From the NCBI RefSeq assembly GCF_000426185.1, contig NZ_KE384505.1:559741-623740 (forward strand): 64,000 nucleotides of DNA, given 5' to 3'. Source of the stretch: Cellulomonas sp. URHD0024. GTDB lineage: Bacteria; Actinomycetota; Actinomycetes; Actinomycetales; Cellulomonadaceae. Shown here piece after piece: positions 1 to 64,000 of this stretch. How positions within the stretch are numbered: the stretch's first letter is position 1; the number at the start of each line of letters is the position of its first letter. Position numbers and translations under genes: made by a program. The notes under the pieces were generated by a model. The model was not told where the DNA came from and did no database searches. It saw only the letters and a program-made list of their open reading frames with translations.

Positions 1-903
1 TACGTGCGCAAGGAGATCGTGCACAACAAGTACGTGGTCGAGACGTTGGCAGCGCGTGGCGCCATCTTCGTCAACGAGACCGACGAGGTGCCCGAGGGTG
101 CCCGCGTGGTGTTCTCCGCGCACGGCGTCTCGCCGGCGGTGCACGCCGCAGCAGCCGAGCGCTCGTTGCAGACGATCGACGCCACCTGCCCGCTGGTCAC
201 CAAGGTGCACAAGGAAGCCGTGCGTTTCGCGGCCGAGGACTACGACATCCTGCTGATCGGGCACGACGGTCACGAGGAGGTCGAGGGCACCTACGGGGAG
301 GCACCCGACCACATCCAGGTCGTCGACTCTCCGGACGCGGTCGCCGGTCTCGAGGTGCGTGACCCCGACCGCCTGATCTGGATCTCGCAGACCACCCTGT
401 CCGTCGACGAGACGATGGAGACCGTCCGCCGGTTGCGCGAGCGGTTCCCCAACCTGCAGGACCCGCCCAGCGACGACATCTGCTACGCCACCCAGAACCG
501 TCAGGTGGCCGTGAAGAAGCTTGCCCCTGCCTGCGACGTGGTGATCACGGTCGGCTCGGCGAACTCCTCCAACTCGGTCCGGCTGGTCGAGGTCGCTCTC
601 GACGCCGGCGCCCGCAGCTCCTACCGCGTGGACTCCGCGGCCGAGATCGACCCTGCCTGGCTCGACGGCGCGGCGACCGTGGGCGTCACGTCAGGCGCTT
701 CGGTGCCGGAGATCCTGGTCCGCGACGTGCTTGCCCTGCTCGCCGAGCACGGCTTCGACACCGTCGAGGAGGTGCGGACGGCCACCGAGGACCTGATGTT
801 CTCGCTGCCCCGCGAGCTCCGTGCGGACCTCAAGGCGGCGGGCACCCCGGTGGCCAGCCCCCGCCGCGACGGCCGCCGCTCCCTGGACGTCCAGCCAGTT
901 TGA
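1..903 (+). CDS. ispH: 4-hydroxy-3-methylbut-2-enyl diphosphate reductase (5' truncated by window)
   Basis: The last enzyme of the MEP isoprenoid pathway; it reduces HMBPP to IPP and DMAPP using a 4Fe-4S cluster. The reading frame is open from base 1, so the first ~40 residues, including the first cluster cysteine, lie outside the window. Visible family motifs are HNKYVV, the SAHGVS segment, [11 protein letters not shown] (second cluster cysteine), [18 protein letters not shown] (third cluster cysteine) and SANSSNS, which binds the diphosphate. The C-terminal tail after the family core is short and polar. It converges on rmuC across a repeat-bearing spacer. Identification is by direct motif match to the E. 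coli family member. Confidence 0.96.
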
Positions 904-968
904 GCCGACGCGCCCGGCGCCGTGAGTGCCCGGTCCAGCGCGACGCCTCGGGCACGGTCGTCCGCGGG

Positions 969-1062
969 CCGGGACCCTTCCGCGGCGAGCCTGCGGCGGC
1001 AACCCCCCGGCCGGGACCCTTCCGCGGCGAGCCCGCGGCGAGCCCGCGGCGGGAACCCTCGG
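969..1062. repeat. imperfect direct repeats in ispH/rmuC convergent spacer
   Basis: The 190-bp spacer 904-1094 holds a ~30-bp unit at 969-998 that recurs at 1011-1040 with one visible mismatch. Shortened copies of its GC-rich half follow to about 1062. No convincing start site or codon pattern supports a gene here. The unit is rich in CCGCGG, so a structured transcript end shared by the two convergent genes is possible, but no clean hairpin was found. Confidence 0.6.
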
Positions 1063-1094
1063 CCGGGAGCCTGTGGCGACCGAGCGGCGGCTGG

Positions 1095-2456
1095 TCAGGC
1101 GCTCGATGCGTCGGCCGATCCGCCTGCGTCGCCGTCACGAACGGCCCGCTCCGCACGGAGCGCTCGTTCGTCGCGTTCCGCCCGACCGTCGAACAGGACC
1201 ACGTGCTCGTCCGGGGATACCTGCGCCTCGGCCGGTGCCACCAGCTCGGGGGCGCTCACGCTCGACAGGCGCGGGTTGGCGGGCTCGGGCATCGGTAGGT
1301 CACCGTCCACGACGTTCAGCTCAGCGAACCGACGGGCGCTGACCAGGACGCGGTTCTCCAGCGACGACACGGTCTGGTTGTACGCCCCGGCGGCGGAGTC
1401 GATGGCACGACCCAGCCGAGCAAGGTGCGCGCCCATCGTCGCGAGCCGGCCGTGCAGCTCCTTTCCCAGAGTGAGCACCGCCTGCGCATTGGTGGCGAGC
1501 GCGTCCTGGCGCCACGCATAGGAGACGGTGCGCAGCAGGGCGAGCAGGGTCATGGGCGTGGCGATGACCACGTTGCGCTCGAACGCGTACTCCATCAGGA
1601 GCGGATCCTGCTCGGCGGCGGCACCCAGGAACGACTCGGCCGGCACGAACATGACGACGAACTCCGGCGCCGGGGCGAACTGGTCCCAGTAGCGCTTGCT
1701 CGCCAGGTCGTCCACGTGCGAGCGCACGTGCCGGGCGTGTGCCGCGAGCCGGTCCGCTCGAACCGACTCGTCGGTCGTCTGCGCGGCGTCGAGGAAGCCC
1801 AGGAACGCGACCTTGGCGTCGACGACGACGTTCTTGCCCCCGGCGAGCCGGACCACCATGTCCGGCCGGAGCAGCCCGTCGTCGGTGCGGACCTGCGCCT
1901 GCTCGACGAAGTCCACGTGCGGGAGCATCCCGGCCGCCTCGACGACCCGCCGCAGCTGCACCTCGCCCCAACGGCCACGCACCTGCGACGACCGCAAGGC
2001 GGTGACCAGCCGGGACGTCTCGTCGCGAAGATGCTCTGAGGCTGCGTGCATGGCGCGGACCTGCTCTCCGAGCGCCGCGTTCCCGGCCGCGCGCGCCTGC
2101 TCGGCCGTCGACAGCTGTGCTCGGACCGCGTCGAGCGTGCTCGACAGCGGCTCGACCATCGCGCGGACGGCGGCCTCGCGCTGAGCCAGCTCACCCGACT
2201 GCGTCTGGTGGTCCGCGGCGAACTGCTGGTGGGCGAGTGCGAGGAACTGGTCGGTGCTCGTCGCGAGAGCCTCCGCCGCCAGCGCGCGGAACTGGTCCGC
2301 CTGTCGATCGGTGTCGCCGATCCGAGCCTGGGCCGCCGCGAGCGCCGCGCCGGCCTGCGCGGACGTGACGGCGCCACGCCAGGACGCGACGACGGCACCG
2401 AGCACGGCGCCGATGACGCCACCGATCAGCAGCCCGAGCAGCACGGAAGGGTTCAT
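1095..2456 (-). CDS. rmuC: DNA recombination protein RmuC homolog
   Basis: RmuC-family protein, implicated in limiting DNA inversions in E. coli; it is thought to be a membrane-anchored nuclease-like protein. The protein is 453 aa from the ATG at 2456, preceded by a GGGAGGG ribosome site. Residues ~4-24 form one membrane segment, followed by an Ala/Gln-rich coiled-coil stretch to ~150. The conserved RmuC core follows (segments with GRWGEVQLRR, LRPDMVV, VVDAKV, MFVPAE and AYAWRQ). An upstream in-frame extension lacks a ribosome site and overlaps the divergent ABC gene promoter, so I reject it. It is divergent from the ABC exporter genes. Confidence 0.9.
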   Translation of the reverse strand: MNPSVLLGLLIGGVIGAVLGAVVASWRGAVTSAQAGAALAAAQARIGDTDRQADQFRALAAEALATSTDQFLALAHQQFAADHQTQSGELAQREAAVRAMVEPLSSTLDAVRAQLSTAEQARAAGNAALGEQVRAMHAASEHLRDETSRLVTALRSSQVRGRWGEVQLRRVVEAAGMLPHVDFVEQAQVRTDDGLLRPDMVVRLAGGKNVVVDAKVAFLGFLDAAQTTDESVRADRLAAHARHVRSHVDDLASKRYWDQFAPAPEFVVMFVPAESFLGAAAEQDPLLMEYAFERNVVIATPMTLLALLRTVSYAWRQDALATNAQAVLTLGKELHGRLATMGAHLARLGRAIDSAAGAYNQTVSSLENRVLVSARRFAELNVVDGDLPMPEPANPRLSSVSAPELVAPAEAQVSPDEHVVLFDGRAERDERALRAERAVRDGDAGGSADASSA

Positions 2457-2535
2457 GGGGGGACCCTCCCAGGGGGTACTGACATCCACCGCTCGGCGGA
2501 GGGTCTTCGGCGGTCTCGGAACGTAGTGTGGTCCG

Positions 2536-3309
2536 GTGCCTGCCGACCAGTTGCCCGCGCTGGACCTGCGAGGCCTGTGGCGCCGGTTCGGCCAGAAGGT
2601 CGCGGTCGCAGGCATCGACCTCGTCGTGCCGTCCGGGTCGTTCTACGGCCTCGTCGGCCCGAACGGCGCCGGCAAGACGACGACGCTGTCGATGGCGACG
2701 GGTCTGCTGCAGCCCGACTTCGGCACCGTGCTGGTCCACGGGCAGGACCTGTGGTCGCACCCGCTCGAGGTCAAGCGGATGCTCGGTGTCCTCCCCGACG
2801 GCGTGCGACTCTTCGACCGCCTCACCGGCGAGCAGCTCATCACCTACGCGGGCCTGCTGCACGGCCTGGACCGCGAGACGGTCGCGACCCGCGCGCACGA
2901 CCTGCTGGTGGCGCTCGACCTCGACAAGGACGCGCAGACCCTCGTCGTCGAGTACTCGGCGGGCATGACGAAGAAGGTGGCGCTGGCGTGCGCGATGGTG
3001 CACGCCCCGCGGCTGCTCGTCCTGGATGAGCCCTTCGAGGCCGTGGACCCCGTCTCGGCCGCCAACATCCGGGACATCCTGGCGTCGTACGTCGCCTCGG
3101 GCGGCACCGTCATCGTGTCGTCGCACGTGATGGACCTGGTCCAGCGCATGTGCGACCACGTCGCGGTGATCGCCGGCGGGCACGTGCTGGCCGCGGGGAC
3201 CGTCGACGACGTCCGTGGCGAGGCCAGCCTGGAGGACCGGTTCGTGCAGCTCGTCGGGGGTCGGGTCAGCGGTGAGGGGCTCGCGTGGTTGCGCACCTCG
3301 TCCGGCTGA
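2536..3309 (+). CDS. ABC transporter ATP-binding protein (ABC-2-type exporter)
   Basis: The nucleotide-binding subunit of an ABC exporter, 257 aa. Walker A GPNGAGKTT is at residues 41-49. The signature is the variant SAGMTKKVALA rather than LSGGQ, typical of ABC-2 exporter ATPases. Walker B is LLVLDEPFEAVD, and the switch histidine is in VSSHVMD. A TAGTGT -10 box at 2524-2529 lies six bases before the GTG, suggesting a leaderless start. Its 3' end overlaps the permease gene by 25 bases, so the two subunits are probably translationally coupled. The substrate cannot be told from sequence. Confidence 0.9.
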   Translation: MPADQLPALDLRGLWRRFGQKVAVAGIDLVVPSGSFYGLVGPNGAGKTTTLSMATGLLQPDFGTVLVHGQDLWSHPLEVKRMLGVLPDGVRLFDRLTGEQLITYAGLLHGLDRETVATRAHDLLVALDLDKDAQTLVVEYSAGMTKKVALACAMVHAPRLLVLDEPFEAVDPVSAANIRDILASYVASGGTVIVSSHVMDLVQRMCDHVAVIAGGHVLAAGTVDDVRGEASLEDRFVQLVGGRVSGEGLAWLRTSSG

Positions 3310-4844
3310 AGCTCACGCTGCTGCGGAACGGGTTGCGACGAAGCCCCTGGCAGGTCGTCGGCCTCGTCGTCGCGGCGCTGTACGGGCTGTTCGCGATCGT
3401 CATCGTCGTGGCGGCGATGGCAGCGACGAGCGTCCAGGTGCCGGACATCCGGGGGCTGGTCACGGTCCTCGTCGGATCTGTCCTCGTCCTGGGCTGGTGG
3501 GTGGTCCCGCTGGTGTCGTTCGGGGTGGACGCGACGGTGGACCCGGCGCGGTTCGCGACGTTCACCATCCCTCGCCGCAGCCTGCTCGTCGGTCTGGCGA
3601 TCGGGGGCGTCATCGGGATCCCGGGCATCGTCACCGCCGTCACGGCGCTGGCGCTGACCGGCGTGTGGTGGCAGGACCTGGACGTCGTGCTCGTCGCTCT
3701 GCCGTGCGGGTTGCTCGGGCTCGCGACGTGCATCGTCGGCAGCCGGGCGACCACCTCGGCGTTCTCGAACCTCATGGGCAGGCGACGGGTGCGCGAGCTC
3801 ACCGCCGCGGCCGCGCTCATCCCGCTGATCCTCGCGGGCCCGCTGCTCAGCCGCGTCTCGATGTCCGGCGGCATGCCCAGCAAGGAGGCGCTCGGACAGG
3901 TCGCCCGCGTCCTCGGGTGGACCCCCCTCGGCGCGGCCTGGGCGGTGCCGTGGGAGGTCGCCGACGGGCACTGGGCCGGTGCGGCCGCGCGCTTCGGGAT
4001 CGCCGTCGGGACGCTCGTGGTCCTCGCCATGGTCTGGGCGCGCGCCCTCGCCCACGCACTGGTGAACCCCGTCCACGAGTCCACGTCGACGCGGAACCGG
4101 GGACTCGGCTGGTTCGGCCGGCTGCCGGCGACGCCGCTCGGTGCCGTGACCGCCCGCACCTTGACGTACTGGGTGCGGGACCCGCGGTACGCGCTCGCCA
4201 TCGCGATCGTGCCGCTGCTCCCCGTCCTCATGCTGGTCTTCGGTGGAGGCAGCAAGCTGTTGTTCCTCGGCCCGACGGCCGCCTTCCTGATGGGGTGGGG
4301 CATCTCGTCGGACGTCGCCTACGACGGTTCTGCCTTCTGGACGCATCTCGCGGCACCCGTGACCGGCCTGACCGACCGGCTCGGGAGGGTGCTCGGCGCC
4401 TCGGCGCTCGCGGTGCCCGTCGTGGCCACGTACGCGATCGGGTCGGCTCTGGTGACCGGGCGTCCCGAGGTCGTCCCCGCGTTGCTCGGCGTCTCCTTCG
4501 GAGTGCTCCTCACGGCGTTCGGCGGTGCCAGCATCGTGTCGGCGCTGGTCGTCTTCCCCGTGCAGCAGCCGGGGGAGAACCCGTTCCAGACCCGGCAGGG
4601 TGCGTCGATGATGGCGGTGACGTCGCAGCTGCTCGGCTGGGGCGCGGTGCTCGCGCTGAGCGCTCCCGAGGCGGCCTTGGCGTTCCTGGCGATCACGCAG
4701 CACGAGGTGGGCGTCGGGTGGGCTGCTCTCGTCGTCGGAGTGCTTCTCGGTGGGCTGCTGCTCGTCGTCGGGCTGCGCGTCGGTGGGCGGGTGCTGGAGC
4801 GCACCGGCACCGACCTGCTGCGACGGATCCTGTCGTTCGCCTGA
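3285..4844 (+). CDS. ABC transporter permease, polytopic membrane protein
   Basis: A 519-aa protein with about a dozen hydrophobic segments spread over its whole length. It is the membrane partner of the ATPase encoded immediately upstream, and the GTG start lies inside that gene. No short sequence signature identifies the substrate. The size and TM count fit actinobacterial ABC-2-like exporter permeases of unknown cargo. Role by neighbourhood; fold by hydrophobicity only. Confidence 0.8.
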   Translation: MVAHLVRLKLTLLRNGLRRSPWQVVGLVVAALYGLFAIVIVVAAMAATSVQVPDIRGLVTVLVGSVLVLGWWVVPLVSFGVDATVDPARFATFTIPRRSLLVGLAIGGVIGIPGIVTAVTALALTGVWWQDLDVVLVALPCGLLGLATCIVGSRATTSAFSNLMGRRRVRELTAAAALIPLILAGPLLSRVSMSGGMPSKEALGQVARVLGWTPLGAAWAVPWEVADGHWAGAAARFGIAVGTLVVLAMVWARALAHALVNPVHESTSTRNRGLGWFGRLPATPLGAVTARTLTYWVRDPRYALAIAIVPLLPVLMLVFGGGSKLLFLGPTAAFLMGWGISSDVAYDGSAFWTHLAAPVTGLTDRLGRVLGASALAVPVVATYAIGSALVTGRPEVVPALLGVSFGVLLTAFGGASIVSALVVFPVQQPGENPFQTRQGASMMAVTSQLLGWGAVLALSAPEAALAFLAITQHEVGVGWAALVVGVLLGGLLLVVGLRVGGRVLERTGTDLLRRILSFA

Positions 4845-4865
4845 CGCCCCGTAGACTCGTCCGAC

Positions 4866-5939
4866 GTGGCACTCACCATCGGCATCGTCGGCCTGCCCAA
4901 CGTCGGCAAGTCCACCCTCTTCAACGCGCTGACCCGTGCGTCGGTCCTCGCCGCGAACTACCCCTTCGCGACGATCGAGCCGAACGTCGGTGTGGTCCCG
5001 CTCCCGGATCCCCGCCTGAACACGCTCGCCGAGCTGTTCGGCTCCGAGCGGATCCTTCCCGCCACCGTGTCGTTCGTCGACATCGCCGGGATCGTCAAGG
5101 GCGCCAGCGAGGGGGAGGGTCTGGGCAACAAGTTCCTCGCCAACATCCGTGAGGCCGACGCGATCTGCCAGGTCACACGCGTCTTCGCCGACCCGGACGT
5201 CGTGCACGTCTCGGGTGAGGTGAACCCGAAGGACGACATCGAGATCGTCAACACCGAGCTGATCCTGGCCGACCTGCAGACCCTCGAGAAGGCGATCCCG
5301 CGTCTCGAGAAGGAGGTCCGCGCCAAGAAGGCCGACGCCGGCCTGCTCGCCGCCGCGCAGGAGGCGTTCGCGATCCTGGAGACCGGCCAGACCCTCGCGC
5401 AGAGCGGCAAGAAGATCGAGCACCTGGACGAGCTGCAGCTCATGACGAGCAAGCCCTTCATCTACGTCTTCAACACGGACGACGCCGGCCTGGCCGACAC
5501 CGCGTTCCAGGACGAGCTGCGCGCACTGGTCGCCCCCGCCGACGCCATCTTCCTCGACGCCAAGTTCGAGTCCGAGCTCGTCGAGCTCGAGCCCGACGAG
5601 GCGAAGGAGATGCTCGCCGACAACGGTCAGGAAGAAGCCGGCCTGGACCAGCTCGCCCGCGTCGGCTTCCACACCCTCGGCCTGCAGTCCTACCTGACGG
5701 CAGGCCCCAAGGAGTCCCGCGCCTGGACGATCCACCAGGGCTGGACCGCCCCGCAGGCAGCTGGTGTGATCCACACCGACTTCCAGAAGGGCTTCATCAA
5801 GGCCGAGGTCATCTCGTTCGACGACCTCGTCGCCGCCGGCTCGGTCGCCGCCGCACGCGCCGCCGGCAAGGCCCGCATCGAGGGCAAGGACTACGTCATG
5901 GCCGACGGCGACGTGGTGGAGTTCCGCTTCAACGTGTGA
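4866..5939 (+). CDS. ychF: redox-regulated ATPase YchF (OLA1 family)
   Basis: A TRAFAC-class P-loop protein of the Obg/OLA1 group that prefers ATP and associates with ribosomes and stress responses. It is 357 aa, close to the family's usual ~363. The P-loop GLPNVGKST is at 9-17 and the G3 motif is DIAGIVKGAS. The position of the usual NKxD specificity motif reads NTDD, consistent with the relaxed nucleotide specificity of this family. The TGS domain ends at EFRFNV. The GTG start sits eight bases after a TAGACT -10 box (4852-4857). The final 27 coding bases before the stop's last two bases recur ~1.07 kb downstream (see the repeat entries), so this gene's end was probably rebuilt by an insertion. 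Confidence 0.95.
   Translation: MALTIGIVGLPNVGKSTLFNALTRASVLAANYPFATIEPNVGVVPLPDPRLNTLAELFGSERILPATVSFVDIAGIVKGASEGEGLGNKFLANIREADAICQVTRVFADPDVVHVSGEVNPKDDIEIVNTELILADLQTLEKAIPRLEKEVRAKKADAGLLAAAQEAFAILETGQTLAQSGKKIEHLDELQLMTSKPFIYVFNTDDAGLADTAFQDELRALVAPADAIFLDAKFESELVELEPDEAKEMLADNGQEEAGLDQLARVGFHTLGLQSYLTAGPKESRAWTIHQGWTAPQAAGVIHTDFQKGFIKAEVISFDDLVAAGSVAAARAAGKARIEGKDYVMADGDVVEFRFNV
5911..5937 (+). repeat. 27-bp direct repeat, proximal copy (3' end of ychF)
   Basis: These 27 bases encode the last residues of YchF (VVEFRFNV) and run into the first base of the stop codon. The identical 27 bases recur at 6984-7010. The reading continues as TGA here and as TAG in the distal copy. The two copies bracket the AraC-type regulator gene, as attL/attR core sites bracket an integrated element. 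Confidence 0.9.
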
Positions 5940-6043
5940 TCGCGTCCTCCCTGGGCTGCGCTGTTCACCCGACAGAACCGAACCGGAGAAGTCGGGCGGA
6001 GCCCCCTCTGCGTCGATGAGAGTGGGAGGCGAAGGGAGCGGCG

Positions 6044-6910
6044 ATGATCGAGATCCTCAACCGGCTCGTCGACGAGATCGAGCAGCGCCTCGGCGACGAC
6101 CTCGACGTCGATGACCTCGCGGCATCGATGGGAACGACGGGCTATCACGCGCGTCGCATGTTCTCGTCCTTGGCGGGCATGCCGGTGTCCGACTACGTGC
6201 GGCGGCGGCGTATGACTGTCGCCGCGGCTGACGTGATCGGGGACGAGGATCTGCTCACGATCGCCGTGCGGTACGGATACGGCTCGACCGAGGCATTCGG
6301 GCGAGCATTCCGTGCCGTGCACGGCGCCAGTCATGGCGACGTCCGCCGCGATGGAGGCCCCCTTCGTGGTCAACCGCAGCTCAGGTTCCGCCTGACCGTC
6401 GAAGGGACGCACCCTATGGATGCCCGCATCATCGAACGCCCCGCTTTCCGTCTGATCGGCCACGCCGCTCGCGTGCCGCTGGTCTACGAGGGTGTCAACC
6501 CACACATTCAGCGGCACGTCGCTTCGCTGCCCGTCTCCGAGCATGAGCGCCTCAAGCAGCTCGGCGGCACCGAGCCGTCGGGGCTGCTGCAGGTCAGTGC
6601 TGATGTCGAACCGGACGCGACTGAGGGCAGCGAACTGACATATCTGCACGGCGTGGCAGTTGACGTCGACGCCCAGACTCCCGATGACCTCGACGTGATC
6701 GACGTCGACGCCGGAGCGTGGGTGGTCTTCCGCACTTCCGGTTCGCACCCGGCGGCCCTCCAGGAGGCGTACGCGGCGTCTGCGACAGAGTGGTTCCCCT
6801 CCAACCCGTGGCGGCTGCGCCCTGGTCCGTCGATCGTCTCCGTACTCGACCGCGCGCCCGACTTCAGTACCGCGACGTGTGAGCTCTGGTTCCCGGTCGA
6901 GCGGGCCTGA
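6044..6910 (+). CDS. AraC-family transcriptional regulator with GyrI-like effector domain
   Basis: A 288-aa regulator. Residues ~1-105 form the AraC double helix-turn-helix; the second helix-turn-helix carries LLTIAVRYGYGSTEAFGRAFRAVHG. Residues ~125-288 form a GyrI-like/effector-binding domain (RIIERPAFRLIGHAARVP at its start, CELWFPV at its end), as in Rob- and BmrR-type regulators that sense small amphipathic molecules. GAAGGGAG upstream of the ATG is a good ribosome site. Codon use looks less GC-biased than in ychF or the genes downstream, by eye. The gene lies alone between two 27-bp copies of the ychF 3' end, which points to acquisition. No target or ligand can be assigned. Confidence 0.88.
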   Translation: MIEILNRLVDEIEQRLGDDLDVDDLAASMGTTGYHARRMFSSLAGMPVSDYVRRRRMTVAAADVIGDEDLLTIAVRYGYGSTEAFGRAFRAVHGASHGDVRRDGGPLRGQPQLRFRLTVEGTHPMDARIIERPAFRLIGHAARVPLVYEGVNPHIQRHVASLPVSEHERLKQLGGTEPSGLLQVSADVEPDATEGSELTYLHGVAVDVDAQTPDDLDVIDVDAGAWVVFRTSGSHPAALQEAYAASATEWFPSNPWRLRPGPSIVSVLDRAPDFSTATCELWFPVERA

Positions 6911-6919
6911 GTGAGCGGC

Positions 6920-6953
6920 CGGACCGGGCTCGGGAGTCCCTGGGCCCGGTCCG
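6920..6953 (+). terminator. hairpin terminator after araC-type gene
   Basis: A perfect 10-bp stem, CGGACCGGGC (6920-6929) with GCCCGGTCCG (6944-6953), has a 14-base loop and begins 10 bases after the stop codon of the regulator. There is no long T-run, as usual for GC-rich actinobacterial terminators. Confidence 0.65.
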
Positions 6954-6983
6954 CCTCCGTTTCACACGTTGTTCCGGTACGGA

Positions 6984-7010
6984 ACGTGGTGGAGTTCCGC
7001 TTCAACGTGT
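6984..7010 (+). repeat. 27-bp direct repeat, distal copy (ychF 3'-end remnant)
   Basis: An exact copy of 5911-5937, continuing into TAG. It is not attached to any longer ychF-like sequence upstream, so it is a short tail of the ychF coding region. The rest of the 6911-7208 gap holds the hairpin above and a TACCGT -10 box at 7128-7133 for the next gene. Confidence 0.9.
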
Positions 7011-7208
7011 AGGTCCTCTTCGTGCCGTCCGGGGTCGCAGGGCCGGGTGAAGAAGCCGGTGTCCGCTGAGGCCGCGTCAGCACCGACCGCCGTCGTCGCC
7101 CCGAGTGCGTCCCGCCTGCCTGCCGGTTACCGTGCTGGAGAGATCCGAACGCGACGCGGGCAAAGAAGACCGCTCGGGCGTTCGTGACCTGCGCCCCGGG
7201 AGGCACCG

Positions 7209-8168
7209 ATGCAGGACGTGAATCGACACTGGGCCCGCACGCTGCGCGGACTGATCGCCGCAACGGTGACCGCCCTCTGCCTGGCCGTGGTGGGCGTCCT
7301 CGCGGCGCCCGCGGCATCGGCGGGAGGCCATGGCCATGGCCACGGTGGCAGAGGGATACCGACGAGCAAGATCTCGATCCAGCTCTGGACCTTCGCCGAG
7401 TACATCGGCTTCGGCACCGACGCCGAGACCGTCGCCCGGACCGAGGAGGTGTTCAGCCGCCTGCACGCGATGGGGTACCGGAACGTCGAGCCGTTCACCC
7501 TCAGTGGGATGACCGCGGAGCAGTACCGGGCGCTCCTGGACCGGTACCACCTCAAGGCCTCCGCGCGGCACGTCGATGTGGGGACGCCGCAGAACCCGGC
7601 CGACATCGAGCAGATCCTCAGGGACAACAAGACGCTGGGGATCAGGTACTTCGGCTCCGGAGCCACCCCGATCTTCCCGCCGATCTACTCGACCGAGGCC
7701 GAGTGGATCGCGTACGCGCAGTACCTCGACAAGGTCGGCGCCGAGGCCCGCCGGCACGGGCAGCAGCTGATGGTGCACAACCACAACGTCGAGTTCGAGA
7801 CGGTCTTCGGCGACCGCACCGTGTACGACATCCTCATGGCCTACACGGACCCGAAGAACGTCGTGTTCCAGCTCGACCTCTACTGGGCGACCAACGGCGG
7901 CGGCATCGGCAACCCGCTGGACGTGATCGAGCGGTACGGCAACCGGATCAAGCTGTTCCACGTGAAGGACATGGCCGCCGGCGAGTTCCCCGGTCGGATC
8001 GAGATCGTGGGCCGCGGGATCATCGACTTCCCGGCGATCTTCGCGGCGGCGGGCGGCAGCACGAAGTACTACGTCGTCGAGCACGACCCTCGCTTCGGTG
8101 ACTCGACCTTCGACCCCTTCGAGGCCGCCCAGGTGGGCTTCGACTACCTGGACAACGTGACCTACTGA
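7209..8168 (+). CDS. secreted sugar phosphate isomerase/epimerase-like TIM-barrel protein
   Basis: A 319-aa protein of the xylose-isomerase-like TIM-barrel (AP endonuclease family 2) superfamily. Residues 1-38 form a Sec signal peptide with a probable ASA cleavage site, followed by a His/Gly-rich stretch. Candidate metal-binding strands are MVHNHNVEFE, VFQLDLYW, LFHVKD and YVVEHD, supplying the E/D/H/E set expected of this fold. A ribosome site GGGAGG precedes the ATG by five bases. It converges on the GH43 operon with a 7-bp overlap of stop regions. That suggests a link to extracellular sugar conversion, but the substrate is unknown. Most family members are cytoplasmic, so export is unusual. 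Confidence 0.85.
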   Translation: MQDVNRHWARTLRGLIAATVTALCLAVVGVLAAPAASAGGHGHGHGGRGIPTSKISIQLWTFAEYIGFGTDAETVARTEEVFSRLHAMGYRNVEPFTLSGMTAEQYRALLDRYHLKASARHVDVGTPQNPADIEQILRDNKTLGIRYFGSGATPIFPPIYSTEAEWIAYAQYLDKVGAEARRHGQQLMVHNHNVEFETVFGDRTVYDILMAYTDPKNVVFQLDLYWATNGGGIGNPLDVIERYGNRIKLFHVKDMAAGEFPGRIEIVGRGIIDFPAIFAAAGGSTKYYVVEHDPRFGDSTFDPFEAAQVGFDYLDNVTY

Positions 8169-9115
8169 AGCAGGGCTGGTGCCTGCCGCGGTCCGGTGCT
8201 CGGGCCGCGGCACACCGGACCGGCCGGCGTCCAGTCGAGCGGGTCGATGTGCATGCGTCGGGCGACGCCCTCGGGGTCCCAGGCGTGGTAGACCAGCCAG
8301 TCCTGCCCGTCGTCGTCCGTCACGACGCTGGCGTGCCCCGGTCCGACGGCGTCGGGCGCGGACCGGACGACCGACGGCAGCTCGCCGGGCTCCTCGGTCC
8401 ACGGGCCGAGCATCGCCGGTGCGGATGCCGCTGACACCCCGTAGTTCTGCTGCTGCCAGTTCCCGCCGGAGTAGAGGCACCAGTAGCGTCCGTCGCGTCG
8501 GACGGTGAACGCGCCCTCGCACGTGTACCAGTCGTAGGTGGCCTCGTACATCGCCCGGCCCGCGAGATAGAGCTGCCACTCACCTGTGGCCGCCACGACC
8601 GGTTGCGGGTCGCCGGCGAGGCGGGTGGGGGTGAGCATCCGGTCGACGACGATCACCGTGCCCACGCGTGGCCCCGTGAGCCGGTCGACGCAGTAGAACA
8701 GGTAGAGGTTGCCGTCGGCGTCGCGGCAGGGGTGCGGGTCGATGGCGAACGGTTCGTCCGGCGTGAGCTCGAGCCCGGTGTCCCTGTACGGTCCGCCCGG
8801 TGTGGCGCTGACCGCCGCGCGGATCCGGTGCCCCTGGTCCCGCAGACCGGCCGAGTAGTACAGGACGTACCCGTCGTCCGTGGCGAGGACCTCGGGGGCC
8901 CAGTGGTGGGGCTTCCCCTCCGGTGTCGTGGCCGGATCGATCACCGGTCCGTGGGGGGTCCAGGTGACCAGGTCGTCCGAGACGAGGCCGACGACGTCCT
9001 GCGACTCCTCACCACCACCGGTACCGAACGCCCAGAACCGACCCTCGGCGCGGAGCACGAACGGGTCCGCGAAGTACCCGTCCCAGACGGGGTTCCGGTA
9101 CGTGCCGGAGGTCAT
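8162..9115 (-). CDS. glycoside hydrolase family 43 protein
   Basis: A five-bladed beta-propeller glycosidase of 317 aa with no signal peptide. The expected GH43 triad can be placed. The catalytic base is Asp17 in YFADPFVL, the pKa-modulating Asp is in AIDPHPC, and the general-acid Glu is in WYTCEGAF. GH43 enzymes cleave alpha-arabinofuranosyl or beta-xylosyl linkages. The start ATG overlaps the stop of the upstream permease gene (ATGA), so it is the last gene of a carbohydrate-uptake operon. It probably trims arabino- or xylo-oligosaccharides after import. The exact linkage cannot be told. Confidence 0.9.
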   Translation of the reverse strand: MTSGTYRNPVWDGYFADPFVLRAEGRFWAFGTGGGEESQDVVGLVSDDLVTWTPHGPVIDPATTPEGKPHHWAPEVLATDDGYVLYYSAGLRDQGHRIRAAVSATPGGPYRDTGLELTPDEPFAIDPHPCRDADGNLYLFYCVDRLTGPRVGTVIVVDRMLTPTRLAGDPQPVVAATGEWQLYLAGRAMYEATYDWYTCEGAFTVRRDGRYWCLYSGGNWQQQNYGVSAASAPAMLGPWTEEPGELPSVVRSAPDAVGPGHASVVTDDDGQDWLVYHAWDPEGVARRMHIDPLDWTPAGPVCRGPSTGPRQAPALLQ

Positions 9116-10011
9116 CCCTTCAGGCCTGCGCGCCCGACGCCCTCCACGATGTACCGCTGGGCAGCGATGTACATCACCAGCACCGGCACGCTCGCGACGA
9201 CGGCGCCCGCCATGAGCAGGTCGTAGCGGACCGCGTTGGCGTTCTGGAGTGTCGACAGGCCGGCCGGCAGCGTCTGGTTCTCGGGCGAGAAGAGCACGTA
9301 GACGGGCCACAGGAAGTCGTTCCAGTTGGTCAGGAACGACAGCAGGGCCAACGTGACCAGGGCGGGCCGCGACAGCGGCAGGACGATCGTGCGGAACGTG
9401 CGCCACCGGGTCGCGCCGTCGATGAAGGCGGCTTCCTCCAGCTCCTTGGGCAGGGACAGGAAGAACTGCCGCAGGAAGAACACGCCGAAGGCACCGGCCG
9501 CGCCCGGGACGATGACGGCCAGAAGCGTGTCCAGCCAGCCGAGCCGCCCGACGATGAGGTAGTTCGGGATCAGGAGGATCACCGGCGGGATGAACAGCGT
9601 CGCGATGATGAGCCCGAAGACCCAGCGCTTGCCCGGGAAGTCGATCCGGGCGAGCGCGTACGCGGCCATCGACGCCGTGATCAGGACCAGAACCGTCTGC
9701 ATGGTCGCCGCTGCGAGGCTGTTGACCAGCCACCGGACCACCGGGGTGCCCTGCGTCGTGAAGATGCTCTCGTAGGCCTGTGTGGTCGGGTTCGCGGGGA
9801 TCCACTGCGGCGTGGTGGAGGCGGCATCGGCGGTCGTCTTGAACGACGTCGAGACCATGTAGATCAACGGCGAGATGAACACCAGGCTCAGGACGACCAG
9901 GGCGACGTAGAGCAGCACCTTGCGTGGTCCGCGTCGGCCGTTCTCCGACTCCCGGGCAGGGTCGCGAGAACCGCGGGCCGTCGCGCTGGTGGGGGCAGTT
10001 GCGGTGCTCAT
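9112..10011 (-). CDS. carbohydrate ABC transporter permease (MalG/UgpE type)
   Basis: A 299-aa inner-membrane permease with six predicted membrane segments. The cytoplasmic EAA loop reads ELEEAAFIDGATRWRTFRTIVLPLSRP, which contacts the ATPase. The N-terminus is a polar ~30-residue tail. It starts with an ATG that shares one base with the stop of the preceding permease gene. No ATPase gene lies in the operon, so a shared MsiK-like ATPase encoded elsewhere is expected, as in many actinobacterial sugar importers. Confidence 0.92.
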   Translation of the reverse strand: MSTATAPTSATARGSRDPARESENGRRGPRKVLLYVALVVLSLVFISPLIYMVSTSFKTTADAASTTPQWIPANPTTQAYESIFTTQGTPVVRWLVNSLAAATMQTVLVLITASMAAYALARIDFPGKRWVFGLIIATLFIPPVILLIPNYLIVGRLGWLDTLLAVIVPGAAGAFGVFFLRQFFLSLPKELEEAAFIDGATRWRTFRTIVLPLSRPALVTLALLSFLTNWNDFLWPVYVLFSPENQTLPAGLSTLQNANAVRYDLLMAGAVVASVPVLVMYIAAQRYIVEGVGRAGLKG

Positions 10012-11006
10012 CAGGCTTCTCCCTCCGCTCGAGCACTCGTCGTGCCGCGCTCGCGGAAGAGCGCGAAGACCCCGACGCTCACGACGGCGAGGAAGACGGT
10101 GAAGATCATCGACATCGCCGACGCCATGCCCGAGTTGAAGTTCGTCAGGCCGGTGTCGGCGATCTGGTAGATCGCCGTGCGGGTGGCCGTGCCGGGTCCG
10201 CCCTGCGTCATCAGGTAGCTCTGGCCGAACATGTTGACCGACGCGATGATCGTCACGCTGGTGACGAAGAGGAGCACGGGACGCAGACCCGGGAGCGTGA
10301 CGTTCCGGAACCGCTGCCAGACGTTCGCGCCGTCCATCTTCGCGGCCTCGTACAGCTCGGGCGAGATGTCCTGGAGCGCCGCCAGGTAGATGACGGAGTT
10401 GAAGCCGAGCGTCCACCAGACGGTGACTCCGACGAGCGAGATCCAGGCCCACGGCAGCTGGGTGAGCCACGGGATGGCGCTGTCGAGGCCGAGCCGGGAC
10501 AGGTACTGGTTGACCAGCCCGATGTTGGTGTCGAGGAGGTACCGCCACAGCACGGCGACCACCGCGACGCCGAGGACGTAGGGCGCGAAGTACGTCGCCC
10601 GGAAGAAGTTGCGGCACTTCACCTTGAGGTTCATCAGGAGGGCGACGCCCAGCGGGAGGACCAGCAGGAGCGGCACGGAGAACACGGTGAAGATCGCGGT
10701 CCCGCGCATCGCCTGCCAGAACGTCGACGCGAACGGCGAGTCACCGGTGAGGAGACCGGTGTAGTTGTCGAGGCCGACGAACGGCTTGTCGGGGAGGCTG
10801 TAGTCGTAGTCGTGCAGGCTGATCCAGACGCCGAACCCGGCGGGCAGCAGCACGAACACGGCAAACAGCACCAGGTACGGCGCCAGGAACAGCCAGCCGT
10901 CTCGCCGGTCGCGACGTCGGCTCGTCGCGCTCGTTGTGCTCGACCCGACCGCGGCCGTCGAGCGCGCGGGGACGCCGTGCCGTCGTCCGATGGCGATCTG
11001 CGTCAT
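10011..11006 (-). CDS. carbohydrate ABC transporter permease (MalF/UgpA type)
   Basis: A 331-aa permease. A polar N-terminal tail of ~35 residues precedes six membrane segments. The EAA loop reads ELYEAAKMDGANVWQRFRNVTLPGLRP. It is the partner of the MalG-type permease just downstream. Its ATG overlaps the stop of the binding-protein gene by four bases, giving a tightly coupled operon. Confidence 0.92.
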   Translation of the reverse strand: MTQIAIGRRHGVPARSTAAVGSSTTSATSRRRDRRDGWLFLAPYLVLFAVFVLLPAGFGVWISLHDYDYSLPDKPFVGLDNYTGLLTGDSPFASTFWQAMRGTAIFTVFSVPLLLVLPLGVALLMNLKVKCRNFFRATYFAPYVLGVAVVAVLWRYLLDTNIGLVNQYLSRLGLDSAIPWLTQLPWAWISLVGVTVWWTLGFNSVIYLAALQDISPELYEAAKMDGANVWQRFRNVTLPGLRPVLLFVTSVTIIASVNMFGQSYLMTQGGPGTATRTAIYQIADTGLTNFNSGMASAMSMIFTVFLAVVSVGVFALFRERGTTSARAEGEA

Positions 11007-12337
11007 GACTTCACCTCGAACTTCTTCAGGTTGGCCTGCATGAGCTGGGTCGCCTTCGACGCGTTCCCGCGGAGCGCCGCCTCCGGCGACTGGCGACCGA
11101 GGATCGCGTCCGCGAGCGCGATCTCCAGCGTCTGCGCCTGGACCTCGCCGAGTGCCGGCACGGGTGGCAGGAACCGCATCGTGGGAACCGCGGGCTCGAG
11201 GACCGCCTGTGGGCTCTTGAGGAACTCCGGCGTCTTGCGCGCCTCGGACCGCGCGGGGATCAGCCCGGAACCCGACCACGCCTCGGAGTTGTCGATGAGG
11301 AACCGTAGGAACGCCTTGCTGGCGAGGATCCGGTCGTCGTTCGGCGACCGGTTCTTGAACAGCACGAGCTGGTGGGAATTCGCCCAGACGGCGGGGGTGT
11401 CACCGATCGTCGGCAGAGCAGACATGGTCCACGGCAGGTCGGGGGCGGTGCTCTTGAGGTCGTTGATCTGCCAGATGCCGTCCCACGTGTAGGCGCCCTG
11501 GCCGCCCTTGAAGGCCGTGTACTGGGAGTCGGGGGCCACGTTCTTCGGGCTGACGCCGGACTGGATGAGCCCCGTCAGCCAGGACAGCGCGGCGATGCCG
11601 GCATCGCTGTCGAAGGTCGCCTTGCTGCCGTCCTCGGAGTACGGCTCACCCCCGAACTGCCACAGCAGCGACAGGAAGATCAGGTGGGCCGGCCACCGGT
11701 TCGGCACCCAGAACGGGGTCTTGACCCCGGCGGACATCAAGGCCGAGATCGAGGCCTCGAGGTCCTGTCGCGTGGCCGGCGTGGGATTTCCGCCGCCCTT
11801 CGCCACCAGATCGGTGTTCGCGTACGACGCCAGTGAGTGCACGTCGAGCGGGACGCCGTACCGGTGGTCGCCGAAGACTCCGCGCTCCCACACCTCGTGC
11901 GGGTACTGCTCGGCGCTGACGCCGATCTCGTCGAGGATGTCGTCGAGGGGGGCGATCGTCTGGCGCGACGCCTGGGTGGCGAGCTGCTCGACGTGCATGG
12001 CTCCCACGTCCGGGCCCTTGCCGGCGTGCACCGCGGCGACGACTCGTTGGTAGTACTGCGCCCACTGGACGACGTTCATCCGGACGGTGATCAGGTCCTG
12101 GCTCTTGTTGAAGTCGGCCACCAGCTGGCGCATCGCGGGTCCGTCGCCGCCCGTGAAGCCGTTCCAGTACTCGATCTGGACCGGGGGCCCGTCGTACTCC
12201 CCGCTCAACGGTGGTCCGGAGCTCGCCAGCGGTGTCGCCGATGCGCAGGCCGCGAGGCCGAGTCCGGCACCCACGGCGAGGGCGCTGAGCGTCAGGAACT
12301 CGCGCCTGGTGGTGGGTACGTCGATCACGCGACCCAT
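11003..12337 (-). CDS. sugar ABC transporter substrate-binding lipoprotein (Tat-type signal)
   Basis: An extracellular solute-binding protein of family 1, 444 aa. The signal has a twin-arginine motif TTRREFL (Arg11-Arg12) and a lipobox ending LAAC with Cys31, so it is a Tat-exported lipoprotein. The mature part has the family's IEYWNGFTGGDG and WDGIWQ segments. It is the first gene of the operon binding protein-permease-permease-GH43 (12337 down to 8162). No LacI-type regulator gene is adjacent. The ligand is inferred to be a plant-cell-wall oligosaccharide from the GH43 partner. Confidence 0.92.
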   Translation of the reverse strand: MGRVIDVPTTRREFLTLSALAVGAGLGLAACASATPLASSGPPLSGEYDGPPVQIEYWNGFTGGDGPAMRQLVADFNKSQDLITVRMNVVQWAQYYQRVVAAVHAGKGPDVGAMHVEQLATQASRQTIAPLDDILDEIGVSAEQYPHEVWERGVFGDHRYGVPLDVHSLASYANTDLVAKGGGNPTPATRQDLEASISALMSAGVKTPFWVPNRWPAHLIFLSLLWQFGGEPYSEDGSKATFDSDAGIAALSWLTGLIQSGVSPKNVAPDSQYTAFKGGQGAYTWDGIWQINDLKSTAPDLPWTMSALPTIGDTPAVWANSHQLVLFKNRSPNDDRILASKAFLRFLIDNSEAWSGSGLIPARSEARKTPEFLKSPQAVLEPAVPTMRFLPPVPALGEVQAQTLEIALADAILGRQSPEAALRGNASKATQLMQANLKKFEVKS

Positions 12338-12445
12338 GGGTTCACCACCCCGTCGTGACGATCGGTCGCACGGTCTTCTCCCGCTCCATCACCTTGCTCC
12401 CGCGTTCGACACCTGTCCACCGGAACGGGGGCAGACAGACGGAAC

Positions 12446-12482
12446 GGGCCGCTCCCCTGCCCGTAGGACAGGGGAGCGGCCC
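12446..12482 (-). terminator. strong hairpin between the glsB-type gene and the sugar operon
   Basis: A perfect 14-bp stem, GGGCCGCTCCCCTG (12446-12459) with its complement at 12469-12482, has a 9-base loop. It lies 12 bases past the stop of the small membrane protein gene on the minus strand. No U-tract follows. It would separate that gene from the sugar operon. Confidence 0.75.
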
Positions 12483-12494
12483 GCTCCGCGAGGA

Positions 12495-12773
12495 TCAGTT
12501 GGTGATCGAGCGGCGGCCGCCGACCCGGATCCAGATGAGAAGCACGATGATCGCACCGATGATCGAGCCGAGCAGCCCGGCAGGCTGCAGGAAGCCGTCA
12601 TCCGCGTCCTTGTGGAACAGCAGGTAGCCGAGGAAACCCCCGACGAACGACCCGATGATCCCGATGAGGATCGTCATTCCGATCGACAGGTTCTGCCTTC
12701 CGGGGACGACGAGCCGCGCGAGCGCCCCGGCGATGAGCCCGACGACGACGATGGTGATGATCAGTCCCAGCAT
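12495..12773 (-). CDS. GlsB/YeaQ/YmgE family stress-response membrane protein
   Basis: A 92-aa protein with three hydrophobic segments and the glycine-rich pattern of the transglycosylase-associated (GlsB/YeaQ/YmgE) family. Conserved blocks are GLIAGALARLVVPG near the N-terminus, IGIIGSFVGGFLGYLL in the middle, and GLLGSIIGAIIVLLIW at the end. Proteins of this family accumulate under general or envelope stress; the biochemical role is unknown. GAGAGG precedes the ATG, and a TAGGGT -10 box lies on the minus strand at 12823-12818. Confidence 0.9.
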   Translation of the reverse strand: MLGLIITIVVVGLIAGALARLVVPGRQNLSIGMTILIGIIGSFVGGFLGYLLFHKDADDGFLQPAGLLGSIIGAIIVLLIWIRVGGRRSITN

Positions 12774-12836
12774 GGTGGTGCCTCTCTGCTCGTGTGGTGA
12801 CGTCCCTCGACCTCACCACCCTACGGACGGTGCAGT

Positions 12837-12852
12837 ACACCCCTAGGGGGGT
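12837..12852. promoter_or_regulatory. CsoR-operator-like palindrome in front of the response regulator gene
   Basis: The core CCCCTAGGGG (12840-12849) is a perfect 10-bp palindrome, and the arms extend to ACnCCCCTAGGGGnGT with one mismatched pair per half. It lies five bases upstream of the TACGGT -10 box (12854-12859) of the LuxR-type gene, between its -35 and -10. The pattern resembles known actinobacterial CsoR copper-sensor operators (C-tract, CTAG centre, G-tract). No csoR or copper gene is visible here, so the regulator is unassigned. Confidence 0.45.
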
Positions 12853-12865
12853 CTACGGTCGAGCT

Positions 12866-13531
12866 GTGAACAAGTCTGGACGACCGATCAGGATTGCGCT
12901 CGTCGACGACTACGACGTGGTGGTCATGGGGGTGGCCCGGATGCTCGACCCGTACCGCGACCGTGTGGTGGTGGCCGAGATCGACACGAACGAACCGGTC
13001 GAGGACGACGTCGACATCGTGCTGTACGACGCGTTCGCCCAGCCGGAGTCCGACCAGCACGAGGTCGGCGTGCTGGTGCGCAACCCGAGGGCCCGCCAGG
13101 TGGTCGTCTTCACGTGGAACTTCCATCCCGACCTCGTCGCCAGTGCCCGCGCGCAGGGCGTGCGCGGCTATCTGTCCAAGGCGCTGCCGGCGCGTGAGCT
13201 CGTGAGCGCGCTCGAGTCTGTCCACGACGGCGACGTCGTGATCAGCGAGGTGCCGAGCCGCGCCCGACCCGCCACCGGACTCGACTGGCCCGGCCGCGCC
13301 GAAGGCCTGACGGACCGCGAGTCGGAGATCCTTGCGCTGATCACCCAGGGGCTGAGCAACGCGGACGTCGCCTCGCTGACCTACCTCAGCCCGAACACCG
13401 TGAAGTCCTACATCCGGTCGGCATACGGGAAGATCGGCGTCGAGAGCCGGACACAAGCGGTGCTGTGGGGCGTGGGGCACGGCTTCGTGCCCGACCACCA
13501 GCGGATCGACCACTGGCGCGGCGGTCCGTGA
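12866..13531 (+). CDS. LuxR-family response regulator (orphan)
   Basis: A 221-aa two-domain regulator. The receiver domain begins IRIALVDDYDVVVMG (acidic pocket), with probable phospho-acceptor Asp in DIVLYD and conserved Lys in YLSKALP. A LuxR/NarL helix-turn-helix follows from LTDRESEILALI to VKSYIRSAYGKIG. The GTG start lies six bases after a TACGGT -10 box, which favours a leaderless start over an upstream GTG without support. No sensor kinase is adjacent. A CsoR-like palindrome overlaps the promoter. Confidence 0.9.
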   Translation: MNKSGRPIRIALVDDYDVVVMGVARMLDPYRDRVVVAEIDTNEPVEDDVDIVLYDAFAQPESDQHEVGVLVRNPRARQVVVFTWNFHPDLVASARAQGVRGYLSKALPARELVSALESVHDGDVVISEVPSRARPATGLDWPGRAEGLTDRESEILALITQGLSNADVASLTYLSPNTVKSYIRSAYGKIGVESRTQAVLWGVGHGFVPDHQRIDHWRGGP

Positions 13532-13591
13532 GGCGGCCGATGCCGCAAAAAAGGGACCAGCGATGTTCCCTGCAGGCTGCAGACTCACTGC

Positions 13592-14449
13592 ATGCTCCTG
13601 CTCCTGCCCGCCGACCCGCTGAACCCTCGATCGTGCGACCCGCACTTCGCCCCCGAGGCGCGTGCTGCCCGTGACCTGGGCATCGACGTCGCGTTCGTCG
13701 ACCACGACGCGCTGTGCGCGGGTGCCGCCGGCCAGGCCGTGGCGCGGGTTCCCGGCTCGGACGACGCGGTCTACCGGGGCTGGATGCTCCGCGGCGGCGA
13801 GTACGCCGCGTTCGAGCACGCCCTCGGTGCGCGCGGTGTCGCTCTGCGCACGTCCGCGGCTGCCTTCCGGACGGCGCACGAGCTGCCCGGCTGGTATGCG
13901 GCGCTGAGCGACCTCACCCCGCAGACCGTGTGGTCGACGGGCGGCGCGCCCGACGAGGTCGCCGCCCTGTGCGCGGCCCTGGGTACCGGCGGCGCGGTCC
14001 TGCGCGACTACGTGAAGTCGATGAAGCACTACTGGGACGAGGCGTGCTTCATCCCCGACGTCACCGACATCGACACCGCGACGCGCGTCGCGGCACGGTT
14101 CGTCGAGCTGCGTGAGGACTCGCTCACGGGCGGTCTGGTCCTGCGCCGGTTCGAGCACTTCCGGGGTGCGGAGGTGCGCACCTGGTGGATCGACGGCCGC
14201 TGCGCCCTGGCGACGGCACACCCGGACACCGCCGATGAGCTGCCAGGGCCGGAGCTCGTGCTGCCCGACCTCGGGCCGACGGTCACCGCTCTCGGGTTGG
14301 GCTTCGTGACCGTCGATCTCGCCCGCCGCGAGGACGGCGTGTGGCGCGTGATCGAGCTCGGCGACGGCCAGGTCAGCGACCGCCCGACGTCGACCTCGCC
14401 CGAAGACCTGGTGGGCGCACTGGTGCGGCACGACGCGGCGCTGGGGTGA
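13592..14449 (+). CDS. ATP-grasp domain protein (DUF4343-like)
   Basis: A 285-aa protein that appears to carry a C-terminal ATP-grasp fold: VLRDYVKSMKHYW supplies a lysine-containing strand, LVLRRFEHF a central strand, and FVTVDLARREDGVWRVIELGDGQVSD the Mg-ATP Asp/Glu/Asp set near the end. The N-terminal ~90 residues are a variable domain. Such proteins ligate or phosphorylate small substrates that are not yet known. The start ATG is preceded by a CAGACT -10-like box six bases upstream, a weak leaderless signal. Its stop overlaps a truncated methyltransferase reading frame (GTGA), suggesting a former two-gene operon. Confidence 0.72.
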   Translation: MLLLLPADPLNPRSCDPHFAPEARAARDLGIDVAFVDHDALCAGAAGQAVARVPGSDDAVYRGWMLRGGEYAAFEHALGARGVALRTSAAAFRTAHELPGWYAALSDLTPQTVWSTGGAPDEVAALCAALGTGGAVLRDYVKSMKHYWDEACFIPDVTDIDTATRVAARFVELREDSLTGGLVLRRFEHFRGAEVRTWWIDGRCALATAHPDTADELPGPELVLPDLGPTVTALGLGFVTVDLARREDGVWRVIELGDGQVSDRPTSTSPEDLVGALVRHDAALG

Positions 14450-14575
14450 CGCGCGCAGTGGCCGACGCGATCTTCGAGGACCCCCGCCTGACCACGATCT
14501 ACGACGCATTCGACGGTGACCGCAGCGATCTCGACGCCTACGTCCCGATCGTCGATGCACGAACTGACTCGAGCG
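14446..14575 (+). pseudogene. N-terminal fragment of a class I SAM-dependent methyltransferase
   Basis: From the GTG at 14446 the frame encodes about 37 residues typical of the N-terminus of actinobacterial class I methyltransferases (IFEDPRLTTIYDAFDGDR, then DLDAYVPIVD). The expected glycine-rich SAM-binding motif never follows. The sequence turns into unrelated codons near 14550 and meets the stop codon of the opposing DUF952 gene at 14576. This looks like a deletion that removed roughly 200 codons. Confidence 0.65.
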
Positions 14576-14935
14576 CTACCGGCTCGGGCCCCACGCGAAG
14601 ACACCGTCGGCGTCGAGGTGTGCGGGCACGACGTCGACCACCCAGGCCGGGTCGATCGGCCCGTAGATGTGCGGGTAGAGCTCGCCGTTCCCGCCGTCCT
14701 CGTAGCGGACCTCGGTGCCGGCCGCGATGATCGTGCCGGTCTCCAGCAGCAGGACGCACACCTCGTCGGGTTCACCGGCGAACACGAACGCGGCGACGGC
14801 GGGAAGCTGGGCCCGCGACGACGCGTGGATGAACCCGACGTCCTCGTAGGTCCGGCCCTTCGTCGACCAGCGGTAGGTGCCGCTGTCCACGGCCGCGTCC
14901 CAGTCTGCGCGACGGGTGATGTGCAGGATCTCCAC
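14576..14935 (-). CDS. DUF952 family protein
   Basis: A small soluble protein of the DUF952 (COG3502) family, whose function is unknown. The family core starts at EILHITRRADWDAA and continues with GFIHASSRAQLPAVA, VLLLET, VRYEDGGNGELYPHIYGPI and a C-terminal acidic/aromatic end. I chose the GTG at 14935 because a TACCGT -10 box lies six bases upstream on the minus strand (14947-14942) and because the domain begins there. An ATG at 15001 would add 22 residues that do not look conserved. It sits downstream of the deazaflavin-type oxidoreductase gene on the same strand. Confidence 0.78.
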   Translation of the reverse strand: MEILHITRRADWDAAVDSGTYRWSTKGRTYEDVGFIHASSRAQLPAVAAFVFAGEPDEVCVLLLETGTIIAAGTEVRYEDGGNGELYPHIYGPIDPAWVVDVVPAHLDADGVFAWGPSR

Positions 14936-15035
14936 GTTCGGACGGTAGCCGGACAATCGCCGGTCGATGTCCAGCCGGGCGCGGTGCGCCGGGAACTTCA
15001 CCGAGGAAGCGGTGCTGACAGCGCGCCCACCGGCG

Positions 15036-15503
15036 TCAGGTGCGTGCCAGGCGGAAGACCCGGAGCTCCCGGTCCGAGGCGCGGTCCGCGTAGGTCTCGT
15101 AGGCCGGCCAGACGGCTGTGAGCGCCGGCAGGAGGCGGGCGCGCTCGTCGTCGGAGGCGAGCAGCGCGGTGACCGGGGTGGTGACGCCGGCGATCGTGAC
15201 GGTGCCGGTCGGGTTCGCCAGCAGGTTGCCCGACCACGCCGGGTGGTGGGCCTGGCCCCAGTTGGAGCCGATGAGCACCCAGCCGTCCCCGTCGACGGCG
15301 TAGAGCAGGACAGCCTCGCGGGGTTCGCCGGTCTTGCGCCCGGTCGTCGTCAGGACCAGGTGGGGCAAGGTCGGCCTGCCGAGGACGCTGAGCCGGCCGC
15401 GTGTTGCCTTCTGGAGCCGGCGGTCGAAGCCCGAGACGGCGCGGCCGAGGCGGGCGAACCAGCGGGTCCGGCCGAACCGACGGGTCAGGGAGAGCACGCT
15501 CAT
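15036..15503 (-). CDS. nitroreductase/deazaflavin-dependent oxidoreductase family protein
   Basis: A 155-aa split-beta-barrel protein of the F420-dependent Ddn/DUF385-type family. Diagnostic segments are LVLTTTGRKTGEPREAVLLY, GSNWGQAHHPAWSGNLLANP and VWPAYETYADR. Members reduce diverse substrates with cofactor F420H2. Which cofactor and substrate this one uses is not visible. The ATG at 15503 is chosen because the family core follows closely; an upstream extension to 15605 lacks support. Confidence 0.85.
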   Translation of the reverse strand: MSVLSLTRRFGRTRWFARLGRAVSGFDRRLQKATRGRLSVLGRPTLPHLVLTTTGRKTGEPREAVLLYAVDGDGWVLIGSNWGQAHHPAWSGNLLANPTGTVTIAGVTTPVTALLASDDERARLLPALTAVWPAYETYADRASDRELRVFRLART

Positions 15504-15891
15504 CTCACGATTGTCCCTGCTCAGCGGGCTGCGACGAACCCGCCGGAGTACGGTGGAAAGCGAGGTCCGAGCAGAGCACTCATGATCAGCACGACCGCGG
15601 TTCATAGCAGATCCGAGACGGATCGTCAGGGGCTTTGCCTCGATGACACCCGTCCGGAGGAAGGTTCGGACAGGTAACCGTGGTGTTTCTGCGGGGTGAC
15701 GATCTCACATCATGGACGTACCGGTCAGTATCAATAGCGTAACGATCACCAGATCTGTGGCTACCTGTCCGTTTTGTCCGTTGGGGCTTCACTAACGTGT
15801 CCGCAACCCCCGGAGGGCTCTGCTCCCTTGTGCGCCGTGACCATCGACGCCCGTGTGACTCGGCAGACCCGCCACCGTTTCAGGAGGAACA
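15504..15891. other. intergenic region between oxidoreductase and peptide-binding protein genes
   Basis: This 388-bp stretch is the divergent control region of the minus-strand oxidoreductase gene and the peptide transporter. It is visibly less GC-rich around 15690-15790 and has TAGCGT and TAACGT boxes that could be -10 elements for the binding-protein gene. I see no open frame with a ribosome site, no convincing riboswitch and no clear terminator. Confidence 0.5.
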
Positions 15892-17754
15892 TTGAAGATC
15901 ACACGGAAGGCCGCGACCGCAGCGGTCGCCTCGCTGAGCCTTCTCGCTCTCGCTGCGTGCAGCAGCGGTAATGGCGACACGACCGACGACAACGCAGGCA
16001 TCAACCAGAGCACCGCCGTCAACGCCGCGTGGGAGTCACCCCTCACGTCGTTGAACACGGACGAGTTCAACGTGGGCAACGCGACGCAGAACGCGGTCGT
16101 CACCTACCTGACGAACTCGCAGTTCAACTACTACGAGCCGGACCTCACGCTCCACAAGGACACGAGCTTCGGCAAGTACGAGAAGGTCTCGGCAGATCCC
16201 CTCGTCGTGAAGTACACGATCAGCAAGGACGCCACGTGGTCGGACGGCACCCCCGTCACCGCCACGGACAGCCTGCTCGAGTGGGCGGCGACCTCGGGCC
16301 ACCTGAACACGATCGAGGGCAACTTCGACGCTGATTCCAACGACCTGACCGACTACAAGGCCGGTGTGTTCTTCAACGGCGTGACCCCCGGCGCTGCGCT
16401 GGTCACGAAGACTCCTGAGGTCTCCGACGACAACAAGTCGATCACCTTCACCTACGACAAGCCGTTCGGTGACTGGGAGCTCGAGTTCCAGGGCCCGGTC
16501 GTCCCCGCGCACGTCGTCGCCACCCACACGCTGGGCATCACGGACCCGACGAAGGCCAACGAGGCGCTGGCGAAGGCGATCACCGACAACGACGTCGAGA
16601 AGCTCAAGCCCATCGCGGAGTTCTGGAACCACGGGTTCAACATCTCGAAGTTCCCGGACGACAAGTCCCTCGTCGTTTCGGACGGCCCGTACATCATCAG
16701 CGACTTCGTCGACGGCCAGTACCTGACGGTCAAGCGCAACGACAAGTACAAGGGCAGCCGCACCACGGGGCCCGACACCTTCACGTTCCGCTACATCGAC
16801 GACCCGATGGGGCAGGTGCAGGCTCTCCAGAACGGTGAGGTCGACATCGTCGGCCCGCAGGCCTCCGCCGACGTCCTGACGGCACTCAACGACCTCGGGA
16901 CCGTCAACGTCCAGAACGCCGACGAGGGCACGTACGAGCACATCGACCTGCAGTTCACCAACAAGGGCCCGTTCGACCCGGCCACCTACGGTGGCGACGC
17001 CGCGAAGGCGCTCGCCGTCCGCAAGGCGTTCCTGACGGCCCTGCCGCGACAGGCGATCATCGACAACCTGATCAAGCCGCTCAACCCCAAGGCCGAGGTC
17101 CGTAACTCGTTCCAGGTCCTGCCGAGCGCGCCGAACTACGACGAGGTCGTCAAGAACAACGGCTCGGACGAGTACCCGAACGCCGGCGACCCCGCCAAGG
17201 CCAAGTCGATCCTGGCCTCCGCTGGAGTCACCGGTCCGATCAACGTCCGCCTGGTCTTCAACGGCGACAACCCGCGCCGCGTCAACGAGTTCGACCTCAT
17301 CAAGAACGCCGAGGCTGCAGTTGGCTTCACGATGGTCGACGCCTCGGCTCCGGCAGCGAAGTGGGTCAACAAGATCAACACCGGCCAGGCCGACTACGAC
17401 GCCTCGCTGTTCGGTTGGCAGTCCACCTCGACGGCAGTGACCGCCGGGGAGCCGACCTACCGCACCGGTGGCAGCCAGAACAAGAGCGGCTACACCAATG
17501 CCAAGGTGGACAGCCTGTACGACCAGCTCTCCACGGAGCTCGACGGCAAGAAGCAGACGGAGCTGCTCTACAAGATCGAGCAGCAGCTGAACGCCGACGC
17601 CTTCGGCACCACGATCTTCCAGTTCCCCGGGATCCACGCCTGGAGCAAGAAGCTCACCGGCCCCGATCCCCTCTCCCTGAGCCCGACGATCATGTACGGG
17701 TTCTGGAACTGGAAGATCGAGGGGTCCGGCGCGACGGACAAGGCCACGAGCTGA
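15892..17754 (+). CDS. peptide ABC transporter substrate-binding lipoprotein (SBP family 5), copy 1
   Basis: A 620-aa lipoprotein with a lipobox LALAAC (Cys23) and the oligopeptide/nickel-binding fold of SBP family 5 (Dpp/OppA). Family blocks include TWSDGTPVTATDSLLEW, SDGPYIISDFVDGQYLTVKRN and GEVDIVGPQ. The start is a TTG at 15892, supported by AGGAGGA at 15882-15888; no better start exists. It heads the transporter cluster. A hairpin after its stop may give extra binding-protein transcripts relative to the permeases. A second, related binding protein closes the cluster at 23337. Confidence 0.92.
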   Translation: MKITRKAATAAVASLSLLALAACSSGNGDTTDDNAGINQSTAVNAAWESPLTSLNTDEFNVGNATQNAVVTYLTNSQFNYYEPDLTLHKDTSFGKYEKVSADPLVVKYTISKDATWSDGTPVTATDSLLEWAATSGHLNTIEGNFDADSNDLTDYKAGVFFNGVTPGAALVTKTPEVSDDNKSITFTYDKPFGDWELEFQGPVVPAHVVATHTLGITDPTKANEALAKAITDNDVEKLKPIAEFWNHGFNISKFPDDKSLVVSDGPYIISDFVDGQYLTVKRNDKYKGSRTTGPDTFTFRYIDDPMGQVQALQNGEVDIVGPQASADVLTALNDLGTVNVQNADEGTYEHIDLQFTNKGPFDPATYGGDAAKALAVRKAFLTALPRQAIIDNLIKPLNPKAEVRNSFQVLPSAPNYDEVVKNNGSDEYPNAGDPAKAKSILASAGVTGPINVRLVFNGDNPRRVNEFDLIKNAEAAVGFTMVDASAPAAKWVNKINTGQADYDASLFGWQSTSTAVTAGEPTYRTGGSQNKSGYTNAKVDSLYDQLSTELDGKKQTELLYKIEQQLNADAFGTTIFQFPGIHAWSKKLTGPDPLSLSPTIMYGFWNWKIEGSGATDKATS

Positions 17755-17784
17755 CCCGTCAGACCGCCTGACTGACACCGGTCG

Positions 17785-17814
17785 GGGCGGCGGAGCCTAC
17801 GGGTTCCGCCGCCC
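17785..17814 (+). terminator. hairpin between binding-protein and permease genes
   Basis: A perfect 10-bp stem, GGGCGGCGGA (17785-17794) with TCCGCCGCCC (17805-17814), lies 30 bases after the binding-protein stop. It may act as a partial terminator or as an mRNA 3' stabiliser, since the transporter genes continue downstream from their own promoter. Confidence 0.65.
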
Positions 17815-17941
17815 TCACCGTGTCTCCAGGTGCGACGTCCGCGGCCGGGTCCCTCGATCCTGAGCCGTGGCCGCGGGCCCTGCACGTTACACGCGTGGCG
17901 CTCCGTGGCGCTCTGACCAGGCGTTCCAGCTCCCTTGCTGC

Positions 17942-17947
17942 GTAGAC
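17942..17947 (+). promoter_or_regulatory. TAGACT -10 box for the permease operon
   Basis: TAGACT matches the TANNNT -10 pattern seen before other genes here (for example 4852 and 29151). It would start a transcript near 17954, about 39 bases before the TTG start codon at 17993. Confidence 0.5.
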
Positions 17948-17992
17948 TCGGGCAATCGGAGTGCAACGCCCTCAACTGCGAGGTGTACGCAT

Positions 17993-19519
17993 TTGATCTC
18001 GTTCCTGTGGCGACGTCTACTCGCCGGGCTGGCAACGCTGCTGGTCTCGACATTCGTGATGTACATCCTCGCCTCCGCGTCGATGGACCCGTTCGGGGAC
18101 CTGGGCCAGTCGACGGCCGCGAACAAGCAGCAGCTGATCGCCCAGCGGATCCAGCTGCTCGATCTCGACACGCCCGTCGTGATCCGCTACTTCAAGTGGC
18201 TCGGCAACTTCGCGCACGGCGACCTGGGCACGGCGTGGGTCAGCGACCAGCCGGTCTCGACGGTCCTGCACGGGGCGATCCTGTCGACGATCCAGCTCGT
18301 CACCGCGGCGACGGTCATCGCGATCGTCTTCGGCGTCGCGGTCGGCATCGTCAGCGCACTGCGCCAGTACAGCTCGTTCGACTACCTGATGATCTTCGTC
18401 TCGTTCCTCCTCTACTCGCTGCCCGCCTTCTGGGTCGCGGTGCTGCTCAAGCAGTGGGGCGCGATCGGCTTCAACAACTTCCTCGCGGACCCGGTGCTGT
18501 CCTGGGCCTTCATCGGAGTCGTCGCACTGCTGGCGGGCCTCCTGTGGAGCCTCGCGATAGGCGGTGAACGACGGCAGCGGATCCTGACCTTCGTGGTGGC
18601 GTTCGCCGCGACGTTCGCCACGTTCGCGTTCCTGCAGCTGAGCGACTGGTGGACGCACCCGAGCATCAACCCGCCCCTGCTCGCCCTGCTCGGCACGGCG
18701 ACCGCGTTCTCGGTCACGACGCTGTCGACCGGGCTGAAGAACCGCCGAGCGCTGGGCGCGTCACTGACCACGGTCGTCATCGGCCTGGTGCTGTACCTGC
18801 CGTTGCAGGTCTTCTTCCAGAAGGTCGACGAGTCCTGGTGGATGATGCTCGTCCTGGCGCTCGTCACGGTCGGCGTCGGGATCGGCGTCGGCTACGCCTG
18901 GGGTGGCCCCGACCGGGGCGTCTCGGCGCGCACGGCCGCGATCACCGCGTTCCTGATTGCCTCGATGCTCTTCGTCAACCAGGTCATGCGGGTCTGGCCC
19001 GCGTACTACAACGCACCGGCGATCAACGGCCGACCCGTCCCGACGATCGGCGACCGGACACCGAACCTCGGCGGCAACTTCTGGGTCATCACGCTCGACC
19101 AGTTCATGCACCTGCTCCTGCCGACCCTGGCGCTGGTGCTGATCGGGTTCGCCTCGTACACCCGCTACTCACGCTCGAGCATGCTCGAGGTGATGAGCCA
19201 GGACTACATCCGCACGGCGCGCTCGAAGGGCATGCCCGAACGCACGGTGATCATGCGCCACGGGTTCCGCAACTCGCTGATCCCGCTGGCCACCGTGGTG
19301 CCGATCGACGTGATCACCCTCCTCGGTGGCGCGATCATCACCGAGCGGGTGTTCGCCCGACCAGGGATGGGCACCCTGTTCCTCTACTCCCTGACCCACG
19401 CGGAGATCGAGCCGGTGATGGCCTACCTCGTGATCGTCGCCGCGCTCGCGATCGTCGCCAACATCGTCGCCGACCTCGTCTACGCGGGTCTCGACCCCAG
19501 GATCCGGGTGAATGCATGA
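17993..19519 (+). CDS. peptide ABC transporter permease (DppB type) with extra membrane segment block
   Basis: A 508-aa permease, against ~310-340 for typical DppB/OppB. The N-terminal part (WRRLLAGLATLLVSTFVMYILAS, then GDLGTAWVS) and the C-terminal part (EAA-like loop DYIRTARSKGMPERTVIMRHGFRNSLIP, then GGAIITERVFARPGMGTLF) are standard. Between them, residues ~165-335 add several hydrophobic segments not found in the usual fold. The start is TTG at 17993, with GAGGTG seven bases upstream; an upstream in-frame ATG would precede the likely promoter. It overlaps the next permease gene by four bases. Confidence 0.88.
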   Translation: MISFLWRRLLAGLATLLVSTFVMYILASASMDPFGDLGQSTAANKQQLIAQRIQLLDLDTPVVIRYFKWLGNFAHGDLGTAWVSDQPVSTVLHGAILSTIQLVTAATVIAIVFGVAVGIVSALRQYSSFDYLMIFVSFLLYSLPAFWVAVLLKQWGAIGFNNFLADPVLSWAFIGVVALLAGLLWSLAIGGERRQRILTFVVAFAATFATFAFLQLSDWWTHPSINPPLLALLGTATAFSVTTLSTGLKNRRALGASLTTVVIGLVLYLPLQVFFQKVDESWWMMLVLALVTVGVGIGVGYAWGGPDRGVSARTAAITAFLIASMLFVNQVMRVWPAYYNAPAINGRPVPTIGDRTPNLGGNFWVITLDQFMHLLLPTLALVLIGFASYTRYSRSSMLEVMSQDYIRTARSKGMPERTVIMRHGFRNSLIPLATVVPIDVITLLGGAIITERVFARPGMGTLFLYSLTHAEIEPVMAYLVIVAALAIVANIVADLVYAGLDPRIRVNA

Positions 19520-20628
19520 GTACCGTCGAGCAGGTACCCCCGCAGGGCTCGGCCGACGAGTCGACGGAGAACGCGATCGAGCTGCGGGAGGTCGCCGGCC
19601 TCTCGCAGGGACAGATCGTCCGTCGTCGCTTCCTGCGCCACCGCGGTGCGATGGTCGCCATCGTCGTTCTGACGCTCGTCGTGATCCTCGCGTTCTCGTC
19701 CGTCGGGATCGGCGGCTGGACGGGCTGGTGGCTGTTCACGCCCAACGAGATCAACGTCGTCATCAACGGCGGCAAGCCCACGCTCCTGCTGCCTTCGTGG
19801 CTCGGCGGTGACGCCGGCCTCTGGTTCCACTGGGGTCTGCACCCGTTCGGCCAGGACGAGATCGGTCGCGACGTCTTCGCGCGCGTCATGCGGGGCACGC
19901 AGACGTCCCTCATCATCACGGCGACCGTCGGGATCGTCGCGACGGGCGTCGGGATCTTCGTCGGCGCCCTGGCGGGCTTCAACCGCGGCCGGACCGACGA
20001 CATCCTGATGCGGGTCACGGACCTGGTCATCACCATGCCGGTCATCGTCATCGGCGCCGTCCTCGGTCAGCTCGCGGGTGGCAACAACCCGCTCATCTTC
20101 GGCGCGTTCCTCGGCCTGATCACGTGGACCACGCTGGCGCGGCTGGTGCGCGGTGACTTCCTGACCCTCCGGGAGCGTGAGTTCGTCGACGCCGCGCGCG
20201 TGGCGGGCGCCAGCAACTCCCGGATCATGTTCAAGCACATGCTGCCGAACGCGATCGGCGTGATCATCGTCAACACGACGCTGCTCATGAGCTCGGCGAT
20301 CCTGCTCGAGACCGCGTTGTCCTACCTCGGCGTCGGGATCAAGGCGCCGGCCACGTCGCTCGGCCTGCTGATCAGCCAGTACCAGGAGGCGTTCTCGACG
20401 CGGCCGTGGCTGTTCTGGTGGCCGGGTCTGATGATCGTGATCATCGCGCTGTCGATCAACTTCATCGGAGACGGCCTGCGCGACGCGTTCGACCCCCGGC
20501 AGAAGCGCATCCCGTCGGAGCGCAAGATGGCCAAGGCGATGAGCGTCGACGGTTCGGTGGCTCGGTCCATGTCGAGCACGGTCGCGCCGTCGAACCAGAT
20601 CGGCAACGCCGGGATGGGCCCGTCATGA
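19516..20628 (+). CDS. peptide ABC transporter permease (DppC type)
   Basis: A 370-aa permease. After a polar N-terminus of ~45 residues comes the first membrane segment, then HPFGQDEIGRDVFARVMRGTQTSL, the hallmark of DppC/OppC. The EAA loop is EFVDAARVAGASNSRIMFKHMLPNAI, and ALSYLGVGIKAPATSLG follows. Its ATG overlaps the DppB-type stop (ATGA). The operon continues, after an antisense gene, with the fused ATPases at 21301. Confidence 0.92.
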   Translation: MSTVEQVPPQGSADESTENAIELREVAGLSQGQIVRRRFLRHRGAMVAIVVLTLVVILAFSSVGIGGWTGWWLFTPNEINVVINGGKPTLLLPSWLGGDAGLWFHWGLHPFGQDEIGRDVFARVMRGTQTSLIITATVGIVATGVGIFVGALAGFNRGRTDDILMRVTDLVITMPVIVIGAVLGQLAGGNNPLIFGAFLGLITWTTLARLVRGDFLTLREREFVDAARVAGASNSRIMFKHMLPNAIGVIIVNTTLLMSSAILLETALSYLGVGIKAPATSLGLLISQYQEAFSTRPWLFWWPGLMIVIIALSINFIGDGLRDAFDPRQKRIPSERKMAKAMSVDGSVARSMSSTVAPSNQIGNAGMGPS

Positions 20629-20636
20629 CGGTGGGT

Positions 20637-21218
20637 TCAGAGCAGGACGAACGACGCGGCGGTCAGCACGACGACGCTGCCGATCAGCAGCCAGTGCCAG
20701 CGTCGCTGCGGCACGACGCCCGCAGCGACGGCGGCCTCGGCGTCCTTGAGGTAGCCACCGTCCTTGAGGGCCACCTGGCGCTCGATGACGGCGTCCGCCA
20801 CGCGGTCGGCGTTGGCGTTGTGCCGGCCCGGTCCGAGCGGTCCGCTGACCGTAGGACGGCGGCGCAGGCGCTGCGCGGTGCCGCTGGACCGGGGAGCGGC
20901 CCACACCGTCACGTCCGCGCCGGTCGTGTGCACGACGAGCGAGTACTTGACGGTCACGCCGCGGTAGGCGGGCCACGGGACGCGCACGGTGGCCAGCACG
21001 TTGCGGATCACGAGCTCGCCGTCGGACACCTCGACGCCGGGGTTCCAGAACAGTGCCCACACCAGCAGCACGATCAGCGCCAGGAGCGGCACCAGCTGCA
21101 GGCACTCCGCCACGCCGTCGACGAAGAAGACGCTGACCAGCGCAATCACCGCGGCCAGCGCCGCAGCTCCCGTCAGCCAGCGCCCGTACGTCGAACTGAA
21201 CTCCTGCGTGCCGCCCAT
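20637..21218 (-). CDS. PH-domain membrane protein, antisense within the peptide transporter cluster
   Basis: A 193-aa protein. Two membrane segments (residues ~14-60) are followed by a bacterial PH-like domain (GVEVSDGELVIRNVLATVRVPWPAYRGV), a charged region, and a final membrane segment at the C-terminus. Actinobacterial proteins of this shape are uncharacterised. The ATG at 21218 has GGGAG nine bases upstream; a GTG six bases further upstream is an alternative. It lies opposite to, and between, the permease and ATPase genes, so it should be transcribed independently and could interfere with read-through. Confidence 0.8.
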   Translation of the reverse strand: MGGTQEFSSTYGRWLTGAAALAAVIALVSVFFVDGVAECLQLVPLLALIVLLVWALFWNPGVEVSDGELVIRNVLATVRVPWPAYRGVTVKYSLVVHTTGADVTVWAAPRSSGTAQRLRRRPTVSGPLGPGRHNANADRVADAVIERQVALKDGGYLKDAEAAVAAGVVPQRRWHWLLIGSVVVLTAASFVLL

Positions 21219-21300
21219 GCGCACATGCTCCCAGACCGACGCTCGTCGACGGCGACCCCGTCCACCGTCCGTCTCTTCCTCGGCCAGTAAGGAAACCTTC

Positions 21301-23196
21301 GTGGCAATCGACACCACCGACGCGGTCCCGGCTGGGGCGCCCGCACGGACGCCCGTGCTCTCCGTGCGTGACCTCGGCGTGGACTTCTACGTCGACGGGA
21401 CCTGGTACCCGGCCGCGATCGGCGTGAGCTACGACGTCTTCCCCGGCGAGGTCCTCGCCATCGTGGGCGAGTCCGGCTCCGGAAAGACCCAGTCCTCGAT
21501 GTCCCTGCTCGGCCTGCTGCCGGCCAACGGCCGCGCCAACGGCAGCGCCAAGCTGGGCGAGCGCGAGCTCCTGGGCATGTCGCAGCAGAGGCTCCGGCAG
21601 GTCCGCGGCAAGGAGATCGCAGTGATCTTCCAGGAGCCGATGACGGCTCTGAACCCCGTCTACACGATCGGTTTCCAGATCGTCGAGACGCTGCGCACGC
21701 ACTTCGACATCGGTCCCAAGGACGCCCGTGCCCGTGCGCTGGAGCTCCTGCGACTCGTGGAGATCCCGGACCCGGAACGACGGATCGACTCCTACCCCCA
21801 CCAGCTGTCCGGCGGGCAGCGCCAGCGCGCGATGATCGCCCAGGCGCTCGCCTGCGACCCGAAGCTCCTCATCGCCGACGAGCCGACGACGGCCCTCGAC
21901 GTGACCGTGCAGGCGGAGATCCTCAAGCTGATGCGCGACCTGCGCACGCGCATCGACTCCGGCATCGTGCTCATCACCCACGACATGGGCGTCGTCGCCG
22001 ACCTGGCCGACAAGATCATCGTGATGAAGGACGGCCGGGTCGTCGAGGAGGGGTCGTCGATCGACATCTTCACGGCGCCGACCCACCCGTACACGATCAA
22101 GCTCCTCGAGGCTGTTCCCCACCTCGGGCGCAGCGCCGACGTGCTCGCGGCCGAGACGTCCGACACGTCCGACACGTCCGACACGTCCGACACCACGACC
22201 GCCGACCGACCGGTCGAGCCCGTCGTCGCGCCCGAGACCGCCCAGGACGTGGTCCTCGAGGCCAAGGACATCGTCATCGAGTACCCGGGGCGTCGTCGCC
22301 AACCGGCCTTCCGGGCGGTCGACGGCGTCAGCCTGACGCTCCGACGCGCCGAGGTCGTCGGCCTGGTCGGTGAGTCCGGCTCCGGCAAGACGACGATCGG
22401 ACGCGCCGTGGTCGGGCTGCTGCCGGTGACGTCGGGCGAGCTGAGGATCGTCGGCCAGGACATGGTCGGCGCCACGCTGAAGGACCTCAAGCCGCTACGG
22501 AGCAAGGTCGGGATCGTCTTCCAGGACCCCGGCAGCTCGCTCAACCCTCGCCTGCCGATCGGCGAGTCGATCGGCGAGCCGCTGCTGCTGCACCGCGGCC
22601 TGAAGGGGGCGGAGATGTCGCGCGCGGTCGAGCGTCTGCTCGACCAGGTGCAGCTCCCTCGGGCCATGCGCAACCGCTACCCGCACGAGCTGTCCGGCGG
22701 GCAGCGCCAGCGCGTGGGGATCGCCCGGTCCCTCGCGCTCGAGCCGCAGCTGCTCGTCGCCGACGAGCCCACCTCCGCGCTGGACGTGTCTGTGCAGGCG
22801 ACGGTGCTCGAGCTGTTCCAGGACCTGCAGCGTGAGCACGGGTTCGCATGCCTCTTCATCAGCCACGACCTGGCTGTCGTCGAGATGCTGTCCGACCGGA
22901 TCGCCGTGATGCACAACGGGAGGCTGGTCGAGATCGGCGACGCGGCTCAGGTGGTCAACCACCCTCGGGACACGTACACGCAGCGGCTCCTCGCCGCCGT
23001 GCCCGTGCCCGACCCGGTGGCCCAGCAGGAGCGCCGGCTGACTCGCGACGCCCTGCTCGAGGCCCAGCGCGACGAGCTCGAGCGAGCGGAGATCGCGCGG
23101 GCCGAACAGCTCACGGACGCCTCGGAGAAGGCGGACCTCGACGCCCACGACGTCCTGGACCAGGAGGGCGGCCACACGACCGGTCGCGGCTTCTGA
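21301..23196 (+). CDS. fused dipeptide ABC transporter ATP-binding protein (DppD-DppF)
   Basis: A 631-aa protein joining the two ATPases of a peptide importer. Half 1 has Walker A GESGSGKTQ (~55-63), signature LSGGQRQR (~170) and Walker B LLIADEPTTALD. Half 2 has Walker A GESGSGKTT (~357-365), signature LSGGQRQR (~464) and LLVADEPTSALD. Each half ends with an Opp/Dpp C-terminal motif (HPYTIKLLEAVP, RDTYTQRLLAAVPVPDP). The linker holds four TSD repeats (residues 286-297). The GTG at 21301 follows AAGGA by seven bases. Fusion fixes a 1:1 ratio of the two ATPases. Confidence 0.94.
   Translation: MAIDTTDAVPAGAPARTPVLSVRDLGVDFYVDGTWYPAAIGVSYDVFPGEVLAIVGESGSGKTQSSMSLLGLLPANGRANGSAKLGERELLGMSQQRLRQVRGKEIAVIFQEPMTALNPVYTIGFQIVETLRTHFDIGPKDARARALELLRLVEIPDPERRIDSYPHQLSGGQRQRAMIAQALACDPKLLIADEPTTALDVTVQAEILKLMRDLRTRIDSGIVLITHDMGVVADLADKIIVMKDGRVVEEGSSIDIFTAPTHPYTIKLLEAVPHLGRSADVLAAETSDTSDTSDTSDTTTADRPVEPVVAPETAQDVVLEAKDIVIEYPGRRRQPAFRAVDGVSLTLRRAEVVGLVGESGSGKTTIGRAVVGLLPVTSGELRIVGQDMVGATLKDLKPLRSKVGIVFQDPGSSLNPRLPIGESIGEPLLLHRGLKGAEMSRAVERLLDQVQLPRAMRNRYPHELSGGQRQRVGIARSLALEPQLLVADEPTSALDVSVQATVLELFQDLQREHGFACLFISHDLAVVEMLSDRIAVMHNGRLVEIGDAAQVVNHPRDTYTQRLLAAVPVPDPVAQQERRLTRDALLEAQRDELERAEIARAEQLTDASEKADLDAHDVLDQEGGHTTGRGF
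22156..22191 (+). repeat. 9-bp tandem repeat, four units, in the ATPase linker
   Basis: Four identical ACGTCCGAC units start at 22156, 22165, 22174 and 22183 and encode TSD four times between the two ATPase halves. The copy number may vary between strains by slippage without breaking the frame. Confidence 0.9.
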
Positions 23197-23336
23197 CCTC
23201 GCCCTCTCGTCCGGCGCGCCACGGCGACTCGTCGAGTTTCCACCGATTCGTACGGCATGGTTGAGGTTCGGCGGATCGGAACCGATACCTCCGTATAGGG
23301 CAGTCGGTGCCCGTCCGAGGTCGCGGGAGGCAAGCG

Positions 23337-25136
23337 GTGCGCAGTGGTTCACGTCTGACGGTCGTGGCGGTCGCCGCCGCAGGGATCGCGATGCTGCTCG
23401 CCGGGTGCACCGACCCCGCCCCGCAGCCCGACCGTCCGGGGACCGTGGTCGTCGCTGTCGCGTCGCCGTTCACGTCGCTGAACGGGGGGACCGCGCAGGG
23501 GCGCGCGCCGGGCAGCACCCTGGTCCGCGGGCTGGCCCAGTCCGGCTTCGTCAGTCTCGACGAGGACGGCACCGCCGTGCTCGACCCGTCGTTCGGCACG
23601 GTCGAGAAGGTGTCGGACGCACCGCTGACGGTGAAGTACACGATCGCGAAGGGTGCCACCTGGTCGGACGGGGTGCCCGTGACCGCGGACGACCTCGTCC
23701 TGGAGTGGGCCGCGCGCAGCGGGCAGCTGGACGACGTCGCGCCCGAGCTCGACGAGGCGGGCGACGTCACCAACGACGACGAGCTCGCCGCCGGCGTGGC
23801 CTTCGCAGCGGCGTCGCCGGCCCTGACCTACGTGGAGCTGCAGCCCGTCGTGTCCGGGGCGACCGTCACGGTCACGTACACGAAGCCGGTCGCCGACTGG
23901 CAGGTCGCGCTCGACGTCGGCCTCCCGGCGCACGTGGTCGGCCAGACGGCGCTGGGGGTCGAGGACCCCGCTGCCGCCGCGGCCGCGGTGACCGCCGCGA
24001 TCACGAAGGAGGACAAGAAGGCGCTGAGCTCGATCTCGGTCACCTGGCGCACGCAGTTCGACGCCGACGCGCTGGCTCAGCACATCGACCTCGCCGTCAG
24101 CGACGGCCCGTACGTCGTCGACCGGATCGTGCCGGACCAGCGAGTCGAGCTGGTGCGGAACACGAAGTACACCGGAGACCGGCCCGCCGCCTACGACCGC
24201 ATCGTGGTGCGCACCGACGTCGAGCCGCTCGACGAGGTGAAGGCGCTGTCGGCGGGCACGATCGACGTCATCGCCCCGGCGGACACCGCGGACGTGATGG
24301 ACGCGCTCGCGAAGGTCGACGACGCCACCGTGCACACCGGCGGCGACAGCACGCTCCAGCTCGAGCTGCAGGTGGCCGGCGGCGGCGCGTTCGACCCGGC
24401 GACCTACGGACGTGACGCGGCGACGGCGGCCGCGGTGCGCACGGCGTTCCTGCTGACCGTCCCGCGCGACACGATCGTCGACGACCTCGTGAAGCCCTTG
24501 TGGTCCGACGCCGAGGTCTCGACGGGCGTCCTGCCGCGGGTGGGACCGGAGGCAGGCGGAGCCGCGGGAGGCAGCGGTGCGGCCGACGTCGACCAGGCGA
24601 AGTCCGTCCTCGCGGACGCCAAGGTGACCGGCAAGGTCGTGGTCCGCGTCCTGACGAACACGACCGACCCGCTGCGCACGGCGATGCTCGACCAGATCAC
24701 GGACTCGGCGGCGCACGCGGGCTTCGACGTGCGGCCCTACACACCGGTGCAGGCGTGGGCGACGGACCTCGCCGGCGCGCCGGCCGCGTGGGACGTCGCT
24801 CTCGTGCCGGTCCCGCAGTCCGAGCTGCCGGTCGACGCCGTCGTGACGCGCTGGCAGACGAAGGCCTTCGCCAACCTGACCGGCTGGTCCGACCCCGCCA
24901 CCGACAAGGCCCTGAAGACCGTCGCCGCGACGGTCGACCCCGAGGCGGTGCCGGCGGCGCTGGAGCCCGTGGCGACGAGCCTGGTCGACGGCGGTGCGGT
25001 CTCGTCGATCGTCCAGCAGCCGGTCGTGGTCGCTCAGCGCGCGCTGCCGGACGGGACTGCGCTGCCGCAGATCGAGCCGCTCGCGCTCGGCCGCGCGGAC
25101 CTGACGTCGTGGTGGGGCTGGGCGCGGAAGGTGTAG
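23337..25136 (+). CDS. peptide ABC transporter substrate-binding lipoprotein (SBP family 5), copy 2
   Basis: A 599-aa lipoprotein (lipobox MLLAGC, Cys24) clearly paralogous to the protein at 15892-17754. Both carry ASPFTSLN/SPLTSLN after the signal, KYTIAKGATWSDG/KYTISKDATWSDG, SDGPYVV/SDGPYII and GAFDPATYG/GPFDPATYG. Copy 2 is shorter and more Ala-rich. The GTG at 23337 has GGGAGG six bases upstream. It follows the fused ATPase gene by 140 bp, so one transporter probably serves two binding proteins with different ligands. Confidence 0.92.
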   Translation: MRSGSRLTVVAVAAAGIAMLLAGCTDPAPQPDRPGTVVVAVASPFTSLNGGTAQGRAPGSTLVRGLAQSGFVSLDEDGTAVLDPSFGTVEKVSDAPLTVKYTIAKGATWSDGVPVTADDLVLEWAARSGQLDDVAPELDEAGDVTNDDELAAGVAFAAASPALTYVELQPVVSGATVTVTYTKPVADWQVALDVGLPAHVVGQTALGVEDPAAAAAAVTAAITKEDKKALSSISVTWRTQFDADALAQHIDLAVSDGPYVVDRIVPDQRVELVRNTKYTGDRPAAYDRIVVRTDVEPLDEVKALSAGTIDVIAPADTADVMDALAKVDDATVHTGGDSTLQLELQVAGGGAFDPATYGRDAATAAAVRTAFLLTVPRDTIVDDLVKPLWSDAEVSTGVLPRVGPEAGGAAGGSGAADVDQAKSVLADAKVTGKVVVRVLTNTTDPLRTAMLDQITDSAAHAGFDVRPYTPVQAWATDLAGAPAAWDVALVPVPQSELPVDAVVTRWQTKAFANLTGWSDPATDKALKTVAATVDPEAVPAALEPVATSLVDGGAVSSIVQQPVVVAQRALPDGTALPQIEPLALGRADLTSWWGWARKV

Positions 25137-25177
25137 TGGGGCTGGTCACCTCTGGGCCATTCCGGCCTACGGACGGG

Positions 25178-25183
25178 TAGGAT
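25178..25183 (+). promoter_or_regulatory. TAGGAT -10 box for typA
   Basis: TAGGAT fits the local TANNNT pattern; the transcript would start near 25190, ~37 bases before the typA ATG at 25227. Confidence 0.5.
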
Positions 25184-25226
25184 TGACCGGCGCAGCCGAC
25201 GACCGGCGCGCTCCCCACCTTCTGAG

Positions 25227-27188
25227 ATGAGTTCCCCCATGTCTGAGCCCACGTCTGCGCCGAGCACGTCTGTCGGCACGAGCGTGCGCGGAGACCTGCG
25301 CAACGTTGCCATCGTCGCGCACGTCGACCACGGCAAGACCACCCTCGTCGACGCCATGCTGTGGCAGTCCGGTTCGTTCGGTTCCCACGCCCACGTGGAC
25401 GAGCGCGCGATGGACTCCGGCGACCTGGAGCGCGAGAAGGGCATCACGATCCTCGCCAAGAACACGGCGATCCGGTACACGGGTCCCGCGGCGGCAGAGA
25501 TCGGTCAGCCCGACGGCATCACCATCAACGTCATCGACACCCCGGGCCACGCCGACTTCGGTGGCGAGGTCGAGCGCGGCCTGTCCATGGTCGACGGTGT
25601 CGTCCTGCTCGTCGACGCGTCCGAGGGCCCGCTGCCCCAGACCCGGTTCGTGCTGCGCAAGGCGCTCGTCGCCAAGCTTCCCGTGATCCTCGTCGTGAAC
25701 AAGACCGACCGCCCCGACGCGAGGATCACCGACGTCGTGCACGAGGCGACGGACCTGCTGCTCGGGCTCGCCTCGGACCTGCACGAGGACGTGCCGGACC
25801 TGGACCTCGACGCGATCCTCGACGTCCCCGTCGTGTTCGCCGCCGCCAAGGCCGGTCGCGCGTCGATGAACCAGCCCGCCGACGGCGGCCTGCCGGACTC
25901 GGAGAACCTCGAGCCGCTGTTCAAGACCATCCTCGAGCGCATCCCGGCCCCGACCTACACCGAGGGCGCGCCGCTGCAGGCGCACGTCACCAACCTCGAC
26001 GCGTCGCCGTTCCTCGGTCGCCTCGCCCTCCTGCGCGTGTTCAACGGCACGATCCGCAAGGGCCAGACCGTCGCGTGGGCCAAGGCCGACGGCACGCTGG
26101 CGAACGTGAAGATCACCGAGCTGCTGGAGACCAAGGCGCTCGAGCGCGTCAGCACCGACTCCGCCGGCCCCGGCGACATCGTCGCCGTCGCCGGCATCGA
26201 GAACATCACCATCGGCGAGACGCTGACGGACCCGGACGACCCGCGCCCGCTGCCGCTCATCACGGTCGACGACCCCGCGATCTCCATGACCATCGGGATC
26301 AACACGTCCCCGCTGGCCGGCCGTGGGGGCAAGGGCCACAAGGTCACCGCCCGCCAGGTCAAGGACCGCCTCGACAAGGAGCTCGTCGGCAACGTGTCGC
26401 TGCGCGTCCTGCCCACCGAGCGCCCCGACGCCTGGGAGGTCCAGGGCCGTGGTGAGCTCGCGCTGGCCATCCTCGTCGAGCAGATGCGTCGTGAGGGCTT
26501 CGAGCTGACGGTCGGCAAGCCGCAGGTCGTCATTCGCAAGGTCGACGGCAAGGTGCACGAGCCCGTCGAGCGCATGACGATCGACGTCCCCGAGGAGTAC
26601 CTGGGCGCCGTCACGCAGCTGCTCGCGCAGCGCAAGGGCCGCATGGAGACCATGTCGAACCACGGCACCGGCTGGGTCCGCATGGAGTTCCTCGTCCCGG
26701 CGCGCGGCCTGATCGGGTTCCGCACCCGGTTCCTCACGGACACGCGCGGCACGGGTATCGCGTCCTCGATCTCCGAGGGCTACGAGCCGTGGGCCGGCAA
26801 CATCGAGACGCGCATCAACGGCTCTCTCGTCGCCGACCGCTCCGGTCCCGTCACGCCCTTCGCCATGATCAACCTGCAGGAGCGGGGCTCGTTCTTCGTC
26901 CAGCCGACGCAGGAGGTCTACGAGGGCCAGATCGTCGGTGAGAACTCGCGCAACGAGGACATGGACGTGAACATCACCAAGGAGAAGAAGCTGACCAACA
27001 TGCGGTCGGCCACCGCGGACAACTTCGAGAACCTCATCCCGCCGCGCAACCTGACGCTGGAGGAGTCCCTCGAGTTCGCCCGTGAGGACGAGTGCGTCGA
27101 GGTGACGCCGGAGATCGTGCGCATCCGCAAGGTGGTGCTCGACCAGACCGAGCGCGCGCGCATCACGGCCCGCTCGAAGCGCGCCTGA
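25227..27188 (+). CDS. typA: translational GTPase TypA/BipA
   Basis: A ribosome-associated GTPase of the EF-G-like class needed for ribosome assembly and adaptation to stress or cold. It is 653 aa from 25227, or 649 from the in-frame ATG at 25239; ribosome-site evidence for either is weak. The P-loop is AHVDHGKTT. G2/G3 are seen in EKGITI and DTPGHADFGGEV, and NKTD is the guanine-specificity motif. The TypA-specific C-terminal domain (MSNHGTGWVRMEF, RGLIGFRTRFLTDTRGTG) is complete. The N-terminal ~25 residues are a Ser/Pro/Thr-rich extension. Confidence 0.96.
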   Translation: MSSPMSEPTSAPSTSVGTSVRGDLRNVAIVAHVDHGKTTLVDAMLWQSGSFGSHAHVDERAMDSGDLEREKGITILAKNTAIRYTGPAAAEIGQPDGITINVIDTPGHADFGGEVERGLSMVDGVVLLVDASEGPLPQTRFVLRKALVAKLPVILVVNKTDRPDARITDVVHEATDLLLGLASDLHEDVPDLDLDAILDVPVVFAAAKAGRASMNQPADGGLPDSENLEPLFKTILERIPAPTYTEGAPLQAHVTNLDASPFLGRLALLRVFNGTIRKGQTVAWAKADGTLANVKITELLETKALERVSTDSAGPGDIVAVAGIENITIGETLTDPDDPRPLPLITVDDPAISMTIGINTSPLAGRGGKGHKVTARQVKDRLDKELVGNVSLRVLPTERPDAWEVQGRGELALAILVEQMRREGFELTVGKPQVVIRKVDGKVHEPVERMTIDVPEEYLGAVTQLLAQRKGRMETMSNHGTGWVRMEFLVPARGLIGFRTRFLTDTRGTGIASSISEGYEPWAGNIETRINGSLVADRSGPVTPFAMINLQERGSFFVQPTQEVYEGQIVGENSRNEDMDVNITKEKKLTNMRSATADNFENLIPPRNLTLEESLEFAREDECVEVTPEIVRIRKVVLDQTERARITARSKRA

Positions 27189-27198
27189 GCACGCTCTG

Positions 27199-28086
27199 AT
27201 GGCCGGCGGCCTCGTCGCGGTGCACGCGCACCCCGACGACGAGTCGCTGAGCACCGGCGCGCTGCTCGCCACCTGGGCGCGCGCCGGTCTGCCGACGACC
27301 GTGGTCACCTGCACGCGCGGTGAGCGCGGCGAGGTCATCGGGGTGCCGCTCGCGCACCTCGAGGGCGATGGGCCGGCCCTGGCCGATCACCGCTCGGGCG
27401 AGCTGGCGCACGCGCTCGAGGCCCTCGGTGTGCCCGACCACCTGTTCCTCGACGAGGTGCCGGGCGCGGCTTCGGGCCAGTTCGAGGACTCGGGCATGGC
27501 GTGGCTCGGCACGGGCGAGGCCGGGCTTTCCGACGACGTCCCGCCCCACGCGTTCGTGGGCGTGAGCGTCGAGGACGCGGCTCAACGGCTGGCGGACGTC
27601 CTCAGGTCGCGCGACGCGTCCGTCGTCGTGACCTATGAGCCCGGTGGCGGGTACGGCCATCCCGACCACGTCCGCGCCCACGAGGTGACACGACGGGCCG
27701 TCGAGCTCGTCGAACCGCGCCCGGTTCTGCTGGTCGCGGTCCAGGGCGAGCACGCCTTGCGCGCCGGGTACGCCGCCCTTGCCGGACGTACGTCGCCAGG
27801 CCTCCGCCTCCCCGACGTCGACGGTCCGCTGCCGTCGGTGGCGGTGCCCGACGACCTGGTGGACCTCCACGTCGACGTGCCGCCGGTCCGCGAATCGATC
27901 CTCGCCGCCCTCCGGGCCCACGCGACCCAGGTGCAGGCCGTGGACGCGATCGACGACGACGCCGCGCTGGTCGGCTGCTACGCGCTCAGCAACCAGCTGC
28001 TCGCGCCCCTGCTGCCCGTCGAGGCGTACCGGATCGTCGGTGACGGTGACGTCGCGTGGCCGGCCGGCGTGCGCCGGATAGCCTGA
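27199..28086 (+). CDS. mshB: MshB-type N-acetyl-GlcN-inositol deacetylase (mycothiol synthesis)
   Basis: A PIG-L family zinc deacetylase of 295 aa. It removes the acetyl group of 1-D-myo-inosityl-GlcNAc, the second step of mycothiol synthesis. Zinc motif AHPDDES (His11, Asp14) is at the N-terminus, and HPDH in GGGYGHPDHVRAH provides the third ligand. CTRGERGEVIG and YALSNQLL are typical of MshB. It lies 10 bp after typA and 4 bp before the DUF6113 gene, its usual actinobacterial neighbour. Mycothiol conjugate amidase (Mca) is the main alternative, but length and context favour MshB. Confidence 0.9.
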   Translation: MAGGLVAVHAHPDDESLSTGALLATWARAGLPTTVVTCTRGERGEVIGVPLAHLEGDGPALADHRSGELAHALEALGVPDHLFLDEVPGAASGQFEDSGMAWLGTGEAGLSDDVPPHAFVGVSVEDAAQRLADVLRSRDASVVVTYEPGGGYGHPDHVRAHEVTRRAVELVEPRPVLLVAVQGEHALRAGYAALAGRTSPGLRLPDVDGPLPSVAVPDDLVDLHVDVPPVRESILAALRAHATQVQAVDAIDDDAALVGCYALSNQLLAPLLPVEAYRIVGDGDVAWPAGVRRIA

Positions 28087-28090
28087 CCGC

Positions 28091-28510
28091 GTGCGCTTCT
28101 CCGTCGCCCTGCTCGGCAAGACCGTCCTGACCGTCGGCGTCGGCTTCGTCGTCGGGCTGATCGGGACGATCATGCACCGCAGCGTCCAGCCGTGGGGCCT
28201 CGTCCTCGCTCTGCTTCTCGTGCTGACCGCCGCCACCACCGCTCGGGCGCTCGGCGGGTTGGTCGCCTGGATCGGCTTCGTCGCAGGACTCGGCGTGACC
28301 GTCCTGGCGCTGTCCCAGGAGGGCCCGGGCGGCGACGTCCTCATACCGTCGGGACCGAAGCTCGGCGTCGTGTGGCTCGTCGGCTCGATGGTCCTGGCCG
28401 TCGCGGCGATGTTCCTTCCGCGCGCGTGGTTCTCGGACGCGCCTCGTCCTGCCCGGCCCGCGCGGCCCGTGGCCGGGGATGCCGTCGGGGAGCCGGACAC
28501 CACGCAGTGA
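28091..28510 (+). CDS. DUF6113 family membrane protein
   Basis: A 139-aa protein with four hydrophobic segments (about residues 8-28, 36-55, 57-76 and 90-112) and a Pro/Ala-rich tail. Proteins of this kind often follow mshB in actinobacteria, but the function is unknown. It starts at a GTG four bases after the mshB stop, and its own stop overlaps the flavin reductase start (GTGA), so the three genes are likely co-transcribed. Confidence 0.82.
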   Translation: MRFSVALLGKTVLTVGVGFVVGLIGTIMHRSVQPWGLVLALLLVLTAATTARALGGLVAWIGFVAGLGVTVLALSQEGPGGDVLIPSGPKLGVVWLVGSMVLAVAAMFLPRAWFSDAPRPARPARPVAGDAVGEPDTTQ

Positions 28511-29001
28511 GCCTCGACCTGTCGTCCGACGACTTCCGGTCCGCCATCGGTCGTCTGCCCGCCGGCGTCGCCGTAGTCACGTTGCGCTGGCGGGAGACCG
28601 TCCACGCGATGACCGCGAGCGCGGTCGCATCCGTCTCGCTCGAACCCCCGATGCTCCTGTTCTGCGTGCACGTGGACGCCCGGTTCCGTGACGCCCTGGA
28701 CGATGTGGACACCTGGGCTGTGAGCGTCCTCGCCGACGACCAGGCGCACACCGCCGACTGGTTGGCGTCTCCCGGCCGGCCCGCGTTCGACCAGCTCGCG
28801 CGCGTGCCGCACCGGCCGGCGCCGCTGTCCGGCGGGGTCTGGCTCGACGGGGCGGCCGCGTCGTTCGACTGCCGGACGTCCGCGATCCACCGCGCCGGGG
28901 ACCATGACGTCGTGGTCGGCGACGTGCTCGCAGCGGAGCAGGGGGAGGCGGACGTGGGCGGTCTGGTCCACCTGCGCGGCCGGGTGCGGCCCGTTCGCTG
29001 A
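28507..29001 (+). CDS. flavin reductase family protein
   Basis: A 164-aa FMN-binding split-barrel protein of the flavin reductase-like family. Conserved parts are RSAIGRLPAGVAVVT at the start, AMTASAVASVSLEPPMLLF (flavin site), ARFRDAL, WAVSVLADDQ and GDHDVVVGDVL. Such proteins reduce FMN for two-component monooxygenases or act as small oxidoreductases. No monooxygenase partner is adjacent. It is translationally coupled to the DUF6113 gene. Confidence 0.88.
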   Translation: MSLDLSSDDFRSAIGRLPAGVAVVTLRWRETVHAMTASAVASVSLEPPMLLFCVHVDARFRDALDDVDTWAVSVLADDQAHTADWLASPGRPAFDQLARVPHRPAPLSGGVWLDGAAASFDCRTSAIHRAGDHDVVVGDVLAAEQGEADVGGLVHLRGRVRPVR

Positions 29002-29150
29002 CCCTGCTGCAAGGCCTCCCGCCGGGTTTGTCCGATGCGTCCACCTCGGCAGACCCGACCCGGACCGGTGCGGTCTCGCGGAGGTCTCGATCTGCTGTGA
29101 ATCGCTGTCCGGCGGGTGGTGTGGTCGTCGGGAAATCGCTCGCCGCCACG

Positions 29151-29156
29151 TAGACT
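29151..29156 (+). promoter_or_regulatory. TAGACT -10 box for the VanW-family gene
   Basis: TAGACT sits ~44 bases before the ATG at 29200, which also has an AGGGGAG ribosome site. The rest of the spacer from 29002 shows no gene or clear hairpin. Confidence 0.5.
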
Positions 29157-29199
29157 CGCGCGGGCGCGTTGTACGCGCGGGGAGCGGCAGGGGAGCAGT

Positions 29200-32100
29200 A
29201 TGAGCAAGGGTACGGAGCAGGACCAGTCCGGGCAGGGCGGCGCGACCTCGGGCGCAGGCGCGTCCGCAGATCCGGTCTGGCCCGTCTGGGGCGGCGGCGC
29301 GCCGATGGTGCCCGCCGCAGACCACGAGGCCGAGGACTCGGCCGCCGTCGACGAGGCTGCCGACGAGGTCACGCCCAGCGTCGCCAGCGAGCCGACGACT
29401 GACCCTGAGCCGGCAGCGGACGATGCCGACGACGACAGCGAGACCCCCACGCTCGAGGCGGACGAGCCTGCGACGGACGAGGTCGCGACGGACGAGCTCG
29501 CGACGGACGAGCCTGCGACCGACGAGCCTGCGGCGGACGAGCCTGCGACGGACGAGCCTGGGGCCGCGATTCACGAGCCCGCGCACGACGAGGCCAGCAG
29601 CGACGATGCCACGAGCGACGAGGTCATCAGCGACGAGGCCACCACCGACGAGGCCTCCAACGACGAGCCTGCGACGGACGAGCCTGCGACGGACGAGCCT
29701 GCGACGGACGAGCCCGTGGCTGAGTCCGACGAGGTCGCGATCGACGCGGATCCGGTCGGCGAGGCGCGGATCGACGAGGCCGCGATCCACGAGCCCGCGG
29801 CCGACGAGCCCGCGGCCGAAGAGCCTGTGGCGGACGAGCCCGCGGCGGATGGGCCCGTGGCCGACGAGCCCGCGGCGGACGAGCCCGCGGCCGGGCCGGA
29901 CGAGGCCAGAGTCGACGACCCTGCGAACGACGAGGTCCCGAACGACGGGACGGACGCCGGACCGACGGACGACGGGGCCGCAGGCGACGAGGCCAGCCTC
30001 GCTCCGGTAGCTGCTGCCGAGGAGCCTGCGAAGGCTGACGAGGCCCCCAGCGAGCCGGCGCCGGTCGAGGAGACCGTCGCGGCGGCTGCTGTCGCCGAGA
30101 CCGACGAGGCACCCGCGGACGTGGTCCGCACGGCCGACGTCTCCGACGAGCCCGCCGAGCCCGAGCCGTCCGAGGTGGTTGGTGAGGGCGCCTCGGTGGA
30201 GCCGACGGGTGGCCCGGAGCCGGTGGCCGAAGCCGTCGAGGACGAGTCGGCGCAGCCCGCACCCGAGGGCGAGCAGCCGGCGCCGACCGACGAGACACCG
30301 GTCGTCGTCGCCCCTCCGGCTGAGCCCGAGCCGGAGGTCGTCCGCCCGAATCCGTTCGCGGCGCTGGCGAGCGCTGCGCTCGCTTCGGCGATCAGGCCGA
30401 CCGCACCCACAGTCGTCGCCCCCGAGTCGGAGCCCGCCCCGGCGCCGCAGAGCGCCGTGGTGCCGGCAGCGCCGACCGAGGTGCTGCCGCCCGTCGCCGC
30501 GGAGCCCGATCCGGTACAGGCGCCGACCGAGGTGCTGACGCCGGTCGCCGCGGCGGCCGTCCCGGTCGTGGCGCCCACCGCGGTGACTGCGCGCGTCGAA
30601 CCGACGCCGGTTCCGGCACGCGCGTTCGCGCCGGTCAGTGCCGCGGCCGCCGCGGCGTCCGGCACGATTCAGGCGGGCCCGGTGCCGCCGCGCGAGCGTG
30701 ACCGCGACCCTTCACCGTTCGACGTGTTCGAGCCCGAGAACGGTCGACGCCGGTGGCCGCGACGGCTGGCGATCGTCGGTGGCATCGTGCTGGTGCTCGG
30801 GGCGGCGTACGTCGGTGCCTCGTTCGCGGAGGCCGACAAGGTCCCGCGTGGTGCGAGCGTCGCAGGTGTGGACATCGGTGGCCTCGCGTCGGCGGACGCG
30901 GTCGCGCGCCTCGATGACGAGCTGTCCGGCCAGGCCACCAAGCCGATCCCGGTGGTCGCGCAGGACACGCAGGCCACGTTGGACCCGAAGGTGGCAGGCC
31001 TCACTCTCGACGCGCAGGCCACGGTCGACGAGCTGACGGGCCTGGACCTGGCGACCCCGAAGCGGCTGTGGAACCACCTCGTCGGGGTCGAGGAGCAGCC
31101 CGCGGTCACCGCGGTCGACCAGACCAAGCTGGCCGCGGCCCTCGACGGGCTGGGCACCTCCGTGCAGCTGGAGCCGGTCGACGGCACGATCGTCTACGTC
31201 GACGGGACCGCCCAGTCCACGCAAGCCGTCGACGGCTGGGCCCTCGACCCCGAGGGGGCGGCGAAGGTCGTCACGGACGACTGGCTCGTCGCGCCCCGGC
31301 CCCTGAAGCTGCCGACGAAGCCGGTCGAGCCGACGATCACGCAGGAGGAGACGGACGCCGCCCTCGCGGAGGCGACCACGGTGAGCTCTGCGCCGGTCTC
31401 GGTCTCGGTCGACGGGCAGGTGGCTCTCCTCGACGCGAAGACGCTCGCGGACAACGCGTCGTACGTGCCGACCGACGGGGACCTGGCCCTGCAGCTGAAC
31501 GGCGAAGGCCTGACAGCGGCGGTCCTCGAGAAGCTGCCCACCCTGCTGACGGAGTCGGCCGACGCGCACTTCGAGTTCGTGAACGGCGCGCCGGTGATCG
31601 TCCCCGGTGCCTCGGGCACGACGCTCGACCCCAAGGCGATCGCCGCGGCCGTCGCGAAGGCGGCTGTCTCGAGCAACCGCTCCGCCACGGCCGAGCTCGT
31701 GCAGGCGGACCCGACCGAGTCGACCGCCGCGCTCGAGGCTCTGGGGATCAAGGAGGTCGTCTCGAAGTTCGACACGCCGCTCACCAGCGAGCCGCGCCGG
31801 ACGGTGAACATCACGAACGGTGCCAGCAAGATCAACGGCACGCTGATCAAGCCGGGCGAGACGTTCAGCCTCACCGAGGCGCTCGGGCCGATCGACGCGG
31901 CGCACGGCTTCGTCGAGGCGGGCGCGATCGTCAGCGGTGAGCACACCGACGCCTGGGGCGGCGGCCTGAGCCAGGTGTCGACGACCAGCTACAACGCGGG
32001 GTTCCTCGCGGGCTTCGAGGACATCGAGCACAAGCCGCACAGCGAGTGGTTCGCGCGGTACCCGGAGGGCCGCGAGTCGACGATCTTCACCGGCACGCTC

Positions 32101-32427
32101 GACATGCGGTGGAAGAACAACACCCCGTACGGCGCCCTGGTGCAGTCGTGGGTGGCCGACAACCGCGTCTACGTGTGGGTGTGGGGAACCAAGTACTGGA
32201 CGGTCGAGTCGATCACGAGCCCGCGGTCGAACGTCGTGCACCCCACCACCGTGTACTCCCAGTCGCGCACCTGCGAGCCGTCCTCGGCAGGGAACCCCGG
32301 CTTCTCGGTGACGGTGACCCGCAAGACGTCCCTGAACGGCGAGCTGGTCAAGACCGAGTCGGACTCGTGGCGCTACAAGCCGCAGAACAAGATCGTCTGC
32401 GGGCCGGCGCCCACGCCGGCGCCCTAA
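29200..32427 (+). CDS. VanW family protein with very long acidic N-terminal region
   Basis: A 1075-aa membrane protein. Residues 1 to ~515 are low-complexity and rich in Asp, Glu, Ala and Pro, with DEPATDEPA-type repeats. A basic stretch RRWPRR and one membrane segment (~523-542) follow, putting the acidic half in the cytoplasm and the rest outside. The exterior part has peptidoglycan-binding-like repeats (GASVAGVDIGGL starts the first) and a C-terminal VanW domain (INGTLIKPGETFSL, GGGLSQVSTTSYNAGFLAGF, then TPYGALVQSW). A vancomycin-resistance role is not implied; VanW proteins are probably cell-wall factors. The acidic region's job is unknown. Confidence 0.88.
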   Translation: MSKGTEQDQSGQGGATSGAGASADPVWPVWGGGAPMVPAADHEAEDSAAVDEAADEVTPSVASEPTTDPEPAADDADDDSETPTLEADEPATDEVATDELATDEPATDEPAADEPATDEPGAAIHEPAHDEASSDDATSDEVISDEATTDEASNDEPATDEPATDEPATDEPVAESDEVAIDADPVGEARIDEAAIHEPAADEPAAEEPVADEPAADGPVADEPAADEPAAGPDEARVDDPANDEVPNDGTDAGPTDDGAAGDEASLAPVAAAEEPAKADEAPSEPAPVEETVAAAAVAETDEAPADVVRTADVSDEPAEPEPSEVVGEGASVEPTGGPEPVAEAVEDESAQPAPEGEQPAPTDETPVVVAPPAEPEPEVVRPNPFAALASAALASAIRPTAPTVVAPESEPAPAPQSAVVPAAPTEVLPPVAAEPDPVQAPTEVLTPVAAAAVPVVAPTAVTARVEPTPVPARAFAPVSAAAAAASGTIQAGPVPPRERDRDPSPFDVFEPENGRRRWPRRLAIVGGIVLVLGAAYVGASFAEADKVPRGASVAGVDIGGLASADAVARLDDELSGQATKPIPVVAQDTQATLDPKVAGLTLDAQATVDELTGLDLATPKRLWNHLVGVEEQPAVTAVDQTKLAAALDGLGTSVQLEPVDGTIVYVDGTAQSTQAVDGWALDPEGAAKVVTDDWLVAPRPLKLPTKPVEPTITQEETDAALAEATTVSSAPVSVSVDGQVALLDAKTLADNASYVPTDGDLALQLNGEGLTAAVLEKLPTLLTESADAHFEFVNGAPVIVPGASGTTLDPKAIAAAVAKAAVSSNRSATAELVQADPTESTAALEALGIKEVVSKFDTPLTSEPRRTVNITNGASKINGTLIKPGETFSLTEALGPIDAAHGFVEAGAIVSGEHTDAWGGGLSQVSTTSYNAGFLAGFEDIEHKPHSEWFARYPEGRESTIFTGTLDMRWKNNTPYGALVQSWVADNRVYVWVWGTKYWTVESITSPRSNVVHPTTVYSQSRTCEPSSAGNPGFSVTVTRKTSLNGELVKTESDSWRYKPQNKIVCGPAPTPAP
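29461..29900 (+). repeat. degenerate 15-bp tandem repeats coding DEPA(T/A) in the VanW-family gene
   Basis: Units of GACGAGCCTGCGACG and close variants recur in clusters near 29461-29560, 29665-29715 and 29800-29890, encoding DEPAT/DEPAA pentapeptides. In-frame unit gain or loss between strains is likely. Confidence 0.85.
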
Positions 32428-32693
32428 CCTGAGCGGTGCCGCGGCGCGGGTGGCGGCGGCACCAGCTTGGTGAGGACTATGTCCGCGGCGGGAACCCGGA
32501 CGTCGCCGCGGCGCGTGCGCACGAGGACACCGGCGTCGTCGACGGCGAGAACCTCACCGAGGACGTCGGTGTGCCGGGGTTCGTCGGCCGTGGGTGCCGC
32601 AGGCAGGTCGTCGCGGAGCCGGCGGACCACCACGCGGACGCCCGGGGACCAGGTGCGCCACTCGGTCGAGCTCACCGCGCAGTCCGTGGACAC
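32424..32693 (-). CDS. small SH3-like protein (Rv0428c N-terminal-type domain)
   Basis: An 89-aa protein with a beta-barrel-like pattern: WSPGVRVVVRRL, then DVLGEVLAVDDAGVLVRTRRGDVRVPAADIVLTKLVPP. This resembles the N-terminal SH3-like part of actinobacterial acetyltransferases of the Rv0428c type, which often sit next to fdxA. Here the frame stops right after the domain and no GNAT part follows. It starts at a GTG and is divergent from fdxA. Its stop overlaps the end of the VanW gene by four bases. The homology call is from memory of the family and is moderate. Confidence 0.65.
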   Translation of the reverse strand: MSTDCAVSSTEWRTWSPGVRVVVRRLRDDLPAAPTADEPRHTDVLGEVLAVDDAGVLVRTRRGDVRVPAADIVLTKLVPPPPAPRHRSG

Positions 32694-32759
32694 GCGATCG
32701 CGGTGGGAATCATGTGAGCGATACTAGGAGCGACCCCCGGCCACTGTGGAGGACCGACC

Positions 32760-33086
32760 GTGACGTATGTGATCGCCGAACCTTGCGTTGATGTCAAGGA
32801 CAAGGCGTGCATCGAAGAATGTCCCGTGGACTGCATCTACGAGGGCAAGCGGTCGCTGTACATCCACCCGGACGAGTGCGTGGACTGCGGCGCGTGCGAG
32901 CCGGTCTGCCCGGTCGAGGCCATCTACTACGAGGACGACGTCCCGGAGCAGTGGACCGAGTACTACAAGGCGAACGTCGAGTTCTTCGACGACCTCGGCT
33001 CGCCCGGCGGTGCCGCGAAGATGGGTGAGATCGACAAGGACCACCCGATCATCGCGACGCTGCCGCTGCGCGTGCACGGCGACTGA
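32760..33086 (+). CDS. fdxA: 7Fe ferredoxin (3Fe-4S + 4Fe-4S)
   Basis: A 108-aa FdxA-type ferredoxin. The first motif, EPCVDVKDKACIEECPVDCIYEG, has the spacing for a 3Fe-4S cluster, and CVDCGACEPVCPVEAI ligates the 4Fe-4S cluster. Cysteines are shared between the two motifs as usual. The GTG start has GGAGG upstream. It carries electrons for redox enzymes and lies just before dapC, a common actinobacterial arrangement. Confidence 0.95.
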   Translation: MTYVIAEPCVDVKDKACIEECPVDCIYEGKRSLYIHPDECVDCGACEPVCPVEAIYYEDDVPEQWTEYYKANVEFFDDLGSPGGAAKMGEIDKDHPIIATLPLRVHGD

Positions 33087-33096
33087 CGCCTGCTCG

Positions 33097-34236
33097 ATGG
33101 GTCTGCTGACCGGCGCACTGCCCGACTTCCCCTGGGACACGCTCACGCCGTTCAAGGAGCGTGCCCGCGCGTACCCCGGCAGCATCGTCGACCTGTCCGT
33201 GGGAACTCCGGTCGACCCCACGCCTGCTCTGGTGCAGGAGGCGCTCGCGTCCGCGGCCGACTCGCCGGGCTATCCGACGACGCACGGCACACCGGAGCTG
33301 CGCCAGGCCGTCGTGGACTGGTTCGCGCGCCGCCGTGGTGTGCGCGGGCTCGACCCGGCCGGCGTGCTGCCGACCGTGGGCTCCAAGGAGCTCGTCGCCT
33401 TCCTGCCGTCGCTGCTCGGCCTCGGCGCCGGCGACGTGGTGCTGCACCCGTCCGCGGCGTACCCGACGTACGACGTGGGCGCTCGGCTGGCCGGCGCGAC
33501 CCCGGAGCCCACCGACGATCCCGCGGCGCGTCTGCGCCAGGGCGGCGTGCGCCTCGTCTGGCTGAACTCGCCGGGGAACCCCACCGGCCAGGTCCTGGGG
33601 GTCGACGAGCTCACGCGGGTCGTCGACGCCGCGCGCGCGGCCGCCGCGCGGGACGGTCGACCGGTCGTCGTCGCCTCCGACGAGTGCTACGCGGAGCTGG
33701 CCTGGGACGAGCCGTGGGTGAGCGGCGGCGTGCCGAGCGTGCTCGACCCGCGCGTGACCGGCGGCGACCTGACCGGTCTGCTCGCGGTGTACTCGCTGTC
33801 CAAGCAGTCCAATCTCGCTGGGTACCGGGCGGCCTTCGTCGCGGGGGACCCGGTGCTCGTCGCCGGGCTGCTCGAGGTGCGCAAGCACGCGGGCATGATC
33901 GTGCCCGGACCGGTCCAGGCGGCGACGGCCGCAGCGCTGGCCGACGACGCGCACGTCTCGGAGCAGCGGGAGCGGTACCGCCGTCGTCGCACCACGCTCC
34001 GTTCGGCGTTCGAGCAGGCCGGGTATGCGGTCGACGCGTCGCACGCCGGGCTCTACCTGTGGGTGCGCCCGGAGGCCGGCGACCAGGACAGCTGGGCCAC
34101 GGTCGGGGACCTCGCCTCGCTCGGGATCCTCGTGGCACCCGGCGCGTTCTACGGTGCACCCCGGCACGTGCGCGTCGCCCTGACGGCGACAGACGAACGC
34201 ATTGCCGAGGCTGCCGCACGACTTGCCGGCGCCTGA
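33097..34236 (+). CDS. dapC: succinyldiaminopimelate transaminase
   Basis: A class I/II aminotransferase (379 aa) converting N-succinyl-2-amino-6-ketopimelate and glutamate to N-succinyl-LL-DAP in lysine and peptidoglycan precursor synthesis. Features are GYPTTHGTPELRQAV, LNSPGNPTGQVL, ASDECYAELAW, and the PLP-lysine segment YSLSKQSNLAGYRAAFVAG. The DapC assignment rests on this subfamily pattern, the fdxA-dapC order typical of actinobacteria, and dapD/dapE nearby in the same window. The start is ATG at 33097, ten bases after fdxA. Confidence 0.92.
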   Translation: MGLLTGALPDFPWDTLTPFKERARAYPGSIVDLSVGTPVDPTPALVQEALASAADSPGYPTTHGTPELRQAVVDWFARRRGVRGLDPAGVLPTVGSKELVAFLPSLLGLGAGDVVLHPSAAYPTYDVGARLAGATPEPTDDPAARLRQGGVRLVWLNSPGNPTGQVLGVDELTRVVDAARAAAARDGRPVVVASDECYAELAWDEPWVSGGVPSVLDPRVTGGDLTGLLAVYSLSKQSNLAGYRAAFVAGDPVLVAGLLEVRKHAGMIVPGPVQAATAAALADDAHVSEQRERYRRRRTTLRSAFEQAGYAVDASHAGLYLWVRPEAGDQDSWATVGDLASLGILVAPGAFYGAPRHVRVALTATDERIAEAAARLAGA

Positions 34237-34257
34237 CGCCCATCGGGCGAACGGTTC

Positions 34258-34273
34258 TGTGATCGTCGTCACA
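34258..34273. promoter_or_regulatory. CRP/GlxR-type operator upstream of gltA
   Basis: TGTGATCGTCGTCACA is a perfect TGTGA-N6-TCACA site; with flanking C and G the symmetric arms are six bases each. CRP-family regulators of actinobacteria (GlxR in Corynebacterium, Rv3676 in Mycobacterium) use this motif, and GlxR is known to control gltA in Corynebacterium. It lies ~67 bases before the transcription start inferred from the TACCGT box at 34320-34325. Confidence 0.75.
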
Positions 34274-34294
34274 GGCCCAACGTCCGGTCCAAGA

Positions 34295-34325
34295 TTGGTC
34301 ACGGAACGTCTCGCGCAGGTACCGT
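34295..34325 (+). promoter_or_regulatory. putative gltA promoter
   Basis: TTGGTC (34295-34300) and TACCGT (34320-34325) with a 19-base spacer form a plausible -35/-10 pair downstream of the CRP-type site. The leader to the ATG at 34436 would be ~105 bases; it holds no clear structure. Confidence 0.45.
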
Positions 34326-34435
34326 CGATCCAGGCCAACGGGGGCCCGTATGCGCACGCCGAACGGCGGCCATCAGCTGGCGGCATGGACGCGCGGGACA
34401 TCCCCGCCCCCGAGCCGTCGCAGGAGAGGAACACC

Positions 34436-35758
<1,323 letters not shown>

Positions 35759-35769
35759 GCAATCCGCAG

Positions 35770-35813
35770 ACGTCCGCACTCGTGGGGCGTACGACCCTGA
35801 CGAGTGCGGACGT
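35770..35813. repeat. palindromic intergenic repeat, copy 1
   Basis: Perfect 14-bp arms ACGTCCGCACTCGT (35770-35783) and their complement (35800-35813), with a 16-base loop that starts GGGG and ends CCCTG. It lies exactly between the convergent ends of gltA and the transglycosylase-like gene, so it can terminate both. Two relatives occur at 38850 and 38912. Confidence 0.85.
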
Positions 35814-35823
35814 TCCGCGTTGC

Positions 35824-36720
35824 CTACGTCGTGATCGTGAGGCTCACGGTGCCCGCGGGCACCGGGGTCGTCGACGGGCCCCAGGTTCCGCCCGCGCGGT
35901 CCCAGGTCTGGTCGCCGACGCTCACCGACGTCAGTCCCAAGGGGTCCGAGACGGCGACGGCCCACTGGGCGAGCGCCCAGTCCCGCTCCCCGGCGTCGTC
36001 GACGGACGTCACCGCCGAGGTGGGGAACGTCAGGGTCGCGCCACCGTCGATGGGCGTGACCTCGACGGGCACGTGAGAGCCCAGGTCCCGTTGGATCCGC
36101 GCGACGACGGCGTCCGAGGTGCTCGGCGCGGCGTCGTGCAGGGTGCAGGTCAGGGCGCCCGGCGAGTTGCCGGTGAGCGCGGAGGCCCAGGCGCGCGAGG
36201 TCTCCTCGTGCTGGGCGTAGGCGTCGGGGAAGCCTGAGCGTTGGACCGCCTGGGCGGCCTCGGTGACGGGCAGGTCGCGGTAGCCGGGCACCTTGATCAG
36301 GTGGTCGTAGAAGGTGCCGGCCGCGTACAGCGGATCCTGGACCTGCTCGACGGTTCCCCAGCCCTGCGACGGGCGCTGCTGGAACAGCCCGAGGGAGTCA
36401 CGGTCGCCGTAGTCGACGTTGACGAGCCTGGACTCCTGCATCGCCGTCGCCAGGGCGATGGTCACCGCCCGCGCGGGCAGCTCGCGCTGGACGCCGAGGC
36501 CTGCGATCAGGGCAGCGTTCTCCGCCTGCGTCGTCGACAAGGACCAGGTCTGGCCGTCGACCGTCGCGTCGCACCGGTCCGCGAAGGGCGCGGGAGGGTG
36601 GGTGCGGGTGAGGAACCAGACGACTCCGCCCACGCCCAGGGCCAGGAACGCCAGTGCGACGAGAACGGCGCACCCGGTTCGTCGGGCCGACCCGGCCCGA
36701 CGCCTGCGACGGGCGCTCAC
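35824..36720 (-). CDS. lysozyme/lytic transglycosylase-like membrane protein
   Basis: A 298-aa protein with a basic N-terminus ([13 protein letters not shown]) and one membrane anchor (~18-38). The exterior domain carries [36 protein letters not shown], a lysozyme-fold signature with a candidate catalytic Glu in QESRL. Similar actinobacterial proteins are often misnamed. A cell-wall role is inferred, not proven. The GTG start overlaps the dapD stop (GTGA), so it is co-transcribed with dapD. Confidence 0.75.
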
Positions 36721-37691
36721 TCGTTCGTGTGCAGGGATGCGTTGAGCTCGACGCCCGAGCCCGCACGCGTGACCGCCTCGACCCCACCGGTGAGCGAGTT
36801 GCGGCGGAACAGGATGTTGTTGCGGCCCGCCAGCTCGCGGGCCTTGACGACGATCGGCTCGGTCGGTGCCGAGGCAGAACCGGCACCGAGCAGAGTGACC
36901 TTCGTCCCCGCCGTGACGTACAGGCCGGCCTCCACCACGCAGTCGTCGCCGAGCGGGATGCCCACGCCGGCGTTGGCGCCGAGCAGGGTCCGGCTGCCGA
37001 TGGAGACGACCTCGCGGCCTCCGCCCGAGAGGGTGCCCATGATCGAGGCGCCGCCGCCGATGTCCGAACCGTCCCCGACGACGACCCCGGCCGAGACGCG
37101 TCCCTCGATCATCGAGGTGCCGAGCGTGCCGGCGTTGAAGTTCACGAACCCCTCGTGCATGACGGTGGTCCCGGCGGCGAGGTGAGCCCCGAGCCGCACC
37201 CGGTCGGCATCCGCGACCCGCACTCCGGCGGGCACGACGTAGTCGACCATCCGCGGGAACTTGTCGACCGACAGGACGGTGACCGGCACGCCGGTCGCCG
37301 CCCGGATCCGACCGCGCGTGGCCTCGAACCCCTCGACGGCGCACGGACCTCGGTCGGTCCACACGACGTTGGGCAGCACCCCGAACAGGCCGTCGAGGTT
37401 CTGGCCGTGCGGCGCGACGAGCCGGTGCGAGAGCAGGTGCAGGCGCAGGTAGGCGTCGGCGGTGTCCGCCGGGGGAGCGTCCAGGTCGATCACCGTCCGC
37501 ACCACCTGGATGCGGACCGCGCGGGCGTCGTCCTTGCCCTCGGCGGCGGTCAGCGCCGCGGGCGGCTCGGTGTCCGAGTCCGGGGCTCCCAAGGCCGGGG
37601 AGGGGTACCAGACGTCAAGGGTGGTGCCGTCGTCGGTCACCGTGGCAAGGCCGTAGGCCCAGGCCGTCCGCGCAGTCGCGCCAGCATTCAT
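36717..37691 (-). CDS. dapD: tetrahydrodipicolinate N-succinyltransferase
   Basis: A 324-aa actinobacterial-type DapD that transfers succinyl from succinyl-CoA to tetrahydrodipicolinate in DAP/lysine synthesis. The C-terminal half is a left-handed beta-helix of hexapeptide repeats ([27 protein letters not shown], then [14 protein letters not shown] and [16 protein letters not shown]). The N-terminal domain carries the actinobacterial [20 protein letters not shown] start. On the minus strand a TAGGGT -10 box (37704-37699) lies seven bases before the ATG, so the mRNA is probably leaderless. It is divergent from dapE. Confidence 0.95.
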
Positions 37692-37733
37692 GGCCCCAAC
37701 CCTAGGACAAACGGGTGGGGCTAAGGTCGCGTC
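37692..37733. promoter_or_regulatory. divergent leaderless promoters of dapD and dapE
   Basis: In this 42-bp gap a minus-strand TAGGGT box (37704-37699) ends seven bases before the dapD ATG, and a plus-strand TAAGGT box (37722-37727) ends six bases before the dapE GTG. There is no room for a leader with a ribosome site on either side. Confidence 0.7.
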
Positions 37734-38834
37734 GTGGCTCCCGAGACCCCTGTCATCCTCGACCTGTCCACCGACCCCGTCGCGCTCACGCGGGCCCTGT
37801 GCGACATCGCGTCGGTCAGCGGTGACGAGCGCGCGATCGCGGACGCCGTAGAAGCGGCGCTGCGCGGGTACCGGCACCTCGAGGTCCTGCGGGACGGCGA
37901 TGCGGTCGTGGCGCGCACGAACCTCGGCCGTCCGACGCGGGCCGTCATCGCGGGCCACCTGGACACGGTGCCGGTCGCGGACAACCTGCCGACGCGTCTG
38001 ATCGGCGAGGGAGCGCTCGCGGAGCTGTGGGGACGGGGCACCGTCGACATGAAGGGTGGCGTGGCCGTGCAGCTCGCGCTGGCGGCGGAGCTGTCAGAGC
38101 CGACGCACGACGTGACGTGGGTGTTCTACGACCACGAGGAGGTCGCCTCCGACCTCAACGGCCTGGGGCGGCTGGTGCGCAACCACCCGGACTGGGTGCG
38201 TGGCGACTTCGCGGTGCTCGGCGAGCCGACCGACGGCGGCCTGGAGGGCGGCTGCAACGGCACGCTGCGCGTCGAGGTCCGCCTGGAGGGCGTCGCCGCA
38301 CACTCCGCGCGGGCGTGGATGGGTCGCAACGCCATCCACGCGGCGGGCGAGGTGCTCCGCCGGCTCGAGTCCTACGAGCCGGCGTCCGTCGAGGTGGACG
38401 GTCTGGTCTACCGGGAGAGCCTCAACGCGGTCCTCGTCTCGGGCGGCATGGCAGCGAACACGATCCCGGACTCCTGCGTGGTGACGGTGAACTACCGGTT
38501 CGCGCCGTCGGCGTCGGTCGCCCAGGCCGAGGCGCACGTGCGCGACCTGTTCGAGGGCTACGACGTCGTCCTGGTGGATGCTGCCGCCGGCGCGCGCCCG
38601 GGCCTGGACGCGCCCGCCGTCCAGCAGTTCGCAGCCGCGGTCCTCTCGGTGACCGGCGGCCAGGCCGGCCCCAAGTACGGCTGGACGGACGTCGCGCGGT
38701 TCGCCGAGCTCGGCGTCCCGGCGGTGAACTTCGGTCCGGGGGACCCGCTGCTGGCACACAAGCGCGACGAGCACGTCGTCGTCGGCCAGATCACGCTCGT
38801 CCACGAGGCGCTGCGGCACTGGCTGACCACCTGA
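37734..38834 (+). CDS. dapE: succinyl-diaminopimelate desuccinylase
   Basis: An M20-family zinc hydrolase of 366 aa that releases succinate from N-succinyl-LL-DAP. Visible metal and catalytic motifs are [20 protein letters not shown] (bridging Asp), [14 protein letters not shown] (catalytic Glu pair), [15 protein letters not shown] and a His near the end ([10 protein letters not shown]). The dimerisation domain starts around [13 protein letters not shown]. The leaderless-type GTG start is shared with the divergent dapD promoter region. With dapC and dapD it covers three steps of the succinylase branch in this window. Confidence 0.96.
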
Positions 38835-38849
38835 CCCGATCCCTCCGAA

Positions 38850-38891
38850 CGTCCGCCCTCGTGGGCCCAATACCCCCCACGAGCGCGGACG
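38850..38891. repeat. palindromic intergenic repeat, copy 2
   Basis: Arms at 38850-38865 and 38876-38891 (16 bp, one mismatch) have the same sequence family as copy 1: CGTCCGCCCTCGTGGG pairing with CCCACGAGCGCGGACG. It follows the dapE stop by 15 bases and could serve as its terminator. Confidence 0.8.
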
Positions 38892-38911
38892 CAGCGGCCG
38901 ACCGTCGCGGT

Positions 38912-38955
38912 ACGTCCGCCCTGGTGGGGGTCATAGGCCACACGAGTGCGGACGT
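38912..38955. repeat. palindromic intergenic repeat, copy 3
   Basis: Arms at 38912-38926 and 38941-38955 (15 bp, two mismatches) around a ~14-base loop. It is 20 bases after copy 2, making a tandem pair of hairpins between dapE and the LOG-family gene. Confidence 0.78.
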
Positions 38956-39020
38956 TGCGGGTGGGTGACCGTTCGGTGACTATCGCCGTCGTCGGCGCTC
39001 GCGGACCTAGAGTCGGTGCC

Positions 39021-39836
39021 ATGAGCGACGACGGTCAGCCCACAGCCGGACTCGGCTACCGCAGGGGCCCGGTCCTCCTGCGCGGCCAGCAGATCCCCAA
39101 GACCACCTCCGACCAGCGCCTGCTCAGCGGCGGCGACGGCGCCGACTGGCTGCACGGCGACCCGTGGCGCGTGATGCGGATCCAGAGCGAGTTCGTCGAG
39201 GGGTTCGGGGCGCTCGCGGAGGTCGGGTCGGCGGTCAGCGTCTTCGGCTCGGCGCGCGTGCCCGCGGACCACCCGGACTACGCGGTCGGCATCGCGGTCG
39301 GACGCCGCCTGGCGGAGGCGGGGTACGCCGTCATCACCGGCGGCGGCCCGGGGATCATGGAGGCCGCGAACCAGGGCGCCAAGCTGGCTGGTGGTCTGTC
39401 GGTCGGGCTGGGCATCGAGCTGCCGTTCGAGCAGGGCATGAACCAGTACGTCGACCTCGGCGTGAACTTCCGGTACTTCTTCGCGCGCAAGACGATGTTC
39501 ATGAAGTACTCCGAGGGCTTCGTGGTGCTGCCCGGTGGGTTCGGGACCTTCGACGAGCTCTTCGAGGCCCTCACCCTCGTGCAGACGCACAAGGTGATCG
39601 GCTTCCCGATCGTCCTCGTCGGGCGCGCGTACTGGCAGGGCCTCATGGACTGGGTGAGCAGCGCGGTGCACGAGCGTGGGATGGTCGGCCACGCCGACAT
39701 CGAGCTGATCAAGGTCGTCGACACCGCCGAGGAGGCCGTCCAGGCCGTCCTGGCACGGGGCGCCGAGCTGCGGGCCGAGGAGGAGCGGGCGGCCGCCGAG
39801 ACCGCGCTCGCGCAGCAGTCGCCGGAGAGCGCGTGA
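39021..39836 (+). CDS. LOG family protein (TIGR00730; cytokinin riboside 5'-monophosphate phosphoribohydrolase type)
   Basis: A 271-aa Rossmann-fold protein with the LOG signature PGGFGTFDE preceded by GGGPGIMEAANQGAK. Characterised relatives hydrolyse nucleoside 5'-monophosphates, releasing free base and ribose-5-phosphate. It is the longer bacterial type with an N-terminal extension of ~60 residues. The ATG is seven bases after a TAGAGT -10 box (39008-39013), so the transcript is probably leaderless. The neighbouring order dapD-dapE-LOG-folP2 matches that of mycobacteria (the Mtb homologue is Rv1205). Confidence 0.9.
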   Translation: MSDDGQPTAGLGYRRGPVLLRGQQIPKTTSDQRLLSGGDGADWLHGDPWRVMRIQSEFVEGFGALAEVGSAVSVFGSARVPADHPDYAVGIAVGRRLAEAGYAVITGGGPGIMEAANQGAKLAGGLSVGLGIELPFEQGMNQYVDLGVNFRYFFARKTMFMKYSEGFVVLPGGFGTFDELFEALTLVQTHKVIGFPIVLVGRAYWQGLMDWVSSAVHERGMVGHADIELIKVVDTAEEAVQAVLARGAELRAEEERAAAETALAQQSPESA

Positions 39837-40744
39837 GCGTGGTCCCACCCGCGGGTGCGGCTCTGCGGCTGCGCGGTCGCGAGATCGGACCGGACCGACC
39901 CGTCGTCATGGCCGTCGTGAACCGCACTCCCGACTCGTTCTACGCCCCCGCACGCCACGACGACTCCTCCGCGGACGCCGCCGTGGCACGTGCCGCGGAC
40001 GAGGGAGCGGACCTCGTGGACCTCGGCGGTGTCCGCGCCGGCCGGGGACCGCGGGTCGACGCGGCCGAGGAGATCGCCCGGGTGATCCCGCTGGTCGAGC
40101 GCGTCCGTCGACGGCACCCCGACCTGCTGGTCAGCGTCGACACGTGGCGGGCGGAGGTCGCCCGGGCAGCGGCAGACGCGGGCGCCGACCTGATCAACGA
40201 CACGTGGGCGGGGCACGACCCGTCACTCGTCGAGGTGGCGGCCGAGCGCGGTCTGGGCATCGTCTGCTCGCACACGGGCGGCGCCCTCCCGCGGACCGAT
40301 CCGTTCCGCGTCGAGTACCCGGCCTCGCAGGGTGCCGACCCGCTGGACGGCGTCCTCGACGACGTCGTGCGCACGGTGTCGTCCGCGGCGCGTCGAGCGG
40401 TGGACCTGGGCATCGACCCGGCCAGCATCCTGGTGGACCCGACGCACGACTTCGGCAAGAACACCTGGCACAGCCTGCACCTGGTCCGCCGCACGGAGGC
40501 GCTCGTCGCGCTCGGCCATCCCGTGCTCATGGCGCTGTCCCGTAAGGACTTCGTCGGCGAGAGCCTCGACCTGCCGGCGGAGGAGCGCCTCGAGGGCACT
40601 CTCGCGGCGACGGCCGTCGCCGCCTGGCTGGGCGCCCGGGTCTTCCGGGCGCACGATGTGCGCGCGACCCGCCGAACACTCGATATGGTCGCCACGATCC
40701 GCGGGGACCGAGCCCCCGCCAGGACGGTGAGAGGACTGGTGTGA
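39833..40744 (+). CDS. folP2: dihydropteroate synthase-like protein, FolP2 type
   Basis: A 303-aa TIM-barrel protein of the DHPS family. The opening loop reads VVMAVVNRTPDSFYAPARHDD, whereas true FolP enzymes have NVTPDSFSDGG. The same NRTPDSFY form, plus LINDTWAGHDP, CSHTGGALPRTDPFRV, DPTHDFGKNTWH and the ending RTVRGLV, closely follows M. tuberculosis FolP2 (Rv1207), which is reported to lack DHPS activity. The GTG start overlaps the LOG stop (GTGA) and its own stop overlaps the mannosyltransferase start. I therefore call it a FolP2 paralogue of unknown activity rather than the folate enzyme. Confidence 0.88.
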   Translation: MSVVPPAGAALRLRGREIGPDRPVVMAVVNRTPDSFYAPARHDDSSADAAVARAADEGADLVDLGGVRAGRGPRVDAAEEIARVIPLVERVRRRHPDLLVSVDTWRAEVARAAADAGADLINDTWAGHDPSLVEVAAERGLGIVCSHTGGALPRTDPFRVEYPASQGADPLDGVLDDVVRTVSSAARRAVDLGIDPASILVDPTHDFGKNTWHSLHLVRRTEALVALGHPVLMALSRKDFVGESLDLPAEERLEGTLAATAVAAWLGARVFRAHDVRATRRTLDMVATIRGDRAPARTVRGLV

Positions 40745-41988
40745 GCGACGTAGCCGCGGCCGTCCCCACGTCCGCGACGCGTCTGTGGGAGTGGACGCGG
40801 ACGCGGCCGTGGTGGCTCCAGGTCCTCGCGGTGTACGCCGGGGCGCGTGTGGCCACGACGCTGGTCTTCCTCTGGGTCGCGTCGATCCAAGGCCCGAACG
40901 CATGGACCCCGGCCCACCCGGGCTACTTCCCGTACGTCGGGTTCCTCTTCGACGGCAGCTGGTACCGGCACGTTGCGGAGAACGGCTATCCGAGCACGCT
41001 GCCCGTGGACGCTTCCGGCAAGGTGCAGCAGAACGCCTGGGCGTTCTTCCCGCTGTTCCCGCTGACGGCGCGCGGCTTCATGGAGCTCACGCGGTTGCCG
41101 TGGGAGGTCGTGGCCCCGACGCTCGCGCTCGCGCTCGGTGCCGTGGCGATGCTGGCTATCCACCGGTCGATCGCTGAGGGTGCTCCTCGCGCGGTCGCCG
41201 CACGTCCGGGGCTCCCGCTGGCCACGGTCGCCGTGGTCAGCGTCTTCCCCACTGCCGCGGTGCTGCAGACCGCCTACACCGAGGCGCTGGCCCTCGCCCT
41301 GATCGCGGCCGCGCTGCTCGCGCTGATCCGACGGCAGTACGCGTGGATGGCGCTCGCCGTGCTGGCGCTCGGCTTCACCCGAGCCGTGGCGCTGCCCATG
41401 GCGGCCGTCGTCATGGTGCACGCGTTCGTCCGTTGGCGGCAGGCTCGCGCGGACCGCGACACGTTCACCTGGCGAACCGGCGTCGGAGTCGGCGCGCTCG
41501 CGGTCTGGTGCTTCGCCTCGGGTCTGCTCTGGCCGGCGATCTGTGGCTGGGTCACCGGGACCTCGGACGGCTACCTGCGGACGCAGGAGGCCTGGCGCGG
41601 GGTCGCCAGCGTGACGCCGTTCTACGGCTGGACCTACGTGCCGACCTTCTGGTTCGGGCAGTGGGCGGTCCCGATCGTCGTGGCGGGCGCGGCACTGGTC
41701 GTCGCGACGCTCGTCGTGCCGGCGGCCTGGCGGCTGGGCAACGAGCTGCACGCGTGGGCAGCGGCGTATCTGGGCTACATCGCGGCGGTCGTCGAGCCCG
41801 GCAGCAGCCTCGCGCGGTTCCTCCTGCTCGCCTATCCGCTCGGCGCCGTCACCGCCGGCGTGGTGACCCGGCCCACCGCGGCGCGGCGCTGGTGGTTCGT
41901 GTGCGTCCTCCTGCTCATGTTCGGCCTCCAGTTCCTCTGGGTCAGGGAGATCTGGCAGGCCAACCCGGGCCCCGACTGGCCGCCGTGA
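40741..41988 (+). CDS. PIG-V-like mannosyltransferase family membrane protein
   Basis: A 415-aa polytopic protein with about nine or ten membrane segments. The N-terminal loop holds FDGSWYRHVAENGYP and FFPLFPLTAR, the DxxWY and FxPxxP patterns of GT-C glycosyltransferases of the GPI mannosyltransferase 2 (PIG-V) type. The acidic residue of DGSWY is the likely catalytic site. It would use a polyprenyl-phospho-mannose donor on the outer membrane face; the acceptor is unknown. It is translationally coupled to the folP2 gene. Confidence 0.82.
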   Translation: MSDVAAAVPTSATRLWEWTRTRPWWLQVLAVYAGARVATTLVFLWVASIQGPNAWTPAHPGYFPYVGFLFDGSWYRHVAENGYPSTLPVDASGKVQQNAWAFFPLFPLTARGFMELTRLPWEVVAPTLALALGAVAMLAIHRSIAEGAPRAVAARPGLPLATVAVVSVFPTAAVLQTAYTEALALALIAAALLALIRRQYAWMALAVLALGFTRAVALPMAAVVMVHAFVRWRQARADRDTFTWRTGVGVGALAVWCFASGLLWPAICGWVTGTSDGYLRTQEAWRGVASVTPFYGWTYVPTFWFGQWAVPIVVAGAALVVATLVVPAAWRLGNELHAWAAAYLGYIAAVVEPGSSLARFLLLAYPLGAVTAGVVTRPTAARRWWFVCVLLLMFGLQFLWVREIWQANPGPDWPP

Positions 41989-42067
41989 TCGTCGTGCGGG
42001 AATCTGGACGTGCGTCCGATCGGTGGGTGGGCAGCGCAACGGTCAAGGTGAGGGCCGTCCTGTGAAC

Positions 42068-42073
42068 TAGGAT
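42068..42073 (+). promoter_or_regulatory. TAGGAT -10 box for the DUF3117 gene
   Basis: TAGGAT predicts a start near 42080 and a ~97-base leader with a GAAGGAGA ribosome site at its end. Confidence 0.45.
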
Positions 42074-42176
42074 GGATCCCGGACAACCGGCAGTGGAGGC
42101 AGACGTGAGGTGCGCGCGAGCGCGCCCCGTGACGCCTCGCAGCTGCCCGGACGCACGAGCGAAGGAGACGCCCCGC

Positions 42177-42344
42177 ATGGCCGCGATGAAGCCGAGGACC
42201 GGTGACGGCCCGCTCGAGGTCACGAAGGAAGGCCGTGGCATCGTCATGCGCGTGCCGCTGGAGGGCGGGGGACGGCTGGTGGTCGAGCTCAACGCGACCG
42301 AGGCCGCAGAGCTGGGTGAGGCCTTGACGTCCGTCGTCAGCTGA
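42177..42344 (+). CDS. DUF3117 domain small protein
   Basis: A 55-aa acidic/basic mixed protein of the actinobacterial DUF3117 family: MKPRTGDGPLEVTKEGRGIVMRVPLEGGGRLVVELN. Its function is unknown, but the family is small and strongly conserved. The ATG at 42177 is chosen from the GAAGGAGA site and because homologues begin near here. It precedes pepA by two bases. Confidence 0.92.
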   Translation: MAAMKPRTGDGPLEVTKEGRGIVMRVPLEGGGRLVVELNATEAAELGEALTSVVS

Positions 42345-42346
42345 CG

Positions 42347-43939
42347 ATGGCACGCGCAGGTTCGGCGGAGCGGATCGGACGAACGCCTCCGACGGTCACT
42401 CTGGCCGGGGGGACGATCGCCGATTCGACACTGCTCACGGACGGGTCGACCGACGCGGTCGCCGTCCCGGTGTCCCCTGCGCGCGACGGTGACGACGCGC
42501 TGGCCCCGGGGGAGGGGACGGCGGCGGCGGCGGCCCGGTACGGGATCGACCTCGCCGAGATCGGCGAACGCGCGCACCTCGCGGGCAAGGCGGGGGACGT
42601 CTACGTCCTGCAGCTGCCCCGCCCTGTGGGGTCGTCGGTCGTCCTGCCGTGGGCCGGTCTGCCGCCCCGGCTGGTGCTCGTCGGAGTGGGGGCCGGGCGT
42701 CCCGACGACCTGCGTCGCGCCGGCGCTGCGCTCGCCCGCGCCACACGCGGCCTGCGCCGGGTGGTGACGACCCTCGGCGCCGAGGCTCAGCAGACCGCGT
42801 CGCAGGCGGCGACCGCGGCGCGCGCTGTGGCGGAGGGATATCTGCTCGCCGCGTACACGCCGTTGCGGATCACGGCGAAGGACGAGACGACGGAGCTCAC
42901 GGAGCTCGTCCTGCTCGGGCGCGACGGGTCCCGCGCAGCGGCCGCCGTCGGCGCGGCGCGGACCGCGGCCACGGCCACCTGGCTGGTCCGAGACCTGGCG
43001 ACCACCCCGTCCAACATCAAGAACCCGGAGTGGATGGCCGAGCAGGCGCGCCGGCTCGGCAGCGCAGCCGGGCTCGAGGTCGTCGTCCGAGGACCGCGCG
43101 AGCTCGGTGAGCACGGCGGGATCGTGGCGGTCGGCGGCGGGTCCGCCTCGTCGCCACGGCTCGTCACCGTCGGATACACGCCTGCGACCTTCACACCGGG
43201 GTCCGGCACGCACGTCGTGGTCGTCGGCAAGGGCATCACGTTCGACACGGGCGGCCTGTCCATCAAGCCCAGCGACGCGATGGTGCCCATGAAGACGGAC
43301 ATGACCGGCGCCGCGGTCGCGCTGGCCACCGTGCTGGGCGCCGCCGCAGACGGGATCGCGCACCGGGTGACCGCGGTCCTGCCCCTCGCCGAGAACCACG
43401 TCGGAGCCTCGTCGTACCGACCCGGTGACGTGCTGACGATGTTCGGTGGCACGACCGTCGAGATCGCGAACACCGACGCCGAAGGACGCCTCGTGCTCGC
43501 CGACGCCCTGGCATGGGCAGACGCCACCCTCGACCCGGACGTGCTGATCGACGTCGCCACGCTCACGGGCGCGGCGACCATCGGGCTGGGCAAGCAGCAC
43601 GCCGCCCTGTACTCGTCGGACCCCGTCCTCGCCGACGACCTGGTCGCGGCCGGGCAGGCATCCGGCGAGCTCGCCTGGCACATGCCGCTCGTGGACGACT
43701 ACGAGGAGGCCGTGCGTTCGGACGTCGCGGACCTGCGGCACGTGCCGCTCGACAAGAAGATCGGGGGCGGGTCGATCACGGCGGCACTGTTCCTGCGGCA
43801 CTTCGTCGGCGCGCGGACCTGGGCCCACCTCGACATCGCCGGACCCGCCCGGTCAGGCTCGGACAAGCACGAGGTCAGCGAGGGCGCGACCGGATTCGGC
43901 GCACGTCTGCTGCTGCGCTACCTCGACGACCTGCGCTGA
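42347..43939 (+). CDS. pepA: leucyl aminopeptidase (M17)
   Basis: A cytoplasmic hexameric metallo-aminopeptidase of 530 aa that removes N-terminal residues from peptides. The C-terminal catalytic domain has VVGKGITFDTGGLSIKP (Lys and Asp ligands), MKTDMTGAAVAL, and the family signature NTDAEGRLVLADAL (Asp, Glu, Arg). GGGSITAALFLRHFVG closes the active site. The N-terminal ~170 residues are the variable domain. It starts right after the DUF3117 gene and ends one base before the convergent MFS gene, leaving no terminator space. Confidence 0.94.
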   Translation: MARAGSAERIGRTPPTVTLAGGTIADSTLLTDGSTDAVAVPVSPARDGDDALAPGEGTAAAAARYGIDLAEIGERAHLAGKAGDVYVLQLPRPVGSSVVLPWAGLPPRLVLVGVGAGRPDDLRRAGAALARATRGLRRVVTTLGAEAQQTASQAATAARAVAEGYLLAAYTPLRITAKDETTELTELVLLGRDGSRAAAAVGAARTAATATWLVRDLATTPSNIKNPEWMAEQARRLGSAAGLEVVVRGPRELGEHGGIVAVGGGSASSPRLVTVGYTPATFTPGSGTHVVVVGKGITFDTGGLSIKPSDAMVPMKTDMTGAAVALATVLGAAADGIAHRVTAVLPLAENHVGASSYRPGDVLTMFGGTTVEIANTDAEGRLVLADALAWADATLDPDVLIDVATLTGAATIGLGKQHAALYSSDPVLADDLVAAGQASGELAWHMPLVDDYEEAVRSDVADLRHVPLDKKIGGGSITAALFLRHFVGARTWAHLDIAGPARSGSDKHEVSEGATGFGARLLLRYLDDLR

Positions 43940-45565
43940 TCAGGCGGCCGCGACCTCGGGCTTCTTCTCCGAGCCCGGCTGCTCGGCCGGGATCCTGCCC
44001 GTGAAGAACAGCCCGATCACGGCGATGAGGGCGAGCACCGCGAGAGCGCTGCGCAGGCCGTCGAGCCGCGCCTGAGCGTTCTCGTCGACGATCGCGGTGG
44101 CAGCGTCGTCGCTGACGCCCGCGTCCTCGAGCGCCGACTGGAGCGCGGCGTCGGAGATGAACGGGATGCCCGCGGCCAGCTCGACGCTCGCCGTGCTGGA
44201 CACCTCCGCCGGCACGGCCTCGTTGTGCGCGATCCCCGCCAGGAACGACGACGTGAGCATCGCGATGAGGATCGAGCCGGCGAGCGCGGTGCCCAGGGAG
44301 GCGCCGAGGTTGGTGGCCGTGTTCTGCAGCCCACCCACCTCGTCGCTCTCGTCCGCCGGCACCGCCGAGACGGTGACGCTGCCCAGCTGGGACGCGAGCG
44401 CGCCGATCCCCAGGCCGGCGAGCAGCAGCGGCACGGTGACGATCTCCGCGCCCGCCGACGACTCCATGGCGGTGAACAGCGAGACGATCCCCAGGCACAG
44501 CGACAGGATGCCGAGCCGGACCACGCGCCGCGGGTTGGCGTTGGGGAAGAAGCGCGGGATGCCGGCGGCGGCGAGCAGGAGCGTGATGGACAGCGGCATG
44601 ATCCGCAGCCCGGTGTCGATCGCGGAGAGCCCGAGCGCGACCGACAGGTACAGCGGGATGGTGAAGAACAGGCCGGCCTGGATCAGGAACTGGAAGAAGA
44701 ACATGAGCAGGCCGCCCGTGAACTGGCGGTTGGTGAACATCTCGAGCTCGACCAGCGGTTCGCGGCCGCGGCTGACCATGCGGCGCTCCCAGGTGGTGAA
44801 CAGCCACAGCACGAAGATGCCGGCCAGCACGAGGATGATCGTCGGCGAGAGCCCCAGGATCGCGGGACCACCCGGCTTGGGCATCACCCAGCCCCACGAG
44901 CTCGAGCGCAGCACACCGAAGACCGCGAGCCCGAGACCGGTGGCCGACAGGACGGCGCCGATGATGTCGAGCCGCGGGCCGCGCTCCGTCTCCGGGTCCG
45001 AGATCTTGCGGGTCCGCAGGAGTATGAACAGCACCACGACGACCTCGCCGGCGAACACCCAGCGCCACGAGAAGTAGGTCGTCGCGAAGCCGCCGATGAG
45101 CGGGCCGAGGGCGACCGCGACGGCGCCGGCCGCCATGACCAGACCGTAGGCGCGGGGACGACCGGCCATCGGCACGTTGCTCGCGACGAGGGCGACGATC
45201 GCGGGCAGGATCAGCGCGGCACCGATGCCCTCGAGCAGCGACCAGCCGAGCAGCAGGATCGGCAGGTTGGGTGCGAGGGCCGTCGTCAGCGACCCGGCGC
45301 CGTAGATGACGCAGCCGATCGCGAAGGCGCGCTTGCGCCCGATCAGGGTGCCGACCTTGCCGCCGGGGATCATGAGCATCGCCATGACCAGCGTGTAGAG
45401 CGTGATGGCCGTCTGGATGCCCTCGATCGTCGTCCCCACGTCTTCCGCGACCGTGGCGATCGCGACGTTCATGACCGAGCTGTCGAGGGTCATCAGGAAC
45501 TGGCCCGCGCCGAGAGTCAGGATCACCGCACCGGCGGTCGAGGCGGCGCGGGTGTCGACGCTCAC
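43940..45565 (-). CDS. MFS drug-efflux transporter (DHA2/EmrB-QacA type)
   Basis: A 541-aa proton antiporter with 14 predicted membrane segments. Hallmarks are LDSSVMNVAIATVAEDV in segment 1 (DHA2 motif D1), GKVGTLIGRKRAFAIG (motif A) and AVALGPLIGGFATTYFSWRWVF (motif C/antiporter). A ~90-residue extracellular loop rich in Ala lies before the last segment, with a charged C-terminus (PGSEKKPEV). The ATG is four bases inside the O-methyltransferase stop region, so the two may be co-expressed. Its substrate cannot be inferred. Confidence 0.92.
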   Translation of the reverse strand: MSVDTRAASTAGAVILTLGAGQFLMTLDSSVMNVAIATVAEDVGTTIEGIQTAITLYTLVMAMLMIPGGKVGTLIGRKRAFAIGCVIYGAGSLTTALAPNLPILLLGWSLLEGIGAALILPAIVALVASNVPMAGRPRAYGLVMAAGAVAVALGPLIGGFATTYFSWRWVFAGEVVVVLFILLRTRKISDPETERGPRLDIIGAVLSATGLGLAVFGVLRSSSWGWVMPKPGGPAILGLSPTIILVLAGIFVLWLFTTWERRMVSRGREPLVELEMFTNRQFTGGLLMFFFQFLIQAGLFFTIPLYLSVALGLSAIDTGLRIMPLSITLLLAAAGIPRFFPNANPRRVVRLGILSLCLGIVSLFTAMESSAGAEIVTVPLLLAGLGIGALASQLGSVTVSAVPADESDEVGGLQNTATNLGASLGTALAGSILIAMLTSSFLAGIAHNEAVPAEVSSTASVELAAGIPFISDAALQSALEDAGVSDDAATAIVDENAQARLDGLRSALAVLALIAVIGLFFTGRIPAEQPGSEKKPEVAAA

Positions 45566-46194
45566 CGCTTGACCGCCACCAGCAGTCCGTCCCCGGAGGG
45601 TAGGAGCGTCGAGACCAGTCGGTCGTCCGAGCGGACCACCCGCCCGACCTCACGGATGATCGTCGTGGTCTCGTCGCGTCGCGCCGGGTCGGCCACGCGG
45701 TCGTGCCAGAGCGCGTTGTCGACGGCCAGCACGCCGCCCGGCCGGAGCATGCGGACCGCCTGCTCGACGTACTGGGGGTAGCTCTCCTTGTCGGCGTCGA
45801 CGAACACCAGGTCGTACGCGCCGTCGGTGAGCCGGGGCAGCACGTCGATGGCTCGACCCGGGATCGTGCGCGTGCGGGTCGGCTTGACGCCCTCCTCGGC
45901 GAACGCCTCCTTGGCCGCGCGCTGGTGCTCGAGCTCGAGGTCGATCGTCGTGAGCACCCCGTCCGCCGGCATGCCGCGCAGCAGGTACAGGGACCCGACG
46001 CCGGCGCCCGTGCCGATCTCGACGACGGCGCGTGCGGACACGGCCGCGGCGAGCACGGTCAGTGCCGCACCCGAACCCGGCAGCACCGGCGTGCAGCCGA
46101 GCTGACCCGCACGCTCCCGGGCGCGCAGCAGGACGTCGTCCTCCGGCACGAACTCCTCGCAGTAGACCCAGCTCTGGGCCTTGTCGGTGGAGAT
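45562..46194 (-). CDS. O-methyltransferase (family 3; Rv1220c-like) with probable ATC start
   Basis: A class I SAM-dependent O-methyltransferase: VVEIGTGAGVGSLYLL (SAM motif I), LTTIDLELEH (acidic residue for ribose), YDLVFVDADKESYPQYVEQA (metal/SAM), LRPGGVLAVDNALWHDRVAD. Its place opposite sigE matches Rv1220c in M. tuberculosis. The conserved N-terminus (TDKAQSWVYCEEFVPEDD) begins upstream of the first normal start, a GTG at 46149 giving 195 aa. An AGGAGG at 46205-46200 lies five bases before ATC (46194-46192), where homologues would have ATG. An in-frame TAG overlaps the AGGAGG, so no longer form exists. The ATC form is 210 aa. Confidence 0.85.
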   Translation of the reverse strand: MSTDKAQSWVYCEEFVPEDDVLLRARERAGQLGCTPVLPGSGAALTVLAAAVSARAVVEIGTGAGVGSLYLLRGMPADGVLTTIDLELEHQRAAKEAFAEEGVKPTRTRTIPGRAIDVLPRLTDGAYDLVFVDADKESYPQYVEQAVRMLRPGGVLAVDNALWHDRVADPARRDETTTIIREVGRVVRSDDRLVSTLLPSGDGLLVAVKR

Positions 46195-46290
46195 GGCTGC
46201 CTCCTACGGGTATGGGCGGTCCTCGCCAGCGTAGTGGGGCGGTCGAACCCCGGGTGGGAGGTGTGCGGAGACGTCGGCTCCTCTGACGGC

Positions 46291-46317
46291 GGAAACCTTT
46301 CGCCCGTCCCGAGCGTT
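46291..46317 (+). promoter_or_regulatory. ECF-type (SigE-like) promoter of the sigE operon
   Basis: GGAAAC (46291-46296) and CGTT (46314-46317) are separated by 17 bases, matching the GGAAC/AAC to CGTT pattern recognised by SigE-type ECF factors. The transcript would start near 46324, ~40 bases before the sigE ATG. This supports autoregulation. Confidence 0.65.
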
Positions 46318-46364
46318 CCTTGAGTTCGAGCTCCACAGGTTTGCCTGGGAGACTGGTGGACGAC

Positions 46365-46997
46365 ATGGCTGACCGCGAGGAGACGTTCCCCGATGAGCAC
46401 CCGATGAGCACCGAGCCCGCCACCTGGCAGGCGCCGTCGTGGGAGGACATCGTCCGCGACCACTCGGCGCGGGTGTACCGGCTGGCCTATCGCCTCACCG
46501 GCAACAGGTTCGACGCCGAAGACCTCACGCAGGAGACGTTCGTCCGCGTGTTCCGCGCCCTGCACTCCTACCAGCCGGGCACGTTCGAGGGTTGGCTGCA
46601 CCGCATCACCACCAACCTCTTCCTCGACCAGGCTCGTCGTAAGCAGCGCATCCGTATCGACGCCATGGGCGAGGACACGGAGCGGTACGCGTCCGGTGAC
46701 CAGCTCGCGGCGCCGGAGCGCGCGTTCGAGCACGGCAACCTGGACCTCGACGTGCAGCGCGCCCTCGACGAGCTGCCGCCGGAGTACCGGGCGGCGGTCG
46801 TCCTGTGCGACATCGAGGGTCTGTCGTACGAGGAGATCGCGGTGACGCTCGGCATCAAGCTCGGCACGGTGCGTTCCCGGATCCACCGGGCCCGCGCCCG
46901 CCTGCGGGTGTCCCTCGAGCACCGCGCGCCCGAGGCTCTGAGCCTGCTCCCCGGGCTTTCCGACGACGAGGCGACGAGCGAGACGGTCCGGCGATGA
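46365..46997 (+). CDS. sigE: RNA polymerase ECF sigma factor SigE
   Basis: A 210-aa ECF sigma factor. Region 2 ([30 protein letters not shown], then [14 protein letters not shown]) binds core polymerase and the -10 element. Region 4 ([41 protein letters not shown]) binds -35. The order sigE-rseA-htrA-tatB and the divergent O-methyltransferase are as in M. tuberculosis Rv1220c-Rv1224, which identifies the SigE envelope-stress group. I use the ATG at 46365 (weak GGTGGA site); a later ATG at 46404 is possible. An ECF-type promoter precedes it. Confidence 0.93.
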
Positions 46998-47955
46998 CCG
47001 CGCACCTCGGCTCCCGGATCAGCGCTCTGGTCGACGGCCAGCTCAGCGTCACTGCCACGGAGCGCGCGCTGGCCCACGTGGCAGCCTGCCCGCTGTGCGC
47101 GGCGGAGCTGTGCGCCGCCCGCTCCGCGCGTGCCGCCCTCACGTCCGTCGACGAGCCGTGCCCGGCACCGGACCTGACCGCCCGGCTGCTCTCGCTGCCG
47201 GGCAGCGCACCCATCGACCAGGTCCGCAACGACCCGTTCGCCGCGCCCACGCCCGGATCTCGCTCGGAGCTCGCGTCGTACGGTGTGACGTCGCCCGGCG
47301 GGTGGCTCGGCCGCTCGAGCGTGCGTGGAGACCTGCGACAGAAGCGCGCGGGCGTCCGCCTCGTCGCCGGCTCGATGGCCGGGGTCGGCGCCGTCGCGGC
47401 GATGCTCTTCGTCCTGGGCGAGCGGCCGGCCGTCGTACCCACCAGCCAGCCCGGTGCCGACCTCGGACTGCTCGGCGGGGCGATCACGGACCGGCAGCCC
47501 GCGTCGTTCGACACCGGGCCCCGGTCCGCCGGGTCCGGCGCGATCTCCGTCGCCTGGCTGCAGGCGCACCGGTGGTCCTTCCCGACCGAGCTGCCCGAGG
47601 GCTGGACGGTGAGCGCCGTGCGCTGGTCCGGTGACCGAGACAGCGAGCTCGAGGTCGACGTGGTCGGCCCGGAGGGCTCCGTCGTCGTGACGGAGCAGCA
47701 GGGCCGCCTCGACACCGGCGCACTCGCGGGTGCGCCGACGAGCGAGGTCGGCGGGCGCGAGGTCTTCGTGCTCTCGTACGCGCCCTGGCACGTCGTCTGG
47801 CAGGCCGACTCGACCGTGGTGCAGGTGGTCGCCTCGGAGTCGAGCGGCTCCGCGGAGCAGCTTGTGGGAGCCTTTCCCGGCGGCGCCTTCGACGACGGCG
47901 TGCCCGCGCAGATCACGCGCGGCTGGGACACCGTGACAGGAGCTCTCGAACGACC

Positions 47956-47959
<4 letters not shown>
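46994..47959 (+). CDS. rseA: anti-sigma factor RseA (zinc-associated, membrane-anchored)
   Basis: A 321-aa anti-sigma factor. The N-terminal ZAS domain has His28-x3-Cys32-x2-Cys35 (HVAACPLC), which binds zinc and holds SigE. One weak membrane segment lies at ~126-143. The exterior C-terminal ~170 residues are a MucB-like sensing portion ([21 protein letters not shown]). Its ATG overlaps the sigE stop (ATGA), ensuring co-translation with its target. Mtb RseA is shorter, so the large outer domain is a lineage difference. Confidence 0.88.
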
Positions 47960-51694
<3,735 letters not shown>

Positions 51695-51704
51695 GGTGCA
51701 GGGC

Positions 51705-52775
51705 ATGGCCACGGAGGACGCCCACCCGCCCGCCGGCGCAGGCACCGCGCAGGCGCACGCGTTGGCTGCGGAGCCCGACGACGCAGGAGCCGTCGACAAG
51801 CCGAGTCTGGCGACGCGTGGCATGGCGTTCTGGGACTGGGTCAAGCACACGCGCCCGATGCGGGCGAACGCGCGGTTCGGGGCCCGCAGCGGGGGAGTGC
51901 TCACGGGCGGGATCGCCTACTCGACGTTGTTCTCCGTGTTCGCGGCGCTCACCATCGGTTACACGATCTTCATGAGGTTCCTGGGCGACAACGAGCTGCT
52001 GCGCGCGCAGATGCTCAAGTCCATCGACGACGCGCTACCGGGTCTGATCGACACAGGCGACGGCAGCGGCGGCGCCATCGACCCGGACGCGCTCGTCCTG
52101 AACACTCAGCTGACGCTCGCCAGCATCGTCGCCGCCGTCGTCCTCCTGCTCTCCGCCATCGCGGCCGTCGCTGCCCTGCGCCGAGCCGTCCGTGCGATGT
52201 TCGCGGACGACAACGTGAACGGCAACGGGATGCGCGGCAAGGTGCGCGAGCTCGGCGGGTTCGCCTGTTTCGCGCTCGCGTTCCTCGCCTCGGCCATCCT
52301 GACGATCGCCGTGACGTCCGCGACGCAGTGGGTGCTGGGCGCGCTGGGCCTGAGCGGGTACACGACGACGATCCTCACGGTGCTCGGGATCGCCGTCGGC
52401 TTCGTCGTCGACGCCACGGTGTTCGTCCTGATCGTGACCGTTCTCGCGGATCAGCACCCGGCCCGGAAGGACCTGGTGTGGGGGGCGACGTTCGCGGGCA
52501 TCGGGCTCGGTGTCGTGCGCCTGCTGGGGACCGCGGTCGTGGCGGGCAGCGTGCACAAGAACCCGCTCTTCACGTCGGTCATCGTGCTCGTCACGCTGCT
52601 GGTCTGGATCAACCTGCTCGCGCGCATCATCCTGCTGGTCGCGGCGTGGACCGCGGACCCGCCCTACGTGGACAAGCTGGCCCTGTCGCGCACGGCGGTG
52701 TCACGCCCGGCGGCGACGCGCCAGGAGGAAGGCACCCGCACCGAGCACCACGAGCCCGAGCGCCAGCCCCGCTAG
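51705..52775 (+). CDS. YihY/virulence factor BrkB family membrane protein
   Basis: A 356-aa protein with six hydrophobic segments. The family motif is at RSGGVLTGGIAYSTLFSVFAALTIG, and the later segments include ALGLSGYTTTILTVLGIAVGFVVDATVF and VHKNPLFTSVIVLVTLLVWINLLARIILLVAAWT. Function is uncertain; the E. coli homologue was once miscalled RNase BN. The ATG is seven bases after TAGGGT (51692-51697), so the transcript should be leaderless. The last 75 bases overlap the 3' end of the opposing beta-propeller gene. Confidence 0.9.
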   Translation: MATEDAHPPAGAGTAQAHALAAEPDDAGAVDKPSLATRGMAFWDWVKHTRPMRANARFGARSGGVLTGGIAYSTLFSVFAALTIGYTIFMRFLGDNELLRAQMLKSIDDALPGLIDTGDGSGGAIDPDALVLNTQLTLASIVAAVVLLLSAIAAVAALRRAVRAMFADDNVNGNGMRGKVRELGGFACFALAFLASAILTIAVTSATQWVLGALGLSGYTTTILTVLGIAVGFVVDATVFVLIVTVLADQHPARKDLVWGATFAGIGLGVVRLLGTAVVAGSVHKNPLFTSVIVLVTLLVWINLLARIILLVAAWTADPPYVDKLALSRTAVSRPAATRQEEGTRTEHHEPERQPR

Positions 52776-54131
52776 CGGCCCGGACGTGCTCCCGGTCGCG
52801 GACAGCTCGCCCCCCTCGGGAACGGCGGGGACGGCGGGCGTGGCCGTCGAGGTCGGGGTCGGGGTCTGGGTGGGGGTCGGCGTCGGGGTCGGTACGGCCG
52901 TCACGGTGAGGAGGGCCGACTCGGACGTGGTCCACTCGAACACCACGCTGTGCACGACCGCCCGGACCTGCAGACCGGAGTCCGCGAGGACCGGGTTCAG
53001 TGTCAGCGTGGTCCCGGACACGTCGGGTACCGGCGTCCAGGTCGCACCGTCGCGGCTGGTCTCCCAGGTCACGTCGGTCACGTCTCCGGTCGTCGTCACG
53101 GAGAACGTCGCGGCCTCACCCTCGACGAGGCTCACGTCGACCGGCGCGGTGACCGTCGGGCGCTCGAACGGGATGACCGTGTCGTTCGCCGCATCCGTCA
53201 CGTAGACCAGCCGCCCGTCGGGGGAGGCGTCGACGCCCTCGGACGACGGGTCGACGAGTGCGATCCCGCTGCGCAGGGGGTTGGCGAAGTTGACCACCTG
53301 GAGAGACGGCGTCGAGTTGGTGATGTACAGGCGGTCCCCGTCGGGGGAGACCGCGAGCGCGCGCGAGCCGGGCCCGACCGGCAGCGTCCTGGTCACGGTG
53401 TTGGTGTTGGGGTCGATCACCGAGACCGACGGGGTGCCCGAGTTGCCCACGTAGAGCTCGTCACGGACCGGGTTGTAGACGATGCCCCACGGGTTGTTGT
53501 CCACCGTGACCGTCGGCGGCGGGGGTGGGGGCGGCGCGGCGCACGTGAAGGTCGCGGTGTCGACCGCCTGCACGCCGTTCAGGTCGTACAGGGTCGCGTA
53601 GGCCGTGCCATGGGCGAGCGCGACACCGCGGGTCGGCGTCTGGAGCTCGCATCCCTGGGCCGCACCACCGGCCGCCGGGAACCGCGTGAACTGGCCGGTC
53701 GCGTTCGTCACGTAGACGAACGACGCGTCCGCGGCGATGCCGCTCGGGTTCCCGAGCGGCCCGAGCTGCGGGCTCACCGTTCCGGTGCTCGGGTCGACGA
53801 TGTCGAGCGAGCCGGGGATCGGACCCTCGCCGATGGCCGACGCGTACACCCGGGTGCCGTCGGGCGAGACGGTGACATCGAACGGCTTGGGCGACGTCGC
53901 GATCATGTCGACGACCGTGCCCGTCGCCGTGTCGATGACGCTCAGCGAGTTGCCGTCGGCGTTCGCGACGTACGCGCGGGAGCTGTCCGGCGAGAACGCC
54001 ACCCCAAGTGGACGGTCCCCGACGGGGATCGTCGGGCCGGGTGCTGCGACAGAAGGGGCGGGCGCGACGCCGACGGCGACGAGGGCCACGGCGCAGACGG
54101 CAAGGGCAGTGCGAAGACGACGGTCGGCCAT
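52701..54131 (-). CDS. YncE-like beta-propeller cell-surface protein with sortase-type signal
   Basis: A 476-aa secreted protein. The signal peptide covers residues 1-~30 (…ALVAVGVAPAPSVAA). YVTN/YncE-type propeller repeats follow (PLGVAFSPDSSRAYVANADGNSLSVIDTATGTVV and similar blades), then an Ig-like segment with a Pro-Thr spacer. The C-terminus is LSATG, a hydrophobic stretch and RRRRA, a sortase cell-wall-sorting signal of the LPXTG-like class. A Pro-rich loop (APPPPPPP) interrupts the propeller near the middle. The ATG at 54131 has AGGAGG. The function is probably adhesion or ligand binding; this is inference. Confidence 0.85.
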   Translation of the reverse strand: MADRRLRTALAVCAVALVAVGVAPAPSVAAPGPTIPVGDRPLGVAFSPDSSRAYVANADGNSLSVIDTATGTVVDMIATSPKPFDVTVSPDGTRVYASAIGEGPIPGSLDIVDPSTGTVSPQLGPLGNPSGIAADASFVYVTNATGQFTRFPAAGGAAQGCELQTPTRGVALAHGTAYATLYDLNGVQAVDTATFTCAAPPPPPPPTVTVDNNPWGIVYNPVRDELYVGNSGTPSVSVIDPNTNTVTRTLPVGPGSRALAVSPDGDRLYITNSTPSLQVVNFANPLRSGIALVDPSSEGVDASPDGRLVYVTDAANDTVIPFERPTVTAPVDVSLVEGEAATFSVTTTGDVTDVTWETSRDGATWTPVPDVSGTTLTLNPVLADSGLQVRAVVHSVVFEWTTSESALLTVTAVPTPTPTPTQTPTPTSTATPAVPAVPEGGELSATGSTSGPLAGLALGLVVLGAGAFLLARRRRA

Positions 54132-54167
54132 CACGCCTCCTGGTGCGGGGACTCGCACCGTATCAAG

Positions 54168-54935
54168 TCAGGGCGATCCGGGCGCCATCCGAGCGTGCAG
54201 CTCCGGGATTCGGGCGCTCAACCTCGCGAGCCGCGCGAGGGTCGAGGCCGGTTCACCGATCTCGCCGAGACGCAGCATCCCGGGGTCCCCGGCCCGTTGG
54301 CCTGCGGCGATACGGTCCGTCGCGGCGACGATCCGGACCGGGACGTGGTCCAGGAGGTCGCCGGCGCCGATCGATCCGTACCCGTCCGCGATGGTGCGTA
54401 GTCCGTCGACCATCTCGGCCGCGTCGGCCTCGGGGTGCAGCAGGGCGGAGTTCCACGCGTACATCGCCACGTCGTCCAACGGGACGCCCGGCCCGGCGAC
54501 GTCCCAGTCGAACACGCCCGCCAGCTCGTCACCGTCGAACGCGAGGTTGTAGATCGCCGTGTCGTGGTGGCAGACGATCTCCCCGGGCTCGAGCGCACGC
54601 TCGACGAACCGCCACCGGCGGGACTGCCGCGGGAACCCGGCCACCGCGGTGTGGAACGCCCGCAGCCAGCGCATGGCGGACCGCGTCTGGGCGGCTGAGG
54701 GCTGCTCCGTGCCGATGGCCAGCACATGCCCGGGCAGGAACGTGAGGATCTCGCGGCCACGGTCGTCGATGCCGAGCACCCGCGGAACCCTCTCGACGCC
54801 GGCCGCGGCGAGGAAGTCGAGCAGCTCGTGCACCGCCGGGGTCCAGGGGCCGGTCGGGCGGCGCACCGTGTCACCGACGCGGACCGCCCCACCCACGTTC
54901 CCGCCAGGCAGCGCGATCTCGGCGTCAGGCGTCAC
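54168..54935 (-). CDS. aminoglycoside phosphotransferase (APH) family protein
   Basis: A 255-aa kinase-fold protein. The Brenner motif is CHHDTAIYNLAF (catalytic Asp) and the metal-binding motif is VFDWDVAGPGVPLDDVA. The N-lobe is short (GGAVRVGDTVRRPTG). Chromosomal members of this family phosphorylate diverse small molecules. Nothing here shows aminoglycoside resistance. The start is GTG at 54935. It lies downstream of the sdh operon beyond a hairpin. Confidence 0.85.
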   Translation of the reverse strand: MTPDAEIALPGGNVGGAVRVGDTVRRPTGPWTPAVHELLDFLAAAGVERVPRVLGIDDRGREILTFLPGHVLAIGTEQPSAAQTRSAMRWLRAFHTAVAGFPRQSRRWRFVERALEPGEIVCHHDTAIYNLAFDGDELAGVFDWDVAGPGVPLDDVAMYAWNSALLHPEADAAEMVDGLRTIADGYGSIGAGDLLDHVPVRIVAATDRIAAGQRAGDPGMLRLGEIGEPASTLARLARLSARIPELHARMAPGSP

Positions 54936-54958
54936 GGCGGCGCTCCAGGACGGGCTCG

Positions 54959-54977
54959 GCGCGGCGGCCCGCCGCGC
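54959..54977 (-). terminator. hairpin after sdhB
   Basis: GCGCGGCG (54959-54966) pairs perfectly with CGCCGCGC (54970-54977) across a 3-base loop, ~64 bases past the sdhB stop and before the APH-family gene on the same strand. Confidence 0.5.
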
Positions 54978-55040
54978 GGCGACGATTCCGAGGATCTGCC
55001 GACGAATGGGCGGCGGATCCTCTGATTCTTGGCTGGCGGG

Positions 55041-55799
55041 TCAGAAGGCGCGCGTGATCATCGCGCGCTTGACCTCTTGGATCGCCTTCGTCACCTCGAT
55101 GCCGCGGGGGCACGCCTCGGTGCAGTTGAAGGTCGTGCGGCAGCGCCACACACCCTCCTTGTCGTTGAGGATCTCGAGGCGCTGGGTGCCGCCCTCGTCG
55201 CGACTGTCGAAGATGAACCGGTGCGCGTTCACGATCGCGGCGGGGCCGAAGTACTGCCCGTCGGTCCAGAACACGGGGCACGACGAGGTGCACGCCGCGC
55301 ACAGGATGCACTTGGTGGTGTCGTCGAACCGGGCGCGCTGCTCGGCGCTCTGCAGGCGCTCCTTGGAGGGCTCGGTCCCGGTCGTGATGAGGAACGGCAT
55401 GATCTCGCGGTAGGACGCGAAGAACGGCTCCATGTCGACGACGAGGTCCTTGATCACCGGGAGGCCCTTGATGGGCTCGACGATGATCGGCTTCTTGATG
55501 TCGAGGTCCTTGAGCAGCGTCTTGCAGGCCAGGCGGTTGCGGCCGTTGATCCGCATGGCGTCGGAGCCGCAGACCCCGTGGGCGCAGGAGCGGCGGAACG
55601 TCAGGGAGCCGTCCTCCTCCCACTTCACCTTGTGGAGCGCGTCCAGCACGCGGTCGGTGCCGTGCGCGCGCACCGTGAACTCGTCCCAGTACGGCTCGCC
55701 GGTGCCGTCGTCGCCGGGCAGGTACCGACGGACCTTGAGCGTGACGTCGAAGGACGGGATCGCGGGTGCGGCCGAGGGGGCGTCGAGGGTGGCGGTCAT
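55041..55799 (-). CDS. sdhB: succinate dehydrogenase iron-sulfur subunit
   Basis: The electron-transfer subunit of complex II, 252 aa. The 2Fe-2S cluster motif is SCAHGVCGSDAM with a later Cys in NRLACKTLL; the Asp in CGSD is as in E. coli. The 4Fe-4S motif is CILCAACTSSCPVF and the 3Fe-4S motif CTEACPRGI. It links the flavin of SdhA to quinone. Its ATG shares one base with the sdhA stop. It is last in the order sdhC-sdhD-sdhA-sdhB. Confidence 0.97.
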   Translation of the reverse strand: MTATLDAPSAAPAIPSFDVTLKVRRYLPGDDGTGEPYWDEFTVRAHGTDRVLDALHKVKWEEDGSLTFRRSCAHGVCGSDAMRINGRNRLACKTLLKDLDIKKPIIVEPIKGLPVIKDLVVDMEPFFASYREIMPFLITTGTEPSKERLQSAEQRARFDDTTKCILCAACTSSCPVFWTDGQYFGPAAIVNAHRFIFDSRDEGGTQRLEILNDKEGVWRCRTTFNCTEACPRGIEVTKAIQEVKRAMITRAF

Positions 55800-57649
55800 C
55801 AGTACTTGCGCTCCATCGGCTGGTAGCGGGTCACCGTGACGGGCTTGGAGCCCAGCACGAGCTGGTAGTCCTCGAACACGGTGGTGTGGGCGAACGCACC
55901 CTTGTGGTCGCCGTCGCCGTCCGTGCCCCACAGGCGGTGCCCCTTGACCGGCAGGGGTCGGCGGTACGCCATCGTGTGCAGCATGTAGTTCTTGTCGTCG
56001 CGGTCCGGGAAGTCCTCGCGGAAGTGCCCGCCACGGGACTCGTCCCGGTTCAGGGCGCCGACGACGACCGTCTCGGCGATGTCGAGCAGGAAGCCGAGCT
56101 CGACGGCCTCGAGCAGGTCGGTGTTGAACATCCGGCTCTTGTCCTGGACGCTCACGTGCCGGAACCGCTTCTGCAGGCTCTTGACGTCCTCGAGCGCCTG
56201 CGTGAGCGACTCCTTGGTGCGGAACACCTGGGCGTTGAGGTCCATCGACTCCTGCAGCGCCTTGCGCAGGTCCGCCACCCGCTCGCCGTCGGGCCGCGTC
56301 CGGATCTCCTCGAGGCCGGCGACGACGGAGTCGGCGGCGCCCTCGGGCAGCTCGACCCAGGACGCCTGGAGCGCGTACGCCGCCGCCGAGATGCCTGCCC
56401 GCTTGCCGAACACGTTGATGTCCAGCAGCGAGTTGGTGCCCAGGCGGTTGGAGCCGTGCACGCTCACGCACGCGACCTCGCCGGCGGCGTACAGGCCGCG
56501 GATGACGTCGGTCTGGTTGCGCAGGACCTCGGCCTCGATGTTGGTGGGAATGCCACCCATCGCGTAGTGGGCCGTGGGGTAGACGGGCACCGGCTCCGTG
56601 TACGGCTCGATGCCCAGGTAGGTGCGCGCGAACTCGGTGATGTCCGGCAGCTTGGCGTCGATGTGCGCCGGCTCGAGGTGGGTCAGGTCGAGCAGGACGT
56701 AGTCCTTGTTCGGGCCGGCGCCGCGGCCCTCGCGGACCTCGTTGGCCATCGACCGCGCCACGATGTCGCGGGGGGCCAGGTCCTTGATGGTGGGGGCGTA
56801 GCGCTCCATGAAGCGCTCGCCCTCGGAGTTGCGCAGGATGCCGCCCTCGCCGCGCGCCGCCTCGCTCAGCAGGATGCCGAGACCCGCCAGGCCGGTCGGG
56901 TGGAACTGGAAGAACTCCATGTCCTCCAACGGGATGCCGCGGCGGTACGCCAGCGCCATGCCGTCACCGGTGAGGGTGTGCGCGTTGCTCGTCGTCTTGA
57001 AGATCTTGCCCGCGCCGCCCGTGGCGATGACCACCGACTTGGCCTGGAAGACGTGGATCTCGCCGGTGGCCAGCTCGTAGGCGACGACGCCCGAGACGTT
57101 GACCTCCTCGCCCTCGGCAACGTGGCCGGCCGCGAGGTCGTGGTCCACCAGCAGGTCCAGCACGTAGAACTCGTTGAAGAACTCGACCTCGTTCTTCACG
57201 CACTGCTGGTAGAGCGTCTGCAGGATCATGTGGCCGGTGCGGTCCGCCGCGTAGCAGGACCGGCGGACGGCGGCCTCGCCGTGGTTGCGCGTGTGGCCGC
57301 CGAAGCGTCGCTGGTCGATCCTGCCCTCGGGCGTGCGGTTGAACGGCAGGCCCATCTTCTCCAGGTCGAGCACCGCGTCGATGGCCTCCTTGGCCATGAC
57401 CTCGGCGGCGTCCTGGTCGACCAGGTAGTCACCGCCCTTGACGGTGTCGAACGTGTGCCACTCCCAGTTGTCCTCCTCGACGTTGGCCAGTGCGGCGCAC
57501 ATGCCGCCCTGGGCCGCACCCGTGTGGGAGCGCGTCGGGTAGAGCTTGGAGATGACGGCCGTGCGTACGCGCGTGGAGGACTCGAGGGCGGCACGCATTC
57601 CTGCGCCGCCCGCGCCGACGATCACGACGTCGTACTGGTGGGTCTGCAT
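55799..57649 (-). CDS. sdhA: succinate dehydrogenase flavoprotein subunit
   Basis: The catalytic subunit of complex II, 616 aa. The FAD dinucleotide motif is [15 protein letters not shown] (residues 9-23). Covalent FAD attachment is at His42 in [10 protein letters not shown]. Substrate-site segments are [17 protein letters not shown] and the catalytic-Arg region (PRDIVARSM). The C-terminal helical domain is complete. It oxidises succinate to fumarate on the cytoplasmic face. The start ATG at 57649 lies 33 bases after sdhD, a longer extension being unsupported. Confidence 0.97.
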
Positions 57650-57681
57650 CGGGGTCGATGCCTTCCTTGTTCTTGGGGAGG

Positions 57682-58140
57682 TCAGGCGGTGCAGAACGAC
57701 GGCAGGAGGTCCGCCGGTGCGCCCGTCGGGCACGGGTCGAACGTGAAGATCACGAGCGTGCCCAGGACGACGACGACCATGAACGCGAGGTAGAGCAGGC
57801 ACTTGAGCGCGAGGCGCAGGCCGTCACGCTCGGCGTAGTCGTTGACGATCGTCCGCACACCGTTCGTGCCGTGGATCATCGCGAGCCACAGCATCAGCAG
57901 GTCCCAGACCTGCCAGAAGGGCGAGGCCCACTTCCCGGCGACGAAGCCGAAGTCGATCGCCTTGACGCCCTCGCCCGCGACCAGGTTGACGAACAGGTGC
58001 CCGAAGATCAGGACGAGCAGGATGACACCGGAAGCTCGCATGAAGACCCAGCCGTAGAGCTCGGTGTTGCCGCGGGTGGTCAGGCGGGCGGGACGCGCCC
58101 GCGGGGCACGAGGCGCCTTCGGGTCGGCGATGGCGCTCAT
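57682..58140 (-). CDS. sdhD: succinate dehydrogenase membrane anchor subunit
   Basis: A 152-aa protein with three membrane helices. It starts with a basic Pro/Ala-rich tail. [20 protein letters not shown] carries a candidate heme/quinone His, and [24 protein letters not shown] is the characteristic SdhD second helix and loop. It anchors SdhAB and helps form the quinone site. Its ATG shares a base with the sdhC stop. Confidence 0.92.
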
Positions 58141-58547
58141 CACTCGCCCCCGAACACGTGCATGAGGTGCCGGGGCAGGAAGCCGGCCATCGTCACGACG
58201 AACAGGCCGAGGACGATCCAGAGCATCAGGCGCTGGTACCTGGGGCCCTTGGCCCAGAAGTCCACCAGGATGATCCGGATGCCGTTGAACGCGTGGAACA
58301 CGATGGCGGCGACGAGCCCCGCCTCGCCGAGGCCCATGATCGGGTTCTTGTACGTGCCGATCACGCTGTTGTAGTCCTCGGGCGAGATGCGCACGAGGGC
58401 GGTGTCGAGGACGTGCACGAGGAGGAAGAAGAAGATCGCGACGCCCGTGACGCGGTGCGCGACCCACGACCACATGCCTTCTCGCCCTCGGTAGAGCGTC
58501 CCGGCGGGCGCTTTGCGCTTCACCGGCGCATCGGGCGCTGCGGACAC
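58140..58547 (-). CDS. sdhC: succinate dehydrogenase cytochrome b556 subunit
   Basis: A 135-aa protein with three membrane helices. TLYRGREGMWSWVAHRVTGVAIFFFLLVHVLDTALV matches the SdhC signature, with the Ser/Arg of the quinone site and the heme-ligating His. It heads the operon. The GTG start has AGGAGG six bases upstream. A TAGGGA -10 box (minus strand, 58592-58587) and an adjacent inverted repeat mark the likely promoter. Confidence 0.94.
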   Translation of the reverse strand: MSAAPDAPVKRKAPAGTLYRGREGMWSWVAHRVTGVAIFFFLLVHVLDTALVRISPEDYNSVIGTYKNPIMGLGEAGLVAAIVFHAFNGIRIILVDFWAKGPRYQRLMLWIVLGLFVVTMAGFLPRHLMHVFGGE

Positions 58548-58599
58548 TGGGGTCCTCCTGGCAAGTCAGAGGTGCGGACGACGGCGTCCCTAGACCACC

Positions 58600-58611
58600 T
58601 CACTGTAGTGA
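58600..58611. promoter_or_regulatory. inverted repeat in the sdhCDAB promoter
   Basis: TCACT-GT-AGTGA is a short perfect inverted repeat lying just upstream of the TAGGGA -10 box (58592-58587) on the minus strand, where -35 contacts would be made. It could bind a repressor, GntR-like in size. No matching regulator is in the window. Confidence 0.35.
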
Positions 58612-58699
58612 ACGACATCGACCACGACGCGACGTGGGGGGCCCGCTGTGAGGTACCGCACACGCGGACCTCCTGGGGCTGATCGCTAGCCTGACCCCT

Positions 58700-59791
58700 A
58701 TGTCTGCGATCCCTGACTTCCATGCCGTCATCCCCGCCGGTGGCGCGGGCACTCGGCTGTGGCCGCTGTCGCGGGCCGGGCATCCCAAGTTCCTGCTCGA
58801 CCTGACCGGCACCGGCCGCACCCTTCTGCAGGGCACCGTCGACCGTCTGCAGCCGCTGGCGGCGGGCATCCTCGTGGTCACGGGGACACGGCATGCGGAC
58901 GCCGTCGCTGCCCAGCTTCCGGAGCTCGGGGCCCGGCAGGTGCTCGCCGAGCCGTCGCCGCGCGACTCCATGGCCGCCATCGGGCTGGCAGCGGCGGTGC
59001 TGCTGGAGCGGCACGGCGAGGACGTCGTGCTCGGGTCGTTCGCGGCCGACCACGTCATCTCCGGTACGGAGGCGTTCGAGCGGACCGTCCGGGAGGGGGT
59101 CGTGGCCGCGCAGGCGGGGTACGTCGTCACCATCGGGATCCGCGCCACCGAGCCGTCGACCGCCTTCGGGTACGTCCGGTCCGGACGGAGCCTGGGTCTC
59201 GACGAGGCGCCGAGCGCCCAGCACGTCGAGGGGTTCACCGAGAAGCCGGACGCGCTCACCGCGGCCGGCTACCTGGCCACGGGCGAGTACCGCTGGAACG
59301 CCGGCATGTTCCTCGTCAGGGCTCGGGTCCTGCTCGACCACCTCGCCGCCCAGCTCCCCGCGCTCGCGGCGGGTCTGGTGGAGATCGCCGCCGCGTGGGA
59401 CGGGCCGGACAAGCAGGCCGTCCTCGACCGGGTCTGGCCCGGGCTGACCAAGATCGCCATCGACCACGCCATCGCTGAGCCGGTCGCCGCGGCCGGCGGT
59501 GTCGCGGTGGTGCCGGGCGACTTCACGTGGGACGACGTCGGCGACTTCGCCTCGCTCGCCGGGCTCCTCGCCGGCGGGACCCTCGGCGACGCGTCCGCCG
59601 TGCAGCGCATCGACGCCGACGGCTCGCTGGTCGTGACCGGGGACGGCCGGACCGTCACAGTCATCGGGCTGCCCGGGGCGGTCGTCGTCGACACGCCCGG
59701 CGCCATCCTCGTGACCACCCGGGAGCACGCCCAGGCCGTGAAGCGAGGAGTCGACGGCTGGCGCGCCCAGGGGCGCGACGACCTCCTGTAG
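58700..59791 (+). CDS. manC: mannose-1-phosphate guanylyltransferase
   Basis: A 363-aa nucleotidyltransferase making GDP-mannose from mannose-1-phosphate and GTP. The pyrophosphorylase motif GGAGTRLWPLSRAGHPKFLLDL is at residues 14-36. EGFTEKP and YRWNAGMFLVRA form the sugar-phosphate site. The C-terminal isomerase domain of bifunctional enzymes is absent. GDP-mannose feeds glycan and polyprenyl-phosphomannose pathways, which could supply the PIG-V-like enzyme at 40741. The ATG is seven bases after a TAGCCT box (58687-58692), a leaderless arrangement. Confidence 0.93.
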   Translation: MSAIPDFHAVIPAGGAGTRLWPLSRAGHPKFLLDLTGTGRTLLQGTVDRLQPLAAGILVVTGTRHADAVAAQLPELGARQVLAEPSPRDSMAAIGLAAAVLLERHGEDVVLGSFAADHVISGTEAFERTVREGVVAAQAGYVVTIGIRATEPSTAFGYVRSGRSLGLDEAPSAQHVEGFTEKPDALTAAGYLATGEYRWNAGMFLVRARVLLDHLAAQLPALAAGLVEIAAAWDGPDKQAVLDRVWPGLTKIAIDHAIAEPVAAAGGVAVVPGDFTWDDVGDFASLAGLLAGGTLGDASAVQRIDADGSLVVTGDGRTVTVIGLPGAVVVDTPGAILVTTREHAQAVKRGVDGWRAQGRDDLL

Positions 59792-59837
59792 GTGGACCCG
59801 CATCCCCTGCGCCGCTGGCCGCGGCTAGGGTCGATCC

Positions 59838-61070
59838 GTGCCTGACCTCACCACCGTCGCCGCCCTGAGCTCCCTGCGTCCCGCTCCCACCGAGCCGGTC
59901 GCCGGACGGCTCGCCTCGCTCTACGACGGCCTCCGCGACGAGCTCGTCGCGGTCCGTCGGGACATCCACGCGCACCCCGAGCTCGGTCGCACCGAGGTTC
60001 GGACGACCGGTCTGCTCGCCGAGCGGCTGCGTGCCGCCGGCCTGGAGCCCCGCCTGCTGCCGGGCTCGGGGCTGGTCTGCGACATCGGTCCGGGGCCGGC
60101 GGTGACCGGGCGGCAGCGGATCGCCCTGCGTGCGGACCTCGACGCGCTGCCCGTCGTCGACACGACCGGTCTGCCGTGGGCGTCGACCACCCGCGGGATC
60201 GCGCACGCCTGCGGCCACGACGTGCACACCGCGTCGGTCCTGGGGGCCGGTCTGCTGCTGGCGCAGGTCGCCGACGAGCTGACGACGGGCGTGCGTCTCG
60301 TGTTCCAGCCGGCCGAGGAGGTCCAGCCCGGCGGCGCACTCGACGTGATCGCCGCGGGCGGGCTCGACGGCGTCGGGCAGATCTACGCGTTCCACTGCGA
60401 CCCCAAGGTCGACGTCGGCCAGGTCGGGACGCGCATCGGGCCGATCACGTCGGCCAGCGACGAGGTCACCGTCACGATCTCCGGCTCCGGCGGGCACACC
60501 TCCCGACCGCACCTGACGGGCGATGTGGTCTTCGCGCTCGGGCAGGTCATCACACAGGTGCCGGCGATCCTCGGTCGGCGCCTCGACCCTCGCTCGGGCG
60601 TCAACCTGACCTGGGGAGCGGTGCAGTCCGGCTCCGCGCACAACGCCATCCCGGCGAGCGGCGTGCTCCGCGGCACGCTGCGCTGCCTGGACGTGCGGGC
60701 GTGGGAGAAGGCTTCGGAGGTGTTCCAGGCGGCGGTCGAGAACGTCGTCGCGTCGCTCGAGGTGGAGGTCGAGGTGCGGCACCACCGCGGCGTGCCACCC
60801 GTCGAGAACGCCGAGCACGCCACCACGGTGCTCGAGGAGGCGGCACGTGTCGTCCTCGGGGCGGGCTCCGTCCTGCTGACCGAGCAGTCCCTGGGCGGCG
60901 AGGACTTCGCCTGGTACCTGACCAAGGTGCCCGGCGCGATGGCCCGGCTGGGCACCCGGACGCCCGGCGGCCACACGTACGACATCCACCAGGGAGACCT
61001 GCGGGTCGACGAGCGCGCGGTCGAGGTCGGAGCCCTCTTCCTCGCCAGGGCTGCGCTTCTCGCCGGCTGA
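59838..61070 (+). CDS. M20-family amidohydrolase
   Basis: A 410-aa zinc hydrolase of the M20D type (hippurate/IAA-amino-acid hydrolase-like). Metal ligands lie in IAHACGHDVHTASVLGAG, VFQPAEEVQPGG (adjacent Glu pair), FHCDPKVDVG and the C-terminal HQGDLRVDE. The dimerisation domain carries GSGGHTSRPHLTGDVV. It hydrolyses an N-acyl or amide substrate that cannot be specified. A TAGGGT box (59826-59831) precedes the GTG by six bases. It ends before the BMP transporter, which has its own promoter. Confidence 0.88.
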   Translation: MPDLTTVAALSSLRPAPTEPVAGRLASLYDGLRDELVAVRRDIHAHPELGRTEVRTTGLLAERLRAAGLEPRLLPGSGLVCDIGPGPAVTGRQRIALRADLDALPVVDTTGLPWASTTRGIAHACGHDVHTASVLGAGLLLAQVADELTTGVRLVFQPAEEVQPGGALDVIAAGGLDGVGQIYAFHCDPKVDVGQVGTRIGPITSASDEVTVTISGSGGHTSRPHLTGDVVFALGQVITQVPAILGRRLDPRSGVNLTWGAVQSGSAHNAIPASGVLRGTLRCLDVRAWEKASEVFQAAVENVVASLEVEVEVRHHRGVPPVENAEHATTVLEEAARVVLGAGSVLLTEQSLGGEDFAWYLTKVPGAMARLGTRTPGGHTYDIHQGDLRVDERAVEVGALFLARAALLAG

Positions 61071-61108
61071 GACGATCCGTCCGCCACCTGGTCGGAGGTT
61101 CCAAGTTC

Positions 61109-61118
61109 GTAACGTTAC
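61109..61118. promoter_or_regulatory. GTAACGTTAC palindrome upstream of the BMP transporter
   Basis: A perfect 10-bp palindrome in a visibly AT-richer stretch, ~46 bases before the TAGTGT -10 box (61164-61169). A further GTAAC lies at 61137-61141. It is a candidate operator or activator site. Confidence 0.4.
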
Positions 61119-61197
61119 CTGCGGGTATACGCGCCAGTAACATGCGCGACACGCGCGGCTGACTAGTGTCCGAAGCATCAATGCGGGGGCGGTGTCC

Positions 61198-61215
61198 GTC
61201 GGCCCACTGGCCGAC
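61198..61215 (+). promoter_or_regulatory. leader hairpin before the BMP binding-protein gene
   Basis: GTCGGCC (61198-61204) and GGCCGAC (61209-61215) form a perfect 7-bp stem with a 4-base loop in the ~80-base leader between the predicted start (~61176) and the GTG at 61258. It may stabilise the mRNA. Confidence 0.4.
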
Positions 61216-61257
61216 GAGCCCGCCCGCGATTTTGCTGACGAGATTCAGGAGACGCCC

Positions 61258-62367
61258 GTGAAGAAGATCATTCGAGTGGCTGCGCTCGGCGGGGCGCTCG
61301 CGCTCGCGCTTGCGGCGTGCGGCAGTGCCCCCGAGGACACGCCCTCGTCCTCACCTTCGTCGTCGGGCGGGGCCATGGCCTCCGACTTCAAGGGCTGCAT
61401 CGTCTCGGACTCGGGTGGCTTCAACGACAAGTCGTTCAACGAGTCGGCCCTCAACGGCCTCAACAAGGTCAAGACCGACCAGGGCATCCAGACGGCGCAG
61501 GCAGAGTCCAAGACGGACGACGCGTACGCGCCGAACATCAACAACCTGATCAGCCAGGACTGCAACATGATCGTGTCGGTCGGCTTCAAGCTGTCGACCG
61601 CGACCGGTGACGCCGCCACGGCGAACACGGATGTCGACTTCGCGCTCGTCGACTCGCTGCCCACCGACGCCGACGGCAAGGCGATCGAGCTGCCGAACGT
61701 CAAGCCGCTGCAGTTCGACACGGCCCAGGCCGCCTACCTCGCCGGCTACCTGGCCGCGGGCACGTCGAAGACCGGCAAGGTCGGCACCTACGGTGGTCTG
61801 GCCATCCCGACCGTCACGGTCTTCATGGACGGCTTCGCCGACGGCGTCGCCAAGTACAACGAGGTCAAGGGCAAGGACGTCAAGCTGCTCGGCTGGGACA
61901 AGGGCACCCAGAAGGGGCTGTTCAACCCCCCGGAGGCGCCGTTCGCCCCCGGTTCCGGCAAGGCCAACGCCGACTCGCTCGTCGCCCAGGGCGCGGACGT
62001 CATCCTGCCCGTCGCCGGTGGCGCCGCACTCGACGCCCTGACCACGGCCAAGGCCACGCCCGGGACGCTCGTCATCTGGGTCGACTCGGACGGCGCGCTG
62101 GTCAACCCGGACTCGTCGTCGGTGATCCTCACCTCGGTGATGAAGCTCATCGACGCGGCAGTCGAGTCGGCCGTCACCGACGCAGCAGGGGGCAAGTTCG
62201 ACGCCGCTCCCTACGTCGGGACGCTCGAGAACGGCGGTGTCGGTCTGGCGCCGTATCACGACCTCGATTCGGCGGTCCCCGCCGACCTGAAGGCCGAGGT
62301 CGACCAGCTGAAGGCCGACATCATCTCCGGGAAGATCACCGTCGAGTCGCAGAGCTCGCCGAAGTAA
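61258..62367 (+). CDS. BMP-family ABC transporter substrate-binding lipoprotein
   Basis: A 369-aa lipoprotein (lipobox LALAAC, Cys21) of the basic membrane protein/PnrA family, which bind nucleosides in characterised members. Motifs are SDSGGFNDKSFNESALNGL, then DCNMIVSVGFKL, AAYLAGYLAAG, GTYGGLAIPTVTVFMDGF and LPVAGGAALDAL. AGGAGA lies upstream of the GTG. A strong hairpin after the stop separates it from the ATPase gene of the same importer, allowing higher expression of the binding protein. Confidence 0.93.
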   Translation: MKKIIRVAALGGALALALAACGSAPEDTPSSSPSSSGGAMASDFKGCIVSDSGGFNDKSFNESALNGLNKVKTDQGIQTAQAESKTDDAYAPNINNLISQDCNMIVSVGFKLSTATGDAATANTDVDFALVDSLPTDADGKAIELPNVKPLQFDTAQAAYLAGYLAAGTSKTGKVGTYGGLAIPTVTVFMDGFADGVAKYNEVKGKDVKLLGWDKGTQKGLFNPPEAPFAPGSGKANADSLVAQGADVILPVAGGAALDALTTAKATPGTLVIWVDSDGALVNPDSSSVILTSVMKLIDAAVESAVTDAAGGKFDAAPYVGTLENGGVGLAPYHDLDSAVPADLKAEVDQLKADIISGKITVESQSSPK

Positions 62368-62380
62368 GGCACGCAACGAT

Positions 62381-62417
62381 CGAGCCGGCCCGGGCGCCAC
62401 GGAACCGGGCCGGCTCG
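62381..62417 (+). terminator. hairpin between BMP binding protein and ATPase genes
   Basis: A perfect 13-bp stem, CGAGCCGGCCCGG (62381-62393) with its complement at 62405-62417, has an 11-base loop and begins 14 bases after the stop. No T-run follows. Confidence 0.75.
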
Positions 62418-62441
62418 CTCGCGTTCACGACCTGCGGGTTC

Positions 62442-62447
62442 TAGTGT
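62442..62447 (+). promoter_or_regulatory. TAGTGT -10 box for the ABC ATPase gene
   Basis: The same hexamer as before the binding-protein gene (61164). The transcript would start near 62454, with GAGGAGG at 62466-62472 ahead of the GTG at 62480. Confidence 0.5.
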
Positions 62448-62479
62448 TCGAGCAGGTCATTCGCTGAGGAGGGCTGCAC

Positions 62480-64000
62480 GTGCTGCTGGAGCTGCGTGGC
62501 ATCACCAAGCGGTTCGGGCCGCTCGTGGCCAACGACCACATCGACCTCGTCATCGAGCCGGGGCAGATCCACGCCCTGCTCGGGGAGAACGGGGCGGGCA
62601 AGTCCACCCTCATGAACGTCCTGTTCGGGCTGTACGAGCCCGACGAGGGCGAGATCGCCGTGGACGGTTCGGTCGTGGGGTTCCGGGGACCCTCCGACGC
62701 GCTGGCCGCCGGGATCGGCATGGTGCACCAGCACTTCATGCTGGTACCCGTCTTCACGGTCGCCGAGAGCGTGATGCTCGGGCACGAGCTGACGAAGGGC
62801 TCCTTCCTGGACCTGGACTCGGCCCGCGCCCAGGTGCGCACCCTCTCCGAGCGGTTCGGGTTCGACGTGGACCCGGATGCGCGCATCGAGGACCTGCCGG
62901 TCGGGGTCCAGCAACGCGTCGAGATCATCAAGGCGATGGCTCGCGACGCACGAGTGCTCATCCTCGACGAGCCGACCGCTGTGCTGACGCCGCAGGAGAC
63001 CGACGAGCTGATCGAGATCATGCGTCAGCTCGCCGCAGCCGGGACGTCGATCGTCTTCATCACCCACAAGCTGCGCGAGGTGCGCGCCGTCGCTGACGTC
63101 ATCACGGTCATCCGTCGAGGACGCGTGGTCGGGTCCGCCGCACCCACGGCCCCCGAGACAGAGCTGGCCGCGATGATGGTCGGCCGCGCCGTCATGCTCG
63201 AGCTCGACAAGGCGCCCGCCGAGCCCGGCGCGGTGGCGCTGTCGGTGCGCGACCTGCTCGTGCTGGACGGTGCCGGGACCCGGGTGGTCGACGGGGTGTC
63301 GTTCGACCTGGCGCGCGGTGAGATCTTGGCGATCGCCGGTGTGCAGGGCAACGGCCAGTCCGAGCTCGCCGAGGCGATCGTGGGGCTGTCGACGCCCCTG
63401 CGCGGGTCGATCCTCCTCGAGGGCACCGAGCTGGTCGGGCTCTCGGTGCGCGACGTGCTCGACCACGGCGTCGGCTTCGTGCCCGAGGACCGGTCGCACG
63501 ACGGTCTGGTGGGGGACTTCAGCGTCGCCGAGAACCTCGTCCTCGACCTGATCTTCGACCCACGGTTCCGTTCCCCCCTCGGCGTCGACCTCGCCGCCGT
63601 CCAGGCCAACGCGACCCAGCGGATCGAGGAGTACGACATCCGGACGCAGGGCCCCGGCCAACCGGCCGGCCGGCTGTCCGGCGGGAACCAGCAGAAGGTG
63701 GTCGTCGCTCGCGAGCTGTCGCGACCGCTGCGCCTGTTCATAGCGAGCCAGCCGACGCGCGGCGTGGACGTGGGGTCCATCGAGTTCCTGCACCGCCGCA
63801 TCGTGAGCGAACGGGACACCGGGACCCCGGTGATCATCGTGTCCACCGAGCTCGACGAGGTCAGCGCGCTGGCCGACCGGATCGCTGTGATGTACCGCGG
63901 CAAGATCATCGGCGTCGTGCCGGGCGACACCCCGCGCGACGTGCTCGGCCTGATGATGGCCGGCGTCCCGCTCGACGACGCCCGACGGCAGGCCGCCGAG
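62480..64000 (+). CDS. ABC transporter ATP-binding protein of BMP/nucleoside-type importer (3' truncated by window)
   Basis: A double ATPase of the sugar/nucleoside class; 507 codons are present and the frame is open at the window end. NBD1 has Walker A GENGAGKST, switch GVQQRVEIIKAMARDARVLILDEPTAVLT and THKLREV. NBD2 has the degenerate P-loop GVQGNGQSEL, signature LSGGNQQKVVVARELSR and ASQPTRGVDVGS in place of a standard Walker B, as usual in this class, so NBD2 is probably the weaker ATPase. The GTG follows GAGGAGG by seven bases. The permease genes should lie just beyond the window. Confidence 0.93.
   Translation, partial: MLLELRGITKRFGPLVANDHIDLVIEPGQIHALLGENGAGKSTLMNVLFGLYEPDEGEIAVDGSVVGFRGPSDALAAGIGMVHQHFMLVPVFTVAESVMLGHELTKGSFLDLDSARAQVRTLSERFGFDVDPDARIEDLPVGVQQRVEIIKAMARDARVLILDEPTAVLTPQETDELIEIMRQLAAAGTSIVFITHKLREVRAVADVITVIRRGRVVGSAAPTAPETELAAMMVGRAVMLELDKAPAEPGAVALSVRDLLVLDGAGTRVVDGVSFDLARGEILAIAGVQGNGQSELAEAIVGLSTPLRGSILLEGTELVGLSVRDVLDHGVGFVPEDRSHDGLVGDFSVAENLVLDLIFDPRFRSPLGVDLAAVQANATQRIEEYDIRTQGPGQPAGRLSGGNQQKVVVARELSRPLRLFIASQPTRGVDVGSIEFLHRRIVSERDTGTPVIIVSTELDEVSALADRIAVMYRGKIIGVVPGDTPRDVLGLMMAGVPLDDARRQAAE

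Follow-up and report, generated by a model that had tools for sequence, protein, structure and literature searches.

The VanW protein analysed here, from Cellulomonas sp. URHD0024, carries ahead of its membrane helix a disordered acidic tail whose most conserved element, as judged by comparison of related sequences, is the short motif WPxW. The tail may be a disordered tether that bears a docking motif and couples a probably non-catalytic, wall-binding ectodomain to a putative cytoplasmic partner, and we give this reading a probability of about 0.45. The gene lies in the window, a stretch of DNA of 64,000 nucleotides, and its features are collected in Table 1. As the first-pass annotation of the window had stated, about half of the protein (~512-519 of 1075 aa) is of low complexity and rich in D, E, A, and P.

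Table 1. Position of the gene in the window and of the elements of its product
Feature	Position	Strand	Remarks
CDS, VanW protein with acidic N-terminal tail	29200..32427	+	1075 aa
Shine-Dalgarno-like AGGGGAG	29189..29195	+	precedes ATG at 29200
N-terminal box MSKGTEQD	29200..29223	+	resembles M(T/S)xGT(D/E)RD of many genus rows
Disordered tail, acidic, proline/alanine-rich, most likely cytoplasmic	29200..30735	+	aa 1-512; low confidence to ~aa 519
WPVW (floating WPxW), proposed docking site	29278..29289	+	aa 27-30
DEPAT-type block	29461..29892	+	13 DE[PVL]A[TA] pentapeptides, 15-base tandem units
Hydrophobic island NPFAALASAALASAI	30349..30399	+	aa 384-400; similar island in nearest relative
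Juxtamembrane box SPFDVFE...GRRRWPRR	30706..30759	+	aa 503-520
Single membrane helix	30754..30828	+	aa 519-543, AlphaFold2
PG_binding_4-like region, two parts	31108..31710	+	aa ~637-837
VanW domain	31798..32184	+	aa 867-995
Ser924 in GGGLSQ	31969..31971	+	place of Cys (GGGxCQ) in Cys-type VanW proteins
His947	32038..32040	+	invariant in 73/73 aligned rows
G5-like C-terminal domain	32191..32403	+	aa ~998-1068, weak structural match

The WPxW Motif

In an unbiased count of three-residue patterns, WP.W ranks first, being present in 43 of 54 end-trimmed tails where the floor expectation is 0.2. The genus tails of at least 200 aa contain WPxW in 44 of 55 cases, compared with a mean of 0.07 tails and a maximum of 1 in 300 rounds of shuffling, and 88 of their 110 tryptophans sit in the motif. 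W, P, and W alone are invariant in the 44 aligned copies. The flanks are clade-specific (DPV-WPVW-GG, PLAA-WPSW-DDVAVTAP, and R-WPTW-DDIARLHQIP). The motif is retained amid changing surroundings, since its distance from the N-terminus ranges from 23 to 399 residues. Tryptophan and proline are generally slow to change, and shared descent alone explains part of the conservation of WPxW. Descent accounts for the sharing of the motif, but not for its staying while its surroundings get rewritten.

All copies fall within one 56-row clade of the ectodomain tree, where the presence of the motif amounts to 4 changes; the tree is a quick IQ-TREE reconstruction with long-branch warnings, and the support of this clade is modest (SH-aLRT 84). 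Within the clade, 46 of 50 scoreable rows have WPxW, L064, L075, L077, and L109 are without it, and 6 rows are cut or masked. Eight long tails of the genus lack the motif (L064, L081, L090, L091, L092, L095, L109, and L126). In L049 and L101, the tail start and WPxW are in a different frame from the remainder of the gene, which is either an assembly error or a real break, and the listed tail lengths of these two rows are too short because the tail is split across frames.

A family-wide motif was ruled out, as WPxW was found in 0 of 16 tails of at least 90 aa examined from other genera of the family, a count made outside the part-length loci L127-L155 of the family. Beyond the family, L247 and L267 have WxxW matches that differ from WPxW, and those of L247 lie in a doubtful upstream extension. 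The tail of L277 has seven spaced single tryptophans, mostly after an acidic residue and before G or D, unlike WPxW. In the source genome, the motif profile matches this protein only (E 3.2e-6), the next match being a 74-aa frame at 0.28, and a search with the tail for a second protein carrying it matched only itself. The WPxW profile gave no match to solved structures. A query of open-licence PMC papers, represented mostly by titles and the starts of abstracts and worded without the motif itself, found none on the tail or on WPxW among the papers listed.

Composition of the Tail

The 512 residues ahead of the aligned membrane block include A117, P80, E71, D58, K2, and R10, which corresponds to 25% D/E, 2% K/R, 23% A, and 16% P, and to a net charge of -117. 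The disorder that was to be predicted for this region is borne out by AlphaFold2 (73 sequences in the alignment), with pLDDT < 50 over nearly all of aa 1-519. The most frequent pentapeptides, including DEPAT, have 6 copies each, and DE[PVL]A[TA] has 13 copies within aa 88-227. In 2000 residue shuffles, no pentapeptide is ever seen as often as 6 times, nor DE[PVL]A[TA] as often as 13 times. Tandem Repeats Finder reports a 15-base unit with 16.7 copies at 29459-29714. The earlier description of a tail built from such repeats thus stands as to their occurrence above chance, but not as to their extent, because they fill only ~144 of the 512 residues (aa 88-231). The tail of the nearest relative, L097, whose ectodomain is 80% identical, has no DEP, and those of L098, L100, and L103 have 6 to 8 DEP each and no DEPAT. 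The repeats are therefore a local expansion inside a wider acidic tail.

The tail has further elements. The juxtamembrane box in the form SP[LF][DE].F occurs in 64 of 79 genus rows, in a relaxed form in 74 of 79, and in 12 of 13 tail-less rows. The island NPFAALASAALASAI more loosely resembles the island of another clade and has no predicted order (AlphaFold2). A second hydrophobic island, LSALAFTALNAASVG..., is conserved in roughly twelve related rows and more loosely resembled in the window pair and in L114/L115; it shows no order in the model either.

Distribution and Divergence of the Tail

The named records that match are nearly all from Cellulomonas, at 59-80%. Of 81 genomes in the genus, 79 have a relative, as do 196 of 200 genomes sampled from the family, and the source genome has one VanW match. 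The genus rows exclude a second strong match in genome G064. The complete tails of the genus, with starts chosen by a simple ATG and Shine-Dalgarno rule, are 29-831 aa long with a median of 409 (n = 71); 53 of the 71 have at least 200 aa and 14 have fewer than 60. These 71 of 79 genus rows leave out L054, L121, L122, L124, and L125 (contig ends), L093 (masked), and L089 and L097 (no ATG start), and the starts assigned to L081, L085, L094, and L096 are questionable. In the five rows first named, the contig breaks off within the tail, an outcome that would not be surprising for GC-rich repeats, and tail lengths from draft assemblies need care.

The long tail is ordinary for the genus, not unusual. 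The view that VanW proteins usually have short N-termini agrees with the phylum sample (0-72 aa in L176-L205), whereas long ones are common in the genus and occur in other families too, so that the present protein is not singled out. Long VanW proteins of other families of the class (L266, L267, L271-L275, and L277) have long N-terminal tails of unrelated sequence, part of them acidic and part not. Within Cellulomonas, a 13-row clade has just 29-31 aa ahead of the membrane block and two further rows have 64-75 aa; because the tail is absent or only this short there, it is dispensable in these rows. On the ectodomain tree, with other genera included, the difference between long and short tails amounts to 7 changes.

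At non-synonymous sites, the tail diverges several-fold more than the ectodomain. Its dN is 0.067-0.54, compared with 0.008-0.18 for the ectodomain, and is the higher of the two in 17 of 17 pairs, although the tail values are inflated by misalignment in low-complexity sequence. Alignment gaps number 4-38 per pair in the tail and 0-1 in the ectodomain. Tail identity is 40-57% in 13 of the 17 compared pairs. In genus tails of at least 200 aa, the acidic fraction spans 0.07 to 0.32.

Translation Start and Membrane Topology

The frame runs open throughout from the ATG to the stop at 32425-32427. A translation start near the membrane segment (~30700) had been named by the first-pass annotation as the outcome that would undo a long tail. 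The start near 29200 is upheld by a G-rich GGGGA-type site at the corresponding place of many related loci and by their similar N-terminus. Moreover, 16 of 17 pairs of relatives show their lowest conservation in the tail at codon position 3, and 16 of 17 have a dN smaller than dS; L070/L072, the closest pair, is the sole exception on both counts. The tail is translated, given the similar start region in relatives and the codon-position and dN/dS pattern. Gaps that keep the frame add no proof of coding, because the pair alignments were built at the protein level and have such gaps by construction. Frames in the GC-rich DNA here do run long by chance, and long overlapping minus-strand frames are present, which would suit a wrongly called start or a non-coding repeat. 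However, the start region and the codon pattern just described rule out a mis-called start or a non-coding tail, and WPxW is retained in the reading frame of the tail, so this explanation is hardly credible. The minus-strand frames opposite the gene, at 27163-29790 and 30712-32241, are most likely GC-rich shadow frames.

The N-terminal tail most likely lies inside the cell by the positive-inside rule, because in 78 of 79 genus rows K and R are more numerous in the 15 residues before the helix than behind it. The prediction of one membrane helix with the tail inside is consistent with this bias and with the AlphaFold2 model.

The Ectodomain and Its Serine

After the helix, the AlphaFold2 model has pLDDT mostly > 90. 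The identification as a VanW and peptidoglycan-binding protein is confirmed by Pfam, with 138 bits for VanW (PF04294, cut-off 27) and 53.7 bits for PG_binding_4 (PF12229, cut-off 22.1), the latter in two stretches with the best at 712-825. The best VIA match is Ldtfm over aa 717-837 (Z 6.3), which is weak and may mean a mere common arrangement; for the VanW domain, all VIA rows have Z of at most 3.6. The best Foldseek match of aa 998-1068 is HP0197-G5 (E 2e-3); VIA gives Z 2.3-2.5 here, and Pfam has no G5 match at E 1 in this region. The whole protein has no sequence match among solved structures, and Foldseek, in which the ectodomain was part of the full-length model, gave no fold match at E 1e-3.

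Like the conserved histidine, the GGGxxQ stretch is unchanged in all 73 aligned rows. In the cysteine column, alignment A1 (73 rows) has 61 Ser and 12 Cys, the Cys rows being all from outside the class, and Ser occurs in 79 of 79 genus rows. The counts that follow are of loci returned by searches, mostly best-scoring, plus hand-picked ones. Cys is found in 29 of 30 loci of the phylum sample L176-L205, the exception belonging to the window's own order, and Ser in 29 of 29 of the order sample. All 47 loci L236-L282, which come from the class, the order, and the family, have Ser, read directly in 46 and via the twin L304 in the case of L279. Thirteen further non-short places comprise 12 Ser (including the 128-aa fragment L297 and L304) and 1 Ala (L296). 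L295 and L296 deviate around the conserved His as well (TPPE), and one of them is without the Ser too. There are two VanW types in the class, since 7 of 7 short VanW frames (282-361 aa, L285-L291), picked for their shortness, retain Cys.

Judging from these rows, the replacement of Cys by Ser is old, belongs to the long VanW form in class Actinomycetes, and is independent of the tail. A tie between the tail and the loss of Cys was ruled out, as Ser is also found in long VanW proteins with N-termini of a few to tens of residues. The probable role of the ectodomain is to bind or sense the wall and not to cross-link it, given the Ser at the Cys position of Cys-type VanW proteins.

Comparison with Known VanW Proteins

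The primary paper on the VanW-type L,D-transpeptidases LdtCd4 and LdtCd5 is reportedly that of Bollinger et al. 2024. A review describes a Cys-His-small-residue triad for VanW L,D-transpeptidases, a membrane anchor with a PG4 domain in LdtCd4/LdtCd5 of Clostridioides difficile, and some VanW proteins that show no L,D-transpeptidase activity (PMC12729407). Going by that review, LdtCd4/LdtCd5 and the present protein have in common the membrane anchor, PG4, VanW, and the conserved His. In contrast, the present protein has Ser924 and no Cys at the presumed position of the catalytic Cys, and a long acidic cytoplasmic tail with WPxW. The column of Ser924 would be that of the catalytic Cys of LdtCd4 on the evidence of GGGxCQ in the Cys-type rows. 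His947 is the likely equivalent of the histidine in the reported triad. The C-terminal part of the present protein has a weak G5-like match.

The combination of PG_binding_4 and VanW is already known. Cg3157 of Corynebacterium glutamicum has both domains and a proposed role in peptidoglycan metabolism (PMC7775120); as an actinobacterial protein of this kind it is like the present one, by domains only. The Cys-type proteins outside Actinomycetes (29 of 30 of L176-L205) have the same VanW domain and mostly a similarly long ectodomain, whereas their N-termini have 0-72 aa by simple start rules, compared with the ~512-aa tail here; the phylum list also holds longer frames (up to 1160 aa) outside this sample. 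The glycopeptide-resistance accessory VanW (NCBIfam NF033128) shares the VanW domain with the present protein, which scores 30.5 bits against an equivalog cut-off of 365.

Proposed Mode of Action and Alternatives

By sequence and prediction, this is a single-pass membrane protein, most likely with its N-terminus inside; its PG4-VanW-G5-like arm reaches into the wall, and its disordered acidic tether lies in the cytoplasm. The length and sequence of the tether appear free to change, probably via repeat slippage, and the acidic chain may serve as a soluble spacer that resists collapse. One clade retains a drifting WPxW and a juxtamembrane SPLDxFE box, and from its pattern of retention WPxW most likely docks a putative cytoplasmic partner. 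The ectodomain has Ser in place of Cys and would bind the wall with no cross-linking. The protein may in this way couple a peptidoglycan-bound ectodomain to the putative partner docked by WPxW. Of the roles proposed earlier, the binding of chromosome-associated proteins or of the division machinery is speculative. The entropic spacer agrees with the charge, the disorder, and the free length, yet takes no account of WPxW and the juxtamembrane boxes, whose conservation speaks for docking as well.

The chief alternative is a near-neutral acidic brush: a permissive D/E/A/P region grows by slippage, nothing counts beyond its charge and disorder, and WPxW either anchors to the membrane surface or is a relic that disappears slowly. 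The spread of tail lengths, the fast divergence with many gaps, the 13 tail-less rows, the lack of DEPAT in four compared relatives, one of them without any DEP, the long tails without WPxW, and the unrelated sequence of the long tails of other families are all what such a brush would give. A relic, however, should decay like its surroundings, which keep 40-57% identity in most pairs, while WPxW, at shifting positions, persists in 46 of the 50 rows of its clade that could be scored, and we consider the brush possible but doubtful.

A serine nucleophile is not known to be reported for the VanW family. An active transpeptidase, serine-based or otherwise independent of Cys, with a tail that places it at division or growth sites, is suggested by the invariance of His947 and GGGxxQ and by the membrane anchor and PG4 shared with LdtCd4/5, as described in the review (PMC12729407). 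This is improbable in view of Ser instead of Cys in all 79 genus rows, and the distant long members L295 and L296 depart further near the His. Still less probable is an acidic tail that binds cations, basic nucleoid proteins, or polyamines. The net charge would favour it, whereas such a binder is expected to retain its charge and the acidic fraction of the genus tails falls as low as 0.07; the suggestion of cation binding also fails to find a DxDxDG-like site in the tail, which has one DxDxD.

Returning to the tether with a docking motif, a more specific form of it is unlikely, namely that WPxW is a genuine short linear motif read by a putative cytoplasmic partner and that a catalytically retired VanW ectodomain reports or transmits the state of the peptidoglycan inward through an acidic tether of free length. 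If true, the protein would be a wall-to-cytoplasm coupling device that arose out of a transpeptidase family within a single Cellulomonas clade, and WPxW would be new to bacterial envelope biology within the open-licence PMC literature searched, mostly titles and abstract starts. The motif could be a ready bait for finding interactors of non-canonical VanW proteins. The case also illustrates that the sequence of a disordered tether can be replaced while a short motif within it stays. The Ser-for-Cys long VanW form, present in nearly all Actinomycetes rows examined, together with a motif-bearing disordered tail in one clade, offers a testable lead.

Neighbouring Genes

The nine neighbouring frames at 23307-37362 gave no van resistance family among their Pfam matches. 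The matches comprise solute-binding protein family 5, TypA/BipA, PIG-L deacetylase, flavin reductase, 4Fe-4S ferredoxin, aminotransferase, and citrate synthase, with a DUF6113-like frame just below the cut-off; 1 of the 9 frames is without a Pfam match. The PIG-L deacetylase is presumably MshB-like, and the aminotransferase is one which we take to be DapC-like.
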